Shown here piece by piece: positions 1 through 64,000 of a stretch of 64,000 nt of DNA; within the stretch, counting starts at the first letter, position 1, and each line of letters starts with the position of its first letter. The position numbers were made by a program, and so were the translations under genes. The stretch comes from Bacteroidia bacterium (lineage in GTDB: Bacteria > Bacteroidota > Bacteroidia > B-17B0 > Aurantibacillaceae), in contig JAEUTO010000005.1 of the NCBI GenBank assembly GCA_016787785.1, positions 496,001 to 560,000 on the forward strand, read 5' to 3'. The notes under the pieces were generated by a model. It did no database searches. It was not told where the DNA came from and was given only the letters and a program-made list of their open reading frames with translations.

Positions 1-342
1 CGTAGCCGTGATGTTATTCATAGCGCATATTTACCCCATTTCCGCGCGCAAATGAACTGTGTGCCGGGTATGATAACCAGTTTCAAATTTGTTCCTACCA
101 AAACTTCGGCGCAAATGAAAAAAGAGCCTTACGTAGTAAAAATGATGGCAGGAATTAATGCCCAACGTGCTAAGTTTGGGAAAGAGCCGGTTGAATTTGA
201 TTACCTTTTATTGTGTAATAAAATTTGCGGCGCTTCTCATTACAATATGCAAATGAACCTAATTGTAGATACTGAGGCCGATTACCAGGCTTGGTTAGCA
301 AAACAAAAAGCATTTAAAACAGCAGTTGCTGAAAAAAAATAA
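1..342 (+). CDS. coxB: Cytochrome c oxidase subunit II, C-terminal part (5' end outside window)
   Basis: The reading frame is open from base 1, so this is the last 113 residues of a longer protein. It is the periplasmic CuA domain of a haem-copper oxidase, which takes electrons from cytochrome c and passes them to subunit I. The CuA ligand set is visible: a His in the segment SRDVIHSAY, then CNKICGASHYNM, which fits C-x3-C-x3-H-x2-M. The N-terminal membrane helices lie outside the window. It ends 25 bases before coxA, so the two are almost certainly cotranscribed. In Bacteroidota this pair usually ends the alternative complex III-caa3 operon; that upstream context is inferred and cannot be seen here. 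Confidence 0.93.
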   Translation, partial: RSRDVIHSAYLPHFRAQMNCVPGMITSFKFVPTKTSAQMKKEPYVVKMMAGINAQRAKFGKEPVEFDYLLLCNKICGASHYNMQMNLIVDTEADYQAWLAKQKAFKTAVAEKK

Positions 343-367
343 TTAAAAAATTCTAAATAAATATAAC

Positions 368-2191
368 ATGGCTACCGTAAAAAATTCAGAATTAGAAAAA
401 GAACATTTGGTTCACCACGACCACGTTCATGATCACGATGATCATGAAGAAAGTTTCGTGGCTAAGTATGTTTTCAGTATGGATCATAAGATGATCTCTC
501 GTCAATTTTTAATTACTGCTATAGTTATGGCTGTAATTGCAATGACGATGTCGATTATCTTCCGTATGCAATTAGCATGGCCAGGTGAAAAATTTGGTTT
601 CATTAACGCAATGCTTGGTGACAAGTGGGGTAAAGATGGAATCTTAGATCCAAACATGTATTTAGCTTTGGTTACTATCCACGGTACTATCATGGTTTTC
701 TTTGTATTAACAGGTGGTTTAAGTGGAACTTTCGCTAACCTTTTAATTCCTTACCAAGTTGGAGCGCGTGATATGGCGTCAGGATTCTTAAACATGCTTT
801 CATACTGGTTCTTCTTTTTGTCAAGTGTTATCATGACAGCTTCTTTATTTATTGATGACGGCCCTGCTTCTGCTGGTTGGACAATTTACCCGCCTCTATC
901 TGCATTACCTGAAGCCATTCCTGGTTCTAAATTAGGGATGACACTTTGGTTGCTTTCTATGACCTTGTTCGTTGTGTCTTCGTTATTAGGTGGTATCAAT
1001 TACGTTGTAACGGTAATTAACTTACGTACTAAAGGAATGAAAATGACAAGAATGCCGTTAACAGTTTGGGCGTTCTTAATTACAGCTATCTTAGGTGTAT
1101 TATCTTTCCCGGTTTTAGTTTCTTGTGTTGTATTATTACTTTGTGATAGAAGTTTAGGAACGTCATTCTATTTGTCTGATATTTATATCGGTGGACGCCC
1201 TTTAGATAACGTTGGTGGAAGCCCTGTATTATTCGAACACTTATTCTGGTTCTTAGGTCACCCTGAGGTATACATCGTATTATTACCGGCTTTAGGTATT
1301 ACATCAGAAGTTATCTCAACAAACTCACGTAAACCAATTTTCGGTTACCGTGCCATGATCGGTTCAATGTTAGCTATTGGTTTCTTATCGTTCATCGTTT
1401 GGGGTCACCATATGTTCATGACAGGTATGAATCCATTCTTAGGTTCGGTATTCGTATTCACAACTTTATTAATTGCAATTCCATCAGCGGTAAAAGCATT
1501 TAACTACATTACAACAATGTGGAAAGGTAATTTGCAATTCACTCCTGCAATGTTATTCTCAATTGGTTTAGTGTCTTCTTTCATTACAGGTGGTGTTACA
1601 GGTATTATCCTTGCAGATTCTACTTTAGATATCAATGTACATGATACTTACTTCGTGGTTGCTCACTTCCACATTGTAATGGGATTATCTGCCATTTTTG
1701 GTATGTTTGCTGGTGTTTACCACTGGTTTCCAAAATTGTTCTTACGTATGATGAATAAAAAATTAGGCTACATTCACTTCTGGATCACGTTAATAATGGC
1801 TTATGGCGTATTCTTCCCAATGCACTTTTTAGGATTGGCTGGTGTACCTCGTCGTTACTACACAAACTCTAATTTTCCAATGTTTGATAATTTAGTTGAT
1901 ATTAATGAGATCGTTACTATCTGTGCTATCATTGGTGCTTTAGGACAAGGTATTTTCTTATTCAACTTCTTCTACAGTATTTTCCGTGGCGAGAAAGCGC
2001 CTCAAAATCCTTGGAACTCAAACACATTAGAGTGGACAACGCCAATGGCTAATATCCATGGTAACTGGCCAGGTAAATTACCTGTAGTTCACCGCTGGGC
2101 TTATGATTATTCTAAACCAGGAAAAGAAAAAGATTTCGTTGTTCAAACTGTGCCTTTGGAAGAAGGAGAACAGGACGGAGACAGTCACTAA
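368..2191 (+). CDS. coxA: Cytochrome c oxidase subunit I
   Basis: Catalytic subunit of the haem-copper oxidase (607 aa, about 12 membrane helices), which reduces O2 to water and pumps protons. Visible ligands are His105 (low-spin haem), the crosslinked His298/Tyr302 pair in GHPEVY, His347-His348 for CuB, and His433/His435 in AHFHIVMG for the two haems. Glu300 in GHPEV is the D-channel glutamate of A1-type oxidases, and Asp135 in GARDMA fits the D-channel entrance. The N-terminus is unusual: residues 13-26 are packed with His and Asp ahead of the first helix. The gene follows coxB directly and is closed by a strong terminator, with no subunit III gene after it. The family call is secure. Confidence 0.97.
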   Translation: MATVKNSELEKEHLVHHDHVHDHDDHEESFVAKYVFSMDHKMISRQFLITAIVMAVIAMTMSIIFRMQLAWPGEKFGFINAMLGDKWGKDGILDPNMYLALVTIHGTIMVFFVLTGGLSGTFANLLIPYQVGARDMASGFLNMLSYWFFFLSSVIMTASLFIDDGPASAGWTIYPPLSALPEAIPGSKLGMTLWLLSMTLFVVSSLLGGINYVVTVINLRTKGMKMTRMPLTVWAFLITAILGVLSFPVLVSCVVLLLCDRSLGTSFYLSDIYIGGRPLDNVGGSPVLFEHLFWFLGHPEVYIVLLPALGITSEVISTNSRKPIFGYRAMIGSMLAIGFLSFIVWGHHMFMTGMNPFLGSVFVFTTLLIAIPSAVKAFNYITTMWKGNLQFTPAMLFSIGLVSSFITGGVTGIILADSTLDINVHDTYFVVAHFHIVMGLSAIFGMFAGVYHWFPKLFLRMMNKKLGYIHFWITLIMAYGVFFPMHFLGLAGVPRRYYTNSNFPMFDNLVDINEIVTICAIIGALGQGIFLFNFFYSIFRGEKAPQNPWNSNTLEWTTPMANIHGNWPGKLPVVHRWAYDYSKPGKEKDFVVQTVPLEEGEQDGDSH

Positions 2192-2200
2192 TAAATTTAA

Positions 2201-2229
2201 AACCCCCGAATTTTGTTCGGGGGTTTTTT
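2201..2229 (+). terminator. Rho-independent terminator after coxA
   Basis: A perfect 10-bp stem (2201-2210 with 2216-2225) with a 5-nt loop runs into a T tract, starting ten bases after the coxA stop. It closes the coxB-coxA transcript. Confidence 0.9.
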
Positions 2230-2288
2230 GTTTCTGAAAGATGCTAAACCAACATCTGTTTTTAAACGTATATAAGTAAACACACATC

Positions 2289-3248
2289 TTGAAAATCAAA
2301 CTGTTTTTATTTTTTATTTCGTTGGCTTCTGTTTCTTTCTCTCAAACAGATAATTCGGCCGTTAAAGTAAACCAAGAAAATTATTTCAAATTTAATTACG
2401 AGAATGATTTTTTTAATGAAACAGACAGGTATTACACCCAGGGTATAATTGCTACGCTCATTCATCCTGTTGTAAGATATTCGCCTTTCTCCAGAACACT
2501 GTTAAAGCTCAATCATAACGCCGTTAATTATTACGGTATACATGCACAGCAGGATTGTTTTACGCCCAAGAGTATTCGCGTAGATACAATTATGTTTGGC
2601 GAGCGGCCTTACACAGGAACCATATTTATTTCTCACTCTTTAAATTCTTTAAGCAAAGAAAAAAAATTGTTATTACAAACACAGTTAGATCTTGGCGGCA
2701 TTGGTAAATGCGCGCGTTGCGAAGACGAACAAAAAGCCATTCATAAAGGCCTTGTAAATATTCGCCCTTTAGGCTGGGAGTATCAATTGGCTAATGATTA
2801 TGTTATTAATTATCGAACCAAATTAGAGAAAGGCATTGTTTACAAAAAATATTTTGAGATTATGGCTAATGCCAATTTCCGGCTTGGCACATTGTATACT
2901 GATCTTGGTGCGGGCCTAAATATGCGTTTTGGTTTCTTCGATCCTTACTTTAATAATTTGGGTCTTTCAAAAGATCCCTTATCAAGAAAATTTAAAATTT
3001 ATGGAAATATAAAAGCCAATACAAAATTAGTTGGCTACAATGCCACACTACAGGGCGGTATATTCTCAAAAGACATTTACGTAATTGACGCAGATAATGT
3101 TGAGCGTTTTGTTTTTGCGGGCACTATAGATGTTGTGGTTGCAATTAAGCGTTTTAGTTTAACCTATTCACGAACGTATCTCACGCGCGAATACCATACA
3201 GGTGTTGACTCGGGCTGGGGCGGGATCTTTTTGGCAATTGCTTTTTAA
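2289..3248 (+). CDS. LpxR-like lipid A 3'-O-deacylase family outer-membrane protein (DUF2219)
   Basis: This 319-aa protein has a signal peptide (about residues 1-19, ending SFSQ) and the hallmarks of the LpxR family, outer-membrane barrels that remove the 3'-acyloxyacyl chain of lipid A. Family blocks seen are YENDFF..TDRYYTQG (Asn39-Asp40 match the catalytic Asn-Asp pair), FGERPYTG at 103-110 and EQKAIHKG, whose His152 corresponds to the catalytic His. LGWEYQLANDY follows. The start is TTG at 2289; no in-frame ATG gives a signal peptide. The gene stands alone and converges on the vWA gene, sharing stop-codon bases with it. Activity on this organism's lipid A is inferred from the family. Confidence 0.82.
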   Translation: MKIKLFLFFISLASVSFSQTDNSAVKVNQENYFKFNYENDFFNETDRYYTQGIIATLIHPVVRYSPFSRTLLKLNHNAVNYYGIHAQQDCFTPKSIRVDTIMFGERPYTGTIFISHSLNSLSKEKKLLLQTQLDLGGIGKCARCEDEQKAIHKGLVNIRPLGWEYQLANDYVINYRTKLEKGIVYKKYFEIMANANFRLGTLYTDLGAGLNMRFGFFDPYFNNLGLSKDPLSRKFKIYGNIKANTKLVGYNATLQGGIFSKDIYVIDADNVERFVFAGTIDVVVAIKRFSLTYSRTYLTREYHTGVDSGWGGIFLAIAF

Positions 3249-4612
3249 CGGTAAAATTCTATGATCGTTTGGTTATCTGAAGTGATAGTAAATTTTTTCT
3301 CAACCGTATAAATACTTCCCTTTAAAGCTTTTGCCCTCCAGGTAGAAACATAAGTGCCGGGCTGTAAATAATAGGTTTGCAAGGTTTGTGCGCTTAAATT
3401 ACAAACCCATTCTAATTTATTATTTCGTTTCACTAAGATGCACCCATCACCGGCTTCTAAACATTTTACCTGCAGCACGCCAGCGTTTGGTATTTCAATA
3501 GTGTTTGTTTTTGACTGCTCAATTACATTTTGGTTTATGTAAATTCTCGGAAGCGTTAATATTTCAAGATCATATTTTCCGGTAATATATTTTTCGGTGG
3601 CATTTAATAATTGCACATTAAGTGTTTGCATGTCGTTGGCTTTTCTAACGATACATTTTACACGTTCGTTAAAATTATAAACGCCATCAGGACGTTTAAT
3701 TGTCAAAAAGCCTTGCGGCGCGTCAATAGGAATGATAGTATGTTTACCCTGCGATAATTTTATTTCTTTACTTTCGGTAGGCGGTATCGTATGCGCAATT
3801 ACTTTGTAAGTTGGAAAATCGTCAATATATAGTGTATCGGGGTTGTTCTGGTAATTCATTGTGTGCAGGTAATTGTATTTGTATTCTTTTCTGCCCACAT
3901 CATAAAACGTAGTGTTAACGTTGGTTTCAGAGGGCAGTGAGTTTTTATCTAATAAATTTACCTGCGCTGAGGTCTTGTTTAATTTTTGCTGCTGTATAAT
4001 GTTTGTTATGTTGCTGAAAGTATTTTGCTCATCGTAATCATAAAATGTACCAACGCATTCAAATGTTTTTATTTGTTCGGGCGTCAATCCAATTCCAATT
4101 ATAAAGGGTTTAAAAATAATTCCCTTCGTCATTAATTTTTGTCGGGCGTTGCAGGGGTCTCCACCGCACTCTTCAATACCATCAGTTATAAGAATAACTA
4201 TGTTGTTTGTTTTATTGTCAACAAAATCATTAGCAGCTTCTGTTAACGAATGTTCAATGGGCGTAATGCCCGTTGGTGTAGCGGCTTGTACTTTTTGTTT
4301 TATAAGGGCTATGTTATTAACGCCAAACGGAACAATTAATTTACTGTCCTTGCAATCACCGGGAGGATATTTTACCGTATGACCATACATCCTTAAAGCA
4401 AACAATAGTGTTTTATCTTTACTTAAACTATCAATGAATTTAAAGAACAAATTTTTTGCACCATCCATACGGGTGGTATTTTGATGCTTGGCTATCATAC
4501 TTTTACTGGCATCAAACACAAATAAAATGCGCGTAAATTTTACTGCAGGCTTTTTTTGAGCCACAATAAAAAATGAAAAAGAAATAAAAAGTATAAAATA
4601 AATGTATCTCAT
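3245..4612 (-). CDS. Exported von Willebrand factor A domain protein
   Basis: A 455-aa protein with an N-terminal signal peptide or anchor (residues 1-18, ending VAQ). A vWA domain spans about residues 27-200, with an intact metal-ion site: DASKS at 34-38, Thr117 in TPTGITP, and Asp144 in LITDGIEECGGDPC. vWA domains bind protein ligands through a coordinated Mg2+. The downstream half (about 215-455) is mostly beta-strand and unrecognised, perhaps repeated Ig-like modules. It resembles stand-alone exported vWA proteins of Bacteroidota more than chelatase or BatA types; no MoxR or Bat genes are nearby. Its 3' end overlaps the convergent LpxR-like gene by 4 bp. The biological role is unknown. 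Confidence 0.78.
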   Translation of the reverse strand: MRYIYFILFISFSFFIVAQKKPAVKFTRILFVFDASKSMIAKHQNTTRMDGAKNLFFKFIDSLSKDKTLLFALRMYGHTVKYPPGDCKDSKLIVPFGVNNIALIKQKVQAATPTGITPIEHSLTEAANDFVDNKTNNIVILITDGIEECGGDPCNARQKLMTKGIIFKPFIIGIGLTPEQIKTFECVGTFYDYDEQNTFSNITNIIQQQKLNKTSAQVNLLDKNSLPSETNVNTTFYDVGRKEYKYNYLHTMNYQNNPDTLYIDDFPTYKVIAHTIPPTESKEIKLSQGKHTIIPIDAPQGFLTIKRPDGVYNFNERVKCIVRKANDMQTLNVQLLNATEKYITGKYDLEILTLPRIYINQNVIEQSKTNTIEIPNAGVLQVKCLEAGDGCILVKRNNKLEWVCNLSAQTLQTYYLQPGTYVSTWRAKALKGSIYTVEKKFTITSDNQTIIEFYR

Positions 4613-4653
4613 TAATGCAATTTACTTAACGCTAAATTATTTACTACTTTTCA

Positions 4654-4667
4654 TAATAACGTTATTA
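4654..4667. promoter_or_regulatory. Perfect 14-bp palindrome upstream of the vWA gene
   Basis: TAATAACGTTATTA is fully self-complementary and begins 42 bases upstream of the vWA start codon, in the 229-bp divergent gap before the Spo0M-like gene. It could be an operator for a dimeric regulator. A chance palindrome in A/T-rich DNA is not excluded. The rest of the gap shows only another 7-bp inverted repeat (4675-4681 with 4698-4704) and no gene. Confidence 0.3.
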
Positions 4668-4841
4668 ATTAAAAAAGATATGAGGCGCTTATATGGAATA
4701 TCTTCCATTTTAATAAAACACGATGTTATCTTCTGATTTTCAGTTGTTTATGGTAATTGCCGAATTGTAAATAAGATCAAATAAACTAACTATTTTAAGA
4801 TTTAAATATTAATTTAGAACTATAATTTAAAAACTTAAAAC

Positions 4842-5306
4842 ATGGGATTATTTGATAAAATTAAGAACCTTGCCAACCAGGTTACCGGTGGTGGCGCAAA
4901 AGTTAGTATTACTGTTGAAGGTACAAGCGTAAAAGAAAAAATAAAAGTTAACGTTACGGCTGTGGTAAAAGACGCGCCTTTACCGATCGAAAAAGTTTAT
5001 CTATATGTAAGAAGCGTAGAAAAAATAAATATCTCGCGCGATAAATTACCTGGTGGTAGCGATAAAAATCCGCAGAACGTAAATCTTGATCATGATGTGT
5101 TTAACAAGCAGGAATTTGTTATAAGCCAGGCACAAACATTAGAAGGCGGCAAAACTTATAACTGGACCTACGAAGTATCTCTTCCGGCACACGCTACACC
5201 ATCTTACACTGGTAAATATGCAAACCACGAATGGCAATTTTATGTTGGCTTAGATGCTAAAGGAAATGATCCGGATTCGGGTTGGGTAACAGCAACATTA
5301 AAATAA
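4842..5306 (+). CDS. Arrestin-fold (Spo0M-like) cytoplasmic protein
   Basis: A 154-aa soluble protein without signal peptide or membrane segment. The opening MGLFDKIKNL followed by an alternating beta-strand pattern (AKVSITVEG, EKIKVNVTAVV, EKVYLYVRS) and a closing YANHEWQFYVGLDAKGNDPD resembles Spo0M/arrestin-fold proteins. Those have roles in stress and sporulation control in Bacillus; in non-sporulating Bacteroidota their function is unknown. It is much shorter than Spo0M (about 258 aa), so it would be one half of the bilobed fold. It forms a single-gene unit closed by a terminator. The fold assignment comes from sequence impression only. Confidence 0.55.
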   Translation: MGLFDKIKNLANQVTGGGAKVSITVEGTSVKEKIKVNVTAVVKDAPLPIEKVYLYVRSVEKINISRDKLPGGSDKNPQNVNLDHDVFNKQEFVISQAQTLEGGKTYNWTYEVSLPAHATPSYTGKYANHEWQFYVGLDAKGNDPDSGWVTATLK

Positions 5307-5326
5307 AATTGAAAATTTCTAATAAC

Positions 5327-5358
5327 AAAAAACTCCGATATTTTAATCGGAGTTTTTT
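5327..5358. terminator. Bidirectional terminator between convergent genes
   Basis: A 12-bp stem (arms about 5328-5339 and 5346-5357, core ACTCCGAT/ATCGGAGT) is flanked by an A tract on the left and a T tract on the right. It can stop the Spo0M-like gene on the plus strand and the T9SS gene on the minus strand. Confidence 0.85.
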
Positions 5359-5367
5359 ATTTTAAGA

Positions 5368-7383
5368 TCATTCCATAAGCAAAACAGAGCCTTTTAGTTC
5401 TTTGTATTCCCCCCGCGCATTTTTGTATGTAATTAAATACACATATACATCATTACCATAGCCGCTGCCATCCCAACCTTTTGTATCGTCGTGTGTTTCA
5501 AATATCTTATTTCCCCAACGGTTAAAAACTGTAACTGTGTATTCAGATTTATCTACAAAATGCGTAACAGGTAACCATATTCTGTTTTTACCATGTGGCG
5601 CAAATGCTGTAGGCACAAAGATCTTTCCCTCCATATAAACTGCAACAGTATTTGATTTTGTGCTTTCCATAAAACCATATGGGTTGCCTAAACCTTCTAT
5701 ACCTTCTATTAAATATTCTATTTTAGAACCGTTAGGCGCCTCATCTTCTAAATTATCAGTATAATTATTTACCATCGGGCCGGTTGATGCAACGGGTGTT
5801 GCGGATTGAACATCGTTTATAACACGGTAAATGTTATAACCGCTAACGCCTCCGGCAAAGCCTAAATAGTCATTCCAGTCTAAATGGTTGGTAAAAATAT
5901 TCTCTTCATCGCCTTTAACTTTTAGTAAAATTGTTTTTGCAATATTGCTGTATGTTCTTGAGTTACCGCAACTATCTCTTACTACCGCTTTGTAATAATA
6001 ACTTTTTTCGTTAGTCTCTAATTTTTCATCCAGATAATAAAAATGTGCAGCGCCGCTGTATGGTAAAAAGGTTATAGCATCAAAGTTCACACCGTCGGTA
6101 GAACGATAAATATCAACTCCCTGGCTGGTTGCAGTGGTATCTAAATAAACGGTTACCTCGGCAGAGTATTTATCTTTTACACTTGCCTTTTTTATGTAAA
6201 CAAAATTTGATGCGGGTACCTGCACAGAAAAGATGCAGGTCCTGTTTGATGATGCAGTTATGGTTTGGGGTGTATTAACTACTCTTACAAAGTAACACAC
6301 GTTTTTATTTGGCGGCACATTATCAACCGTAAAATTAGTTTGGGTAGTAGATCCGATCTTTAAGAACGGACTACCATTAACGGAGGCGTAAATTCTGTAT
6401 TCTAAAATCCCTTTGGGAATATTTACATAAGCATTCCAGTTTAAACTTGTTTTATAGGCACACTTATCATATGTTGCTTTCAAGAACATGGTTGTTGGCA
6501 GGATATCATAGCTCCCCGGGTTGCCGCAACTATCTACGGCGTATGTATAAATTTGAACAGCGTTTGAATTAGCTTCATTGGTCGTAAACGTGTAAACAGT
6601 ATTATTTCTTCCTATTACACTATCAATATCTGTAAATGTGCTGCTTATATTTTTTACAATAATGTATTTTACTATATCAAGATCTCTTGGTATATGCCAG
6701 GCTAAAACAACATTTCCGTTTGGCATAACACTTATCGAATCGATATAAGGTTGGTTGGGACTTTTATTATCAGAAAAAGTGCCTCCCTGAATGTTAGATG
6801 CAGAAATACAACCGCTGTTATCGGGTAAAGTAACCTGGTAATTTAAACTTGCAGAGCAAACACTAATTGTATCAGCATAATTTAAAGCGTTAGTTGTTGC
6901 TAAACTGCTCCATGTTGCCGATGGATATTCTCTTGCTATTGAAAAAGCACCGGGTGTACTGGGCAATGAGGGTTGATGCACGTTATTGTAAACCAATTTT
7001 ACATCAGGCGCTCCGGCGGTATTAATGAGGTTCAAAAATATGGTTCGTAAGGTATCCGATGGTGCCGAGATAGAAGTGCCTCCCGGATTATAATTGGTTC
7101 TTACATAATAATAAACACTTGCAAGTGTGGAGTTGGAAGTAGAGTGCGTAAATGTTGTAGTGTTTATAGATGTTACTGTACCAACAATTACAAAAGGCCC
7201 CGACGAATTAATAGAACTAAAAATATCATAAGAATCAAACAAACCGCCCGGGTCAGATGGTGGTATCCAGGTTAGAGTTACATTACCATTGGGCAATACC
7301 TGCAAACAGCGCAGATCAGGCGGGCCAACCTGCGAGAAAAGCGTTAAACAATATAAATTAAGTATAAAAAAGGCGTATTTCAA
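5368..7383 (-). CDS. Fibronectin type III repeat protein with T9SS type B (CHU_C) sorting domain
   Basis: A 671-aa exported protein. The signal peptide is about residues 1-18 (ending LFSQ), read from a TTG start. Several Ig/FN3-like modules follow, seen as repeated strand patterns such as PNGNVTLTWIPPSDPG, PNGNVVLAWHIPRD and KTSLNWNAY. The last 85 residues are a CHU_C/gliding-motility-associated domain: VPTAFAPHGKNR, VTVFNRWGNKIFE, GWDGSGYGNDVYVYLITY. This directs export through the type IX system and attachment at the cell surface, type B. The gene stands alone between two intergenic gaps. It is a likely surface adhesin or scaffold; no enzyme domain is recognised. Confidence 0.85.
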   Translation of the reverse strand: MKYAFFILNLYCLTLFSQVGPPDLRCLQVLPNGNVTLTWIPPSDPGGLFDSYDIFSSINSSGPFVIVGTVTSINTTTFTHSTSNSTLASVYYYVRTNYNPGGTSISAPSDTLRTIFLNLINTAGAPDVKLVYNNVHQPSLPSTPGAFSIAREYPSATWSSLATTNALNYADTISVCSASLNYQVTLPDNSGCISASNIQGGTFSDNKSPNQPYIDSISVMPNGNVVLAWHIPRDLDIVKYIIVKNISSTFTDIDSVIGRNNTVYTFTTNEANSNAVQIYTYAVDSCGNPGSYDILPTTMFLKATYDKCAYKTSLNWNAYVNIPKGILEYRIYASVNGSPFLKIGSTTQTNFTVDNVPPNKNVCYFVRVVNTPQTITASSNRTCIFSVQVPASNFVYIKKASVKDKYSAEVTVYLDTTATSQGVDIYRSTDGVNFDAITFLPYSGAAHFYYLDEKLETNEKSYYYKAVVRDSCGNSRTYSNIAKTILLKVKGDEENIFTNHLDWNDYLGFAGGVSGYNIYRVINDVQSATPVASTGPMVNNYTDNLEDEAPNGSKIEYLIEGIEGLGNPYGFMESTKSNTVAVYMEGKIFVPTAFAPHGKNRIWLPVTHFVDKSEYTVTVFNRWGNKIFETHDDTKGWDGSGYGNDVYVYLITYKNARGEYKELKGSVLLME

Positions 7384-7617
7384 GTAGTGTATTTTAACGT
7401 TTAAATATAAAATTTATTGTTGCCTACAAGCCATAATTTAAGCAGAGTTATAAGGGCATAGCTCTTAAAAACCAATACGAAAAAAGCGGCACGATAGTTG
7501 GAGATTTTTTAAAAAGAGAAATACAACATTATGTGTTTACATCTTTATGTTAAATATACGACAAAACGGCCGATTTATGTTAAAATTCACGATTTTTTCA
7601 CTATTATTGTAAATCGA

Positions 7618-8004
7618 TTGAAATTGAACAGGTCTATTTTCATATTCTTCCTTCTTTGCGGGATCTTTCTTACTAACGACTTTATGGCTCAAAGTGGCGG
7701 TAGGCGTCGTGAGCACCGAAACCAAAAAAGGGCTAGCGGAGGCATGTTCAAAGGCAAGAGCCGTGGAAATGCAGATAACTTTGCCAGAGGTGGCGGCAGA
7801 CGCGGGGGAGGAAAGAGCAAAGCCTGGGCCATGAGGCATTCACGCCCGGGTTCATATAGTAGCAAAGATTCCAGGACCTTATTCTCGCGATACCGAACAA
7901 AAGGAAAAGTGCAAAGACATAATATTCTGGCTAAACAAAATGCCGATAGAGCTCGAAAAAGAGTTAGAGGAAACAAGGTATTTCACCATAAAAAGTTTTT
8001 TTAA
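7618..8004 (+). CDS. Small Arg/Gly-rich exported basic protein
   Basis: The frame is open from ATG 7531 (157 aa), but TTG at 7618 gives a better product. From there the protein is 128 aa and begins with a clear signal peptide (MKLNRS, hydrophobic run, then FMAQSGG). The segment before 7618 looks non-coding. The mature part is about 100 residues, extremely basic and rich in Arg, Gly, Lys and Ser (GGRRREHRNQKR, RGGGRRGGGKSK), with no Cys and few hydrophobic residues. I know similar unannotated proteins from Bacteroidota but no function. It is a one-gene unit closed by its own terminator, directly before purD. DNA, RNA or polyanion binding in the periplasm is only a guess. Confidence 0.65.
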   Translation: MKLNRSIFIFFLLCGIFLTNDFMAQSGGRRREHRNQKRASGGMFKGKSRGNADNFARGGGRRGGGKSKAWAMRHSRPGSYSSKDSRTLFSRYRTKGKVQRHNILAKQNADRARKRVRGNKVFHHKKFF

Positions 8005-8029
8005 TCCCGATAAACCGTCGGGATTTTTT
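8003..8029 (+). terminator. Rho-independent terminator before purD
   Basis: Arms 8003-8010 (AATCCCGA) and 8018-8025 (TCGGGATT) with a 7-nt loop lead into a T tract. The left arm overlaps the end of the basic-protein gene (stop codon 8002-8004). Confidence 0.85.
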
Positions 8030-8049
8030 ATTTTTACACTTTATTAATT

Positions 8050-9333
8050 ATGAACGTTTTAATTTTAGGATCTGGTGGAAGGGAACATGCTTTTGCATGG
8101 AAAATAGCCCAAAGCAAACAATTACAAAATCTATATATTGCTCCGGGTAATGCCGGCACGTCAAATTGCGGTACCAATGTAAATATTGGCGTTAACGATT
8201 TTGAAGCCATTAAAAATTTAGTGTGGGAAAAAGATATTAACCTTGTTTTGGTTGGCCCCGAAGACCCATTGGTAAATGGTATTCACGATTATTTTTTAAA
8301 TGATGACGTGCTAAAAGATATTCCGGTAATTGGTCCAAAAAAAGATGGTGCGCAATTAGAGGGCAGTAAAGATTTTAGTAAACAGTTCATGATAAAGCAC
8401 GGTGTGCCCACTGCGCGTTATGCCACATTCACAAAAGATAATTTAAAAGATGCTTTTCTTTTTTTAGAAACATTGCAACCTCCTTTTGTTTTAAAGGCTG
8501 ATGGTTTGGCTGCGGGTAAAGGCGTGTTGATCGTAAACGATATTAACGAAGCAAAAGAAGAGTTAAAGAACATGTTGGTGGATGCTAAATTTGGCAAAGC
8601 CAGCACTAAAGTGGTGATTGAAGAATTTTTAAAAGGCATAGAGCTTTCAGTTTTTGTTTTAACTGATGGAAAATCTTACAAAATATTACCTGCTGCAAAA
8701 GATTATAAACGTATTGGCGAAGGCGATACCGGTTTAAATACCGGTGGTATGGGCGCTGTTAGCCCCGTGCCATTTGCGGATGAGGCTTTCATAAAAAAAG
8801 TAGAAGAATTAGTAGTTATACCAACCATAAATGGTTTAAATAAAGATGGTATTGATTACCGTGGTTTTATTTTTATTGGTTTGATGAATTGCGATGGACA
8901 GCCTTCGGTAATTGAGTACAACTGCCGTATGGGTGATCCTGAAACGGAAGTGGTGATCCCAAGAATTAAAAGCGATTTTATCGATCTTCTGCAGGGAGTT
9001 GCTACACAAACCTTACATCAAAAAAAATACGAGACCATTTCAGAAACTGCTACAACTGTGGTAATGGTAAGCGGGGGTTACCCCGGCGATTTTGAAAAAG
9101 GAAAAGTAATAGATGGTCTTGATACGCATTTCGAATCACAGGTTTTTCATTCAGGAACAAAATTAGATGGCGATAAAGTAGTAACCAATGGCGGTCGTGT
9201 TTTTGCCATAACTTCTTTTGGAAAAACAATTGATGAAGCAGTAAATAAAAGTTTTGCAACGGCAGGTGTTATAAATTACGAAGGAAAATATTTCAGACGC
9301 GATATAGGTAAAGATCTAAAAGTATATCAATGA
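8050..9333 (+). CDS. purD: Phosphoribosylamine-glycine ligase
   Basis: A full-length 427-aa ATP-grasp enzyme catalysing the second step of purine synthesis: phosphoribosylamine + glycine + ATP to GAR. The N-terminal motif VLILGSGGREHAFAWK and LYIAPGNAGT are diagnostic. The ATP-grasp region includes PPFVLKADGLAAGKGV, GLNTGGMGAVSP and YNCRMGDPETE (metal and nucleotide ligands). No other purine gene is adjacent. The stop codon overlaps the ccmB start by 4 bp (ATGA), so purD is the first gene of the cytochrome c maturation run, which is translationally coupled to it. Confidence 0.97.
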   Translation: MNVLILGSGGREHAFAWKIAQSKQLQNLYIAPGNAGTSNCGTNVNIGVNDFEAIKNLVWEKDINLVLVGPEDPLVNGIHDYFLNDDVLKDIPVIGPKKDGAQLEGSKDFSKQFMIKHGVPTARYATFTKDNLKDAFLFLETLQPPFVLKADGLAAGKGVLIVNDINEAKEELKNMLVDAKFGKASTKVVIEEFLKGIELSVFVLTDGKSYKILPAAKDYKRIGEGDTGLNTGGMGAVSPVPFADEAFIKKVEELVVIPTINGLNKDGIDYRGFIFIGLMNCDGQPSVIEYNCRMGDPETEVVIPRIKSDFIDLLQGVATQTLHQKKYETISETATTVVMVSGGYPGDFEKGKVIDGLDTHFESQVFHSGTKLDGDKVVTNGGRVFAITSFGKTIDEAVNKSFATAGVINYEGKYFRRDIGKDLKVYQ

Positions 9334-9980
9334 TCTTATCACTCATAAAAAAAGAATTCCTTTTAGAGTTTCGCCAAAAATCTACAATTGGCGGTGTGTT
9401 GGTGTACGTAATAGGAACAATTTTTGTGAGCGCATTGTGTTTTAAAGGCCGTTTGGATAAACCAACATGGAATGCTTTATTCTGGGTAATTACATTATAC
9501 ACATCGGTAACAATAAGTGGTAAGAGTTTTTTAAAAGAAACTGGCGGCCAGGCACTTTATAATTATTTACATTATTCCCCAACACACTTTATTATTTCAA
9601 AGACCATTTATAACATGGTTTTTATGTTGGCCTTAAGCTTTATTACCTTTTTCTTTTACGCTTTTTTTATTAAGAACGAAGTTGAGAATCTTGGCTTGTT
9701 CCTTGTGGTTTTAACATTGGCCTCAACTGGTTTGGCGGCTATTTTAAGCTTAATGAGCGCTATTGCCAGCAAAGCAAACGGCAATTTTGCAATTATGAGT
9801 ATCTTAAGTTTCCCGGTATTAATGCCGCTTATTTTGGTGGTTATACGTATTAGCAAACAGGCTGTGGATGGCATAGAGTGGGCGGGTGTTGGTTTTAATT
9901 TTATTGGCATTTTAGTGGCGCTAAATGTTTTAACTATTGCCCTTTCTTTTCTATTATTTCCGTATCTTTGGCGCGATTAA
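9330..9980 (+). CDS. ccmB: Haem exporter membrane subunit CcmB
   Basis: A 216-aa, about six-helix membrane protein of the CcmB family, the permease of the CcmABCD haem-handling complex for cytochrome c maturation. The N-terminal amphipathic stretch KKEFLLEFRQKSTI and the segment SGKSFLKETGGQALYNYLHYSP match the family pattern for the cytoplasmic loop. It overlaps purD by 4 bp, and 98 bp containing heptad repeats separate it from ccmC. The ATPase partner CcmA is not encoded in this window. Confidence 0.93.
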   Translation: MILSLIKKEFLLEFRQKSTIGGVLVYVIGTIFVSALCFKGRLDKPTWNALFWVITLYTSVTISGKSFLKETGGQALYNYLHYSPTHFIISKTIYNMVFMLALSFITFFFYAFFIKNEVENLGLFLVVLTLASTGLAAILSLMSAIASKANGNFAIMSILSFPVLMPLILVVIRISKQAVDGIEWAGVGFNFIGILVALNVLTIALSFLLFPYLWRD

Positions 9981-9998
9981 TTTCTTTGAATAGAATAT

Positions 9999-10078
9999 AG
10001 TCGTTAGTCAATAGTCGTCAGTCTTTCAACATGATTTTCCCGACTAAAATCTACCGACTAAAATCTATCGACTGATAA
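9999..10078. repeat. Heptad short-sequence repeat array, inverted halves, between ccmB and ccmC
   Basis: Four consecutive 7-mers of the form AGTCNNN run from 9999 to 10026. After a 14-nt spacer come two 14-bp units, CGACTAAAATCTAC and CGACTAAAATCTAT (10041-10068), and a third CGACT at 10069. GACT recurs every 14 bp, which is two heptads, and GACT is the complement of AGTC, so the halves could pair into an imperfect hairpin. It resembles heptanucleotide short tandem repeats known between genes in other bacteria. It ends directly at the ccmC start codon. Confidence 0.8.
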
Positions 10079-10738
10079 ATGAAAAACTGGTACAAAATAC
10101 TTTCAGTAATTTTTATTTTATACACCCTTGTTTGGGGTTTATTAAATCCGGTTCCGCGTTTGGATATTTTGAACGAAACTATTCGTAATGTGTATTACCA
10201 TGTGCCAATTTGGTTTGCCATGTTGTTTATGATGACCGTTTCTTTAATTCAAAGTATTCTTACTCTTACAAAAAATAATTTACAGCATGATACAAAGGCA
10301 TATAACGCAGCATTGGTTGGTTTTTTCTTTAGCCTGCCCGGTTTAACTACTGGTTCTATTTGGGCAAAATATACCTGGGGCACCTGGTGGACTTTTCAAG
10401 ACCCTAAATTAAATGGTGTTGCCATCAGTATTTTAATTTACCTGGCTTATTTTATTTTACGTTATTCGGTTGATGATGAAATGAAACGCGCACGTATATC
10501 TGCAGTGTACAATGTTTTTGCGTTCGTAATGATGAATGTTTTTATCATGATCCTTCCTCGCTTAACAGACTCTTTACATCCAGGTAATGGCGGTAATCCT
10601 GCCTTTGCGCAATATGATATGGATAATAACATGCGCATGATCTTTTATCCTGCAGTTTTAGGTTGGGTATTTTTTAGTTTTTGGCTTTATAGTATTAAGA
10701 ACAGGATTAGTTTTATTAAAAATAAATTAAATGATTAA
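10079..10738 (+). CDS. ccmC: Haem exporter/handler CcmC
   Basis: A 219-aa, six-helix membrane protein of the haem-handling family. It loads haem onto CcmE on the outer face of the membrane. The tryptophan-rich WWD signature is at about 95-108 (WAKYTWGTWWTFQDP). Flanking haem ligands are His41 in YYHVPIW and a His in DSLHPG near residue 165. Its 3' end overlaps the ccmD-like gene by 8 bp. The start is fixed by the repeat array that ends exactly at the ATG. Confidence 0.95.
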   Translation: MKNWYKILSVIFILYTLVWGLLNPVPRLDILNETIRNVYYHVPIWFAMLFMMTVSLIQSILTLTKNNLQHDTKAYNAALVGFFFSLPGLTTGSIWAKYTWGTWWTFQDPKLNGVAISILIYLAYFILRYSVDDEMKRARISAVYNVFAFVMMNVFIMILPRLTDSLHPGNGGNPAFAQYDMDNNMRMIFYPAVLGWVFFSFWLYSIKNRISFIKNKLND

Positions 10739-10952
10739 AAGAATTTTAAGTTTAGTGTTTTTGTTATCTGCACTTTTTTCATCAGCGCAGGAAACCTTAA
10801 CGTCGCCCGAAATGGCAGATACATTTCGTAGTGATGGAAAAATTTATGTGGTAATAACGGTTATTGGAATGATCTTTGTTGCCCTGGTTATTTTCTTAAT
10901 ACTGCTTGAACTTAAAGTAAGCAAGCTCGAAAAACAAATTAATAATAAGTAA
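10731..10952 (+). CDS. ccmD: CcmD-like small membrane protein
   Basis: A 73-aa protein with an N-terminal hydrophobic or signal-like segment (residues 1-19), one central membrane helix (about 38-62) and a short charged tail (LEKQINNK). Size, topology and position between ccmC and ccmE fit CcmD, which releases holo-CcmE from CcmABC. The sequence itself is poorly conserved in the family, so the call rests mainly on synteny. It overlaps ccmC by 8 bp and ends one base before ccmE. Confidence 0.75.
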   Translation: MIKRILSLVFLLSALFSSAQETLTSPEMADTFRSDGKIYVVITVIGMIFVALVIFLILLELKVSKLEKQINNK

Positions 10953-10953
10953 A

Positions 10954-11340
10954 ATGAAAAAATTACACATTGTTGGCATCATTGTTATTGCAGTTGCAAT
11001 TGGGGTAATATTTGTTTCGCTGAAGAACACAAGTACCTATGCCGATTTTACAGAAGCAATTTCTAATCCTGATAAAGAATATCACGTAGTTGGAAAATTG
11101 GATAAAGATCAACCACAAATTTATGATCCAAAAATTAACGCCGATCAATTTATGTTCACACTTATTGATAATAAAGGTGTGCACAAACAAGTGGTGCTTC
11201 ACAAAAGCAAACCGCAGGATTTTGAAAAAAGTGAACAAATTGTTTTAATAGGAAAAATAGAGGGAAACGAATTTCACGCAAACGATATTTTAATGAAATG
11301 CCCAAGTAAATACAACGATAATAAAGCACAAATAAAATAG
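10954..11340 (+). CDS. ccmE: Cytochrome c maturation haem chaperone CcmE, CxxxY type
   Basis: A 128-aa periplasmic haem chaperone with one N-terminal anchor (about residues 5-24) and an OB-fold domain (YHVVGKLDKDQPQIY, QFMFTLIDNKG, EQIVLIGKIEG). In classical CcmE a His in HxxxY binds haem covalently. Here the corresponding segment is ILMKCPSKY, with Cys116 and Tyr120, so the protein carries the CxxxY variant described for some other bacteria and archaea. It lies between ccmD and ccmF with gaps of 1 and 10 bp, which supports the identification. Confidence 0.9.
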   Translation: MKKLHIVGIIVIAVAIGVIFVSLKNTSTYADFTEAISNPDKEYHVVGKLDKDQPQIYDPKINADQFMFTLIDNKGVHKQVVLHKSKPQDFEKSEQIVLIGKIEGNEFHANDILMKCPSKYNDNKAQIK

Positions 11341-11350
11341 TGCTTCATTT

Positions 11351-13927
11351 ATGAACAACATTCAGTATATAAGTGAGCGATTGTGGGCAGGTAACCTTGG
11401 CAATGCATTTGTTGTTCTTTCTTTTGTAAGCGCGCTTCTTTCTTGTTTGGCTTATTACCTTTCTTCAAAAAATAGTTCTTTTATAAAACTGGCACGTATT
11501 GGGTTTAACATTCATGGGTTTGCTGTGATTGGTATCATTGGTACCATGTTCTTTATGTTACTAAACCATTATTTCGAATACCAATACGTTTGGCAACACA
11601 GCAATACAAGTATGGATATGAAATATATCCTCTCCTGTTTTTGGGAAGGCCAGGAAGGAAGCTTTTTGCTATGGACATTCTGGAATGTGTTTTTAGGAAT
11701 GATCTTAAAACGCCAGCTTAAAAATGGCGAATGGGAGATTCCTGTAATGACCATATTTGCATTGGTACAAGTGTTCTTAGCAAGTATGTTATTGGGTGTT
11801 TATCTTTTCGACTATAAAGTTGGAAGTAACCCTTTTCTACTAATGAAAGAACACTCAGAATTCATGGATCTGCCTTTTGTGCAAATGGGCAAATATGAGT
11901 CAACTGCACGCGGCTTAAATCCATTGTTAATGAATTACTGGATGACCATTCATCCACCTACATTATTTTTAGGCTTTGCATCTACTTTGGTTCCATTTGC
12001 ATTTGCCATTGGCGCTTTATGGAATAAAAAATATAACGATTGGCAAAAAATAGCTTTGCCCTGGACCTACTTTTGTATTTTAATTTTAGGTATTGGTATT
12101 TTAATGGGCGGTGCCTGGGCTTACGAAGCGTTGAGCTTTGGCGGTTTTTGGGCCTGGGACCCCGTTGAGAACTCCTCGCTTGTTCCATGGTTGGTAATGG
12201 TTGGTGCTGGTCACACGATGATCATTAACAAGAATAAAGGTGGCTCATTATTCACCACACATTTTTTAGCTATTTGTAGTTTTTTGCTAGTGTTGTATTC
12301 TACATTCTTAACACGTAGCGGCGTTTTAGGAAATGCTTCTGTACATGCGTTTACAGATCTTGGAATGACCGGCCAGTTAGTATTATATGTGCTTACATTT
12401 ATTTTTATTACAGTTGCCTTATTAATTAACGACAAACTTTTTAAAGTTTCGTATGTTGTTGTGTCGTTGCTTTTACTTTTTTTCGGATTACTTTATGGCT
12501 ACAAAACAATTTTGCTCATAGTATGGCTGGCTTCATCGGCAATCATTACCGTTATCTCGTATTATCTTTATTTTCCAAAAGAAAAAGATGAAGAAGCCTT
12601 GTATTCAAGAGAATTCTGGATGTTCCTGGGTTCGCTGGTTTTTTTATTATCGGGTTTGATAATTACATACTTCACTTCTATTCCCGTAATTAATAAATTA
12701 TTTAATACAGAATTTGCTCCGCCAAAAGTGCACGTGTATAATGTGTGGATGATACCTTTCGCCATTATAATTATGATTTTAATAGCTGCATCTCAATTCT
12801 TAAAATACAAAAAAACGGATCCTAAAAAATTCTTTAAACGTGTTGCTTATACTTTCGTATTGGCGTTATTTTTTGGTTTAGCTTGTAGTATTCCGCTTTA
12901 TTTTTTAACCAATACAGAAGCAAAAGGCGTTGATACCTGGGATCTCATTAGTTACTCACTGTTATTTGTAACCGGTTTGTTTGCTGTGTTTGCGAACGGC
13001 GATTATTTTTTAATGGTGTTAAAAGGCAAGGTCTCAAAAAGTGGCGCATCTATCGCCCATATTGGTTTTGCTATGGTTCTTATTGGCGCACTAATATCTA
13101 CATCTAAAAAAGTAACACTGCCAAAAAATATCGTTGATAAAAAATTAACAGCCTTAGGAAAAGATTTTGATGATCGTGAGAGCATTTTATTAACACAGGG
13201 TGATACACTACCAATGGGTCCTTATCTGGTGTTATATAAAGGAAAAAAACGAATAGGCATTGATGTTTATTATACGGTAGAATATTTTAAATTAAATAAA
13301 GAAAATAAACCTGAATTTGATTTTGCTTTAGAACCTCACATCCAGGATAATCCACGAATGGGGCAGGCTGCGGAACCCGATACAAAGCATTATTTAAGCA
13401 GAGATATTTATACACACATTGCAGCAGCCGACCTTAATGTAGATACATCTGCTAAAAAGAAAAATGGTTTTGGCGAAGCTAAAAATTATGTGGGTCACGT
13501 GGGCGATACCATTTTTTCGAGTAATGCTTTAGTTATTATAGATTCATTGCGAAGTAATTTAAGCAAGGAGCAATACGAAAAGAATGATTCTGCACTGGAG
13601 GTTACGGCGGTACTACGTTGTGTAAATACAAAGAACCAAAGCTACATGGCTTACCCTAAATTTATCATTCAGCATAATGTAGTTATTCCAAAAGAAGACG
13701 TGCAAAATGATCTGGGTTTAAAATTCGTTTTCTGGAAGATCAATCCTGACGATGGAACAATAGAAATTACAATGGCCGAAAAGCTTGCGAATAATAAGGA
13801 TTTTATAGTTATGAAAGCGTTTGTATTTCCTTACATCAATGTATTGTGGCTGGGCTGCCTTATCATGGCTTTTGGCACCGGTATTGCCATTATCGAAAGA
13901 ATTCGTAAATTCAAAGTACAATCTTAA
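11351..13927 (+). CDS. ccmF: Cytochrome c haem lyase CcmF
   Basis: An 858-aa polytopic membrane protein of the haem-handling family. It receives haem from CcmE and attaches it to apocytochrome c. The WWD domain is at about residues 255-280 (GGAWAYEALSFGGFWAWDP, ENSSLVPW). Other family signatures are WEGQEGSFLLW at 98-108 and His201 in TIHPPTLFLGF. The protein is longer than E. coli CcmF (about 650 aa), with a large C-terminal periplasmic region (about 560-830) before a final helix. It closes the ccm run; the DUF2520 gene begins 4 bases later, so transcription probably continues. No ccmG or ccmH follows. Confidence 0.95.
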   Translation: MNNIQYISERLWAGNLGNAFVVLSFVSALLSCLAYYLSSKNSSFIKLARIGFNIHGFAVIGIIGTMFFMLLNHYFEYQYVWQHSNTSMDMKYILSCFWEGQEGSFLLWTFWNVFLGMILKRQLKNGEWEIPVMTIFALVQVFLASMLLGVYLFDYKVGSNPFLLMKEHSEFMDLPFVQMGKYESTARGLNPLLMNYWMTIHPPTLFLGFASTLVPFAFAIGALWNKKYNDWQKIALPWTYFCILILGIGILMGGAWAYEALSFGGFWAWDPVENSSLVPWLVMVGAGHTMIINKNKGGSLFTTHFLAICSFLLVLYSTFLTRSGVLGNASVHAFTDLGMTGQLVLYVLTFIFITVALLINDKLFKVSYVVVSLLLLFFGLLYGYKTILLIVWLASSAIITVISYYLYFPKEKDEEALYSREFWMFLGSLVFLLSGLIITYFTSIPVINKLFNTEFAPPKVHVYNVWMIPFAIIIMILIAASQFLKYKKTDPKKFFKRVAYTFVLALFFGLACSIPLYFLTNTEAKGVDTWDLISYSLLFVTGLFAVFANGDYFLMVLKGKVSKSGASIAHIGFAMVLIGALISTSKKVTLPKNIVDKKLTALGKDFDDRESILLTQGDTLPMGPYLVLYKGKKRIGIDVYYTVEYFKLNKENKPEFDFALEPHIQDNPRMGQAAEPDTKHYLSRDIYTHIAAADLNVDTSAKKKNGFGEAKNYVGHVGDTIFSSNALVIIDSLRSNLSKEQYEKNDSALEVTAVLRCVNTKNQSYMAYPKFIIQHNVVIPKEDVQNDLGLKFVFWKINPDDGTIEITMAEKLANNKDFIVMKAFVFPYINVLWLGCLIMAFGTGIAIIERIRKFKVQS

Positions 13928-13931
13928 TCTT

Positions 13932-14723
13932 GTGCGAAAATCAACAGGCCATAAAATCGTAATAATAGGTTGCGGAAATGTAGCATGGCACTTAGCAAAA
14001 CAACTTGCGGCTTTTAAGAATTACAAACTGTTCGTTTATAATCACAAAGCGAATAGTTTACTGAACGATTTCAAAACAAAATTAAAATGTTCGGTCACAT
14101 CAAATTTAAAGAACATTGTTACCGATGCCGATCTTTATTTTATTTGCGTAGCCGATAAAAATATTGCCTCAGTTGCCAAAAGGATCAAAACAAAAAATTC
14201 AAATGCAATTATCGTTCATACTTCTGGAAGTGCAAAGATCAACGAGTTGGGTGATCGATCAAATACAGCAGTGTTTTACCCGTTGCAAACTTTTTCAAAA
14301 CAGGATGAAGTAAATTGGAAAGAGGTACCAGTTATTGTCGAAGCAAAAAATGCCGCAATTAAAACTAAAATTTTAAATCTCGCAAAAGAATTCAGCAACA
14401 ATGTGATCAGTTTAAATTATAAAGAACGTTTAAAACTTCATTTGGCTGCGGTACTTGTAAATAATTTCACTAATGCCTTATTTGTAGCGGCCGCTGATCT
14501 GGCCGCGAAAGATAAAAAGATATTATTGCCGCTAATTAAACAAACAGTTTTAAAGATCCAAAAATTAGATCCATTGGCTGCTCAAACTGGTCCTGCCAGG
14601 CGTGGCGATAAAAGGGTAATGGAAAAACATTTGAAGCTAATCTCTAAAAATACTGAGCTTAAAAAGATCTATTTACAATTAAGTAACCTAATTATAAAAC
14701 AGCAAGCAAAAAAACATGCTTAA
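13932..14723 (+). CDS. Rossmann-like/DUF2520 domain protein
   Basis: From a GTG start at 13932 this is 263 aa. The longer frame back to 13821 lies inside ccmF and is rejected. It opens with a nucleotide-binding Rossmann motif (KIVIIGCGNVAWHLA). The dehydrogenase-like fold shows ADLYFICVADKNIA and VHTSGSAKINEL, followed by a helical DUF2520 domain (FYPLQTFSK, LHLAAVLVNNFTNALF). Such proteins are annotated as NADP oxidoreductase-like, with unknown substrate. It starts 4 bases after ccmF and overlaps the KdsC-like gene by 8 bp, so it belongs to the same transcription unit. In Bacteroidota it is commonly next to the phosphatase gene that follows here. Confidence 0.82.
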   Translation: MRKSTGHKIVIIGCGNVAWHLAKQLAAFKNYKLFVYNHKANSLLNDFKTKLKCSVTSNLKNIVTDADLYFICVADKNIASVAKRIKTKNSNAIIVHTSGSAKINELGDRSNTAVFYPLQTFSKQDEVNWKEVPVIVEAKNAAIKTKILNLAKEFSNNVISLNYKERLKLHLAAVLVNNFTNALFVAAADLAAKDKKILLPLIKQTVLKIQKLDPLAAQTGPARRGDKRVMEKHLKLISKNTELKKIYLQLSNLIIKQQAKKHA

Positions 14724-15228
14724 CTTTAAACAGAAACTGAATAAAATAACCACCATTATGTTTGATGTGGATGGTGTAATGACCGACGGTAAAGTGCTGG
14801 TAATGGAAAATGGAGAGATGGTGCGTAACATGAATTCAAAGGATGGTTATGCCATACACTTAGCGGTGCAAAAAAAATTCAGGATCGCCATTATAAGTGG
14901 TGGAAATAATAATGCAATTAAAAATGCGTTGGCGCGGGCAGGTGTTACCGATGTTTTTTTAAATACGCATGATAAATTAGCTTGTTACCTGGATTATTTA
15001 AAATTGAATAATTTAACCGACGAAGAAGTTCTTTTTATGGGCGACGATCTGCCTGACCACGAAATTATGAGCAGGGTGGGCCTTGCAGTTTGTCCAAAAG
15101 ACGCTGCTACAGACATAAAAGAAATATGTCAGTATATCTCAGATAAAAATGGTGGTGAGGGTTGTGTAAGAGATATTATTGAGCAAATATTGCGGGTGCA
15201 AAATAAATGGGAAATTGTAAAGTGGTAA
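14716..15228 (+). CDS. HAD-family phosphatase, KdsC-type (3-deoxy-D-manno-octulosonate 8-phosphate phosphatase)
   Basis: A 170-aa C0-type HAD phosphatase of the size and motif pattern of KdsC. Motif I is FDVDGVMTDG (nucleophile Asp17, acid Asp19), motif II is IISGG, and motif IV is MGDDLPDHEIM. KdsC hydrolyses KDO-8-P in lipopolysaccharide core synthesis; related enzymes act on N-acylneuraminate-9-P, so the exact substrate is inferred. The gene overlaps the DUF2520 gene by 8 bp and is followed after one base by the prenyltransferase. Confidence 0.85.
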   Translation: MLNFKQKLNKITTIMFDVDGVMTDGKVLVMENGEMVRNMNSKDGYAIHLAVQKKFRIAIISGGNNNAIKNALARAGVTDVFLNTHDKLACYLDYLKLNNLTDEEVLFMGDDLPDHEIMSRVGLAVCPKDAATDIKEICQYISDKNGGEGCVRDIIEQILRVQNKWEIVKW

Positions 15229-15229
15229 T

Positions 15230-16204
15230 TTGAATAAACTATTAAATAATAAGGGCATTGCTTTTTTAAAGCTGATAAGGATGGAAAATCTCATCATGAT
15301 CGCTTTAACGCAAATTTTATTGCGCTATTTTGTCCTACAGAAGATCCTAAATCAAAATGATATTCATTTAGAATTAAATAATGGTTTGTTTTATTTGGTT
15401 GTGTTAAGCACTGTTCTCATTGCTGCTGCAGGCTATATTATCAATGATTATTTTGATATGAAGACAGATATGATCAATCATCCCGATACAGTTGTTGTAG
15501 GGAGGATAATCAAACGTCGCATGGCAATTATTTTGCATATAACATTTACTATTTTAGGAATCGTAATTGGCATGTATGCCGCTTTAATGACCGGTTATTT
15601 ACGTCTGGCTATTTTTCACATTGTTGCTGCAACTCTATTATGGTTTTACAGTACGCACTTTAAAAAACAATTATTGGTTGGCAACATTACTGTATCTTTG
15701 CTTACGGGTGCAGTGGCGTTTATGCCTTTTGTTTATGAAATGGGTGTAATGCAAAAGATCCATCCTGGTTTTACATCCGTTCATCAGGATGTTGTTCTTT
15801 CCTGTTTTAAGATAACATTTATTTTTTCATTGTTTGCTTTTATTACAAGTCTTACCCGCGAAATAATAAAAGATATGGAGGACTATAAAGGCGATGAAGC
15901 AACAGGTGGCCATACTATGCCAATTGTATGGGGTATTCCTGCTAGTAAGCTTAACGTTTTCTTTTTAATTGTTATCACTATTATATTATTATCCTTTGTA
16001 ATTTATAATACCTTTAAATTTTACCGCATCATCATTAACCAAAATAATATTTACATAATTGTAGCACTTATTATTCCATTAATTTTTCTGGCATTAATGA
16101 CCCTAAAGGCGAAAGAATCAAAACAATTCAAGAATGCAAGTCTTCTTCTAAAATTTATAATGTTAATGGGGCTTTCGTATAGCTTCATTTTTTACTTTTC
16201 GTAA
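15230..16204 (+). CDS. UbiA-family prenyltransferase
   Basis: A 324-aa integral membrane protein with about eight to nine helices. The first aspartate-rich prenyl-diphosphate motif is NDYFDMKTD, followed by NHPD; the second region is SLTREIIKDMEDYKGD. These are the Mg2+/isoprenoid-binding sites of the UbiA superfamily. The form resembles the geranylgeranylglycerol-phosphate synthase-like group of Bacteroidota; the acceptor cannot be told from sequence. The TTG start immediately follows the KdsC stop, giving coupling to the upstream operon. A weak terminator follows. Confidence 0.85.
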   Translation: MNKLLNNKGIAFLKLIRMENLIMIALTQILLRYFVLQKILNQNDIHLELNNGLFYLVVLSTVLIAAAGYIINDYFDMKTDMINHPDTVVVGRIIKRRMAIILHITFTILGIVIGMYAALMTGYLRLAIFHIVAATLLWFYSTHFKKQLLVGNITVSLLTGAVAFMPFVYEMGVMQKIHPGFTSVHQDVVLSCFKITFIFSLFAFITSLTREIIKDMEDYKGDEATGGHTMPIVWGIPASKLNVFFLIVITIILLSFVIYNTFKFYRIIINQNNIYIIVALIIPLIFLALMTLKAKESKQFKNASLLLKFIMLMGLSYSFIFYFS

Positions 16205-16211
16205 GCGGTCA

Positions 16212-16230
16212 AGGTCAAGTTGGCCTTTTT
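16212..16230 (+). terminator. Weak terminator after the UbiA gene
   Basis: A 5-bp stem AGGTC/GGCCT with one G-T pair (16212-16216 with 16222-16226), with a 5-nt loop and a short T tract. It is short but well placed to end the purD-ccm-UbiA transcript. Confidence 0.4.
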
Positions 16231-16288
16231 CTAAGATTTATATAAAAGATATATGATTTTTTTTTATCTTCGGATAAACTAATTTATC

Positions 16289-18046
16289 ATGAAAAAAAAT
16301 CTACTACTTTACCTTTTTGTTGCTTTGACTTTTTATAGTCGCTCGCAATGCGTTTCTGCTTTTTATGATGGCTTCGAATCGGGAAGCTACACGCCAACCT
16401 GGACTTTAGGCACAGGGCTTTCGTCTGCCAGTGTAACAACCGGAAGTGCTTATGCCGGAAACTTTAAAGTTGAGGGAATAGGAGGTACAAGCACACATTT
16501 AACAGGCTTGTCAACTGCTTTTGCGGCTGCAACACCTAATTATATGTCGTGGGCGGTATATCCAACGGGAACAGGAGCCACTAATTATGTAGTTGCCGGC
16601 GATAATGCAGTAACGGCAACTAATTGTATGATGTTTTGCTACTGGCAGGGAGGTACTAATATCAGATTTGTTTCTTCAAGTACACAAATTTATAACTGTA
16701 CACCAAATGCCTGGTATTTTATAGAATTAAAAAATATAAATTTTACCACGCATGTGTTTGACATCTATATCAATAATGTTTTGATCGCCACAGCGTTCCC
16801 ATTCAGATCTGCATCTGTAAATAATTTAACAAGGGTTCATCTTTATAATTTTAATTCGGGTACTGGAATCTGGGACGACGTGAAGGTTGGAAACGGTTTT
16901 TCTGCAAGTGCGTTAACTAACTCTATTTCATGTTTTGGTGGATCTAACGGCTCTGCCACTGTTTCAGTTGTTGGCGGTACAGCGCCTTACACCTATAGCT
17001 GGACCTCTCCTGCTGTTAGCACAACATCTATTGCAAGTAATTTAACTATCGGAAGCTATACCTGTACTGTATCTGATGGAACATGTACAGCTGTTTCATC
17101 TATGGTAATTAATCAGCCTGCGCAAATTGCTATTAGTGCAACACAAACCAATGTAAGCTGTTTTAATGCTTGTACTGCTATCGCCAGCGCAGTTGTAACA
17201 GGTGGTGTTGGTCCTTATACTTATAGTTGGTCGCCATCTGGTGGTCCGGCAAATGTGTCTGCTAATTTATGTGCAGGCAGTTATACCTGTTTAGTAACTG
17301 ATGGAAATGGATGTCCAATGTCACAAGCTTATACTATTTCACAACCTACGCAAATAGTAAGTACTATAAATCAAACAAATATTACTTGCGTAAATCCTGT
17401 GGGCTCTGCTACGGCAAATGTAAGCGGTGGCTCAGGTCCATATACTTACAGCTGGTCTCCTACAGGAGGTAATGCGGCTGTTGCGTCTCCTCTGTCTCCT
17501 GCAAATTATACATGTACTGTTGTAGATGCAAATTTGTGTGCGGCAATGTCAACAGTTAATATAGTTTCAAATACTACAGCTCCTTCTGTTTCAATTGCAG
17601 GTACAAGTGTTATTTGTACTGGGCAAACTGCTACATTGGTTGCAAGTGGTGCCAATACGTATACATGGAATACAAGCTCAAACGCAAGTTCAATAGCAGT
17701 TTCGCCAACTGTAAATACAACCTATACTGTTACCGGAACTAACACTACTAACGGTTGTGTTGCAACAGCAACGGTAACCCAAAACGTGTCATTATGTACA
17801 GGGCTAAATAGTCTTGCAAAAAATAGTTCACCTGCAATAAATGTTTATCCAAATCCAAACAATGGAAAATTCACTATTGTATTTGCCGAGAACGGAAAAT
17901 ACAATTTGATAAATGCACTTGGGCAAGTTGTAAGAGAAATTAATTTAAACGATAGCAATAGTTCAGTAGAATTTTATGGTTTAGCTTCAGGTATCTATTA
18001 CATTACTGGAAATAGTGTGAAAATAAAAGTAATTGTAACTAATTAA
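16289..18046 (+). CDS. SprB-repeat surface protein with T9SS type A sorting domain
   Basis: A 585-aa exported protein with a signal peptide at residues 1-20. Residues about 22-200 look like a jelly-roll, LamG-like domain (FYDGFESGSY ... YFIELKNINF). Three SprB-type repeats follow at about 212-276, 288-352 and 364-426, each with the core PYTYSW and GSYTCTV or a close variant. An Ig-like module lies at about 430-500. The T9SS type A domain is at 516-585 (INVYPNPNNGKF, ASGIYYITG). SprB itself is the gliding adhesin of Flavobacterium; the repeats occur in many surface adhesins, so adhesion is the inferred role. It lies 6 bp upstream of maf. A TATCTTCG -7-like element is at 16265-16272. Confidence 0.87.
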   Translation: MKKNLLLYLFVALTFYSRSQCVSAFYDGFESGSYTPTWTLGTGLSSASVTTGSAYAGNFKVEGIGGTSTHLTGLSTAFAAATPNYMSWAVYPTGTGATNYVVAGDNAVTATNCMMFCYWQGGTNIRFVSSSTQIYNCTPNAWYFIELKNINFTTHVFDIYINNVLIATAFPFRSASVNNLTRVHLYNFNSGTGIWDDVKVGNGFSASALTNSISCFGGSNGSATVSVVGGTAPYTYSWTSPAVSTTSIASNLTIGSYTCTVSDGTCTAVSSMVINQPAQIAISATQTNVSCFNACTAIASAVVTGGVGPYTYSWSPSGGPANVSANLCAGSYTCLVTDGNGCPMSQAYTISQPTQIVSTINQTNITCVNPVGSATANVSGGSGPYTYSWSPTGGNAAVASPLSPANYTCTVVDANLCAAMSTVNIVSNTTAPSVSIAGTSVICTGQTATLVASGANTYTWNTSSNASSIAVSPTVNTTYTVTGTNTTNGCVATATVTQNVSLCTGLNSLAKNSSPAINVYPNPNNGKFTIVFAENGKYNLINALGQVVREINLNDSNSSVEFYGLASGIYYITGNSVKIKVIVTN

Positions 18047-18052
18047 TAAAGG

Positions 18053-18652
18053 ATGGGAAATAGCGTAGAGGAAATAATCAAAAATTTTCCTTATAAATTA
18101 ATATTAGGTTCTGCTTCGCCAAGGAGGCAGGACCTTTTAAAAAGCCTTGGCTTCGAGTTCTTAAATAAACCTATAAAAGCAGATGAGTCTTTATGGCCAA
18201 AAGAACTTAAGGCACAGGAGATCCCCATTTTTTTAGCGGAGTTAAAAGCAGATGCTTATGAGGAGCCATTGAAAGAAGACGAATTATTAATTACAGCAGA
18301 TACGGTTGTTTGGTGCGATGGCAAAGTTTTTAATAAGCCTGAGAATTTCGCGGAAGGAAAAAAGATGCTCGAAACCTTGAGCGGAAAAATGCACGAAGTT
18401 TTTACGGCTGTCTGTTTAAAAAGCGCCAACAAACAAACTACTTTTTACGATGTGAGTAAAGTGTACTTCAAAAAATTAAAGACCGAAGAGATAGAATATT
18501 ATCTTACCAATTTTAGTCCTTACGATAAAGCCGGTGGTTATGGGGTGCAGGACTGGATCGGTTATATTGGCATTGATAAAATAGATGGAAGTTTTTATAA
18601 TGTAATGGGTTTACCTGTTAAGGAATTATATGAGGAATTAATAAAATTCTAA
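18053..18652 (+). CDS. maf: Maf-like nucleoside triphosphate pyrophosphatase
   Basis: A 199-aa cytoplasmic protein. The N-terminal motif LILGSASPRRQDLLKSLG, the central DELLITADTVVW and the C-terminal YDKAGGYGVQDWIG define the Maf/YhdE family. These enzymes hydrolyse dTTP/UTP or modified nucleotides to monophosphates as housecleaning. It begins 6 bp after the SprB-repeat gene, probably by simple read-through, since no functional link is evident. A strong terminator follows. Confidence 0.95.
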   Translation: MGNSVEEIIKNFPYKLILGSASPRRQDLLKSLGFEFLNKPIKADESLWPKELKAQEIPIFLAELKADAYEEPLKEDELLITADTVVWCDGKVFNKPENFAEGKKMLETLSGKMHEVFTAVCLKSANKQTTFYDVSKVYFKKLKTEEIEYYLTNFSPYDKAGGYGVQDWIGYIGIDKIDGSFYNVMGLPVKELYEELIKF

Positions 18653-18656
18653 AATA

Positions 18657-18691
18657 AAAAAAGCGCATTTATTACGAATGCGCTTTTTTTT
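18657..18691. terminator. Bidirectional terminator between maf and the plug-only gene
   Basis: A 9-bp perfect stem (AAGCGCATT 18661-18669 with AATGCGCTT 18677-18685) with A and T tracts on the two sides serves both convergent genes. Confidence 0.88.
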
Positions 18692-18701
18692 ATTAAGCAT
18701 C

Positions 18702-19547
18702 TTATTGTGCTTTTTCTTTTAATTTTTCTTCTTCAATTTCCTTTAAACGTGCCTCTTCGTCTAGTTTTGCTTTTTCAATACGTTTCTTTTCAATTATCTT
18801 TTCGCGGTATGCATTATTTCTCATATTCTTTTCGCGAATACCACTAAAATAACTTTTGGTTGTTATAATTACCACACCACCCATTACATCGCCATACATG
18901 GCCGGAACACCGCCACTAAATACAGTTAAGTTCTCAATACCTAAACCCGGAATTGTGCTGGCGCCCATAGTTCTTACACCATCTACAAAATAACCGGTAG
19001 CATCGCCACGAGTACCTCTAAAATGCAATTCGCCATTTGTTTCAATCACATCAGAAGAAATGCTTGTTAATGTGCCTTTTATATTTCCCCGGTCAGCGCC
19101 CGCTAACTGTAATAATTCTGTGGCGTCAAGGCTTTTCATTGTGTACATGCTTTTATCTACTCCCGAGTTAGTGTAATCATAGGCTTTTGCCGTAACAGTT
19201 ACTCCCTCGAGGGTATTAGGTGTAATCTTTACATCTACATAAGTGGCCTCATTGGGTACAACTTTTATTTTATTTACAGGTTGGGTCTGATGTCCCGCTT
19301 CTATTATCACCAGATCATACGTGCCGGGGTTTAAAGGTTTGTATTTATATCTACCCTGAGCGTCGGTTTGAGTGCCTCCTATAAGAACGTTACCCTGTAA
19401 GATCTTTACGGTGGCAAATTCTACCGGTTCAAGCTCTGTATTTTTAATAATTCCACGGATCTCACCATAGCCTTGCGCTATAGTACTAAGTCCAAACACC
19501 ATGAATAGTGCGGAAAGGACTGCTGTTTTAAGTTTTAAAGTTTTCAT
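18702..19547 (-). CDS. Carboxypeptidase-regulatory plus TonB-receptor plug domain protein without a barrel
   Basis: A 281-aa exported protein with a signal peptide at about residues 1-24 (ending TIAQG). A carboxypeptidase-regulatory/Ig-like domain spans about 27-110 (GEIRGIIKNTELEPVEFATVKI, TDAQGRYKYKPL). A TonB-dependent receptor plug follows at about 120-230 (FRGTRGDATGYFVDGVRTMG, PAMYGDVMGGVVIITTK). It then ends in a charged helix of Lys/Glu repeats, while real TonB-dependent receptors continue for 500 or more residues as a 22-strand barrel. A terminator immediately downstream shows that no barrel remnant exists. It is divergent from an ECF sigma gene. Function is unknown, perhaps a periplasmic signalling or scaffold protein. 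Confidence 0.8.
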   Translation of the reverse strand: MKTLKLKTAVLSALFMVFGLSTIAQGYGEIRGIIKNTELEPVEFATVKILQGNVLIGGTQTDAQGRYKYKPLNPGTYDLVIIEAGHQTQPVNKIKVVPNEATYVDVKITPNTLEGVTVTAKAYDYTNSGVDKSMYTMKSLDATELLQLAGADRGNIKGTLTSISSDVIETNGELHFRGTRGDATGYFVDGVRTMGASTIPGLGIENLTVFSGGVPAMYGDVMGGVVIITTKSYFSGIREKNMRNNAYREKIIEKKRIEKAKLDEEARLKEIEEEKLKEKAQ

Positions 19548-19682
19548 AATTTCTGTTTTTAAAGGTTTATATTAATTTGTACCGGTTTCTGATAATAAGA
19601 CAGAAATAGTGGGATATTCCATAAATAAATTATTTTTATGGAATAATAAACTAAAAGCGTCTTAATAGAGAGAAACGGATTT

Positions 19683-20279
19683 ATGTGGTTATTTAAAAAA
19701 AGAGATTTTGCCACGGATGAGGAACTTGCCCTGAATTACTTTAATACAGGCGATAAAGAACTTGTGGGCCTGCTTTTTGAAAAACATGTAAAAACGGTTT
19801 TTGGGGTTTGCTTATTTTATTTCAGAGATAAGGATGTTGCCAAAGATGCAGTGATGCAAATATTTGAGAAGTTGATCACTGAATTAAAAAAGACAGAAGT
19901 AAAGAATTTTAGAGGTTGGTTAAGTTTTGTGGTAAGAAATTATTGTATTAGCGAGATCCGCAAGAATAAAAATAAACATAGGTTACCCGAAAGTTATTTG
20001 GAATTTGAATTAACGGAGACGACAATTGAAGAAGAAGAGAAAGTTTTAGGAGTGAGCGATGAAGTAATGATGGACCATATGCAGGCAGGTTTGTTAGAAC
20101 TGAAAGAAAATCAAAAAATTTGTGTCGAATTATTTTATTTAAAAGGGCAGAGCTACCAGCAAATTTGTGATAAAACAAATTTTTCTTTGAACGAGGTAAA
20201 AAGTTTTATTCAAAACGGTAAACGAAATTTGAAATTAGTAATTGAAGCAAAAATTAAAAACAGAAAAAATGCAGGTTGA
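19683..20279 (+). CDS. ECF RNA polymerase sigma factor
   Basis: A 198-aa sigma-70-family protein of ECF size. Region 2 is seen as LLFEKHVKTVFGVCLFYF and DAVMQIFEKLI, then FRGWLSFVVRNYCISEIRK. Region 4 is a helix-turn-helix: LKENQKICVELFYLKGQSYQQICDKTNFSLNEVKSFIQNGKRNLK (split here: starts LKENQ, ends RNLK). The downstream gene overlaps it by 11 bp and encodes a single-pass membrane protein with TPR repeats, which has the position and topology of an anti-sigma factor. The sensed signal and regulon are unknown. The plug-only gene, divergent across 135 bp, is a candidate target. Confidence 0.9.
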   Translation: MWLFKKRDFATDEELALNYFNTGDKELVGLLFEKHVKTVFGVCLFYFRDKDVAKDAVMQIFEKLITELKKTEVKNFRGWLSFVVRNYCISEIRKNKNKHRLPESYLEFELTETTIEEEEKVLGVSDEVMMDHMQAGLLELKENQKICVELFYLKGQSYQQICDKTNFSLNEVKSFIQNGKRNLKLVIEAKIKNRKNAG

Positions 20280-21276
20280 TAAAAATAATATAGACGATCT
20301 TGATTATCTTGCCCAACTTGGCTTTGAGAAGGTGGCTGTAAACGAGGCCGATCTTGCCGACCTAAAATCGAAGGTGAAGAACCGTACCTTTTCTTATAAC
20401 AATGGTATTTACTTTGGTTTTATTAGTTTGATCATCGGCATATTTATTGGCGTATCCTTATTTTTTATGATCGATAATAAGCCGGTGCTTTATTCGTCAA
20501 ACACACCAAACAAGATCTTAAATGATGCATTGTCTGCTAAAAAAGTAATTACTGAAAAACCGATTATATTAGATACTATTAACATCGTTAAAGAGAATTT
20601 TATTCATACTTCTTCTGTTGTTGATCATGTTACAGATAATGCAGGTAATACTTATTATACAGCAAACGATTCAGTAGTAATGATTCCTTCACAACCAATT
20701 GATGTTTCGGCAATGCTTGGTAAAGGAACCGGCGAGTCAAAGATCAAATACATCACCAACGCGCCCATAGTTTACATTCACGATCTTAAAGTAACTAATT
20801 ATACAACCCTATATTTTAAAAAGAACCAATATATAAAGTTGCCACTCAAAGGTGCATTATCGGTTGCATATGCTAACAAAGAAGATATTAATAAGGTTAA
20901 CTCAGGTTTAAAACAGAGTGCCGATTATTTTCTGCATGAAGAATTTTCGGATGCTTTATTGTCTTTTAAAAACGGTAACTACTCACAATGCATTTATTCT
21001 TTAAACGTAATTTCAGGATACAACGATAACGACATTAACTGTAATTTTTATATGGGAATGAGTTATTATTACAAAAAGAACTATGAAAAGGCTGCCGAGT
21101 ATTTAGAACGGTGTATTGAAGATCAAAACAATGCTTTCTTACAAGAAGCTATGTTTTACAAGGCTCTTGCGTTGTATGAAAATGGAGATAAAGCGCCAGC
21201 GCTTGAAGAATTTAAAGTTATTGCCGACGAAGGCGAGTTTTATGCGGAAAAAGCAAAAGCGTTCTTAAAAAAATAA
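20269..21276 (+). CDS. Single-pass membrane protein with C-terminal TPR repeats, putative anti-sigma partner
   Basis: The start is ATG 20269 (335 aa); the frame extends 9 codons further but there lies within the sigma gene. The layout is a cytoplasmic N-terminus of about 45 residues (LDYLAQLGFEKVAVNEADLADLK), one membrane helix at about 46-67, a long periplasmic linker, and two to three TPR-like units at about 215-330 (CNFYMGMSYYYKKNYEKAAEYLE, AMFYKALALYENGDKAPALEEF; read as separate helices). It overlaps the sigma gene by 11 bp, typical of sigma/anti-sigma pairs. The N-terminus does not show a classical zinc anti-sigma domain, so the role is inferred from position and topology. Confidence 0.72.
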   Translation: MQVDKNNIDDLDYLAQLGFEKVAVNEADLADLKSKVKNRTFSYNNGIYFGFISLIIGIFIGVSLFFMIDNKPVLYSSNTPNKILNDALSAKKVITEKPIILDTINIVKENFIHTSSVVDHVTDNAGNTYYTANDSVVMIPSQPIDVSAMLGKGTGESKIKYITNAPIVYIHDLKVTNYTTLYFKKNQYIKLPLKGALSVAYANKEDINKVNSGLKQSADYFLHEEFSDALLSFKNGNYSQCIYSLNVISGYNDNDINCNFYMGMSYYYKKNYEKAAEYLERCIEDQNNAFLQEAMFYKALALYENGDKAPALEEFKVIADEGEFYAEKAKAFLKK

Positions 21277-21954
21277 TTATGATTTCTTGGTTAAAATTAA
21301 AAAGTCCTTTAAATAAAAAGGTTCAAAATAAGCAACGTCTTCAAATTTCTTTTCTAAATATTTTTTGTAAGAAAGATCGCACATATTTTTTGCGCTTGGT
21401 AAAATCCCCTCTATGAAAGCGGCGTTTTTTAGCGCACCCAAAAGCTCTTTACACTTAAGCATACCGTCGCCAAAAAAATAAATTTTTTCAAACTCAGAAA
21501 ATTGTTGAATAGAATTTTCATCCACGATCAACGCTTCGGTATCTTTTAATTGTTTTAGATCTTTATCGTAAACGGCTGTATAAATTTCCATCCTTCTTGC
21601 GTCTATCATCGGACAATAAACCGCTGCATCGTCTTTGATCAACGCACTATTGGTCATTATTTGCAAAGTATCTAATGCAATTAAAGGAATGTTTAAACTA
21701 AATGCCAAACCTTTTGCTGCACTAACGCCAATACGCAAGCCGGTGTATGAACCGGGTCCCTTACTTATGGCAACAGCATTTAATTCTTTAACCGAAATGT
21801 TAGCAGTCTTTAAAACTTCTTCAATAAACACGTGTAAATTTTCAGCGTGCGTAAAGCCATCATTTATTTCTTTTAAAGAAATAAGCTCGCTATTTTTACT
21901 AAGCGATACAGAGCAAACGGTTGAAGACGTTTCAATATTTAAAATAAAAGCCAC
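21277..21954 (-). CDS. tsaB: tRNA threonylcarbamoyladenosine biosynthesis protein TsaB
   Basis: A 225-aa ASKHA-fold protein. Motifs are LNIETSSTVCSVSL, THAENLHVFIEEVL and SKGPGSYTGLRIGVSAAKGLA. TsaB is the scaffold that, with TsaD and TsaE, transfers the threonylcarbamoyl group to A37 of ANN-decoding tRNAs. It lacks the metal-binding His pair of TsaD, as expected. The start is GTG. It abuts the HlyD adaptor stop codon with no gap and its own stop is adjacent to the convergent TPR gene stop. Confidence 0.95.
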   Translation of the reverse strand: MAFILNIETSSTVCSVSLSKNSELISLKEINDGFTHAENLHVFIEEVLKTANISVKELNAVAISKGPGSYTGLRIGVSAAKGLAFSLNIPLIALDTLQIMTNSALIKDDAAVYCPMIDARRMEIYTAVYDKDLKQLKDTEALIVDENSIQQFSEFEKIYFFGDGMLKCKELLGALKNAAFIEGILPSAKNMCDLSYKKYLEKKFEDVAYFEPFYLKDFLILTKKS

Positions 21955-23301
21955 TTAACGTTCGGTTTTATAAAGGTCTTCCTTTTTTACGATCTTTATT
22001 TTAGAGGCTTCTTTTAAACTTTTAGATACGGCAGCATACGGACCACAAATTACCTCTTGCTTATCAGTTAAGCCGGTCATAATTTCAATAAAATCATTAT
22101 CCTGTATGCCCGTTTTAACTTCTACTTGTTTGGCAGTTCCATCGGTGTTAACTACAAAAACATATTCTTTAATTTTTACTTCTTCTTTTTTATTCTCTTT
22201 CTCTTCAAGATCATTTTTTACTTTTACATCGCGACTATCTTCATTCTGCCCAACATTTAAGGAATCCGGGTTACGTGTTGTTACTGCCTGTATTGGAATA
22301 GCAATTACATTTACCACTTTTCTTGTTTGAATGTCTACACTGGCACTCATGCCTGGTCTGAATGGAATTTCATTTTTATCTGAAATTAAAAATTGATACG
22401 ACTCTCTCAACAATCTGATCTTCACAACAAAGTTAGTTACCTGATCAACCGAAATACCCATGCTGTTTGATGAATTTGCTATCTCTGTTACAATGCCTTT
22501 AAATTTTTTATCCATGTAAGCATCCACTTCAATTAATGCGGTATCATTTTTGTGCACTTTAATAATATCATTCTCGTTCACTTCAACACTTACTTCCATT
22601 TCATTTAAATTGGCCAAACGCAATATTTCTGTTCCAGCCATGCCGCTTACACCAACTACACGCTCACCTTTTTCAACGCTTAGTTTAGAAACCGTTCCGT
22701 CAACGGGTGCGTAAATGAAAGTCTTATCTAGATTTGTATTAGCTTCTTTTAAAGTTGCTTCGCTGCTTTGAATATTGAACTGGCTCGCATTTACGCCTGC
22801 TTCCAATGCCATTACATTTGCTTTTGCAGATTCGTATTGCGCTTTAAAACCATCAAATTCCTGTTGCGAGATAGCATTTTGTTCTAACAATTTTTTATTA
22901 CGATTAAACATGGCTTCACTATTTGCTAAATTAGCCTTTGCCTGTTCTAGCTGAGCCATAGCGGTTTTTAAATTAGCTTTGGTTGTATTTACGTTGGCAT
23001 TTACTCTGTCAATAGCACTTACATACAGATCTGGTTTTATACGGCATAACAGATCACCTTTTTTAACCTGATCACCCTCTTTCACAGTCATCTCGGTTAT
23101 TTCACCGCTTACATCACTGCTTAATTTTAGCTCGGTCTCTGGTTGGATCTTACCTGTGGCAGAAACTAATTCAATAATCGTACGCGTGGTTGCTTTTTGT
23201 GTGTATACTTCAAAAGGCTTATTGCCATTCATGTATTTAACCAATACTACCGATAAAATAATTACAACACCAATTCCAATTATCCAATATATTCTTTTCA
23301 T
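21955..23301 (-). CDS. HlyD/MacA-type periplasmic adaptor of an efflux system
   Basis: A 448-aa membrane-fusion protein. It has an N-terminal anchor (about residues 5-24), a lipoyl-like half (GKIQPETELKLSSDVSGEIT, VKEGDQVKKGDLLCRI), a long helical hairpin (about 85-195), a second lipoyl half (FIYAPVDGTVSKLSV) and beta-barrel/proximal domains. A Lys/Glu-rich insert (about residues 360-385, EKENKKEEVKIKEY) is unusual. These adaptors link an inner-membrane ABC or RND pump to a TolC-type channel. Neither partner is adjacent, so the transport substrate is unknown. The stop codon directly abuts the tsaB start, giving a two-gene unit. Confidence 0.9.
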   Translation of the reverse strand: MKRIYWIIGIGVVIILSVVLVKYMNGNKPFEVYTQKATTRTIIELVSATGKIQPETELKLSSDVSGEITEMTVKEGDQVKKGDLLCRIKPDLYVSAIDRVNANVNTTKANLKTAMAQLEQAKANLANSEAMFNRNKKLLEQNAISQQEFDGFKAQYESAKANVMALEAGVNASQFNIQSSEATLKEANTNLDKTFIYAPVDGTVSKLSVEKGERVVGVSGMAGTEILRLANLNEMEVSVEVNENDIIKVHKNDTALIEVDAYMDKKFKGIVTEIANSSNSMGISVDQVTNFVVKIRLLRESYQFLISDKNEIPFRPGMSASVDIQTRKVVNVIAIPIQAVTTRNPDSLNVGQNEDSRDVKVKNDLEEKENKKEEVKIKEYVFVVNTDGTAKQVEVKTGIQDNDFIEIMTGLTDKQEVICGPYAAVSKSLKEASKIKIVKKEDLYKTER

Positions 23302-23545
23302 ATTAATTCTTATTTTCTGTGTTTTTATGATACAAAAAATATTTATTCAAATTTAACTAAATAAATAGGTTTAAGCTTAAAACCAAAAGCAAATTTATGG
23401 GCTTAATAAACAATATTTGCCTCTTGTGGAATATCACATAAGAAGTATACAGAACCATTTGTTTGAGTTTGATGGCCAGTTATCAGATTCCGGCTGCGAA
23501 TAAATTTTCATGAAGGTAACTTAGAGGTACCAAAACTTAATAGAC

Positions 23546-25240
23546 ATGAAAAAAAATTTACTCATTTTGTTTGCGGCTCTTGCAGCGGGCCTCAGTAGTC
23601 AGACACAGGCTTATCTCGACATTAATAATGTAAAAGCCCTTATTATGAATCGGAACGACATGTTCTGGAATCTTGCTTCCGGAAATGCATCCTATGAAGT
23701 GCCAAAAAATTCAGGTAAGCATTGCAATTTTGCAAGCTCGGTTTGGCTCGGTGGTCTTGATGGTGGTGGCCAGCTTCATATGGCGGGCATGACCTATAGG
23801 CAAAATGGGGTGGATTTCTGGCTAGGCCCTTTAGACACTATTAGTGGAAATATTGATAACGCAACTTCTAATAATTTTGACAAAGTATGGAAAGTGAGCA
23901 CAAACGATATTAATTCGTTCCTTGTAGCTTATGCCAACGGATCAATTACTGCTAACACTTATGTTCCTACAAATGATATTTTAACCTGGCCCGCACATGG
24001 CAATGTTTCCGGAGGTTATTCACATTATCTTGCTCCGTTTATAGACGTTGACAATGATGGTATCTATAACCCTTATAACGGCGACTACCCAAAAATTAAA
24101 GGTGATCAAATGATCTTTTATGTTTGTAACGATAAAAAGTCATCTCATACAGAAACGCAAGGAGTAGCTCTCGGCGTTGAGATCCAGGTATCGGCTTACG
24201 CATATAATTGCCCGGCCGTTTTAGCATCCTACCCTGAGTTAAACAACACTACATTTTATAATTACAAAGTATTTAACCGCTCAAGTATACAGTATAATAG
24301 TACAATGGTGGGTATATGGAGCGATGTTGATCTTGGTAATTATACAGACGATTATATTGGTTGCGACCCACAGGCAAGTATCGGTTATGCGTACAATGCA
24401 GATAGTCTGGATGGTAGTTATGGAAATTTTCCGCCAATCACATCTTACCAGGTATTAAAAGGACCACTTGCCAACCCAATGGATGCAGTAGATAACAATC
24501 ATAACGGTTTAATTGATGAACCAATGGAAGACACAAGATTTAATAATTTTATGTATTATAATAATAACATAGGCGCATTTCCCCCGCAAACTAATAACCC
24601 CGGCGTTGCGATTCATTATTATAATTACATGAGGTCGATCTGGTTAGATGGCTCACCTTTAAAAGGCGATTCAACAGGTTATCTTTATGGCAATTCTTCA
24701 CCTGCAATTCCTTATGCATATCCTGGCAATCCACAACTTAATACAGGTTGGAATGAATACACAAAAAATAATTTAAAAGGAGACAGACGTTTTATTATTG
24801 GTAATGGCCCTTTCACTTTTTTACCAAATGCTGTTTTCGAAATGGATTTTTCAGTATTAACAACTTTTGATAGTAGTGCAACGGGACATAAAAATATCGC
24901 TAAAATGAAAAATCAAAATGCTGTTGTGAAAAATTTTTACGACCTGGCTAACAAGCCCAGTTGTATAGCACTTGTGAGCGGTATCAGTGAAACAATGATC
25001 GAAAAAATAAATGTAAGTATTGTTCCAAATCCGGCTTCCGATCTTATTTATATCTATTCAAGCAAAGATCTAACAAATTCTGAAATAAAATTATACAATA
25101 GCCTTGGGCAAGTGGTTTTTTCTGATAAAATACTTAGCGAAACATATAAGGTAAATTTAAAAGATCTTTCAAATGGCCTTTATATAGTTGAAATAAAAGG
25201 CGATCATATTTTTGGGAATAGTAAAATGATCAAAAATTAA
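23546..25240 (+). CDS. Exported protein with T9SS type A sorting domain
   Basis: A 564-aa protein with a signal peptide at about residues 1-20. Residues 22-485 form a large domain of unknown function with many aromatic and Asn/Asp-rich loops. One loop, DVDNDGIYNPYNGDYP (about 171-186), resembles thrombospondin type 3/calcium loops, and DNNHNGLIDEPMED is a second such loop. The last 75 residues are a type A T9SS domain: VSIVPNPASDLIYIYS, LYNSLGQVVFSDK, LSNGLYIVEIKG. Secretion to the surface or medium via T9SS is well supported; the activity is not recognised. It is monocistronic with its own terminator. Confidence 0.82.
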   Translation: MKKNLLILFAALAAGLSSQTQAYLDINNVKALIMNRNDMFWNLASGNASYEVPKNSGKHCNFASSVWLGGLDGGGQLHMAGMTYRQNGVDFWLGPLDTISGNIDNATSNNFDKVWKVSTNDINSFLVAYANGSITANTYVPTNDILTWPAHGNVSGGYSHYLAPFIDVDNDGIYNPYNGDYPKIKGDQMIFYVCNDKKSSHTETQGVALGVEIQVSAYAYNCPAVLASYPELNNTTFYNYKVFNRSSIQYNSTMVGIWSDVDLGNYTDDYIGCDPQASIGYAYNADSLDGSYGNFPPITSYQVLKGPLANPMDAVDNNHNGLIDEPMEDTRFNNFMYYNNNIGAFPPQTNNPGVAIHYYNYMRSIWLDGSPLKGDSTGYLYGNSSPAIPYAYPGNPQLNTGWNEYTKNNLKGDRRFIIGNGPFTFLPNAVFEMDFSVLTTFDSSATGHKNIAKMKNQNAVVKNFYDLANKPSCIALVSGISETMIEKINVSIVPNPASDLIYIYSSKDLTNSEIKLYNSLGQVVFSDKILSETYKVNLKDLSNGLYIVEIKGDHIFGNSKMIKN

Positions 25241-25263
25241 CAGTTTAAAGTTTAAATTACACT

Positions 25264-25298
25264 AAAAAGCACAGAGAATAAAGCTCTGTGCTTTTTGT
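25264..25298 (+). terminator. Terminator of the T9SS gene overlapping the next promoter
   Basis: A 13-bp perfect stem (25264-25276 with 25284-25296) and 7-nt loop lead into T residues. The T tract is also the likely -33 element of the next gene's promoter. Confidence 0.9.
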
Positions 25299-25321
25299 TT
25301 ACATTGCTTGTGCTAACTTTG
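25294..25321 (+). promoter_or_regulatory. Bacteroidota-type promoter for the DUF255 gene
   Basis: TTTG at 25294-25297 and TAACTTTG at 25314-25321 match the -33 TTTG and -7 TAnnTTTG elements of the phylum's housekeeping sigma factor, though the 16-nt spacing is slightly short. The start codon at 25328 follows by 6 nt, so the leader would be nearly absent. Confidence 0.45.
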
Positions 25322-25327
25322 CAAGCT

Positions 25328-27355
25328 ATGACACAAACAAAAAAAATTCCAAACGAGCTTATTCATGAAAGCAGCCCTTACCTATTGCAACACGCATACA
25401 ATCCCGTTAACTGGTTGCCTTTTTCGGATGCAGCCTTTGAAAAAGCGAAGAAAGAGAATAAGCCTGTGCTTATAAGCATTGGCTACAGTGCTTGTCATTG
25501 GTGCCATGTAATGGAACACGAAAGTTTTGAAGATGCAGAAGTTGCGAAATTAATGAATGAACATTTCATCAATATTAAAGTAGATAGAGAAGAAAGAGCA
25601 GATGTGGATATGCTCTATATGCAAGCAGTACAGCTAATGACCGGCTCCGGCGGTTGGCCATTGAATTGTTTTACTTTACCCGATGGCAGACCTATTTACG
25701 GCGGCACTTATTTTAATAAAGGTAAATGGATGGATATTTTGAAAGGCCTATCGGGTTTATTTACTGAGAATAAAGAGAAGACACTGGAATACGCGGAAAA
25801 TTTGACCAACGGCATTAAACAGGCAGAATTATTAACGACACAAAAACAAAATGATCTTGCGGTAGATAGAAAATTACTGGAAGCAAGTATTAAAAAATGG
25901 AAATCCGGTTTAGACAATACACAGGGCGGACCAAACCGGGCACCGAAGTTCCCATTGCCTTCTAACTATCAATTTTTATTACGTTACGCTGTTTTAAGTA
26001 AAGATGCAGAATTATTAAAGCACGTTAACCTAACGTTGACAAAAATGGCTTACGGTGGCATCTACGATCAGCTGCACGGCGGCTTTGCGAGATACAGCAC
26101 AGATATGCTCTGGAAAGTACCACACTTTGAAAAAATGTTGTACGATAATTCGCAACTGGTTTCATTATACTGCGAAGCATTTACACTCACAAAAAATAAA
26201 TTGTATAAAGAAATTGCCGAAGATACATTAGCTTTTGTAAAACAATATTGGTACGCAGAAGAAGGTTGTTTTTATTCTGCTTTTGATGCCGACAGCGATG
26301 GGGAAGAAGGAAAATATTATGTGTGGAACCAATTAGATCTGAAAGATCTTTTAGGAGAACATTATGACGTGTTTGCCATGTATTATGAAATAAACGATAC
26401 AGGTTATTGGGAACACGGCAATTATATTTTAATGCGCGCAGAAAATTTACATGAAGTACTTACCAAGTTTAATTTAACACAGGAACAGCTTAATGAAAAA
26501 ATAAACGCCTGTAAAGAGATCTTAAAACAGGAATCGAAAAGCCGCATCATGCCTGGGTTGGATGATAAATCAATCACCTCCTGGAATGCATTGATGTGCA
26601 CAGCTTATGCAAAAGCCTATTTAAGTTTTGGAAAAAATGAGTACAAAGAAATTTGTTTATCATCTATTAATTTTATTTTAAATAAATTATCCAACGCCGA
26701 CGGTTCGCTATTACGTACCTATAAAAATGGAAGAGCAAAAATTGACGCCTTCTTAGACGATTACGCATTTACTATTGAAGCACTGCAACAGGTTTATTTA
26801 ATTACGCAGGATGAAGATTATTTAAGCAAAGCAAAAAGTTTAACCGACCTCGCGTTAAAACAATTTGCAAATCCAAAAAGCGAATTATTATTCTACACAA
26901 ACAACGCTTCTTCGCAATTAGTGGCGCGTACTTCCGAGATCTCCGACAACGTTATTCCGGCTTCTAATTCGCAAATGGCCCTTAATTTATTTTACCTGGG
27001 AAGCTATTTTGGTGCCCAAGAATGGACAAAAAAGGCAGAGAAGATGTTAAATTGCGTAGCTGTTGAACTAAAGGAATATGGCCCGGGATACAGTAACTGG
27101 GGCTGTTTGGCCCTGCATTTGGTCTTTCCTTTTAAAGAGATCGCCATTGTTGGTAAAAATGTTAATGAAAAGTTGGCGGCCCTTTACCAACAAGGCATAA
27201 CAAATGCGATTTTAGCAGTAAGCGCCACCGACTCGGCCCTTCCGTTGACAAGCGACAGGTTTAACCCGCAAAAAACAATGATATACGTTTGCGAAAACCA
27301 GGCTTGTAAACAACCGGTAGAGTCTGTTGAAGAGGCGCTTTTGCAACTTGAATAA
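25328..27355 (+). CDS. Thioredoxin-fold/SSP411 family protein (DUF255, YyaL-like)
   Basis: A 675-aa protein from ATG 25328; an upstream in-frame TTG at 25295 lies within the terminator and is rejected. The N-terminal thioredoxin-like domain opens with [21 protein letters not shown]. It carries the redox motif CHWCHVM, then [15 protein letters not shown] and [14 protein letters not shown]. Residues about 180-675 form an alpha/alpha toroid like six-hairpin glycosidases ([27 protein letters not shown]). The family (human SPATA20, Bacillus YyaL) has no firmly known reaction. There is no signal peptide, so it is cytoplasmic. Its end overlaps the next gene's TTG start by 8 bp. Confidence 0.92.
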
Positions 27356-28352
27356 ATTTACACTGATACTTTTTTCTTTTGTTTTTTGTTTAACCGCAAG
27401 AACACAGGTTTTATTACCTTCAACCGAAACACCGTTTGAAACGCAACATAATTTTAACCCTGAAGTGATCAAAAAGAATAATATCAGGCGTATTACTTTT
27501 GATATTATTGATAAAAAGGATTTTCAAGTGGCTGTGGATAAAAGTTTGATCGAGTCATATGATTTTGATACGAATGGAAAGATCACGCGTTATTTTTTTA
27601 CTACGATCATTAAAACAATAGAAAAAGAAGTAAGCACTCCTCCGGTATATAGAAAGAGAAGAAAGATAAGTAATGGCGGCACGCGAGTAGAAAGCGTTTA
27701 TATTTACGATACGGTTAGCACCAACTATTTTTATTCGGGTAAAAATCTAATATTAAAACGATACAACGATGGTTTTAATTATTACGAAAGCCGTTATTAC
27801 CGCTACGATGCGCAAGGTAATTTAACCAAAGAGCTAAGATTTAAAGAAACCAACAATAGCAAAGACAGATCGATGTTTGTTTTAGGCAACCAGGTGCTAT
27901 TAAGCGAAGACAGTTTTCAATATCAAAAATATTCTTCAGGGCAAACAAAATGTACGTATTTAAATAACGAGAACCGTTCGTATAAAGAAGTTGTTACTAA
28001 CTATGATAGTTTAGGAAGAAAAAAAGAGATCATCGAGAATTATACCGCCGCCTCCTGGATCATGCAGGAACACAAATTTGAATACAAGAACAATCATTTA
28101 TCGGAAGCTCGTTTTAAAGGTAACGCGCATAATAATGTGGACCTGAAGATCACTTACGAGTACGACAATAAAGACGAGTTATACACCGAAAAACATTTTA
28201 AGAACGAAACCCTTATCAAAGAAGTAAGTTATGTATCCGATTCCAGCAATGGTTTACTAAATTCCTTCATCATCCGCGACCCCAACAATAAAACCATGCG
28301 CATCGTAAAATTAAAGTACGATTTTGGTTCTGTGAGCAAAAGGGGAGAGTAG
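27348..28352 (+). CDS. Exported protein with degenerate YD-type repeats
   Basis: From TTG 27348 this is 334 aa and starts directly with a signal peptide ([15 protein letters not shown], cleavage near TARTQ). An earlier TTG at 27327 adds a Cys/Arg-rich extension and is less likely. The mature part contains several loosely repeated strand pairs of the YD/RHS kind: [50 protein letters not shown] and [14 protein letters not shown]. No toxin, protease or T9SS domain is present. It could be a small beta-structured periplasmic or lipid-free surface protein. It overlaps the DUF255 gene by 8 bp. No specific function can be assigned. Confidence 0.62.
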
Positions 28353-28462
28353 GAAGGTTGCCAAAAGCCATTTTTATTAGTTAAGTTTTTTTCGATAAAG
28401 TTTCATTTAACTAGCATTTCTGTTTTATGTGCTATACGTTCTTTTACTGAATGGTAATCAAC

Positions 28463-28491
28463 AAAAAAGCCTGTTAAAACTTAACAGGCTC
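28463..28491. terminator. Terminator at the end of the slyD transcript
   Basis: A perfect 10-bp stem (AGCCTGTTAA 28468-28477 with TTAACAGGCT 28481-28490), with a 3-nt loop and an A tract on the left, reads as a T tract on the minus strand. The preceding 110 bases after 28352 hold no gene. Confidence 0.82.
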
Positions 28492-28500
28492 TTAATTTTC

Positions 28501-29016
28501 TTAATGATGATGATGTCCACCCGGTCCATGAATATGGCCATGGTCAAGTTCTTCTTGCGTAGCTTCTCTTACATCTAATACTTCGCCAATAAAATGCAGG
28601 TCGTGCCCGGCTAAAGGGTGATTAAAATCCATTTCTACATGGGCATCGGTTATTTCTAAAACTTTACCAATTAACTGGTTGCCTTCTGCATCATTCATTT
28701 CAACATCTTCACCCACTTTAATGCGCGCATCATCAAATTTACCTTCCACTTCAAAAGCGGCTTTGTCAATTTTTACCACGTAATCTTTTTCAAATACACC
28801 GTAACCGTTCTCTGCTTTTATTTTAAAATCAAATTTATCGCCTTTGCCTTTTCCCATTAGGTTAGATTCAAATTCGGGCAACACACCGCCAAATCCAAAT
28901 AAAAAAACAAATGGATGATCTGTTGATGTTTGTTCTATTAATTGTTCGGGTTGATTATTTTTACTCGAGGTTAAATAATAATTTACCGATACTGCTTTGT
29001 CTTCTGAAATATTCAT
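28501..29016 (-). CDS. slyD: SlyD-like FKBP-type peptidyl-prolyl isomerase
   Basis: A 171-aa cytoplasmic prolyl isomerase/chaperone. The FKBP half shows PFVFLFGFGGVLPEFESNLMG and KFDFKIKAENGYG. The insert-in-flap domain spans about 70-125 (NDAEGNQLIGKVLEI), and DFNHPLAGHDLHFIGEVLDVR closes the fold. The C-terminus is His-rich (DHGHIHGPGGHHHH), like the nickel-binding tail of SlyD. It is the last gene of the sixA-ppk1-ppx-cdaA-slyD run, 30 bp after cdaA, and is followed by a terminator. Confidence 0.92.
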   Translation of the reverse strand: MNISEDKAVSVNYYLTSSKNNQPEQLIEQTSTDHPFVFLFGFGGVLPEFESNLMGKGKGDKFDFKIKAENGYGVFEKDYVVKIDKAAFEVEGKFDDARIKVGEDVEMNDAEGNQLIGKVLEITDAHVEMDFNHPLAGHDLHFIGEVLDVREATQEELDHGHIHGPGGHHHH

Positions 29017-29046
29017 AATTAATAATTTTTTTGAAATTACTATTTT

Positions 29047-29856
29047 TTAGTTTAATTGTTTAAGGTTTTTTTCCAACAGGAATGTTAACGTTTGTTTATT
29101 AATATTTGGCGTTATTTCGCTATGCATTGTAAACGAAACAGCCCCGGTTTGCTCAGATACCGATATGGCCAGGGCATCGGTATTTTCTGTGATACCAACG
29201 GCTGCACGGTGGCGCATGCCGTAATTGGCCGGAAAATTCTCTTTTTCTGTTACCGGTAAAACGCATCTTGCGGCAATTATCCTGTTGTTCTGTATAATTA
29301 CAGCACCATCATGCAGTGGTGAATTCTTAAAAAAGATATTTTCCAGCATGCGGCTGGTTAACCCAGCGTCTAAGTGGTCTCCTGTATTAATAAAAAACTT
29401 AAGATCCGATTTGCGCGCAATAATTATTAAGGCTCCGGTTTTGGTTTCGCTCATATTAAAACAGGCATCCACAACGGCTTCAATATTTAAATAAATTTCT
29501 TTGTCGCTGTTATTTGCAAAGCTGCGTTTAAAAATATTCTTCCAGTTCTTGTTGCGCAAAAATTCGTTAGAGCCAATGTATAATAAGAATTTTCGTATCT
29601 CTTGTTGGAAAACGATCATTACCGCTATAACACCCACGTTCACAAACTTACCAATAATAGAAGAGAGTAAGCGCAGATCAAAAGCTTTAATAATAATGTA
29701 AGCGAAATAAATAAAAGCAAGACCAATAAAGATATTTACGGCCGATGTGCCTTTAACCAAATTGTATGCCAGATAAAGTATAACGGCCACCAATAAAATA
29801 TCCACAGCATCGGTAATGCCAAAAGAAAGAAAACATATAAAGTTTTGAACGGACAA
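29047..29856 (-). CDS. cdaA: Diadenylate cyclase CdaA
   Basis: A 269-aa membrane-bound enzyme making c-di-AMP from two ATP. Three N-terminal helices span about residues 15-80, followed by a DAC domain with both catalytic signatures, Asp183-Gly-Ala (LHDGAVII) and Arg215-His-Arg (GMRHRAAVGI). Translation begins at TTG, 5 bp after the ppx stop. In many bacteria cdaA lies with ybbR and glmM, and in Bacteroidota often near folP; here it follows ppk1 and ppx instead. c-di-AMP controls K+ and turgor homeostasis in other phyla; the link to polyphosphate is inference from position. Confidence 0.95.
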   Translation of the reverse strand: MSVQNFICFLSFGITDAVDILLVAVILYLAYNLVKGTSAVNIFIGLAFIYFAYIIIKAFDLRLLSSIIGKFVNVGVIAVMIVFQQEIRKFLLYIGSNEFLRNKNWKNIFKRSFANNSDKEIYLNIEAVVDACFNMSETKTGALIIIARKSDLKFFINTGDHLDAGLTSRMLENIFFKNSPLHDGAVIIQNNRIIAARCVLPVTEKENFPANYGMRHRAAVGITENTDALAISVSEQTGAVSFTMHSEITPNINKQTLTFLLEKNLKQLN

Positions 29857-29861
29857 ATTAT

Positions 29862-30749
29862 CTACTTACTTTTTTTAATGTGATTTTCGTACATTTCATG
29901 CACCAGGCCATCCGATAGGCCAATTTGCGGAACATATACTTTTTCAATGTCCGCGTTCTTCATAATGGTTAAAAATATTTTAGCGGCCGGTACAATTACG
30001 TCGGCGCGATCGGGCTTTAAATCAAGACGCTCAATTCTTTCCTGGTAAGTATAAGAGCAAAGCATATCGTAAAGGCCTTTTAAACGGTCGTAGCTTAAAT
30101 GTTTGGTCTCTTTTTTACCACTCATTTTAAAGATCTTATTGATGTTACCACCCGAGCCAATAGCACTTAATGGATGAATACCAACGGTGTTGCGCTTTAA
30201 CCACACTTTCATTTCTTCAAATTCGTTCTTGTCAACTTTATCCAATAACATCCTTACAGTACCAATGTTGAACGATTTGGCCGCTACAACTTTGTTATTA
30301 AAATAAAGTGTGAGCTCCGTACTTCCGCCACCAACATCAATATATAAATAAGCAAAGCGTGGATTTAATAATTCTTCAATATGGTTGGAGAAAACAAGCG
30401 AGGCTTCGTTCTTACCATCAATGATCTCTACATTCAATCCGGTTTCTGATTTGATGCGCGAAATAATTTGAGCACCGTTGGAGGCATCACGCATAGCACT
30501 TGTTGCTACAGCTCTATAAGCTTCTACACCATATGCTTTAATTAATTCGGAGTAACCTCTTAAGGCTGTAATTAATTTTTCAGATTTTTGTTCTGATATT
30601 TTTCCGATCGTAAAAACATCTTCTCCCAGCCTTATTGGCATCCTGAATAGTTCTTCTTTACTAAAATGGGGCTTACCGTCCATTACATAAACCCGACAAA
30701 ATAAGAGGCGCATGGCATTACTTCCAATATCAATGGCTGCGAAGATCAT
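29862..30749 (-). CDS. Exopolyphosphatase/guanosine pentaphosphate phosphatase family protein
   Basis: A 295-aa ASKHA-fold phosphatase of the Ppx/GppA family. Motifs are FAAIDIGSNAMRLLFC (phosphate loop), AVATSAMRDASNG, YIDVGGGSTELTLY and SAIGSGGNINKIFKM. It is the short form without the C-terminal HD-like domain of E. coli Ppx (about 513 aa), as is common in Bacteroidota. It releases Pi from polyphosphate or converts pppGpp to ppGpp. It overlaps ppk1 by one base (TGATG), so synthesis and breakdown of polyphosphate are cotranscribed. Which substrate dominates is not decidable here. Confidence 0.92.
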   Translation of the reverse strand: MIFAAIDIGSNAMRLLFCRVYVMDGKPHFSKEELFRMPIRLGEDVFTIGKISEQKSEKLITALRGYSELIKAYGVEAYRAVATSAMRDASNGAQIISRIKSETGLNVEIIDGKNEASLVFSNHIEELLNPRFAYLYIDVGGGSTELTLYFNNKVVAAKSFNIGTVRMLLDKVDKNEFEEMKVWLKRNTVGIHPLSAIGSGGNINKIFKMSGKKETKHLSYDRLKGLYDMLCSYTYQERIERLDLKPDRADVIVPAAKIFLTIMKNADIEKVYVPQIGLSDGLVHEMYENHIKKSK

Positions 30750-32857
30750 CAGTTATAAATTATTTTTTTTGTTTTACTAATATTCAAAAATTTTTCGTTG
30801 TCGTTCTTTAAATAATTATAGACCTCGTCTTGCGCACGTACTTTTTTCTCGCCCGGTTTTGCTTTTTTATAAAAGTTTTCCTGTTTCTTATCAATGATCC
30901 GCACTTTTGTATTGCCGGATAATTGAATGCGTATGATCTCTTTTAATTGTGCGCGAATTCCTTCGTCAAAAATTGGTACTGCCACTTCACTCCTGCTGTC
31001 AAGATTACGGCTCATCCAATCGGCGGATGAAATAAATATTTTTTCTTTTCCGTTATCATGAAAAATAAACACGCGCGTATGCTCCAGGTATTTATCTACA
31101 ATGCTATATGCTTTAATGTTGTCGCTCCAGCCATCAAAATCGGTAACTAACGAACAAGCACCTCTAATTATTAGGGTTATCTGAACGCCTGCTTTACTTG
31201 CCTCGTAAAGTTTTTCAATCATCTCTTTATCTACCAGACTGTTCATTTTTAAAGTTATGGCTGCGGGTTTTTTACTTTTAGCGTTCTGAATTTCTTTTTG
31301 TATCAGATCTGTAAATACTTTACGCATATAAAATGGTGCCACCAACAATGTTTTAAAATTGAATACTTTAAAATTGTTCTCGTAAAAATCAAAGATCTTT
31401 GATAGATCATCTGCAATGAGTTTATTGCAGGTAAGTAAAGAAAAATCGGTATAAACGCGCGCAGTAGTTTCGTTAAAATTACCGGTGCCTATGTGGGCAT
31501 ATTTTACCTCTTTTCCTCCCTCACGGGTGGTTATTAAAAAAAGTTTAGAGTGCACTTTTAAACCTTGTACACCGTAAATTACTTTAGCCCCCTCTTCCTG
31601 TAATTTGTTGGCCCAGTAAATATTATTCTCTTCATCAAAGCGTGCTTGTAATTCAACTACTACGGTAACTTTTTTACCATTTTTTACGGCGTTAATTAAA
31701 GCGTTAGCAATTTTAGATGAGTCGGCAACACGGTATAACGTAATTTTTATGGTCTCAACAATTGGATCGATGGACGCTTCGCGCAATAACGTAATAATGT
31801 GGTTGTAGGTGTGGTAGGGATAATGCAACAATATATCATTACTTTTTATTGCTCTTAACGTAGAAAGCGGATTATTTATCAAATATTTGTGTTGCAGATA
31901 AGGCGGGCTGTTATAGGTCAACGATTTTTCACCGAGCTTCGGAAAACCAATAAAGTCTTTAAAATTATGGTAACGCCCACCTGGGATTGCATTGTCTTTT
32001 TTTGCCATCCCTAATTTTTTCATGATGTAACGCAACATGTCGTTTGGCATGGCGGCATCGTAAACAAAACGCACCGGCAATCCTTGTTTACGGGCCTTCA
32101 CGCTTTTAGAGATCTTTTCGATCATACTTTTGCTCACATCGTTATCCATGTCTAACTCAGCATCGCGTGTTAATTTAATGTTGTATGATTCAACTGTTCT
32201 AAAACCAAATACATCAAAGATCTGATCAGTATTAAAACGAATAGCATCATCAAGCAACATAATAAAATGTTTGTTGCCTTGTTTTGGCAGCACAACAAAA
32301 CGCGAAATAATTTTTGAAGGAATTTCGATGATCGCGTATTTATTTTTTTGTTTGTTAACGATCGATTCCAGTTTCAAATACAAATAACTGGCCTTATCTT
32401 TTAAGAAAGGAAAAGGCTTAGTATCGTCGATCATCACCGGGAATAAGGTGGAAACGATTTCATCGCGAAAATAATCCCTTACAAAGTTTGCCTGCGATGT
32501 GGTAAGCTGTTTTTCATTAATAATAAAAACATCGTTTATTGCTAACTCTTTTAAAATTTCCTGGTAAATATTTTCAAAACGAATTTGTTGTTCAATTACT
32601 TTACGTTGCAGGCGCGTTAATAATTCTTTTGGATCTTCATCATAAATAGCCAAAGCTTTTTTTCCAAGCTTGGCTAAACGGCGCACGGTTGCAACACGCA
32701 CGCGGTAAAACTCGTCGCGGTTATTACTAAAGATACCTAAGAACTTTAAGCGTTCAATTAGCGGTGTTGTTGGGTCGGCGGCTTCCTGCAATACTCTTTC
32801 GTTAAACGAAAGCCAGCTAATTTCGCGGTTAATGTATGGAACTTCTTTTTTCTTCAT
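30749..32857 (-). CDS. ppk1: Polyphosphate kinase 1
   Basis: A 702-aa enzyme, full length for PPK1. It reversibly polymerises the gamma-phosphate of ATP into polyphosphate. The N-terminal domain opens YINREISWLSFNERVLQEA with FLGIFSNNRDEFYRVRV. The autophosphorylated His is His436 in LKVHSKLFLI, matching E. coli His435, followed by HIGTGNFNETTARVYTD. The second PLD-like His region is near residue 590 (HTRVFIFHDNG). It is preceded by sixA (16 bp) and followed by ppx with a 1-bp overlap. Confidence 0.97.
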   Translation of the reverse strand: MKKKEVPYINREISWLSFNERVLQEAADPTTPLIERLKFLGIFSNNRDEFYRVRVATVRRLAKLGKKALAIYDEDPKELLTRLQRKVIEQQIRFENIYQEILKELAINDVFIINEKQLTTSQANFVRDYFRDEIVSTLFPVMIDDTKPFPFLKDKASYLYLKLESIVNKQKNKYAIIEIPSKIISRFVVLPKQGNKHFIMLLDDAIRFNTDQIFDVFGFRTVESYNIKLTRDAELDMDNDVSKSMIEKISKSVKARKQGLPVRFVYDAAMPNDMLRYIMKKLGMAKKDNAIPGGRYHNFKDFIGFPKLGEKSLTYNSPPYLQHKYLINNPLSTLRAIKSNDILLHYPYHTYNHIITLLREASIDPIVETIKITLYRVADSSKIANALINAVKNGKKVTVVVELQARFDEENNIYWANKLQEEGAKVIYGVQGLKVHSKLFLITTREGGKEVKYAHIGTGNFNETTARVYTDFSLLTCNKLIADDLSKIFDFYENNFKVFNFKTLLVAPFYMRKVFTDLIQKEIQNAKSKKPAAITLKMNSLVDKEMIEKLYEASKAGVQITLIIRGACSLVTDFDGWSDNIKAYSIVDKYLEHTRVFIFHDNGKEKIFISSADWMSRNLDSRSEVAVPIFDEGIRAQLKEIIRIQLSGNTKVRIIDKKQENFYKKAKPGEKKVRAQDEVYNYLKNDNEKFLNISKTKKIIYN

Positions 32858-32873
32858 CAGTTTTTATAGTACG

Positions 32874-33380
32874 TTAATTAGAATTTTTATAATCTTTAGG
32901 GAACTGGTGATAGCTTAATTTTGCGCTCTCTTCGCTAATATCTTTCCAGGATTTTGTATCAAATTTTAAACTTACAATGCCACAGGTTGGAATGTTCTCA
33001 AAAAAAACATCTTTGCTTAGATCATTACTAAGGTTGGTTATGCCCGGGTTATGACTAAAAAGCATTATTGTTTTTTTTGTATCGTCTTGCTTTTTTATAA
33101 TAGCTAATAATTTAGTGGCAGAACTTTCGTACATGTTTTTATCAAGAACAAAATTGCTCATATCAACATCTAAAGTTCTTGCAAAGATAAGTGCTGTGCT
33201 TAATGCCCGCGTTGCTGTACTGGAAAGAATGAGATCGGGAATGGTTTGATTTTTTAAATACCAATTGCTTAAAAGATAGGCGTCGCCATAACCTCGTTCG
33301 TTCAAATGCCTGTCAATATCCTTCAAATATTCGTTCCCCCAATCGCTTTTAGCATGTCTTATTAAAATCAATTCTTTCAT
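32874..33380 (-). CDS. sixA: SixA-type histidine phosphatase
   Basis: A 168-aa member of the histidine phosphatase (phosphoglycerate mutase-like) superfamily. The catalytic motif is LIRHAKSDW (Arg8-His9), with a second Arg in SSTATRALSTALIFA and a second His in LFSHNPGITNL. E. coli SixA acts on phosphohistidine of signalling or PTS proteins, but the family is broad and the target here is unknown. It is the first gene of the polyphosphate/c-di-AMP operon. Dephosphorylation of a small phosphorylated ligand or protein linked to that pathway is a reasonable guess only. Confidence 0.86.
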   Translation of the reverse strand: MKELILIRHAKSDWGNEYLKDIDRHLNERGYGDAYLLSNWYLKNQTIPDLILSSTATRALSTALIFARTLDVDMSNFVLDKNMYESSATKLLAIIKKQDDTKKTIMLFSHNPGITNLSNDLSKDVFFENIPTCGIVSLKFDTKSWKDISEESAKLSYHQFPKDYKNSN

Positions 33381-33455
33381 GTTATTAATGTTTTAATAAA
33401 AACAAACAAATTAAAAAAACATAAAGCGTAAATTTACATAAAACCATACATTGTT

Positions 33456-34676
33456 ATGAGCAACAATTCAACAATTACTTGCCCCAATTGCAAACATGAG
33501 TTCCCGATAGAGAATGCTCTATCGCAAAAGATAGAGGATGATATCAGGGGCAAGTATTTAAAAAAATACAACGAAGAGAAGCAAAAGTTTGAGGCCGAGA
33601 AAGCCCAACTGGCAAAAGAAGCAGAGCTAATTAAAACGCAAGGCGAGAACCAGGAGAAAATTCTGGCAGATAAACTACGCCTGGCCAAAAGTCAGCTAGA
33701 GCAGGAAGCTATTAAGAAAGCAGCCTCAGAAATGGCTATGCAGATGGAAATGCTTAACAAAGAATTAACCGAGAAGTCGGAAAAATTAAAGATGAGCCAG
33801 GTAAAAGAACTGGAATTAATGCAAAAAGAAAAGCAGATCAAAGAACGGGAAGAAACTTTAAAATTGGATCTTGAAAAACAAATGGCCGTTCGCCAAAAAG
33901 AGATAGAGGACAGGGTTAAGAAAATGGAAAGCGAGCGCTCAGACCTTAAAATAAAAGAACTCGAAAAAAAATTAACCGATCAGGCCGAGCTGGTAGAGAC
34001 CATGCGCCGCAAGGCAGAGCAGGGCAGTATGCAGTTACAGGGCGAGGTGTTAGAATTGGCTTTGGAGGAATTGTTAAAAGCAACTTTTCCTTTTGATACG
34101 ATAGAAGAAGTGGCAAAAGGCATTAAGGGAGCCGATTGTGTGCAACATGTAAAAAATACCGTGGGCGATGTTTGCGGTAAGATCATCTACGAAAGTAAAC
34201 GTACCAAGGCATTTACTAACGAATGGATCGAGAAATTGAAAAAAGACATGCGCGCCCAGCAAGCTGATATTGCAGTGATAGTAACCGAAACACTACCAAA
34301 AGATATGGAGCATTTTGGTTTTAAAGACGGGGTATGGATCTGCCGTTTTAGTGATGTAAAGGCAGTTTCTTTCCTGCTTAGGGATGGTCTTTTAAAGATC
34401 AACTCGGCCATTGTAAGTCAGGAAAATAAAGGCGATAAAGTACAAATGCTTTATAATTACCTTACTTCCAATGAGTTCAGACAACACATCGAGGCAGTTG
34501 GCGAAGGCTTTTTGGCTTTACGCGAAGGAATTATTAAAGAAAAGATCCAAATGGAAAAGATCTGGAAAGAGCGTGAAAAACAGCTGGATAAAGTGTTGTT
34601 AAATACCAGCCAGTTTTACGGCTCAATCAAAGGTATAGCGGGCAGCGCGGTGGGCGACCTTAAAATGTTAGAGTAA
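33456..34676 (+). CDS. DUF2130 coiled-coil protein
   Basis: A 406-aa cytoplasmic protein. It begins with a half zinc-knuckle (TCPNCKHEFPIENAL, residues 8-22). A long charged coiled coil rich in Glu, Lys and Gln follows from about 25 to 190. The conserved C-terminal DUF2130 domain (about 195-370) includes QGEVLELALEELLKATFP, GADCVQHV, GKIIYESKRTKAFTNEWIEKL (split) and KDGVWICRF. The Glu and Lys pattern of the domain recalls restriction-endonuclease-like nucleases (YESK), but activity is not established. It is monocistronic. Confidence 0.88.
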   Translation: MSNNSTITCPNCKHEFPIENALSQKIEDDIRGKYLKKYNEEKQKFEAEKAQLAKEAELIKTQGENQEKILADKLRLAKSQLEQEAIKKAASEMAMQMEMLNKELTEKSEKLKMSQVKELELMQKEKQIKEREETLKLDLEKQMAVRQKEIEDRVKKMESERSDLKIKELEKKLTDQAELVETMRRKAEQGSMQLQGEVLELALEELLKATFPFDTIEEVAKGIKGADCVQHVKNTVGDVCGKIIYESKRTKAFTNEWIEKLKKDMRAQQADIAVIVTETLPKDMEHFGFKDGVWICRFSDVKAVSFLLRDGLLKINSAIVSQENKGDKVQMLYNYLTSNEFRQHIEAVGEGFLALREGIIKEKIQMEKIWKEREKQLDKVLLNTSQFYGSIKGIAGSAVGDLKMLE

Positions 34677-34743
34677 GTTAATTTATTAGCCGTTTTGCAC
34701 AATAAATTTGAACAAATTACGTATCTTTAATGTTCCTCATGCA

Positions 34744-37700
34744 ATGAAATTAACTATACGTTACATACTTTTTTTTATACTCTTTTCTTCAGTTGCACTT
34801 AAGGCGCAATTCAATTATGGTCACCAGATGGAATTCGGTAAGAACCGGATCCAATACCAAAATTTTAACTGGACCTATTACGACTACGATCGTTTTAGAA
34901 TTTATTCTTACCAGGGTGGTGGCGAAATTGCAAAATACGTTTCGGTTTCAGTAAATAATCAGTTACCACTTCTTGAAAAAAAACTCGATTACCAAAGCGA
35001 AGAAAAAATAAGCATTCTTGTTTACAACAATCAAAACGATTTTAAACAAAGCAATTTAGGTTTAAGTAGCGATGAGCAAACTAACATTGGTGGCGTTACA
35101 AAAATAATCGGCAATAAGATGAGCGTTTTCTTTAACGGTTCACATGCCGAATTGGAAATTCAAATCAAAGCTGGTATCGCACAAATTTTAGTTAATCAGA
35201 TCTTGTTTGGAGGCAACGCCCGCGAAATGGTTCGTAATTCTACCTTATTAAATTTGCCGGCTTGGTATGTGCAAGGTTTGGTAAGTTACATTTCTGAAGG
35301 CACAACTTCTTATTCTGATAATTATACTTACGATGCGATAAAGAACGATCATTTAAATCACTTTAACCGTTTGGAAGGAAAAGAAGCCGTTCTTGCAGGA
35401 CATTCGCTTTGGGCCTATATTGTAGAGTCTTATGGCGAAGCGGTAATTCCCAATTTGTTGTACATGACGCGTGTAACACGTAGTCCTGATAACGCATTTT
35501 TATTCGTGCTCGGTGTTTCACTTTCTAATTTGGTTTACGATTTTACAGATGCCTATAACCGCAGATTGTTTTTGAATAAAGACACGTTGCGTAAATCGCC
35601 AATAAACAATAACAGTGTTCTAAAAAAATACAAAAGCTTCCGTCAATACTATCAATTAAAGGTTAGTCCCGATGGTAAAAAAGTTATTTACGCCAGAAAT
35701 GAACTGAACCAAATTCGTGTTTACTTAAATACAGTTGGCGAGAAAAAACAAAAACGTTTATTAAAGTTTGGGCCCAAGGTGCAGCAGTTGCCGGATTATA
35801 ACTATCCCTTATTAGGTTGGCATCCAAACGGTGATATTATTTTTATGATCTACGAAAAAAAGGATCAGATAGTAATTCATAGCTACGACATTGAGAAAAA
35901 AGAGAAAGTGGTTCGTAATTTACCAGGTTTTGAAAAAGTAAACAGCTTTTCTTTTAGTCCTGATGGAAAAAGAATTGCAATAAGTGCCGTTAAAAAGGGA
36001 AAAGGGCAAAGTGATATTTTTGTTTTCTCTTTGAATACAAGCGGCATAGAACAATTAACGAACGACATCTGGGATGATAACAACCCTGTTTTTATTAAAG
36101 GCAATAAACAAATTGTTTTTGAAAGTAACAGGGTAAACGATACAATTAAAGCAACCGACGATGCAAAGTTCTTTTATAAGATGAACAGGAATATGGATCT
36201 TTTCATGGCGCAGTATCCTTTCACAAACAAAGCCATGGTTAGGATCAGCAACACCCCTGAGACAAACGAAACACAAGCACAAGCCTACAACAATAATTAC
36301 ATTTGTTATTTAAGCGAGAAGAACGGAATTTATAACCGGTACATTGCAGAGTTTGACAGTACGATTTCTTTTGTGGATACCACAGAGCATTACCGTTATT
36401 TTTTCAAGTCAAAACCAATTACCAATTTTGATCGCAATATTTTAGAACATCACATTAATGATCAGAGTTCGCACATAGGAGAAGTTATTTATGCCAATGG
36501 TAAGAACATGTTACTGGTTACGCCAATTAATAAACTCAACGAAGTAACCATAAGAGATCCTTTGCAAACCTGGGCTAAGATCTCGGCTCGCCCTGTTTTA
36601 GTTGATATTTCAGAGAATGCACAACCCAAACCCGCAGAAACTATTTCGGTACCTAAAAAAGACGAGCCTGCTAATAATGGCATCGACTTTGATAACTATA
36701 AATTTGAAGGCGAAAAAAATAGCGCAACCAAAACGCCAACTGCAGTAGCGGGCAATACCATCAAAAAAGATACAGCCAAAACAAAAAATTCAAATCTTTT
36801 TAACTTCCCAATTCAAAAAAATTATTTCACATCCTTCTATACCGATTATGTTGTAACACAATTTGACAATTCATTTCTTGCAAACAATTACCAGGTTTTT
36901 GCAGGCGGTGGTTCGCCTTTGTATTTAAACCCCGGCTTCAACTTTTTGACCAAGGTGGCTATTAGCGATCTGTTCGAAGATCAACGTATTGTTGGTGGTT
37001 TCAGGATCAACCCATCTTTGGATAATGAATTCATGCTCTCATGGGAAGGTCGTAAGAAACAATGGGATCACCAGTTTTTATTTGACAGGCAAACGTTTGC
37101 CCGTGTGGCAATTGCGCCCGAATTAATTTCAGATTTTTATGCTAAAGTAAATACACATACAATAAGTTATAAAATAAAATATCCGTTCAGTCCGGTATCA
37201 TCTGTAAGAGGCTCGCTTTTATATAGGAATGACAGGTATATGCCACTTTCAAACGGTGACTTCTCTCTACCATTAAAACCACAGTATCAAAATATGGCGG
37301 GTGCCAGGTTAGAATATTGTTTTGATAATACACGTAGTGTAATGCTCAATATCATGAACGGTTTCCGTTTTAAAGTGTGGGGCGAATACTGGCAGATAAA
37401 AGATGATAAGAACAGAAATTTGATCACTTCCGGTTTTGACGCACGTCATTATCAAAAACTGCATCGTCAGATAACCTGGTGTAACCGTATTGCCGGCGGT
37501 AATTCTTTAGGAACAGATCGTTTGATATTTTATTTAGGAGGAGTTGACAATTGGTTAAACCCTTCTTTTAACAGCAATATTAATATCGTAAAACCAGAGC
37601 AATATGGTTTTCAAACTATTGCTACCAATATGCGTGGCTTTAAACAAAATATCCGTAACGGAAATAATTTTGTGGTTTACAATTCAGAATTGCGCATCCC

Positions 37701-38028
37701 AATTGTACGTTATTTAATTAATTATCCTTTGCGTTCCGACTTCCTAAATAATTTCCAGATCATCGGTTTTACAGATGTTGGTATGGCATGGACGGGCTGG
37801 AATCCACTTAGCAAAGAGAATACAGAGAATGTGAATGTTTATCCTTACGAAGGAAGTAATATCATTGTAACGGTAAATAATCCAAAAAATCCTTTAGTGG
37901 GTGGTATGGGTTTTGGTTTCAGATCGCGTTTATTAGGTTATTTTGTTAGATTGGATTTTGGTTGGGGAATTGATAATTGGGAAGTTCAAAAAAGAGTGGT
38001 TGGCGTTTCTTTAGCAACAGACTTTTAA
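34744..38028 (+). CDS. Large outer-membrane protein: peptidase-like domain, TolB-like propeller, C-terminal barrel
   Basis: From ATG 34744 this is 1094 aa; the TTG at 34708 only adds 12 residues before the signal peptide (MKLTIRYILFFILFSS..LKAQ). Residues about 80-270 resemble gluzincin peptidases (LNLPAWYVQGLVSYISEGTT). They lack HExxH, and a Gln replaces the Glu expected before Gly, so the domain is probably inactive. About 310-600 form a WD40/PD40-like propeller (VSPDGKKVIYARNE, FSPDGKRIAISAV). A low-complexity linker follows, then about 370 residues of alternating strands ending in Phe (VGVSLATDF), as in outer-membrane barrels. The TSUP gene follows after 8 bases. No function can be assigned. 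Confidence 0.72.
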   Translation: MKLTIRYILFFILFSSVALKAQFNYGHQMEFGKNRIQYQNFNWTYYDYDRFRIYSYQGGGEIAKYVSVSVNNQLPLLEKKLDYQSEEKISILVYNNQNDFKQSNLGLSSDEQTNIGGVTKIIGNKMSVFFNGSHAELEIQIKAGIAQILVNQILFGGNAREMVRNSTLLNLPAWYVQGLVSYISEGTTSYSDNYTYDAIKNDHLNHFNRLEGKEAVLAGHSLWAYIVESYGEAVIPNLLYMTRVTRSPDNAFLFVLGVSLSNLVYDFTDAYNRRLFLNKDTLRKSPINNNSVLKKYKSFRQYYQLKVSPDGKKVIYARNELNQIRVYLNTVGEKKQKRLLKFGPKVQQLPDYNYPLLGWHPNGDIIFMIYEKKDQIVIHSYDIEKKEKVVRNLPGFEKVNSFSFSPDGKRIAISAVKKGKGQSDIFVFSLNTSGIEQLTNDIWDDNNPVFIKGNKQIVFESNRVNDTIKATDDAKFFYKMNRNMDLFMAQYPFTNKAMVRISNTPETNETQAQAYNNNYICYLSEKNGIYNRYIAEFDSTISFVDTTEHYRYFFKSKPITNFDRNILEHHINDQSSHIGEVIYANGKNMLLVTPINKLNEVTIRDPLQTWAKISARPVLVDISENAQPKPAETISVPKKDEPANNGIDFDNYKFEGEKNSATKTPTAVAGNTIKKDTAKTKNSNLFNFPIQKNYFTSFYTDYVVTQFDNSFLANNYQVFAGGGSPLYLNPGFNFLTKVAISDLFEDQRIVGGFRINPSLDNEFMLSWEGRKKQWDHQFLFDRQTFARVAIAPELISDFYAKVNTHTISYKIKYPFSPVSSVRGSLLYRNDRYMPLSNGDFSLPLKPQYQNMAGARLEYCFDNTRSVMLNIMNGFRFKVWGEYWQIKDDKNRNLITSGFDARHYQKLHRQITWCNRIAGGNSLGTDRLIFYLGGVDNWLNPSFNSNINIVKPEQYGFQTIATNMRGFKQNIRNGNNFVVYNSELRIPIVRYLINYPLRSDFLNNFQIIGFTDVGMAWTGWNPLSKENTENVNVYPYEGSNIIVTVNNPKNPLVGGMGFGFRSRLLGYFVRLDFGWGIDNWEVQKRVVGVSLATDF

Positions 38029-38036
38029 ATTTTTAT

Positions 38037-38402
38037 ATGAGTAATACAATTATCATTCTTTTGTGTGTTGGCTTAGTTGCCGGTTTCTTAAGTGGTTTGG
38101 TTGGTATAGGTGGCGGAATAATTGTTGTTCCGGTTTTGGTTTATCTTTTAAGTATGGATCAAAAAACAGCGCAAGGCACAGCTATTTTTATGTTCTTATT
38201 GCCAATTGGTTTATTAAGCGTTTACAATTATTACAAAGCCGGCAATATTGATTTTAAATTTGCAGCCATTATGGCTATCACATTTTTTGTTGGAAGTTAT
38301 TTTGGAAGCAAAACAGCAATCGCAATAGATACTAAAGTGGTAAAACAAATATTTGCTGTTGTAATGATATTGGTAGGTGTAAAAATGCTTTGGAATAAAT
38401 AA
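38037..38402 (+). CDS. Half-size TauE/SafE-type (TSUP) transporter
   Basis: ATG 38037 gives 121 aa; the longer frame from 37977 starts inside the upstream gene. Four hydrophobic helices are visible, and the signature LVAGFLSGLVGIGGGIIVVPVLV is the TSUP repeat core (it starts LVAGF and ends VPVLV). Full TSUP proteins have two such repeats (about 250 aa), so this is a single repeat that would need to dimerise. Family members export sulfite, sulfoacetate or related organic anions. It lies 8 bp after the barrel gene and its last base is the first base of the M20 gene start. Confidence 0.85.
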   Translation: MSNTIIILLCVGLVAGFLSGLVGIGGGIIVVPVLVYLLSMDQKTAQGTAIFMFLLPIGLLSVYNYYKAGNIDFKFAAIMAITFFVGSYFGSKTAIAIDTKVVKQIFAVVMILVGVKMLWNK

Positions 38403-39610
38403 TGGCATTTACTTCTAAAATAAAAGCTCTATCCAAACAGTATTTTACAAGAGTGCTTGAGATAAGAAGGCACTTACACCAGCATCCAGAACTTTCTTTT
38501 AAAGAATACGAAACGTCGAAATACATTCAGCAACAATTGTCTGCAGCGGGAATTTCATTTACAACAGGTCATGTAGAAACAGGAATTATTGCGCTCATCA
38601 AAGGGAAAAATCCGGAAAAGAAAACAATTTTGTTGCGTGCCGATATGGATGCATTACCTATTGAAGAAAAGAATAATGTTGCTTACAAGTCTGTTAACCA
38701 AGGCGTAATGCACGCTTGCGGACATGATGTACATTCTTCTATTGGATTAGGCGCTGCATTTATTTTGAATGAACTTAAGAACGAATTTGAAGGCACAGTA
38801 AAAATTATGTTCCAACCCGGTGAAGAAGTTTTACCGGGCGGCGCAAGTTTAATGATAGCGGCCGGCGTTTTAGAAAACCCAAAAGTAGATAAAGCAATTG
38901 CCTTGCATGTTTTTCCAAGTATGGAAGCCGGGAAAGTTGGTTTTAAAAGTGGCATGTACATGGCAAGTACGGATGAGTTATATATTACGGTGAACGGTAA
39001 AGGTGGCCACGCCGCTATGCCTGCAGAATATATAAATCCTTTATTGATAGCTTCCGAAATTATTTTGGAAATAAATAACAAGTACATGTTGCCTGGCGCG
39101 CTAAAAGGAACGATGGGCGAAGCTATTCCAACCGTTGTTGCTTTTGGAAAAATAGAGGGGAAAGGTGCTACCAATGTTATTCCTGATAAAGTAGAAATTG
39201 CAGGAACATTAAGAACAATGGATGAAAAATGGAGAGAGAGCATTCACCAACAACTAATGGATGTTGTTAAAAAAGTTTCCGATAAATACAATGTTGCTTC
39301 TGTTTTAAGAGTAGAGAAAGGTTATCCTGTTTTAGTTAATGACGAAACTTTTACAAATTCTTGTTTTTCTGTTGCGCAAAATTATTTAGGAAACGATAAT
39401 GTAGAAGCATTGCCTTTGCGAATGACTGCAGAAGATTTTGCATTTATTACGCAAAAAGTACCAAGTTGTTTTTTTAGATTAGGTACTGCTAATAAAGTCA
39501 ATGGAATAACTTCAGGTGTTCATACGTCAACATTTAACATAGACGAAAGCGCTTTAGAAACGGGTGTTGGCCTTATGGCGCAGTTAGCGATCAGCGAACT
39601 CAACCACTAA
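38402..39610 (+). CDS. M20 family metallopeptidase/amidohydrolase
   Basis: A 402-aa cytoplasmic enzyme of the N-acyl-amino-acid amidohydrolase/carboxypeptidase group. Motifs are IRRHLHQHPELSFKEYET, LLRADMDALPIEE, MHACGHDVHSSIGLG (metal ligands), MFQPGEEVLPGGASLMI (catalytic Glu) and a dimerisation segment with GKGGHAAMP. It hydrolyses N-acyl amino acids, hippurate-like or indole-acetyl conjugates; the exact substrate is not evident. It overlaps the TSUP stop by one base, and its stop abuts the stop of the convergent small gene. Confidence 0.92.
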   Translation: MAFTSKIKALSKQYFTRVLEIRRHLHQHPELSFKEYETSKYIQQQLSAAGISFTTGHVETGIIALIKGKNPEKKTILLRADMDALPIEEKNNVAYKSVNQGVMHACGHDVHSSIGLGAAFILNELKNEFEGTVKIMFQPGEEVLPGGASLMIAAGVLENPKVDKAIALHVFPSMEAGKVGFKSGMYMASTDELYITVNGKGGHAAMPAEYINPLLIASEIILEINNKYMLPGALKGTMGEAIPTVVAFGKIEGKGATNVIPDKVEIAGTLRTMDEKWRESIHQQLMDVVKKVSDKYNVASVLRVEKGYPVLVNDETFTNSCFSVAQNYLGNDNVEALPLRMTAEDFAFITQKVPSCFFRLGTANKVNGITSGVHTSTFNIDESALETGVGLMAQLAISELNH

Positions 39611-39922
39611 TTATTTTTTCTTTGTAGTTGTTTTCTTTTTAGGCGTTTTGGTAGGATTTGCTGCCGTGCCTTTTTTTGCAGGATTTTTGCTCGACATGTA
39701 AGCGATTTTTCCGTTCTCGTATTGTATGTACTCAACCTCTGATTTCTTTAATTTTAATTTAGGATCTTTTAATTTAAAGATCTTATAGTAAGTGATCTCT
39801 GTTGCTGACACTTTTAGTACTCTCGATTTAATAATGTCACCCGTTTTTAATTTTATTTTATCCTGCGCATTGCTATTGGCAAAAGTCAAACAAAACAATG
39901 CTAAAAAAAGGAGTCTGCTCAT
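39611..39922 (-). CDS. Small exported protein with Lys/Thr-rich tail
   Basis: A 103-aa protein with a signal peptide (residues 1-19, ending NSNAQ). A short beta domain follows (DKIKLKTGDIIKSRVLKVSATEITYYKI, positions 20-47) and then a tail of Lys, Thr, Pro and Ala (about 80-103). The domain looks like the small SH3-like repeats found in exported Bacteroidota proteins that start KIxLKxGDxI. No function is known. It is monocistronic and ends tail-to-tail with the M20 gene with no gap. Confidence 0.65.
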   Translation of the reverse strand: MSRLLFLALFCLTFANSNAQDKIKLKTGDIIKSRVLKVSATEITYYKIFKLKDPKLKLKKSEVEYIQYENGKIAYMSSKNPAKKGTAANPTKTPKKKTTTKKK

Positions 39923-40073
39923 ATAAAAAAGATTTAATGATATTAAATTACAATTATAAATATATAAATCAAAAATAATTTCAGGCTAATTAATTTTTAG
40001 ATCTTAAATACCTTGGTATCAGGCAAAAAAGCCTCTGTTTTGTACAATTTTGTATCTTTAAAAACGTTATCCT

Positions 40074-43000
40074 ATGGTGTATTTGCGGCGATTAGGCATT
40101 CTAATGGTGTTTTCTTTTATTATTTTAAAAGGAACGGCGCAGGTATTTAATCCAAACCAAAAAAAACTCTTTAAAACCCTTAGCGATACTTTGGTTTTGG
40201 ATAGTTTAAGTCTTGTTCCCGGAAGCGTTAATTTTAAGACTTTTCCCGAAGGCGACTCACTTAATTTTCCTAAAGTAAATTACAAATTACACGCACTTAT
40301 CTTTTCAAAAATACCGGATAGTATTGTTGTGGCCTACAAACGTTTTCCTTATAATTTCGAGCACAAATATTTTCATAAAGATCCCAATGCGCTTTTCACC
40401 GATCTGTCTAAACCAAATAATCCATACACCATCAATTATAACAACGTTAATTCCAAACAAGATTATTTATTTCAGAATGATGGATTAAATAAGAATGGCA
40501 ACATCAGTCGTGGAATTTCCTTTGGTAATAATCAGGACGTAGTAGTTAACTCCAATTTAAATTTACAGGTAAGTGGAAAACTAACTCCTGAAATTGATAT
40601 GGTGTTGGCCGCAACGGATAACAATATTCCCTTTCAAGCCGACGGAACAACGGCGCAATTGCAGGAATTTGACAAGGTATACATTCAGTTAAATAATACT
40701 ACTACAAAATTAGTTGTGGGCGATTATCAATTATCACGTCCGCAAAATTCGTACTTCATGAGTTTTTATAAAAGGGCACAAGGCGCTTATTTAGAAAATA
40801 ATTATTTAGACAGCACCGCTAAAAAACCTATTCTTTTTAAAACACAAGTGGCTGGTGCCGTATCACGTGGAAAATTCTCAAGACAAATATTCTTTGGAAC
40901 TGAGAATAACCAGGGTCCATACCGTATGAAAGGCGCAGATAACGAACCTTTTATTATTATTTTAAGTGGAACGGAAAAAATTTACATTGATGGAAAATTA
41001 TTGCAACGCGGACAAGAGAACGATTACATTATTGATTACAATACGGGCGAACTAACATTTACCGCAAAACAAATTATTACAAAAGATAAGCGTATCGTAG
41101 CAGAGTTTCAATATGCGGAACGAAATTATGCGCGCTCGTTATTTTTCTTTGGTGAAGAAGTGCAAACTAAAAAAAGCGCTATATTCTTTAATGTTTATAG
41201 TGAGCAGGATAACAAGAACAAGCCATTACAACAAACTTTATCACAACAACAAAAAAATGTATTGATAGCTATTGGCGACACTTTAGACAAAGCTGTTTAC
41301 ACAGGTGTTGAAACGGCAGAATTTAATAATAGCGATGTGTTTTACAGACGCGTTGACACTTTAGTTAATTCCGTTCTTTATGCAAATGTTTATGTTTATA
41401 GCACCGATGCTGATAGTGCCAAATACCGTTTAAAGTTTAGCAATGTTGGCGCTTATAAGGGAAATTATAATCAAATTAGTTCTACGGCTAACGGACGTGT
41501 ATATCAATGGGTATCTCCGGTTGGTGGTATACCGCAGGGAAGTTTTGAACCGGTTATTCCATTGGTTACTCCAAAACAAAATCAAATGTTAACCGGTGGT
41601 TTTACTTATTCGGTTACAAAAAATAACAGTTTAAATGCAGAAGGGGTTTACACTAAAAATGATGTTAATCGGTTTAGTCGCATCGATAAAGGAAATGATG
41701 AAGGGGCCGGAGTAAAAATAGCCAGCAAAAATCAAAGCATTTTAAGAACGGATTCTTTAAAAAACCAAACCAAGTTTATTTATAACCTTGGCTACGAATT
41801 TTTACAACAGCGTTTTAAGCAAATAGAACGTTTTAGAAGTATTGAATTTGACCGTGATTGGAACCGACCATTAACTTCCGTGCTTTTAAACGATCAGAAT
41901 ATTGCAAGTGCAGAATTAGGCTTGGTAAATACAAAAGGTTCTGCGTTAACATATGGCTTAAATGTTTTTAACGAAGGAAATAATTATCAGGGTATTCGTC
42001 ATAATGCGGTGGCGAGGCACCAGTTTAAAAATCTAACCACAAGTTACGGTGGAAGTTTTTTAACTACTACTGATAATTTAAATTTACAGAATACTGAATT
42101 TTACAGGCACAAATCTTTGATATCACAACGTGTTCGAAAAATAAAATTCACTTATAGCGATGAGTTTGAGAATAATTTATTTAAACGTTCAACAGATAAA
42201 ACGTTATTGCCAAGAGCTTACCAGTTCTGGGAATGGGAGGGAAGCATCTCAAATGCCGACAGTTCAAAAAATAATGTAAAGTTATTTTACAAAGAGCGTA
42301 GAGATAAATTAGCTTATGGCGATCAGTTAAAAGATAGCACATTTGCAACAAATATTGGTTTGCAAACTTCCATATACTCGATTAAAAATAATCCATTCAC
42401 CATTTTAATTACCTATCGTAAATTAGAATTAAGAAATGTAGTTGGCACTTTTTTAAAACCGGATAATACAGTGTTAAGTCGTTTAGAGTATAACCCGCGT
42501 TGGTTCAAAGGATTTATTACTTCTGGTTTATTTTATGAAACGGGCTATGGTTTAGAAAACAAACGTGAATTTTATTATTTAGAAGTAGCGCCCGGGCAGG
42601 GACAATATGCCTGGAACGATTATAACGGTAACAGTATAAAAGAAATAAATGAATTTGAGATCGCTCAATTTAGTGATCAGGCGCGTTTCATTAGGATCTT
42701 TACACCAACCAATCAATATGTAAAAGTGTTGCAAAATCAATTAAGCGTTTCTATTTCTTTACGTCCTGCTTCTTACATCAAACAACCAAAAAATGCTGCG
42801 GCGCGTTTTATAAACCGCTGGGTAACACAAAGTGTTTTTCGTGTAGACGGAAAAACTGCCGATAACGGCGATATATTAAATTTTAATCCTTTGTTGGATG
42901 TAAAAGATACGTCCATCTTAGCGAGCAATAATAATTTCAGGCAAAGTATTTTCTTTAATCAAAGTTCTGCTGTGTTTGGAATGGATTATACGTATATCAA

Positions 43001-43571
43001 CAACCAGGCAAAGCAATTATTAGTAAATGGTATTGAAAGAAAAACCTTGTTGTCTCACGAAATAAAAGGACGAATTAATTTTTTAAAAGCTTGGGCAATA
43101 AATTCGGGAGTTATTTTTAGTCAGAAAGGAAATGCCTCGCAATTCTTTTCGACCAGGAATTATTTGATCGAAGCTTACGAAACCGAGAACAGGTTGATCT
43201 TTCAACCGAATACTTATTTTCGTATCAGTAGCATTTATAAGTACAATCAAAAACAAAATAAAATTGAAGGAGGATTTCAAACAGCTTTTATAAATACCTT
43301 CGCAGCAGAAATAAAATACAATCAATCTGAGAAGGGAAGTTTGACCGGAAGAATGGACCTTGTATTAATTAAGTATAACGACACCGAAAACTCGCCCGTT
43401 GCATATGAAATGCTAAACGCTTTAAGTAAAGGACAAAACATTACATGGGAATTAAACTACCAGCGTAATTTAAATTCTAATCTTCAAATAAGTATTAATT
43501 ATAACGGACGAAAAACACCAAATTCAAATGCGGTGCATTTAGGTGGCGCGCAGATCAGAGCATTCTTTTAG
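40074..43571 (+). CDS. SprA-like large outer-membrane protein
   Basis: An 1165-aa exported protein with a signal peptide at about residues 1-22. Residues about 142-206 strongly recall SprA, the T9SS outer-membrane translocon: NGNISRGISFGNNQDVVVNS, LNLQVSGKLTPEIDM, DNNIPFQADGTTAQLQEFDK, YIQLNN. A second block at about 293-345 has the IYIDGKLLQRG and YIIDYNTGELTF pattern. The rest is rich in alternating strands and ends in Phe (AQIRAFF), as expected for a barrel. It is half the length of SprA (about 2400 aa), so it is a related but distinct protein. A TATCTTTA -7-like element is at 40053-40060. Its stop shares bases with psd. Confidence 0.68.
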   Translation: MVYLRRLGILMVFSFIILKGTAQVFNPNQKKLFKTLSDTLVLDSLSLVPGSVNFKTFPEGDSLNFPKVNYKLHALIFSKIPDSIVVAYKRFPYNFEHKYFHKDPNALFTDLSKPNNPYTINYNNVNSKQDYLFQNDGLNKNGNISRGISFGNNQDVVVNSNLNLQVSGKLTPEIDMVLAATDNNIPFQADGTTAQLQEFDKVYIQLNNTTTKLVVGDYQLSRPQNSYFMSFYKRAQGAYLENNYLDSTAKKPILFKTQVAGAVSRGKFSRQIFFGTENNQGPYRMKGADNEPFIIILSGTEKIYIDGKLLQRGQENDYIIDYNTGELTFTAKQIITKDKRIVAEFQYAERNYARSLFFFGEEVQTKKSAIFFNVYSEQDNKNKPLQQTLSQQQKNVLIAIGDTLDKAVYTGVETAEFNNSDVFYRRVDTLVNSVLYANVYVYSTDADSAKYRLKFSNVGAYKGNYNQISSTANGRVYQWVSPVGGIPQGSFEPVIPLVTPKQNQMLTGGFTYSVTKNNSLNAEGVYTKNDVNRFSRIDKGNDEGAGVKIASKNQSILRTDSLKNQTKFIYNLGYEFLQQRFKQIERFRSIEFDRDWNRPLTSVLLNDQNIASAELGLVNTKGSALTYGLNVFNEGNNYQGIRHNAVARHQFKNLTTSYGGSFLTTTDNLNLQNTEFYRHKSLISQRVRKIKFTYSDEFENNLFKRSTDKTLLPRAYQFWEWEGSISNADSSKNNVKLFYKERRDKLAYGDQLKDSTFATNIGLQTSIYSIKNNPFTILITYRKLELRNVVGTFLKPDNTVLSRLEYNPRWFKGFITSGLFYETGYGLENKREFYYLEVAPGQGQYAWNDYNGNSIKEINEFEIAQFSDQARFIRIFTPTNQYVKVLQNQLSVSISLRPASYIKQPKNAAARFINRWVTQSVFRVDGKTADNGDILNFNPLLDVKDTSILASNNNFRQSIFFNQSSAVFGMDYTYINNQAKQLLVNGIERKTLLSHEIKGRINFLKAWAINSGVIFSQKGNASQFFSTRNYLIEAYETENRLIFQPNTYFRISSIYKYNQKQNKIEGGFQTAFINTFAAEIKYNQSEKGSLTGRMDLVLIKYNDTENSPVAYEMLNALSKGQNITWELNYQRNLNSNLQISINYNGRKTPNSNAVHLGGAQIRAFF

Positions 43572-44224
43572 ATCTCTCCAAGCACCGATTGCGAACCTTT
43601 TACAACATCACCAATCTTTACATTAAGTTTTGTGCCAATTGGTAAAAAAAGATCCACACGCGAGCCGAATTTAATAAAACCCATTTCTCCGGCCTGTTTG
43701 GCCACATCACCTTGCTTGCAATACCACACAATTCTGCGGGCCAAAGCACCTGCAATTTGGCGAAAAAGAATTTCTTTCCCATTAGCATGTTTTACAACTA
43801 CTGTGGTGCGTTCGTTGTCAGTACTGCTTTTCGGTTCCCAGGCAGCTAAAAATTTACCGGGATGATATTTGAAAAAACTCACAATTCCGGCAATAGGATA
43901 ACGGTTAACGTGCACGTTAATAGGGCTCATAAAGATACTTACCTGCAAACGCTTGTCTTTAAAGTATTCATTTTCAGTGGTTTCTTCAATAACTACCACT
44001 TTGCCATCGGCAGGGGCAATAATAAGCTTCTCGTCTATAGTATGCTGGCGGGTGGGGTGCCTGAAAAACTGAACAATGGTTATGATCAAAAATGCGCTTA
44101 AAGCGTATGCAAACCAATGGGCAATGGCAAATGCGGGAAAAAAGTAATGAGCTATAAACGTAATAATAGCGCTAAAAACAAGCACTAAAAGTAAGCTAAC
44201 GTAACCTTCTTTATGAAACTTCAT
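43568..44224 (-). CDS. psd: Phosphatidylserine decarboxylase
   Basis: A 218-aa short-form Psd converting phosphatidylserine to phosphatidylethanolamine. Two N-terminal helices anchor it (about 8-52). Motifs are IIAPADGKVV, IFMSPINVHVNRYPIAG and the self-cleavage site FGSRVDLFLP, in which Ser188 becomes the pyruvoyl prosthetic group. Processing gives a large beta and a small alpha subunit. Its 3' end overlaps the convergent SprA-like gene by 4 bp. A minus-strand TATATTTG -7-like element at 44241-44248 precedes the start by 16 nt. Confidence 0.94.
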   Translation of the reverse strand: MKFHKEGYVSLLLVLVFSAIITFIAHYFFPAFAIAHWFAYALSAFLIITIVQFFRHPTRQHTIDEKLIIAPADGKVVVIEETTENEYFKDKRLQVSIFMSPINVHVNRYPIAGIVSFFKYHPGKFLAAWEPKSSTDNERTTVVVKHANGKEILFRQIAGALARRIVWYCKQGDVAKQAGEMGFIKFGSRVDLFLPIGTKLNVKIGDVVKGSQSVLGEI

Positions 44225-44283
44225 CTAAACTAAATTTGTTCAAATATAATGGTTTAAAATCAATAAAAATCGCTCGAAAAAAC

Positions 44284-44313
44284 TTGGTTCTTACACAACC
44301 TTTTCTAAATTTG
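44284..44313 (+). promoter_or_regulatory. Bacteroidota-type promoter of icd
   Basis: TTG at 44284-44286, a 19-nt spacer and TAAATTTG at 44306-44313 match the phylum's -33 TTG/-7 TAnnTTTG promoter well. The icd start codon is 36 nt downstream. Confidence 0.6.
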
Positions 44314-44348
44314 TGAAGTATTTTCAAAAAATTATTAAAAACTAATAT

Positions 44349-45578
44349 ATGAGCAAAATTAAAGTAGCAAATCCCGTTGTGGAACTTGATGGCGATGAAA
44401 TGACCCGCATTATCTGGAAATTTATTAAAGACAAATTGATCGTTCCGTATTTGGATATCGATATCAAGTACTATGACCTTGGCATGGAGTATCGTGATGA
44501 AACAAACGATCAGGTTACTATTGATGCGGCAGAAGCAATTAAAAAATATCAGGTTGGTATTAAATGCGCTACGATCACGCCTGATGAAGCTCGTGTAAAA
44601 GAATTCAAATTAAAACAAATGTGGAAATCACCAAACGGCACTATTCGTAATATTTTGGATGGTACGGTTTTTCGTGAGCCTATCGTTTGTAAGAACGTTC
44701 CGCGTTTAGTTACAAACTGGACTTCTCCAATTATCGTTGGTCGTCACGCATTTGGCGATCAGTACAAAGCAACAGATTTCGTAATTCCCGGAAAAGGAAA
44801 ATTAACTATGAAATTTGAAGGCGAAGATGGAAAAGTGATCGAGCACGAAGTATTTAAATTTAACGGCGCAGGTGTTGCAATGGGCATGTATAACCTTGAA
44901 GCATCTATCCGTGGTTTTGCGCACTCTTGCTTTAACGTTGCTTTAAATAAAAAATGGCCTTTATATTTATCTACAAAAAACACTATCCTAAAAAAATACG
45001 ATGGTCGTTTTAAAGATATTTTCGAAGAAATTTACGTTGCAGATTACAAATCAAAATTCGAAGCAGCGGGAATTGTTTACGAACACCGTTTAATTGATGA
45101 TATGGTTGCATCTGCATTAAAATGGAACGGCAACTTTGTTTGGGCTTGTAAAAATTATGACGGCGACGTTCAGTCTGATTCAGTTGCTCAAGGTTTTGGC
45201 TCATTAGGATTAATGACCTCTGTATTAATTACGCCTGATGGAAAAATTATGGAAGCAGAAGCAGCTCATGGAACTGTAACGCGTCACTTCCGTGATCACC
45301 AGGCAGGTAAACCAACTTCAACAAATCCAATTGCATCTATCTTTGCCTGGACAAGAGGTTTGGAATTCCGTGGTAAATTAGATGGTAATAAAGAATTGAT
45401 TCACTTTGCTCAAACTTTAGAAAAGGTTTGTGTTGAAACTGTGGAGAGTGGCAAAATGACCAAAGATCTGGCCGTTTGTGCGCACGGTAACAATGTAAAA
45501 CATGGTGAGCACTATTTATATACAGAGGAGTTTTTAGCAGCTATCGACGATAACTTAAAAAAGTCCTTAGGTAAATAA
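44349..45578 (+). CDS. icd: NADP-dependent isocitrate dehydrogenase
   Basis: A 409-aa homodimeric-type enzyme of the eukaryote-like subfamily (similar in length to mitochondrial IDH2), which decarboxylates isocitrate to 2-oxoglutarate with NADP. Motifs are [53 protein letters not shown] (substrate phosphate region) and [18 protein letters not shown]. It is monocistronic, with a well-formed promoter upstream and a terminator downstream. It is a citric acid cycle enzyme consistent with the aerobic profile of the window. Confidence 0.97.
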
Positions 45579-45597
45579 CTTTAAATTTTCTTTTAAG

Positions 45598-45628
45598 AAG
45601 CCTCGTCGAACAGACGGGGCTTTTTTTG
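45598..45628 (+). terminator. Rho-independent terminator after icd
   Basis: A 10-bp stem (AAGCCTCGTC 45598-45607 with GACGGGGCTT 45613-45622, one G-T pair) with a 5-nt loop is followed by a T tract. Confidence 0.88.
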
Positions 45629-45699
45629 TTACGATTATCTGTTAATAAACACTTAAACCCCTTAAGGTAAAACTAACAAAAGCTTTTGTACCTTTAAAT

Positions 45700-48036
45700 A
45701 TGTCTAAAAACAAAAAACCCAAACGTTATTTATTTGAAGAAGTTTTAGACTTTTTAAAACATAACGATACAAAAGTATTTAATTACAAACAGCTTGGTGC
45801 CGCCATGGAAATTAATACCGATGGCGAACGCCTTCAATTGATAGAAGCGTTGGAAGCACTGAAACACCAGGGCTTTGTAATTGAAAAAGAAACCGGAAAG
45901 TACCAGATAAAAGAAAGTAAACAATATATTACCGGTACTATTGATTTTACAAGCCAGGGAACAGCCTTTGTAGTATTTAGTGAATCGGAGGATGATATCT
46001 ATATTCCTCAATACAAATCTAAAAATGCATTGCAGGGCGATCTTGTAAAACTACAGCTATTGCAAAAACGCAGCGGCAAACGTAAAGAAGGAGAAGTAAT
46101 AGAAGTTATTAAGCGCGCTAAAACAGAATTTGTTGGTACTATAAAAATAAATCCAAAATTTGCTTTTGTAATTCCTGATAGCCATAAGATCCATGTAGAT
46201 TTTTTTATTCACTTAGGTGATATCAAAGATGCTGAGGATGGGCAAAAAGTAAAGATCAAATTAAAAGAGTGGAAAGCGAACGATAAAAATCCAATTGGTG
46301 TTGTTGAAGAAGTATTTGGTTTCCCTGGAGTTCATAAAACAGAGATGAACGCTATAATGGCCGAATATGGCTTGCCCGAACATTTTCCGGATGTTGTGGA
46401 AAAAGAAGCAAAGAAATTAAATACAGCAATCACTAAAGAAGAGATCGAAAAACGGAGGGACTTTAGAGAAGTGTTAACTTTTACGATCGACCCGGTTGAT
46501 GCGAAAGATTTTGATGACGCTTTATCTATTCAAAAATTAGATAATGGTTTGTGGGAAGTGGGTGTGCACATTGCAGACGTAACTCACTTTTTAAAACCGG
46601 GTTCTATCCTTGATAATGAAGCTGTGGAGCGCGCAACCTCTGTGTATCTGGTGGATCGTGTGATCCCGATGTTACCCGAAGTATTAAGTAATTTTGCCTG
46701 CTCGTTACGCCCCAACGAAGATAAATATTGTTTCTCGGCTGTTTTTCAAATGGATGATAACGCCGATATTGCCGATCAATGGTTTGGAAAAACGCTCATT
46801 CACAGCAACAAACGTTTTGCCTACGAAGATGTGCAAACCATTATTGAAACAGAAGAAGGAGAATACAAAAACGAAATTTTATTACTCGATAAACTTGCAA
46901 AAAAATTACGAAAAGAGCGTACAAAACGTGGCTCTATCTTTTTTGATAAAGCGGAAGTTAAATTTAATTTAGATGAGGAAGGAAATCCTATAGGCGTGTT
47001 TTTTAAAACGCAAAAAGATGCGCATAAATTAATTGAAGATTTTATGTTGCTGGCGAATCGCTCTGTAGCTGAATTTTTAGGTAAGGGTGGTAAGAACGAT
47101 GAGAATCCACAACATCAAAATCAAAAAAAGAAAGACGACCCAAAAAATTTATGTGTTTATCGTATTCACGATACGCCAAGTGACGAGAAGATGGCTGAGC
47201 TGAGTGGATTTGTTGCCCGCTTTGGTTACCAGATGCAACTGGGAAGCAAACAAAAAATGGCACAATCCATCAACAAATTATTAGTTGATGTAAAAAATAA
47301 AAAAGAGCAGGGCATGATAGAAATGCTTGCCGTGCGAAGTATGCCAAAAGCAATTTATACAACCAAAAATGCAGGGCATTATGGTTTAGGTTTTGAATAT
47401 TATACTCACTTTACTTCCCCTATTCGTCGTTATCCTGATGTAATGGTACACCGCTTATTAGAAGCAAGATTGAACGGTACAAAATATTCTAACCAGGATG
47501 ATCTAGAAAAATTATGTAAACACAGCAGCGATCAGGAACGTGTTGCTGCTGAAGCGGAACGTGCTTCGGTAAAATACAAGCAGGTAGAGTTTATGTCTGA
47601 TAAAATTGGACAAACCTTTGATGCCCTTATTAGTGGTGTTACAGAGTGGGGTATTTATGCAGAGATAATTGAGAACAAATGTGAAGGGATGATCAAAAGC
47701 CGTGATCTTAAAGGCGATCAGTTCTCATACGATTCGGATAATTACCGTTACGTTGGTCGTAATACCGGAAAAATTTATACCCTTGGCGATCCTGTTCAAA
47801 TTGTAGTTGTGGATGCCGACCTGGTGAAGAAACAATTGAATTTTGCTTTTGCGGATTCTGAAGGTGGTTCGGGCGCTTCGAAATTTGGTGATAACAGATC
47901 TAACTTTGATGATAACAGATCACGTGGCGGTGGCGGTAAGAAAAATTACGGAGGCAAAAGTAATGGCGGTAGTAAGAACGATCGTGGTGACACAGGAAAC
48001 AAAGGTGGTAAAAGCAAAAAAAGCAGAAGGAGATGA
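45700..48036 (+). CDS. rnr: Ribonuclease R
   Basis: A 778-aa processive 3'-5' exoribonuclease of the RNase II/R family. It has an N-terminal winged-helix and cold-shock-like domains (about 10-220), then the catalytic RNB domain with TIDPVDAKDFDDALSI (Asp ligands, about 260-277) and FTSPIRRYPDVMVHRLLEAR. An S1 domain follows at about 635-725 (ALISGVTEWGIYAEI). The C-terminus is a Gly/Ser/Lys/Arg-rich tail (about 735-778) ending in basic residues. It degrades structured RNA and acts in rRNA and mRNA turnover. Its stop overlaps the next start (ATGA). Confidence 0.96.
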   Translation: MSKNKKPKRYLFEEVLDFLKHNDTKVFNYKQLGAAMEINTDGERLQLIEALEALKHQGFVIEKETGKYQIKESKQYITGTIDFTSQGTAFVVFSESEDDIYIPQYKSKNALQGDLVKLQLLQKRSGKRKEGEVIEVIKRAKTEFVGTIKINPKFAFVIPDSHKIHVDFFIHLGDIKDAEDGQKVKIKLKEWKANDKNPIGVVEEVFGFPGVHKTEMNAIMAEYGLPEHFPDVVEKEAKKLNTAITKEEIEKRRDFREVLTFTIDPVDAKDFDDALSIQKLDNGLWEVGVHIADVTHFLKPGSILDNEAVERATSVYLVDRVIPMLPEVLSNFACSLRPNEDKYCFSAVFQMDDNADIADQWFGKTLIHSNKRFAYEDVQTIIETEEGEYKNEILLLDKLAKKLRKERTKRGSIFFDKAEVKFNLDEEGNPIGVFFKTQKDAHKLIEDFMLLANRSVAEFLGKGGKNDENPQHQNQKKKDDPKNLCVYRIHDTPSDEKMAELSGFVARFGYQMQLGSKQKMAQSINKLLVDVKNKKEQGMIEMLAVRSMPKAIYTTKNAGHYGLGFEYYTHFTSPIRRYPDVMVHRLLEARLNGTKYSNQDDLEKLCKHSSDQERVAAEAERASVKYKQVEFMSDKIGQTFDALISGVTEWGIYAEIIENKCEGMIKSRDLKGDQFSYDSDNYRYVGRNTGKIYTLGDPVQIVVVDADLVKKQLNFAFADSEGGSGASKFGDNRSNFDDNRSRGGGGKKNYGGKSNGGSKNDRGDTGNKGGKSKKSRRR

Positions 48037-48821
48037 AAAAGATATTAGTTTTATTTTTTGTTGCAGTTTATTTTTTGGATTTCGCGCAAACAATAAACTC
48101 AACTTTAGTTTATAAGGTTAATGAAGCGTCGAAGAAGACAGATAAACCTGCACCACTTTTAATTATGTTACATGGTTATGGTAGTAACGAAGAAGATCTT
48201 TTTGACATAGCAAAAGCGCTGGATCCGAGGTTTGTAGTAATTTCGTTACGCGGCCCGGAAGCATTAAAGGATGGTGGCTTTGGCTGGTTTGTACTTGATC
48301 GCGCAGGAGATAAGCCTTTTACCTACGATTATAATAAAGCAAAAGAGAGTCGCTTAAAAATTTTATCTTTTATAAGTAACGCTTGCAAAACACTTAAATT
48401 AGACAGTAATAATGTTTTTATTATGGGATTTAGTCAGGGTGCAATGATGGGCTATGATCTTGCGCTTGGCGCACCCAAAAAAATTAAAGGCGTGCTGGTG
48501 CTAAGCGGAAAATTAATGAAGGAATCAAAAGAGCAAAAAGTAGATTGGGCAAAAGCAGCAAAAACAAAATATTTTATTGCGCATGGTAATTCCGATAATG
48601 TTATAAAAATAGCTGAAGCAGATAGCGCGGTAAAATTTTTAAAGTCGAAAAAAATAAATGAAGTAACTTTTAATAATTACGAAATGCCACACTCTATAAA
48701 TGGTAAAGAATTAAATGATATTAAAAGCTGGTTAAAAAAAGCCATTGATCCACCGGAAAAGCAGGGCGCTGTTCCAACAACAACTGTAATGCCTTCTAAA
48801 CCAGAAGAAAAAAAGAAGTAG
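48033..48821 (+). CDS. Exported alpha/beta hydrolase, phospholipase/carboxylesterase family
   Basis: A 262-aa protein with a signal peptide (about residues 1-19, ending DFAQ), so it acts in the periplasm or outside. The oxyanion motif is IMLHGYGSNEEDLFD and the nucleophile elbow is MGFSQGAMMGYDL (Ser in GFSQG). An Asp/His pair is visible in HGNSDNVI and YEMPHSIN. This matches the esterase YpfH/carboxylesterase 2 group acting on short acyl or lysophospholipid esters. The tail (about 240-262) is Pro/Lys-rich. It overlaps rnr by 4 bp, probably only transcriptional coupling. No terminator is obvious after it. Confidence 0.88.
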   Translation: MKKILVLFFVAVYFLDFAQTINSTLVYKVNEASKKTDKPAPLLIMLHGYGSNEEDLFDIAKALDPRFVVISLRGPEALKDGGFGWFVLDRAGDKPFTYDYNKAKESRLKILSFISNACKTLKLDSNNVFIMGFSQGAMMGYDLALGAPKKIKGVLVLSGKLMKESKEQKVDWAKAAKTKYFIAHGNSDNVIKIAEADSAVKFLKSKKINEVTFNNYEMPHSINGKELNDIKSWLKKAIDPPEKQGAVPTTTVMPSKPEEKKK

Positions 48822-48915
48822 CTTCTAAAGGCTTAGTTATCATTATATATTTTTTGAAATTGTCACGCCGATTCAGGTCGAATCGTGGATAATAATTTCT
48901 TTACAAAGATTCTCT

Positions 48916-48923
48916 TATCTTTG
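48916..48923 (+). promoter_or_regulatory. -7 element TATCTTTG upstream of the MATE gene
   Basis: TATCTTTG is a full match to TAnnTTTG and sits 7 nt before the ATG. No convincing -33 element is visible. It implies a very short leader. Confidence 0.4.
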
Positions 48924-48930
48924 CAGCCCA

Positions 48931-50286
48931 ATGTTCAATTCCCTTTTTAAAAATAAGCATACCAAAGAAACCCTGTATTTAGCATGGCCACTGGTTATAA
49001 CACAGGTAGGCCATATTATAACCGGTATGGTGGATACAATTTTCTTGGGAAAGATCGGTCCAACCGAGCAAGCGGCTTGTATACTCTCAAATAATTTGTA
49101 CGTGTTGTTATTGGTATTTGGTATTGGCGTGAGTTATGCAACTACGCCTTTAGTAACTGATGCGCATCATAATAACGATATTCAAAAAAAAGCTTCTCTT
49201 TTTAAAAATTCTTTAGTGCTTAACCTCTCGGTTGCGGTTTTGTGTTTTGTGATCTTGTTCTTATCATCAGATGTATTAAAATATATGCAGCAACCGGCTG
49301 AAGTGGTAGAGTTAGCCGTACCGTTTTTTGATGTGCTTATTTTTTCAATGATACCTGTTTCTTTATTTTTTACCTGCAAACAATATTGTGAGGGTCTTGC
49401 CAACACGCGTATGGCGCTTATTATTAGTGTTGCAGGTAATTTATTAAATATTGTTTTGAACTACCTTTTAATTTACGGAAAATTTGGTTTTCCTGAATTG
49501 GGTTATTTAGGCTCGGCCTGGGCTTCATTTATAGCAAGGGCTTTTATGGGAATTTCTTTTTTAGTTTTTATTTTTAAGTCACCACTCACAAAAGAAATTG
49601 GTGCAGTTTATAAGCAGGTTAAAATTAACTGGGTAGAACTAAAAGATCTGGCCCGCATTGGTTTAAATTCAGGCGCGCAATTTACATTTGAGGTTGCAGC
49701 TTTTGCAATTGCAGGTTTAATGGCAGGCACTTTTGGTAAAGAACAAATAGATGCGCATGGCATTGCTTTAAGTATAGCAGCATTTACATACATGTTTGCA
49801 AGCGGTATAAGCAGTGCGGCAACCATAAGGGTAAGCGTTTATAACGCACAACAAAACTGGCTGGAAATAAAAAATGCCGGGTATACAGCGCTGAAATTGG
49901 TTTTATTGGTAATGGGAATTTTTGGCATTTTGTTTTTAATTTTTAGTACGGTTTTACCTTTGGGTTTTAGCGATGAAATAGAAATTATAGAACTAGCCTC
50001 TAAACTTTTAATTATTGCAGCTATGTTTCAGCTATTTGATGGTATACAGGTTGTGGCAATTGGCGCATTACGTGGATTAGAAGACGTAAAATATCCTACC
50101 ATCATTACTTTGGTGGGTTACTGGTTAATTGCGTTGCCATTAGCTTACCTTTTGGCTTTTACCTTTAAAATGGAAACGGTTGGTATTTGGATCGCTTTAT
50201 TGACAGCTCTTACCTTTGTCGCCGTTGCCCTTTTCTGGCGGTTTAATTTTTTAGTGAGAAAGAACTTAACTTCTAAACCGCTTTAA
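48931..50286 (+). CDS. MATE family multidrug/metabolite exporter
   Basis: A 451-aa integral membrane protein with 12 helices in two MATE repeats. The first begins ETLYLAWPLVITQVGHIITGMVDTIFLG (start at residue 12) and the second LARIGLNSGAQFTFE. The pattern VDTIFLGKIGP is typical. These are Na+- or H+-coupled antiporters exporting cationic drugs or metabolites. The substrate is unknown. The gene is monocistronic with its own -7 element; the 77 bp that follow contain no terminator I can see. Confidence 0.93.
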   Translation: MFNSLFKNKHTKETLYLAWPLVITQVGHIITGMVDTIFLGKIGPTEQAACILSNNLYVLLLVFGIGVSYATTPLVTDAHHNNDIQKKASLFKNSLVLNLSVAVLCFVILFLSSDVLKYMQQPAEVVELAVPFFDVLIFSMIPVSLFFTCKQYCEGLANTRMALIISVAGNLLNIVLNYLLIYGKFGFPELGYLGSAWASFIARAFMGISFLVFIFKSPLTKEIGAVYKQVKINWVELKDLARIGLNSGAQFTFEVAAFAIAGLMAGTFGKEQIDAHGIALSIAAFTYMFASGISSAATIRVSVYNAQQNWLEIKNAGYTALKLVLLVMGIFGILFLIFSTVLPLGFSDEIEIIELASKLLIIAAMFQLFDGIQVVAIGALRGLEDVKYPTIITLVGYWLIALPLAYLLAFTFKMETVGIWIALLTALTFVAVALFWRFNFLVRKNLTSKPL

Positions 50287-50363
50287 CCCTTATTATTTGT
50301 TAAAATATATATAATGGCACTAAACTTGAGGTACCTTAGGTAATCTATATATAAAGCAAAATC

Positions 50364-51644
50364 ATGAAAGCGTTTAAAAAAATAATTGTAGCCGTATGTC
50401 TAATAACAACAGGCTCTGTCTTTGCTCAAACTAAACCCGATTCTCTTGGTTTACCCGGTGATAATTTTGACCTTCCGGGCGCGTTAGAAACCTTTAAAAA
50501 ATCAAGTAATCTGGAAGCGTTTGAAAAAGCCATAAATAGTAATGATAACGAAATAAATAACCTCGACTTAAATGGTGATGGTGAAGTAGACTATGTAAAA
50601 GTGGTAGATAATAAGGAAGGTGAAGCACACACTATTGTTTTGCAAACCGCTGTTACAAAAGGCGAGATACAGGACGTAGCGGTTATTGAGATAGAAAAAA
50701 CAAAAGATGGTAACGCACATATTCAAATTGTGGGAGACGAAGAGTTGTACGGAAAAAATTATATAGTTGAACCTAAAGCCGAAAAAACAGTTTCCTCTGA
50801 AAAATTAAAATCAGATACTGAGACAGATGATGTTTACAAAAGCAAGAATGATCAGGGTAATTTTAATAATAACTCCGGTTCAAATTATAATAGCGATCCA
50901 AATGTTGTTGTAAATGTTTGGGCATGGCCTTCTGTACAATATATTTATGGCCCCACTTATGTAGTTTATGTTTCGCCATGGTATTGGGGTTATTATCCTG
51001 GGTGGTGGACTCCATGGTACCCGGTGTACTGGCGTAACCATTACTGGAGAGCACATCATTACCATCACCATTATTATCATTGTAATTTTTATCGTTCGCC
51101 AAACCTACATAAAGGTTATTATGGCAGAAGAATGACTGCAGAAACTGTGCGCGAGCATAAACGTACAGGCTACTATGATCAAAAACAAATAACTTATAAG
51201 GACAATGTAAAGCCGGGAAGAAAGTATAATTCTATGCCTGCCGATCCCGAAAAGAAAATGAATAAAAGAACAGAAGGAACTCCAAAAGATTTGAATGGAC
51301 AAAACAATAACCCACGTTTGGAACAAAAGGGAGAAACAAAAGATCCAAAACAACCAAAACAAGTTAATGAACAACCAAAAAATGAATCAAAACCTAATTG
51401 GAATAAACAGGAACAAAAAAATAACGAACCTAAAATAAACCAGCAACCAAAACAGGAAAATACGCAACCGAAAAGGCAAGAGCAAAAAAATGAGGGCATG
51501 ACCAAACCACCAAAACAACAAGGTGGCAACATAAACACCGGTGGCGGTGGTAAAAATGTTGGTGGTAATATGGGTGGCAGCAATAACGGCGGCGGTGGAA
51601 GGAACACCGGCGGTAATGGCGGTGGCGGAAGAAGGCATAACTAA
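50364..51644 (+). CDS. Exported protein with aromatic/His-rich centre and Gly/Asn/Lys-rich tail
   Basis: A 426-aa protein with a signal peptide (residues 1-21, ending SVFAQ). The N-terminal domain (about 22-145) includes a calcium-loop-like NNLDLNGDGEVDYVKVVDN. A very aromatic segment follows at about 178-250, with Trp-Tyr-rich WYWGYYPGWWTPWYPVYW and a His-Tyr cluster HHYHHHYYH. From about 280 to 426 the chain is low complexity: Lys/Asn/Gln/Pro repeats, then Gly-Asn runs. The aromatic segment recalls DUF3300-type exported proteins. No enzyme is recognised; a surface, metal-binding or matrix role is a guess. A bidirectional terminator follows. Confidence 0.7.
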   Translation: MKAFKKIIVAVCLITTGSVFAQTKPDSLGLPGDNFDLPGALETFKKSSNLEAFEKAINSNDNEINNLDLNGDGEVDYVKVVDNKEGEAHTIVLQTAVTKGEIQDVAVIEIEKTKDGNAHIQIVGDEELYGKNYIVEPKAEKTVSSEKLKSDTETDDVYKSKNDQGNFNNNSGSNYNSDPNVVVNVWAWPSVQYIYGPTYVVYVSPWYWGYYPGWWTPWYPVYWRNHYWRAHHYHHHYYHCNFYRSPNLHKGYYGRRMTAETVREHKRTGYYDQKQITYKDNVKPGRKYNSMPADPEKKMNKRTEGTPKDLNGQNNNPRLEQKGETKDPKQPKQVNEQPKNESKPNWNKQEQKNNEPKINQQPKQENTQPKRQEQKNEGMTKPPKQQGGNINTGGGGKNVGGNMGGSNNGGGGRNTGGNGGGGRRHN

Positions 51645-51657
51645 TTTGTAAATGAAA

Positions 51658-51692
51658 TAAAAAAGGCTTACAAAATTTGTAAGCCTTTTTTA
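51658..51692. terminator. Bidirectional terminator between the aromatic-rich protein gene and recJ
   Basis: A 14-bp near-perfect palindrome (AAAAGGCTTACAAA 51661-51674 with TTTGTAAGCCTTTT 51676-51689, loop of one base) has an A tract left and a T tract right, serving both convergent genes. Confidence 0.88.
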
Positions 51693-53405
51693 TTTACTCT
51701 GATTTACCTTCAGGTCCTCGATCATGAACTGAATAGTTGTAACACCTCTATATTCATTTTCCTGGATCTTAAAAACAATATCCATTGGAATTTTGCGCTG
51801 AAAAAAATTAATATAATCGCCTTTATCGTATGCAATGGCCTGGAAACGAATATTAGGATTTGATTGTTGGAACAACTCCAGTTTTAAATGATTGTTACCA
51901 AACACTTTGCCCCAACCGGTTTCAAATACATTCTTACAATAAAAAGAAGGAGTCATGTTATGCGGACCATGCGGCGCAAACTGTTTTAAGATACGCACTA
52001 ACTTGTCGCTTATTTCGTGAAACTCTAATTCTATATCAATATCTACTTTCGGAATTAATTGATCTTCGGTAATACTTTCAGAAACAACCTTTTCAAATTT
52101 ATCAATAAATGCATTGAGGTTTTCCTTTTTCAACGTTAAGCCGGCAGCAAACTTATGTCCGCCAAATTGTTCTAAAAGGTCGCTGCATTTTTCAATAGCC
52201 GTATAAACATCATATTCTTTCACACTGCGCGCGCTACCAGAAACCTTGCCATCGCTCTCAGTCAATATTATGGTTGGACGATAGTATTTTTCTATCAAGC
52301 GCGATGCAACAATACCTACAACACCTTTGTGCCAGGTTGGACTGAACAGCACGGTAGATTTTTTTGTTCCGCTCAATTCAATATTTTCTATTTGCAACAA
52401 TGCTTCAGAAGTAGTTCCCTGATCAAGATCTTTGCGCTGTGTATTTGTTTCGTTAATGGCTTTTGCAAATTCCTCAGCGTGAATCTCGTCTTCACAAATT
52501 AAAAGCTCTACGGCTTTACTGCCGTGCTCAATACGGCCGGCTGCATTTATGCGAGGGGCTAAAACAAAAACAAGAGTGGTTATTGTTACAGCTTGCTTTA
52601 ATTGATTTAAATTCAATAATGCTTTTATTCCCGGTCTTGGGTTCTTATTTATTTTTTCAAGACCAAAATGAGCCATCACACGGTTCTCGCCGTTTAACGG
52701 TACTATATCCGCTGCAATACTTACAGCAGCTAAGTCTAAATAATTATAACAAACCTCTAATGGAAAATTATATTTTTTCGAAAAAGCTTCAATTAATTTT
52801 ATACCGATGCCACAGCCGCTTAATTCTTTAAAAGGATAATTGCAATCGTTCTGTTTAGGATCTAATACCGCAATGGCTGCGGGCACTTCATCGCCGGGCA
52901 AGTGATGATCACAAATAATAAAATCAATATTTTTTGAATTGGCGTAATCTATTTTTTCGTTGGCCTTAATGCCGCAATCCAATGCAATTATTAAAGAGAA
53001 ATTATTTTCTTTGGCAAAATCAATGGCGGTAAAAGAAATCCCGTAACCTTCTTTATAACGGTCAGGAATGTAATAATCTATTTTAGCAATATGGTCTTTA
53101 AAGAAGCTGTAAACAACGCTTACGGCAGTTGTGCCGTCTACATCATAATCGCCATAAATTAAAACTTTTTCATTTTTTTCGATCGCAGTATTTATTCTTC
53201 CTACGGCAACATCCATACCCTTCATTAAAAAAGGATCATGTAATTGTGTAAGATCAGGTCGGAAAAAATCTTTGGCTTCTTTGTAATTGAAAATATTGCG
53301 TTGCACTAACAATTTAGCAATGATAGGATCAACATTTAATTGTTGTTGCAGTTCTTCAATAGCTTTTGTATTGCTATTGTTATATATTTTCCATTGCTTT
53401 TCCAA
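51690..53405 (-). CDS. recJ: Single-stranded-DNA-specific exonuclease RecJ
   Basis: A 571-aa DHH-family 5'-3' exonuclease acting in recombination and mismatch repair. Metal ligands are Asp86, Asp88 and Asp90 in YGDYDVDGTT and the DHH triad Asp166-His167-His168 in CDHHLPGDE. The DHHA1 part includes SPTWHKGVVGIVASRLIE and FGGHKFAAGLTL, and the OB-like C-terminus closes the protein. It starts with TTG 5 bp after the yebC stop, so the two are one transcript. Length is normal for the family. Confidence 0.96.
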   Translation of the reverse strand: MEKQWKIYNNSNTKAIEELQQQLNVDPIIAKLLVQRNIFNYKEAKDFFRPDLTQLHDPFLMKGMDVAVGRINTAIEKNEKVLIYGDYDVDGTTAVSVVYSFFKDHIAKIDYYIPDRYKEGYGISFTAIDFAKENNFSLIIALDCGIKANEKIDYANSKNIDFIICDHHLPGDEVPAAIAVLDPKQNDCNYPFKELSGCGIGIKLIEAFSKKYNFPLEVCYNYLDLAAVSIAADIVPLNGENRVMAHFGLEKINKNPRPGIKALLNLNQLKQAVTITTLVFVLAPRINAAGRIEHGSKAVELLICEDEIHAEEFAKAINETNTQRKDLDQGTTSEALLQIENIELSGTKKSTVLFSPTWHKGVVGIVASRLIEKYYRPTIILTESDGKVSGSARSVKEYDVYTAIEKCSDLLEQFGGHKFAAGLTLKKENLNAFIDKFEKVVSESITEDQLIPKVDIDIELEFHEISDKLVRILKQFAPHGPHNMTPSFYCKNVFETGWGKVFGNNHLKLELFQQSNPNIRFQAIAYDKGDYINFFQRKIPMDIVFKIQENEYRGVTTIQFMIEDLKVNQSK

Positions 53406-53410
53406 AACGG

Positions 53411-54124
53411 TTAAGCAATGTTATGGTAAACAGCCTCAATGTCATCATCCTCTTCCATCTTTTCTATCATGGCCATTACTTCTGCTTCTTGTTCAGGAGT
53501 TAATTCTTTAGTGGTGGTAGGACTATATATCTTACTTGTTTCAAGCACCGGAATTTTTCTTTCCTCTAAAGCAGATTGCATTTTTCCAAAATCGGTAAAC
53601 TGTGTTTGAATAATGAAATGATTATTCTCTTCATCATGCGAAATATCTTCCAAACCAAAATCAATTAATTCCAGTTCAAGATCATCTTTATTTAAGTTGG
53701 CAACATCAATTTTAAAAAGTACAACGTGTTCAAACATAAAACTTACCGAACCATTTGTACCCATGGCGCCGTTTGCACGGTTAAAATATAAACGCACACT
53801 CGCAACAGTACGCGTTGGATTATTTGTAGTGCATGCTACAAGAACAGGCACGCCATGCGGCGCATAACCTTCATAAATTATTTCGTCGTAATTACCCGAA
53901 TCTTTTTCGCTGGCGCGTTTAATAGCTGCATCAACATTTGCTTTAGGCATATTTACCGCCTTGGCATTTTGCATGATCATTCTTAAACGAGGATTGTTTT
54001 CTGGATGTGGGCCACCCGCTTTAACCGCCATTACAATTTCTCTTCCAATTTTGGTAAACGCTTTTGCCATTTTAGCATAACGTTTAAACATAGTTGCTTT
54101 TCTTGTCTGAAATATCCGTCCCAT
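53411..54124 (-). CDS. YebC/PmpR (TACO1) family protein
   Basis: A 237-aa protein with the full family pattern: MGRIFQTRKATMFKRYAKMA and KANVDAAIKRASEK. It continues with EIIYEGYAPHGVPVLVACTT and NPTRTVASVRLYFNRANGAMG. YebC proteins were long called transcription regulators; recent work on the family points to a role in translation, easing ribosome stalling at proline stretches. The initial segment MGRIFQTRKAT is the variant seen in Bacteroidota. It is cotranscribed with recJ. A TATCTTTG -7 element is upstream. Confidence 0.93.
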   Translation of the reverse strand: MGRIFQTRKATMFKRYAKMAKAFTKIGREIVMAVKAGGPHPENNPRLRMIMQNAKAVNMPKANVDAAIKRASEKDSGNYDEIIYEGYAPHGVPVLVACTTNNPTRTVASVRLYFNRANGAMGTNGSVSFMFEHVVLFKIDVANLNKDDLELELIDFGLEDISHDEENNHFIIQTQFTDFGKMQSALEERKIPVLETSKIYSPTTTKELTPEQEAEVMAMIEKMEEDDDIEAVYHNIA

Positions 54125-54143
54125 AAAATTTAATTAATGATTA

Positions 54144-54151
54144 CAAAGATA
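54144..54151 (-). promoter_or_regulatory. -7 element TATCTTTG upstream of yebC-recJ
   Basis: On the minus strand TATCTTTG (plus-strand CAAAGATA) lies 19 nt before the yebC start codon, a full match to TAnnTTTG. Confidence 0.45.
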
Positions 54152-54232
54152 ATTTTTTTAATGAAATTTACTTAGCAATAAAGCTGATTTTTTGCAACAG
54201 AATATAGCAATTTGAAGGCTTTTTACCTTCTG

Positions 54233-55843
54233 TTACGAAGTTCGGTTCTTAAATCTTAAAAAAACAGAATATAAGATCAAAAGTACTGAAACACTGGCCG
54301 ATAGATAGGCTATAAGATCGCCAAATTTCGAATAAAAAGTAGGGCTATTGTTTTTATAAATGTCTTTTTCAATAACGGCGGGCTCCCAATAATTGGTGGC
54401 ATTAGAAATAGTTCCAAACTCATCAATAAAACAACTAATGCCTGTGTTGGCACTACGCGCAATTTGCAAACGATTTTCGATAGCTCTTAAGCGCGCGTAA
54501 TTTAAATGTTGTACGTGGCCGGGTGTATTGCCCCACCAGCCATCATTTGTAATAATAAAAATAATGTTGGCATTTTTTCTTACATATTCAGTTACATAAT
54601 CAGAATAAACGCTTTCGTAACAAACAACGGGTGCCACATTTGTAGCGGTTGCTTCGTCTGCAAGTACAGCTCGTTCCTCCTGCACACCTAAACTACCAAA
54701 GGTGCCACCCATTTGTATAGCAAGGCCTTCCAGCGGCTTTAAAAGTTCGGGAAAAGGCATTTGCTCAACGCCCGGAACCAGTTTTGATTTGTGATACATT
54801 TGTACACCGTGGGCGTCAATTTGCAGCGCTGTATTGTAGGAATCATAATAAACTCCTTCTTCCTGGTAGGGCCGGGCGGTAGCAGAAATTTTATCTTTCT
54901 TGGTAAAAAAGCGATAACTATCGGCACCCACAACAATTTTTAATTTAGGAAATTTATTTATCAAACTATCCTTAAACCAAAGCACGGCTTCATTTTCGCC
55001 AATAATATCTTCATTAAGTCCCTGCCCAACAATAAATGTCTCCGGTAAAACAATGTAATCCGTTTCGTTGGTTACTTTGCCTTTTATTTGGTCAAGGAAC
55101 TTAAAAAACTGCATTTGAAAATCCATTACAAATTTATCGTTGTAAGGATCGATGTTTGGTTGCACTACTAACACTTTTAATTTATCTTTTGGTTCTGAAA
55201 GTGGTTTTCTTAAAAAAAAGATGAGGTAAGAAATTAAAACAGGAACAATTATTGACGCTGCAATTTTTAAAACCGGTTTTGAGATCAATTTTAACGAAAC
55301 ATTATTTTTAATGACTGTAAAAACTAAAATATTCACAAATAGGGCCCAGAAAGTGCCGCCAGTGGTGCCCGTAAACTCGAACCATTGTATCCAGCTGGTG
55401 TTAAATGCAAAAACGTTCCCTAATATTAACCAACTCCAGGATAGGTCCCAGATGGTGTGCACAAATTCGTAACCGATCCATAAGGGAATAAGGAACCAGA
55501 TAGCATATGCTTTGTTAACCCTGTTCTTAAGATTTGAGAACGTAACAAAAATAATACTCATAAATAATGAGTTAAAAACAAAGGCAACAATAGCGCCACC
55601 CATAGACGCCTGACTAACCCACCAGGTTGTTAAAAGATTCCAAACTAAAAAAGTAAAATAAACGTAAGCGAATAATTTTAATTTTCGTTTTGGCAGATCT
55701 GTTCGTTTAGAAAGATCATCTTCCAGTTGTAATAATGGTACAAAAGCAAAGAAAATAAATACGGATAAATGCAACAACCAGCCCGCAGATAATAAAATAG
55801 CCGAAAACAGGCTTAAAAAAAGGTAATTGTATTTTCTTTGCAC
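54233..55843 (-). CDS. lnt: Apolipoprotein N-acyltransferase
   Basis: A 536-aa membrane enzyme that N-acylates the diacylglyceryl-cysteine of lipoproteins. About seven helices precede a periplasmic nitrilase domain (about 222-505), and a final helix lies near 510-530. The triad is seen as Glu268 in VLPETF, Lys352 in YHKSKLVPG and Cys408 in VCYESVYSDY. The canonical PFGE motif after the Lys is replaced here by GVEQMPF, a variation seen in Bacteroidota. Start is GTG. The gene stands alone; a TATCTTCG element lies 5 nt upstream. Confidence 0.93.
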   Translation of the reverse strand: MQRKYNYLFLSLFSAILLSAGWLLHLSVFIFFAFVPLLQLEDDLSKRTDLPKRKLKLFAYVYFTFLVWNLLTTWWVSQASMGGAIVAFVFNSLFMSIIFVTFSNLKNRVNKAYAIWFLIPLWIGYEFVHTIWDLSWSWLILGNVFAFNTSWIQWFEFTGTTGGTFWALFVNILVFTVIKNNVSLKLISKPVLKIAASIIVPVLISYLIFFLRKPLSEPKDKLKVLVVQPNIDPYNDKFVMDFQMQFFKFLDQIKGKVTNETDYIVLPETFIVGQGLNEDIIGENEAVLWFKDSLINKFPKLKIVVGADSYRFFTKKDKISATARPYQEEGVYYDSYNTALQIDAHGVQMYHKSKLVPGVEQMPFPELLKPLEGLAIQMGGTFGSLGVQEERAVLADEATATNVAPVVCYESVYSDYVTEYVRKNANIIFIITNDGWWGNTPGHVQHLNYARLRAIENRLQIARSANTGISCFIDEFGTISNATNYWEPAVIEKDIYKNNSPTFYSKFGDLIAYLSASVSVLLILYSVFLRFKNRTS

Positions 55844-55848
55844 AAAAG

Positions 55849-55856
55849 CGAAGATA
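55849..55856 (-). promoter_or_regulatory. -7 element TATCTTCG upstream of lnt
   Basis: On the minus strand TATCTTCG differs from TAnnTTTG at one position and lies 5 nt before the GTG start. Confidence 0.3.
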
Positions 55857-55978
55857 CCAAATTATTGAGTTATAGAATTTAATAAATCTTCTTAAAATTG
55901 TTTAAATCCTCATTAATTCTTAATAAAAAGTGCTTGTATTTAGTTGATTTAGCCGTATATTCGCAAATTGCCTTTTTT

Positions 55979-57490
55979 ATGAACGGAGATAAGATTGAAA
56001 CAGCAGAACCCCGGAAATTGTATCCTTACCAGGAGCAGGCTGTAAACAATATTTTTAATCGACTTGTGGAGTTGCCGCCTAACGCCAACTTACTTTTTCA
56101 ATTACCTACAGGCGGTGGAAAAACGATTATTTTTAGTGAGATAGCAAAGCGTTATATCCAGCAATTTGGGAGAAAGGTTTTGATCTTAACGCATCGTATT
56201 GAGTTAGGAAAACAAACGTCGGATGTTTTAGCAGAAGTTGGAATTAGCAATAAAGTAATTAATAGCGAAGTAAAACAACTACCGCACCAAAGCGAATACC
56301 AAAGTTTTACAGCTCTTGTTGAAACATTAAATAACCGTTTACAAGAGAACGATCAATTTTTAGAAGATATTGGTTTGGTTATAGTAGATGAGGCGCATAA
56401 TAATTCATTTCGCAAGATCTTCCATTATTTTAACGATGTTAATATTTTAGGTGTAACAGCAACTCCATTAAGCAGTAATAAAAAATTACCGTTATATCAA
56501 ACCTATTCTGCCTTAATTGTTGGAGAAAGTATTTCAAATTTAATTGAACAAGGTTTTTTATGTGAAGGCCAAACTTATTCTTACGATGTTAATTTAAGTT
56601 CTTTACGTGTGGGCAATAATGGTGAGTTTACCGTTGGCTCGCACGAAGTATTATATACCCAGGCCATTATGCAAAGTAAGCTTATTGAGGCTTATGAAGA
56701 AATGGGCAAGGGTACAAAAACATTAATTTTTAATGCAGGTATTTTAACCAGTCGCGCTGTTTACGAAACATTTAAAAAGAAAGGCTATCCTGTTCGTCAT
56801 TTAGATAGTACGTTCAGCGATAAAGACCGTGCCGAAACATTAGAATGGTTTCGTAATACAAAAGATGGCGTTTTAACTTCAGTAAGTATATTAACTACTG
56901 GCTTTGATGAGCCCGAAGTAGAAACCATTATTTTAAATCGTGCTACAAAATCATTAACGCTTTATCACCAGATGATAGGCCGCGGAAGTCGCATCCTTCC
57001 AACTAAGAAAACATTTAAGATCATTGATCTTGGAAATAATTCGCGCCGTTTTAATTTGTGGCAGTATCCTATTGATTGGAAACACGTTTTTGCAGCACCA
57101 CATTTATATCTGGAGCACCGTTACAAAGACGAGTGGAACTATGAATTAGAGAATGATTACGATATGCCTCCTGAAATTAAGGAGCGTTTCTTAAATTCAA
57201 GTGCCGAAGCTTTTATTGTAAAAGACCGTTATACCATGGCTTTACGTAAAGGTCATAAACCACAAACGGTTCTTGATCAAAGTTTAGAAGATCATTTTGC
57301 GCGTATTAAAGATAATGCTGCAGATTTTGATGAAGCATTAGAACTTTTTAATTTGTTGGGCGAAGAAATGAAATACCGCGTGCGCCAATACGGTAAGTGT
57401 ATTAACTCTACCAATAATCACACCGACTGGCAATGCCAGACCTATGCCAGTAAATTACGCAGGCGTTTAATGACCTATTACGCCGAATAA
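55979..57490 (+). CDS. RadD-like DEAD/DEAH-box helicase (SF2)
   Basis: ATG 55979 gives 503 aa; the frame upstream to 55898 lies in the promoter region. It is a superfamily II helicase: the Q-region is KLYPYQEQAVNNIF, Walker A is LPTGGGKT, motif Ia LILTHRIELGKQ, Walker B VDEAH, motif III GVTATPLS, and motif VI QMIGRGSRILP. The layout is closest to RadD (YejH), a repair-linked helicase. It lacks the four-Cys zinc finger of E. coli RadD but has a C-terminal region with Cys and basic residues (about 470-503). DNA repair is the likely role. It is followed after 2 bp by a small membrane protein gene. Confidence 0.88.
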   Translation: MNGDKIETAEPRKLYPYQEQAVNNIFNRLVELPPNANLLFQLPTGGGKTIIFSEIAKRYIQQFGRKVLILTHRIELGKQTSDVLAEVGISNKVINSEVKQLPHQSEYQSFTALVETLNNRLQENDQFLEDIGLVIVDEAHNNSFRKIFHYFNDVNILGVTATPLSSNKKLPLYQTYSALIVGESISNLIEQGFLCEGQTYSYDVNLSSLRVGNNGEFTVGSHEVLYTQAIMQSKLIEAYEEMGKGTKTLIFNAGILTSRAVYETFKKKGYPVRHLDSTFSDKDRAETLEWFRNTKDGVLTSVSILTTGFDEPEVETIILNRATKSLTLYHQMIGRGSRILPTKKTFKIIDLGNNSRRFNLWQYPIDWKHVFAAPHLYLEHRYKDEWNYELENDYDMPPEIKERFLNSSAEAFIVKDRYTMALRKGHKPQTVLDQSLEDHFARIKDNAADFDEALELFNLLGEEMKYRVRQYGKCINSTNNHTDWQCQTYASKLRRRLMTYYAE

Positions 57491-57492
57491 GG

Positions 57493-57759
57493 ATGAGCCA
57501 TCGCCTCGTTTATAAGATCTTAGGATATTTGTCACTTGTTATTGGCGCGCTTGCAGCATTATCCATTTACAGGATACAGTTTTCTTTTTACGGAATTCTT
57601 TTGGGCGTTTTGGGCTTTATTGTTTCAGGCATAAACATCTTTTTAAATACAAAATATTATTACGACGAAGAAAAATATCCTAAAGGATATATAGGCATGG
57701 TGTTAAGTTCTGTGCCCGTTCTTTTTATGCTATTTGTTATTATGAAGCACCGCCATTAA
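57493..57759 (+). CDS. Small membrane protein, unknown
   Basis: An 88-aa protein with three hydrophobic helices (about 7-24, 30-50, 67-83), a basic N-terminus and a His-rich C-terminal end (KHRH). No family is recognised. It starts 2 bp after the helicase stop, so it is read from the same transcript, though a functional link is not evident from sequence. Confidence 0.65.
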   Translation: MSHRLVYKILGYLSLVIGALAALSIYRIQFSFYGILLGVLGFIVSGINIFLNTKYYYDEEKYPKGYIGMVLSSVPVLFMLFVIMKHRH

Positions 57760-57774
57760 TATTTTTTTTAAAAA

Positions 57775-57949
57775 TAGCCACGAATTTCACTAATCACACA
57801 AATTATTGTTAGCGCAAACACTAATGGCATGGCTTTTCGTTTGTGAAGTTTATTTATTCTAACGATACTTCGTTAGAATAATATTCCACTAATCACTAGG
57901 CGAGTAGTATGCAAAATTGTTTAGAACTAATTCGCGAAATTAGTGGCTA
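57775..57949. repeat. 175-bp intergenic element with 20-bp inverted termini and internal hairpin
   Basis: The 297 bp between 57760 and 58056 contain no gene. TAGCCACGAATTTCACTAAT (57775-57794) and the complement of 57930-57949 agree at 17 of 20 positions, forming inverted ends. Inside, a perfect 12-bp stem with a 4-nt loop spans 57854-57881. ACTAAT words recur within (57790, 57889, 57927). This fits a small non-autonomous repeat or a regulatory RNA-like structure; no target-site duplication is obvious. The CACGAATT type of sequence is familiar to me from intergenic repeats in Bacteroidota, unverified here. Confidence 0.6.
57854..57881. other. Perfect 12-bp stem-loop inside the intergenic element
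   Basis: Arms 57854-57865 and 57870-57881 (core ATTCTAACGA/TCGTTAGAAT) with loop TACT. There is no T tract, so it is not a simple terminator. Confidence 0.6.
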
Positions 57950-58056
57950 TTTAATGTCTACGTGCCCAAGTAGTAAAGGTTTTGCTAATACGTATTTCTG
58001 CGTATTTCAGGGTTTTTGCATCTGCTGTATGTTTGTAAAAACAAAAAAACAGCATC

Positions 58057-58965
58057 ATGAAAACAGTAAAGATCATCCTTTTAGCACTTTTAGTAAATCA
58101 GTCTTTTTCACAAGAACAGGTACAATACAAGATCATTGCCGACGAGCCAAGGAAAGTAAATAATTTTTCGTTGAATATTGATGCAGTGCAATTTGATTTT
58201 TCGTTAGGAAACATTGAGGGTAGTAATTTTTGCTATGGCGTTTGGGGACATGCAATGTTTAAGCAACGATTTGGCGTAGATTACACATTTAGAAACGCCT
58301 GGTTAACTTTTGGCAGATTAAGCGACAAAACCCTTAAAAATCGCACTAATATTCAGTTAGGAGGTTTTTTTATTTTCAATCAAAATACAAAATATAGAAG
58401 TAATACAGTAGTACTAAAACAAACTAATAGTGTTATAAACGGAAAAAATGTTACAACAACAACCTCTATAAAAGTTCCTTCAAATAAATGGAAATACAAA
58501 GCATTAAGAGCTGGTCTTTATTTAAACCGCAGTATTGTAAGTATTGATAATCCATTGGGCAAAGATCTTCAGAGCAATTACTATTTATTTGGCGCTTATG
58601 GTGGTATTTGTTTTGGTAGCACACGCCGTTTATTTATACAAACCGATAAGTACGGTGAGAAAGGTGTTGTATCGCATCTAAGAGTTTGTTTTGACGCTTT
58701 AATTACACCTTTAAACAATGCTCCAACCGGTGTAAAAAACACAGTACCCGTTGGCGGAAGACTATTAGTTCAAACGTTGCCAACATTACAAAGAAAAGAC
58801 CGTAAAAAGAAGTATAAATCTGTTTTTGTTGCCGAAATAGAAGTTGGTTACCGAATGGTGGATGGTCTTTACTTTGGTGGATCGATAGCTATACCAATTA
58901 GCCGTAGTATTAAGTTTTTAAGAGGTGCAGAAGAAGATAAAACTATTATACGTACAACTGAATAA
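58057..58965 (+). CDS. Exported beta-rich protein, possible outer-membrane barrel
   Basis: A 302-aa protein with a signal peptide (about residues 1-18, ending SFSQ). The mature chain alternates aromatic and polar residues as in 8- to 12-strand outer-membrane barrels (FSLNIDAVQFDFSLG, LRAGLYLNRSIVS, NYYLFGAYGGICFG, AEIEVGYRMVDGLYFGGSIA; each a separate strand). I recognise no family. It precedes the OmpA-type gene by 11 bp and is probably cotranscribed with it and possibly with the two-component genes. A short stem-loop element lies upstream. Confidence 0.6.
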   Translation: MKTVKIILLALLVNQSFSQEQVQYKIIADEPRKVNNFSLNIDAVQFDFSLGNIEGSNFCYGVWGHAMFKQRFGVDYTFRNAWLTFGRLSDKTLKNRTNIQLGGFFIFNQNTKYRSNTVVLKQTNSVINGKNVTTTTSIKVPSNKWKYKALRAGLYLNRSIVSIDNPLGKDLQSNYYLFGAYGGICFGSTRRLFIQTDKYGEKGVVSHLRVCFDALITPLNNAPTGVKNTVPVGGRLLVQTLPTLQRKDRKKKYKSVFVAEIEVGYRMVDGLYFGGSIAIPISRSIKFLRGAEEDKTIIRTTE

Positions 58966-58976
58966 TTTTTTGTGTT

Positions 58977-60482
58977 ATGAAAAAAATAATTATACTTTGT
59001 GTATTCGCGGTTTCTAAACTGTTCTCACAAGCAGGTTACGAGTTAATATATCTTGGCTCTGAAGTAAACAGCACTTTTTTTGAATTAGCTCCTTACATTA
59101 CACCTGATGGAAAAAAATTGTTTTTTGTGCGCGAGAATGATCCGGGAAATACACTTTCGCCGCAAACACCCAATCAGGATATTTGGTACTCTAAAAATTT
59201 AGGAAGTGGCATTTGGAGTAAAGCACAACATTTAGGTTTTCCCTTTAATACGTCGCGTTACAACAGTATTATCGGACAATCTTCAGATGGAAATACCAGG
59301 TACTTAAAAGGGTATTTAAAAAAAGGTGAATATATAAAAAGTGGTTTTAGTGTTAGTTTCCTGGAAAAAGATGGGTGGACAGAGCCGATAGGTTTTGAAG
59401 TGCCAAAATACGCAAAAATGCAAAATGGTAAAACTGTTTCTAACTGTATATCTGCCTCAAACAATATTTTACTAATGGCATTTAGCGAGTCAGAAAAAAT
59501 CGATGCTCACAATATTTACGTTTCTATATTAAAAGATAACGAGTGGAGCAAACCTTTAATGTTAGGTCCAAAAATAAATACAGAATATGATGATGGTACT
59601 CCGTTTTTAGCATCCGACAATACTACATTGTATTTTAGCAGTGCCAGGCCCGGAGGTTACGGTAGCAACGATATTTACATGAGCAAACGTTTGGATGATA
59701 CCTGGCAAAATTGGACAGAACCTGTAAATTTGGGGCCACAAATAAACAGTAGTGCCTGGGATGCTTATTTTACAATTCCAGCATCGGGAGATTATTTTTA
59801 TATGGTGCGCAATGGCGATCTTGTGAAAATAAAAGCAAAAGAGGAACAAAAGCCAAATCCGGTTGTGCTTATTACCGGAAAGGTTTTGAATTCAAAAACC
59901 AATGAACCTATTGGAACTACTATAAATTATTTTGACCTCGCTACCGGAACAGAATTAGGCATTGCAAGTTCAAATCCTAAAACAGGCGAATTCACAATTA
60001 TTTTACCTTATGGAAAAAATTATTCTTTTAAAGCAACTGCGCAGGGATATTATTCGGTCACTGAAAACCTTGATCTCTCGGCAGTTTCAAGTTATAAGGA
60101 AATTTCGAAGAACCTTTTATTGTCGCCAATAGAAACAGGACAGGTTATTCGTATCAACAACATTTTTTTTGAAACAGGTAAGTCTGTTTTAAAACAAGAA
60201 TCATTTTTTGAATTAGATAATCTCGCAAAATTATTGACGGATAATCCTTCTATGGAGATATTTATTGCCGGCCATACCGATAATGTTGGTAACGATGAGT
60301 ATAACAACAAATTAAGCAAAGAAAGGGCAGCGGCTGTTGTAACTTATTTAACAGGCAAAAATATTATTGCTACTCGGTTAACCAGCGATGGCTTTGGAAA
60401 GACAAAACCAGTTGCAGATAACAGTAACGAAGATGGAAAAGCCCTAAACAGGCGTGTAGAATTTACGATAAATAAAAAGTAG
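58977..60482 (+). CDS. OmpA family protein with PD40 repeats and carboxypeptidase-regulatory domain
   Basis: A 501-aa exported protein with a signal peptide (about 1-18, ending FSQ). PD40/WD40-like beta-propeller repeats span about 30-290 (PYITPDGKKLFFVR, TPFLASDNTTLYFSSARPGG). A carboxypeptidase-regulatory domain lies at about 300-385 (GKVLNSKTNEPIGTTI). The C-terminal OmpA peptidoglycan-binding domain is at about 390-501 (FETGKSVL, IFIAGHTDNVGNDEYN, LNRRVEFTINK). This is a common Bacteroidota architecture of outer-membrane proteins anchored to peptidoglycan; the binding partner is unknown. It lies 11 bp after the barrel gene and 37 bp before the response regulator. Confidence 0.87.
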   Translation: MKKIIILCVFAVSKLFSQAGYELIYLGSEVNSTFFELAPYITPDGKKLFFVRENDPGNTLSPQTPNQDIWYSKNLGSGIWSKAQHLGFPFNTSRYNSIIGQSSDGNTRYLKGYLKKGEYIKSGFSVSFLEKDGWTEPIGFEVPKYAKMQNGKTVSNCISASNNILLMAFSESEKIDAHNIYVSILKDNEWSKPLMLGPKINTEYDDGTPFLASDNTTLYFSSARPGGYGSNDIYMSKRLDDTWQNWTEPVNLGPQINSSAWDAYFTIPASGDYFYMVRNGDLVKIKAKEEQKPNPVVLITGKVLNSKTNEPIGTTINYFDLATGTELGIASSNPKTGEFTIILPYGKNYSFKATAQGYYSVTENLDLSAVSSYKEISKNLLLSPIETGQVIRINNIFFETGKSVLKQESFFELDNLAKLLTDNPSMEIFIAGHTDNVGNDEYNNKLSKERAAAVVTYLTGKNIIATRLTSDGFGKTKPVADNSNEDGKALNRRVEFTINKK

Positions 60483-60519
60483 CAGCTTTTAGATTAATTT
60501 ATTAATTTCAAACAGTATT

Positions 60520-61167
60520 ATGATAAAGATAGCAGTAGTAGATGACATAAAAACGGTACGATCCACCATCGTTAGCAAAATTCAATTGTCTAAGGATATG
60601 AAGGTGGTAAAAGAATTCAGTACCGGTAGAGAAGTGCTTCATGCTATGATGCAGGGACTGGAAGTGGATGTTATTATAATGGATATTGAAATGCCCGATA
60701 TGGACGGTATAGAAGCAACTGAAAAGATCCTGGCAAAATACGCCGATACAAAAATACTAATGTGTACGGTTTTTGATGATGAGACAAATTTATTTAAAGC
60801 AATTTGCGCCGGCGCTAAAGGATATCTATTAAAAGATGAAAAACCGGAAAAGATACATCGCGCTATTTTTGAGACCATGGAAGGAGGGAGCGCTATGAGT
60901 GCCAGCATTGCACTAAAATCTTTAAACCTTATAAAAAACGCAACACTAAAAGTAAAACAAGCAGTTAATCCCGACAGCAACCTTACAAAGCGGGAAATAG
61001 AAATGCTTGAACTGATAGCAAAGGGCATGAGCTACGAACAGGTTGCAGATAGCACCGGGATAAGCTACGGCACTGTTAGAAAACACCTCGAAAATATCTA
61101 TAAAAAGTTAAATGTTCATAGTAAATTAGAAGCCGTAAACAAAGCACAAAAGGACGGTTTGCTCTGA
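60520..61167 (+). CDS. NarL/FixJ-type response regulator
   Basis: A 215-aa two-domain regulator. The receiver (1-120) has the acidic pocket Asp8-Asp9, phospho-acceptor Asp55 in IIMDIEMPDMDG, Thr83 in MCTVFDD and Lys105 in LLKDEKP. The LuxR-type DNA-binding domain is at about 148-215 (LTKREIEMLELIAKGMSYEQ, GTVRKHLENIYKKLNVHSK). The kinase gene follows by 22 bp and is the evident partner. Such pairs are common in Bacteroidota; the target genes are unknown, but the preceding outer-membrane genes are candidates. Confidence 0.94.
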   Translation: MIKIAVVDDIKTVRSTIVSKIQLSKDMKVVKEFSTGREVLHAMMQGLEVDVIIMDIEMPDMDGIEATEKILAKYADTKILMCTVFDDETNLFKAICAGAKGYLLKDEKPEKIHRAIFETMEGGSAMSASIALKSLNLIKNATLKVKQAVNPDSNLTKREIEMLELIAKGMSYEQVADSTGISYGTVRKHLENIYKKLNVHSKLEAVNKAQKDGLL

Positions 61168-61189
61168 CTGACCCTAAAATATTTATTTT

Positions 61190-63112
61190 TTGGAAAAACA
61201 AGCCTCACATTCACTTAGCTTTTTAATAGGAATAATATTATTCTTTAGCTTTTCATGTTTTTCACAGAACGTAGATTCTATTATTAAAAAATTACCATCT
61301 CTTTCAGGTAAAGAAAAAGTGCAGGCGCTGGATGATCTTTGCTATTATACTTCTTCTTCCAATGTTGATGTATCTATTAATTATGGTAATCAGGCACTTG
61401 CTCTTGCGAGAGAAATTGGTGGTGATTCTTTATTGATAGCAATGTGCATGAATGAATTATCTTTAAGCTATTATTTTAAAGGAAATTTTGATAGTTGCAT
61501 CATTCTTTCTGAACAGGCCTACAAAATACGTCTTGCAAAACAAAAGTGGCGCGATGCAGGTGCAAGTATGAGTAAAACTGCACTAGGCTATTACGAAAAA
61601 GGGAATTACGATGTTAGTCTCGAAAAAAACCTGAAAGCCTTGGAGTTATTAAAAAAAGCAGGGGCAGACCGTGAAGCGCTACAATTACAAAATAATATCG
61701 GAAGTATTTATGAACGCAACAATCAATTTGAAGAAGCCAAGAAAATGTATTTGGCCTCCGCTGAAGGCGCCTTTAAATTAAAAGATTATGAAGGATACGT
61801 TACTGCCAAAACCAATTATGCTATTGCCATTCAGCAGCAAGGAGATGTAAAAGGAGCTGTTGCAATTTTTACCGAAATGATCCCCATTTGCCAAAAGTAT
61901 TGTCGTGAAGAATATATTTCGCAGATCTATCAGTCCCTTGGTGTTTCTCAAAGAAGGCTTGGAAACACCGAAAAAGGATTAGAGTATTATTTAAAAGCCA
62001 AAGAAGTATATGACCGCATTGGTTCTATTGCGGGCATGTCTATTATTAACACAAATATTGGTTTGTGTTATGTTGATCTTAAAAAATTCAAAGAGGCGGA
62101 AGAATTTCTAAAGTTGGGTTTAAAACAATCAAAAGAAATTGGTAGTCTGCTTTGGCAAAAAAAAGCTTACGCTGCCCTGTATAAATTAGAGTATAATAAA
62201 CAAAATTATAAGGAGGCTATTAATTACTTCGAAATGTACCAGATAGTAAATGATAGTATATATAATATTGAAACGCAGGATAAATTAGGAAAGCTGCAGA
62301 CAGAATATCAAGTTCAGCAAAAAGAGAATACTATACTTGTTCAAAAGAATACCATTGCAGAAAATGAACTAAATATCAATAAACAAAATACATTTTTAAT
62401 TATTCTTATTTCTGCATTCGCTGTATTATTATTACTCGTTCTCTTTATTATTCAGCGTAATAATATTAAGCGTAAACGATCAGAAATAGCATTCCAGAAA
62501 AATATTCAGAAAGAAAGATCACGCATATCTAAAGACCTGCACGATAATATGGGAGCGGAGTTAACCATTATAAGTTCTTCTATTGATATTAAAGCGCACG
62601 GCATTGAAAAAGAAAAAGATAAGCAGGATCTTGAAAACATATCAGATCAGGTAAGGAAAGCTTCTGCCTTAATGCGCGACACAATTTGGACCGTGAGCGA
62701 GGAAAAGATCTCGATGGTGCAGTTTGGCATTAAAATAAAAGAGTTTGCCGACAGGACCTTTAAACATAAGAATATTGCAGTACATTTTAAGAATACAAAT
62801 AGTGATTTGAATTTGCGCCCTGAAAGCACTTTAAATTTGTTTAGGATAGTGCAAGAGGTGATCAATAACGCCTCTAAACATTCTAAAGCGAAGAATTTTT
62901 ATATTGAGAATTTTTCAAATAATGATCATGAAATTACACTACAAGATGATGGCTCCGGTTTCGATGTGAATGTTGTTGAAAGAGGTTATGGTTTAAATAA
63001 TATCACTCAGCGCGCATTAGACATAAACGGTAAATTGGATTTTGAGATAAAAAAGGGAGAGTATACTAAAATAAAAATTGTTATCAGCGATGATTCTATC
63101 TGGCGATCTTAA
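61190..63112 (+). CDS. TPR-containing sensor histidine kinase (HisKA_3 type)
   Basis: A 640-aa kinase with TTG start and signal-like N-terminus (about 1-26, ending CFSQN). A periplasmic TPR array spans about 40-350 (ALDDLCYYTSS, LNNIGSIYERNNQFEEAKKM; separate repeats). One membrane helix is at about 400-421. A HisKA_3 domain (about 436-505) has phospho-acceptor His451 in RISKDLHDNMG, and an HATPase domain (about 525-635) has QEVINNASKHS and DDGSGFDVN. It phosphorylates the response regulator encoded just upstream. The ligand bound by the TPR region is unknown. The 3' end overlaps hemF by 4 bp. Confidence 0.94.
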   Translation: MEKQASHSLSFLIGIILFFSFSCFSQNVDSIIKKLPSLSGKEKVQALDDLCYYTSSSNVDVSINYGNQALALAREIGGDSLLIAMCMNELSLSYYFKGNFDSCIILSEQAYKIRLAKQKWRDAGASMSKTALGYYEKGNYDVSLEKNLKALELLKKAGADREALQLQNNIGSIYERNNQFEEAKKMYLASAEGAFKLKDYEGYVTAKTNYAIAIQQQGDVKGAVAIFTEMIPICQKYCREEYISQIYQSLGVSQRRLGNTEKGLEYYLKAKEVYDRIGSIAGMSIINTNIGLCYVDLKKFKEAEEFLKLGLKQSKEIGSLLWQKKAYAALYKLEYNKQNYKEAINYFEMYQIVNDSIYNIETQDKLGKLQTEYQVQQKENTILVQKNTIAENELNINKQNTFLIILISAFAVLLLLVLFIIQRNNIKRKRSEIAFQKNIQKERSRISKDLHDNMGAELTIISSSIDIKAHGIEKEKDKQDLENISDQVRKASALMRDTIWTVSEEKISMVQFGIKIKEFADRTFKHKNIAVHFKNTNSDLNLRPESTLNLFRIVQEVINNASKHSKAKNFYIENFSNNDHEITLQDDGSGFDVNVVERGYGLNNITQRALDINGKLDFEIKKGEYTKIKIVISDDSIWRS

Positions 63113-64000
63113 ATCCAGTTAATATCCTTCTTTAGTAAACTTAAAGTTCTTTCTTCGTCTGAATTTTTTGTAACTTTAAAATCGTATTCCCAGCCGGCAG
63201 TTTTTGGCAGACTCATTAAAATAGATTCTACACGACCATTTGTTTCCAAACCAAATTTTGTGCCTTTATCGTAAACCAGGTTGAATTCTACGTAGCGCCC
63301 ACGGCGCAATAATTGCCAGTCTTTGTTTTTTTCGGTAAAGGTTTTATTTCTATTTCTGTTAATTAATTCAACATAAGTTGGTGCAAAGGCTTTACCAACA
63401 TCTTGCCAAAAAGCAAAGTTCTTTTCAAAACTCATGTCACCGTCGGTATTTAGCCTGTCAAAAAATATACCGCCAACACCACGGGTTTCTTTTCTGTGGG
63501 TTATAAAAAAATAATCATCGGCCCATTTCTTAAATTTTGAATAATAATTTGGGTTATGTCTATCGCAGATAGTTTTTAATTGTGTGTGAAAAAATTTAGC
63601 ATCCTCTTCAAAAATGTAATGTGGTGACAGATCAATCCCTCCTCCTAACCATTTTACGCCATTATCCATTTCAAAATAACGAATGTTCATGTGAATAATT
63701 GGTACCATTGGGTTTTTAGGATGGATAACAATAGAAACCCCTGTTGCAAAAAATTGTGGTTTTACTTGCGGTTTTTGCAATGCTGAAACATTGCTATGTT
63801 CCTGTTCTTTAAATAAAAAATCAGGAGCGTCGCCGCCAACGGCACTAAAAAGCACGCCGCCTTTTTCAATAACAGCCCCTTCTTTAATTATGCGGGTTCT
63901 GCCACCACCGCCTTCTTCGCGAGTCCAGTTCTCTTCTTCAAATCTCGAAAGACCATCGGCTTGTTCTAACGACTTACAAATGGAATCCTGTAAATTCTTT
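63109..64000 (-). CDS. hemF: Oxygen-dependent coproporphyrinogen III oxidase, partial (5' end outside window)
   Basis: The minus-strand frame is open to the window edge, giving at least 296 residues of a protein that runs to about 300. It catalyses oxidative decarboxylation of coproporphyrinogen III to protoporphyrinogen IX. Family blocks are ENWTREEGGGGRTRI, VLFSAVGGDAPDF, MNIRYFEMDNGVKWLGGGID (active-site region), DYFFITHRKETRGVGGIFFD and RRGRYVEFNLVYDKGTKFGL. The start codon is outside the window. The last codons overlap the kinase gene by 4 bp. Confidence 0.96.
   Translation of the reverse strand, partial: KNLQDSICKSLEQADGLSRFEEENWTREEGGGGRTRIIKEGAVIEKGGVLFSAVGGDAPDFLFKEQEHSNVSALQKPQVKPQFFATGVSIVIHPKNPMVPIIHMNIRYFEMDNGVKWLGGGIDLSPHYIFEEDAKFFHTQLKTICDRHNPNYYSKFKKWADDYFFITHRKETRGVGGIFFDRLNTDGDMSFEKNFAFWQDVGKAFAPTYVELINRNRNKTFTEKNKDWQLLRRGRYVEFNLVYDKGTKFGLETNGRVESILMSLPKTAGWEYDFKVTKNSDEERTLSLLKKDINWI

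Follow-up and report, generated by a model that had tools for sequence, protein, structure and literature searches.

In uncultured Bacteroidota, four genes, three of them adjacent, quite probably make up an ECF sigma/anti-sigma circuit that regulates itself and has a very small regulon. The gene unit, its promoter element, the unlinked fourth gene, the co-occurrence of these parts and the relation of the TPR protein's N-terminus to longer anti-sigma-like domains were all derived by sequence comparison. The window, i.e. the whole stretch of 64,000 nucleotides that was analysed (G000:C13:496001-560000), belongs to a genome of 4.6 Mb. It contains a cassette of a plug-only gene, a sigma factor gene and a TPR gene, whose features are listed in Table 1.

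Table 1. Position of the cassette genes and predicted regulatory elements in the window
Feature	Position	Strand	Description
Plug-only protein, 281 aa	18702..19547	-	Signal-peptide-like start, CarboxypepD_reg, TonB-receptor plug, charged C-terminal tail
Palindrome-like element	19575..19589	-	At predicted plug-transcript start site; imperfect in the window, symmetrical in most relatives
Predicted ECF-type promoter, plug gene	19596..19622	-	ATGGAA-N14-TGTCTTA
Predicted ECF-type promoter, sigma/anti-sigma operon	19638..19664	+	ATGGAA-N14-CGTCTTA
ECF sigma factor, 198 aa	19683..20279	+	Sigma70_r2 and r4_2
Single-pass TPR protein, 335 aa	20269..21276, ATG 20269	+	Putative anti-sigma factor, shortened cytoplasmic domain (residues 1 to ~45), periplasmic TPR region

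The three-gene cassette and its distribution

An earlier, sequence-only reading had described an 11-bp overlap of the sigma and TPR genes, a 135-bp divergent gap, a single-pass TPR partner and a plug-only gene. All of these features were confirmed, with the overlap at 20269-20279 and the gap between plug and sigma gene at 19548-19682. In Pfam, the plug-only protein matched CarboxypepD_reg (8.5e-12) and Plug (5.3e-5), both above the curated cut-off, Plug barely. No other family exceeded the cut-off over the 281 residues, and neither an STN domain nor a barrel was found. The 27 aligned orthologs have 232-301 aa, a length that is insufficient for a barrel. The own genome encodes 31 frames with a plug domain; 30 of them are 685 to 1,241 aa long and the cassette frame has 289. 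Its nearest long homologs are the N-termini of ~1,240-aa proteins. The order of CarboxypepD_reg and then Plug is shared with TonB-dependent receptors that carry an N-terminal CarboxypepD_reg extension (SusC-like, Oar-like). In these receptors the plug is followed by a beta-barrel, whereas the window protein stops after the plug with a charged tail and has no barrel. Among solved structures, no match was found for CarboxypepD_reg, plug and tail as one protein. The sigma factor matched Sigma70_r2 (5.9e-9), r4_2 (1.2e-8) and TIGR02937, all above cut-off. A Pfam match to region 3 was absent, so that the protein consists of regions 2 and 4 only, as is characteristic for ECF factors. The TPR protein matched TPR_6 (9.5e-9) and has one hydrophobic stretch at residues ~45-68.

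Each of the three proteins was used as a query against 60 genomes, 37 of the genus (own genome included) and 23 of the other families of the class. All three genes together were found in 22 genomes from three family groups, namely in 20 of the 37 genus genomes and in two of the 23 others (G054 and G056). G009 and G025 contain one cassette gene each, at a contig edge, and 15 of the 37 genus genomes have none of the three genes. In these 15 genomes the best plug matches were N-termini of long frames, and the best sigma matches were paralogs with at most 42% identity. The plug gene is divergent from the sigma gene and the TPR gene follows the sigma gene in all 22 intact loci. A chance neighbourhood was ruled out by the recurrence of this layout in 22 of 60 genomes. 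The earlier proposal that the three genes form one unit came with its own refuting condition, separate occurrence in relatives. It passed this check, with the genes side by side in 22 of 22 intact loci and single genes seen only at the contig ends of two more genomes. The unit is, however, larger than was noted then, with an unlinked fourth gene and the same ECF-type element in both promoters. Variation is found in the spacing of the genes: a gap replaces the sigma/TPR overlap in G010 (95 bp) and G056 (8 bp), and the divergent gap of G054 measures 551 bp. Since the loci are related to each other, they do not count as independent observations.

Named genomes were scanned as well and revealed six further full loci (L288, L297, L301-L304) and one that is cut by a contig end (L305). 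In the same scan L307 showed two tandem plug-only genes upstream on the same strand. There, L307:120-6591 encodes on one strand two plug-only proteins, a TPR-SpoIIE-like protein and an outer-membrane-protein-like one (by eye), then the sigma factor and the TPR anti-sigma factor. In G055 the plug-only gene is not adjacent to the sigma/TPR pair. Many loci are flanked by Maf, UbiA-like, TsaB and HlyD-like genes (all but Maf labelled by eye). These neighbours were not found around others, e.g. L106, L111-L114, L117, L119 and L120, hence the cassette is retained where its surroundings are not.

The region is flanked by two proteins that bear T9SS-type C-terminal signals (window 16289-18046 and 23546-25240), one of them with SprB repeats; each was found beside only three of the 22 cassettes. 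Elsewhere in the own genome, L124:8004-11720 (G000:C2) encodes the ~1,240-aa CarboxypepD_reg-Plug protein that comes closest to the plug-only protein among its long homologs. Proteins of this type are present in at least 33 of the 37 genus genomes among the matches listed, and the L124 protein matched no barrel family at E up to 0.01.

A shared promoter element and an unlinked propeller gene

The most clearly conserved feature of the 135-bp gap is a pair of near-identical mirrored elements, TTTATGGAA-N14-CGTCTTA, one facing each gene. The plug-side copy in the window reads TGTCTTA instead of CGTCTTA. A GGAA -35 box combined with a CGTC -10 box is a usual style of ECF promoters. For flavobacteria, an ECF-type motif with a CGT -10 box is reported in PMC9723704. 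The two predicted outward elements agree with the earlier view of the gap as a divergent promoter region. Because the gap holds two near-identical outward predicted promoters of ECF type, both the plug gene and the sigma factor's own operon are probably transcribed by this factor. With the same predicted element before both genes, the sigma factor looks autoregulated.

The spacing was analysed with the pattern ATGGAA-N-[CT]G[TC]CT on both strands of 29 cassette loci (866,970 bases). N14 gave 49 matches, N15 gave five, and every other spacing from 8 to 22 gave zero to three. As a control, 20 block shuffles resulted in zero to three matches. Both outward sites were present in 24 of the 29 loci and one site in four, and L119 had none under this pattern. 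The exact element occurs at 55 sites in the 60 genomes. The 22 cassette or cassette-edge genomes of the genus hold 47 sites versus 8 for the reversed control, 30 at cassettes and 17 elsewhere; in cassette genomes the element is found at one to four places per genome. Cassette-free genus genomes (15) contain two sites versus three in the control. The 23 genomes of other families contain six versus five, none of them in G054 or G056. Four of the eight sites outside the cassette or edge genomes of the genus were inspected (G001, G024, G051 and G059), and all lie inside reading frames.

Some genomes deviate from the exact form. G056 uses N15, the plug promoters of both G056 and G027 have N15, and G054 contains only degenerate forms. 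In G068 the element was absent at both places inspected. The N15 form was not counted as support, save for the plug promoters of G056 and G027: with three mismatches it had 186 sites in the own genome versus 278 in the control, and with one mismatch it matched in 59 of 60 genomes. When the element was made to end in GTCTAW, 12 sites were obtained in 37 genomes (23 of the genus), four of them at known cassettes or propeller genes (G013, G007, G011 and G020).

The own genome has one other exact N14 site, whose end lies 8 bp upstream of a 441-aa gene on a different contig (G000:C12:52845-54167). The product of this gene (~440 aa) is probably exported, as its start is signal-peptide-like, and combines a transthyretin-like CarboxypepD_reg domain with a predicted beta-propeller (AlphaFold mean pLDDT 85). 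In VIA-align, this protein matched transthyretin-like domains, with a top Z of 14.1 over 81 residues at rmsd 1.4, as well as many propellers (Z about 13, rmsd about 4). These matches of a model give a predicted fold, not a function. Orthologs of this fourth gene lie behind 12 of the 17 off-cassette exact sites in cassette genomes, 11 times directly and once behind a 186-aa gene that precedes the propeller gene. Three of the remaining five sites were flagged inside reading frames and two lie before other genes (205 aa; 284-aa protein, G009). One of the three flagged sites, G007:C71, extends across the called start of its frame, so that it may be a promoter.

At 48% identity or more, the propeller gene was detected in 21 of the 22 cassette or edge genomes of the genus, one copy being a contig-end fragment (G028), and in none of the 15 cassette-free genus genomes. 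The copies of G054 and G056 are 38-41% identical, and the G067 copy has an internal stop. G017 has the cassette and lacks the fourth gene. A 24% identical 441-aa protein occurs in G023, which has no cassette, and remote relatives exist in G055 (31%) and G037 (24%). All 19 genus orthologs whose start was placed by script carry the element at N14, 12 in the strict and seven in a looser form; start placement failed in six of 25 loci (G013, G028, G037, G054, G055 and G056). By eye, the propeller genes of G054 and G056 have element forms with N15. Further genomes, which were not used for discovery, contained the gene in nine of nine cases (32-77% identity). The element was present in seven of the eight with a readable start, in two of these with one mismatch as judged by eye, and G068 was without it. 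In 17 of the 19 orthologs the element sits at -33 to -36 from the start codon (own copy L204:6810-6846). Since the promoter element is so near to the start codon, the propeller mRNA may be nearly leaderless.

The distribution was compared with a tree of one marker protein from 33 of the 37 genus genomes, which is not a species tree. On this tree the cassette needs 6 to 9 state changes and the fourth gene 8. Six independent pairs on firm branches were five times concordant, never opposite and once neutral (p 0.0625, not significant alone). The cassette label was barely clustered, with 103 of 500 shuffles as low. Gain and loss of the four genes tend to coincide.

The plug leader carries an additional symmetrical sequence. 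A CG-centred palindrome of at least 6 bp directly after the -10 box was found in 17 of 26 plug leaders, where shuffles gave a mean of 1.5 and a maximum of 7, versus two of 26 sigma leaders. When every inverted repeat in 24 bases whose stem is at least 4 was counted, the numbers were 22 of 26 for plug leaders, where shuffles gave a mean of 6.2 and a maximum of 13, and two of 26 for sigma leaders (mean of 5.4 in shuffles); a few repeats in this loose count, e.g. in L117, may be other sites. The letters of the palindrome differ between loci (AACCGGTT, AAGCGCTT, GAACGTTC, AGAATGCATTCT) and the symmetry is mostly kept. A pattern made from the window's own copy matched one place in the own genome, the plug leader. 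Possibly a dimeric regulator uses the palindrome as its operator, as a second control on the plug gene.

The TPR protein as putative anti-sigma factor

The interpretation that fits the TPR protein best is an anti-sigma factor whose N-terminus has been shortened. It had been noted before that this N-terminus is not a standard anti-sigma zinc domain, and indeed no anti-sigma zinc domain of Pfam matched it at E up to 1. Neither Pfam nor NCBIfam gave a FecR match at this limit, and only TPR families were above cut-off. One hydrophobic span, followed by a tail of 252-288 residues, is present in each of the 22 aligned TPR proteins and in seven others. H-x3-C-x2-C is given as the zinc signature of class I anti-sigma domains in a section of PMC7406223. 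This motif is present in L119 and L120 (G054 and G056), in which 85 and 76 residues precede the predicted membrane span. Six orthologs (L297, L301-L305) have a longer N-terminus without zinc ligands. The genus form has lost the first part and keeps ~45-49 residues before the membrane. Here AlphaFold predicted two helices ahead of the membrane helix, at low confidence (pLDDT 46-71 in the N-terminus). These zinc-motif and longer zinc-less orthologs make the TPR protein a likely anti-sigma partner, in line with the role suggested for it earlier.

The window protein and the zinc-motif ortholog of G054 align from residue 17 to 334 (E 1.8e-20). Because of this full-length match and the shared gene order, we regard the TPR proteins as orthologous. 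In hhalign, the shortened N-terminus matched the longer zinc-less form with a probability of 97.6%. Profile comparison with the zinc forms was weak, with 20% for the shortened N-terminus and 40% for the longer zinc-less form. A fold search with the TPR model returned ordinary TPR matches, BamD and YbgF first. The TPR gene lies beside the sigma gene, as is typical of class I, and its product has one hydrophobic stretch and a presumably cytoplasmic N-terminus. The four-helix N-terminal domain of this class is lacking in the low-confidence model of the window protein, which is therefore considered as derived from class I and not filed under it.

The partners of ten related sigma factors were scanned with Pfam. 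Five of them end in TonB_C (L129, L132, L133, L134 and L137). The L137 partner (462 aa) has CarboxypepD_reg in addition and adjoins a divergent CarboxypepD_reg/VWA gene. The others showed a clear TPR match (L135), a weak one (L136) or no family above cut-off (L123, L131 and L138).

Mechanism, rival readings and relation to known systems

From these comparisons we infer sigma binding, release, a periplasmic sensor role and promoter use as follows. The TPR protein would reside in the inner membrane and hold the sigma factor with its short cytoplasmic N-terminus, a reduced class I anti-sigma domain. The periplasmic TPR region would sense the state of the envelope or a ligand, and an event there would free the sigma factor, probably by proteolysis. 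Freed sigma would take RNA polymerase to TTTATGGAA-N14-CGTCTTA promoters. Its targets would be its own operon, the plug gene for the CarboxypepD_reg-plug protein without a barrel, and the unlinked gene for the CarboxypepD_reg-propeller protein. Positive autoregulation with a co-made anti-sigma factor would make this a switch that resets.

The place of the plug-only protein can be read differently. In a cell-surface signalling model that follows FecA acting through FecR, it would be the input: it would dock in the outer membrane or a receptor, contact the TPR region and so free the sigma factor, with its gene also a target. The plug gene and the sigma operon in one divergent promoter region fit this model. 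The TonB_C domain of TonB proteins binds receptors, and the TonB_C ends among the partners of related sigma factors, together with the CarboxypepD_reg domain of the L137 partner and its divergent neighbour, point the same way. However, the STN signalling domain, the barrel and the FecR domain are all absent, a target gene need not be the input, and the contact between plug and TPR region is hypothetical; we consider the model rather unlikely. The sequence-only reading, which had named the plug-only protein as the outer input, is not supported in that form: the protein is a probable target of the sigma factor, for which an input role is possible. Conceivable as well, if short of probable, is that the plug-only and propeller proteins are effectors only. 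They would answer envelope stress by protecting or sealing outer-membrane barrels, and the TPR region would sense damage by another route. Small autoregulated stress circuits are common among ECF sigma factors. Both proteins have a signal-peptide-like start, a CarboxypepD_reg domain and the same sigma-type promoter, but a plug that acts in trans on another barrel is hypothetical, as are the target barrel and the phenotype.

A further alternative concerns the mirrored element, which might be the palindromic operator of a separate transcription factor while the sigma factor controls other genes. The two ATGGAA parts do form an inverted repeat in the window. Against this, the site at the propeller gene is single and directional, with its CGTC half at a fixed spacing near the start codon, and among loci the distance between the mirrored sites varies while the inner spacing is nearly always 14. 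We regard such an operator as highly improbable and retain the autoregulated sigma/anti-sigma circuit.

FecI-FecR-FecA, as presented in a part of PMC9249621, has in common with the window unit an ECF sigma factor, a single-pass membrane partner and a TonB-receptor-plug protein among the targets. The window unit differs in having no FecR domain, STN domain or barrel, and in a periplasmic part made of TPRs. Moreover, fecIR is transcribed by sigma-70 according to the same part of PMC9249621, whereas the window sigma operon appears to share the predicted promoter type of its target. Membership in the Fec type was rejected for the missing FecR domain, STN domain and barrel, and the likeness to Fec signalling that had been proposed is functional at most. 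The class I anti-sigma factors treated in a section of PMC7406223 (RseA, ChrR, RsiW and RskA) resemble the TPR protein in the overlap with the sigma gene, the cytoplasmic N-terminus and the single span, and two orthologs of the window protein keep their H-x3-C-x2-C. Class I domains have four helices in that section of PMC7406223; the window protein differs with its ~45-49 residues, two predicted helices and periplasmic TPR region. The SM6 regulon (CGT -10 box) of Flavobacterium psychrophilum, in a part of PMC9723704, likewise has a Bacteroidota ECF-type promoter and targets its own sigma/anti-sigma pair. SM6 promoters serve several T9SS components in that part of PMC9723704; the genes that follow the element described here included none that was recognised as a T9SS component. 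A search of an open-access library found no report of such a circuit, which is weak evidence of absence.

By this comparative evidence, the predicted circuit is a variant of ECF/anti-sigma signalling. Only 6% of Bacteroidetes ECFs are associated with a class I anti-sigma domain in a section of PMC7406223, compared with 32% on average across phyla. The graded series of zinc domain, zinc-less domain and shortened domain suggests how an anti-sigma factor can escape profile searches. The promoter element is defined and the predicted regulon is small enough to be tested as a whole, and barrel-less plugs gain a regulatory context and an unlinked partner gene. More speculatively, anti-sigma factors of Bacteroidota may directly read parts of TonB-receptor type and so form a class of trans-envelope switches. 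The anti-sigma factor would end in TonB_C in some lineages and in one of them also carry CarboxypepD_reg; here a TPR anti-sigma factor with a minimal two-helix tip for sigma binding would have the free plug and the propeller as soluble relay partners. We hold this idea to be doubtful; if true, it would explain part of the few recognised class I neighbours of Bacteroidetes ECFs.

The own genome has a second ECF sigma factor, L123 (G000:C16), which is 39% identical. The partners of this sigma factor and of its relatives at L130, L131 and L138 have an N-terminus without zinc ligands in which an A-x-EGF stretch is kept, and YfiR-like, TPR and two-span signalling-like genes (labels by eye) lie nearby.
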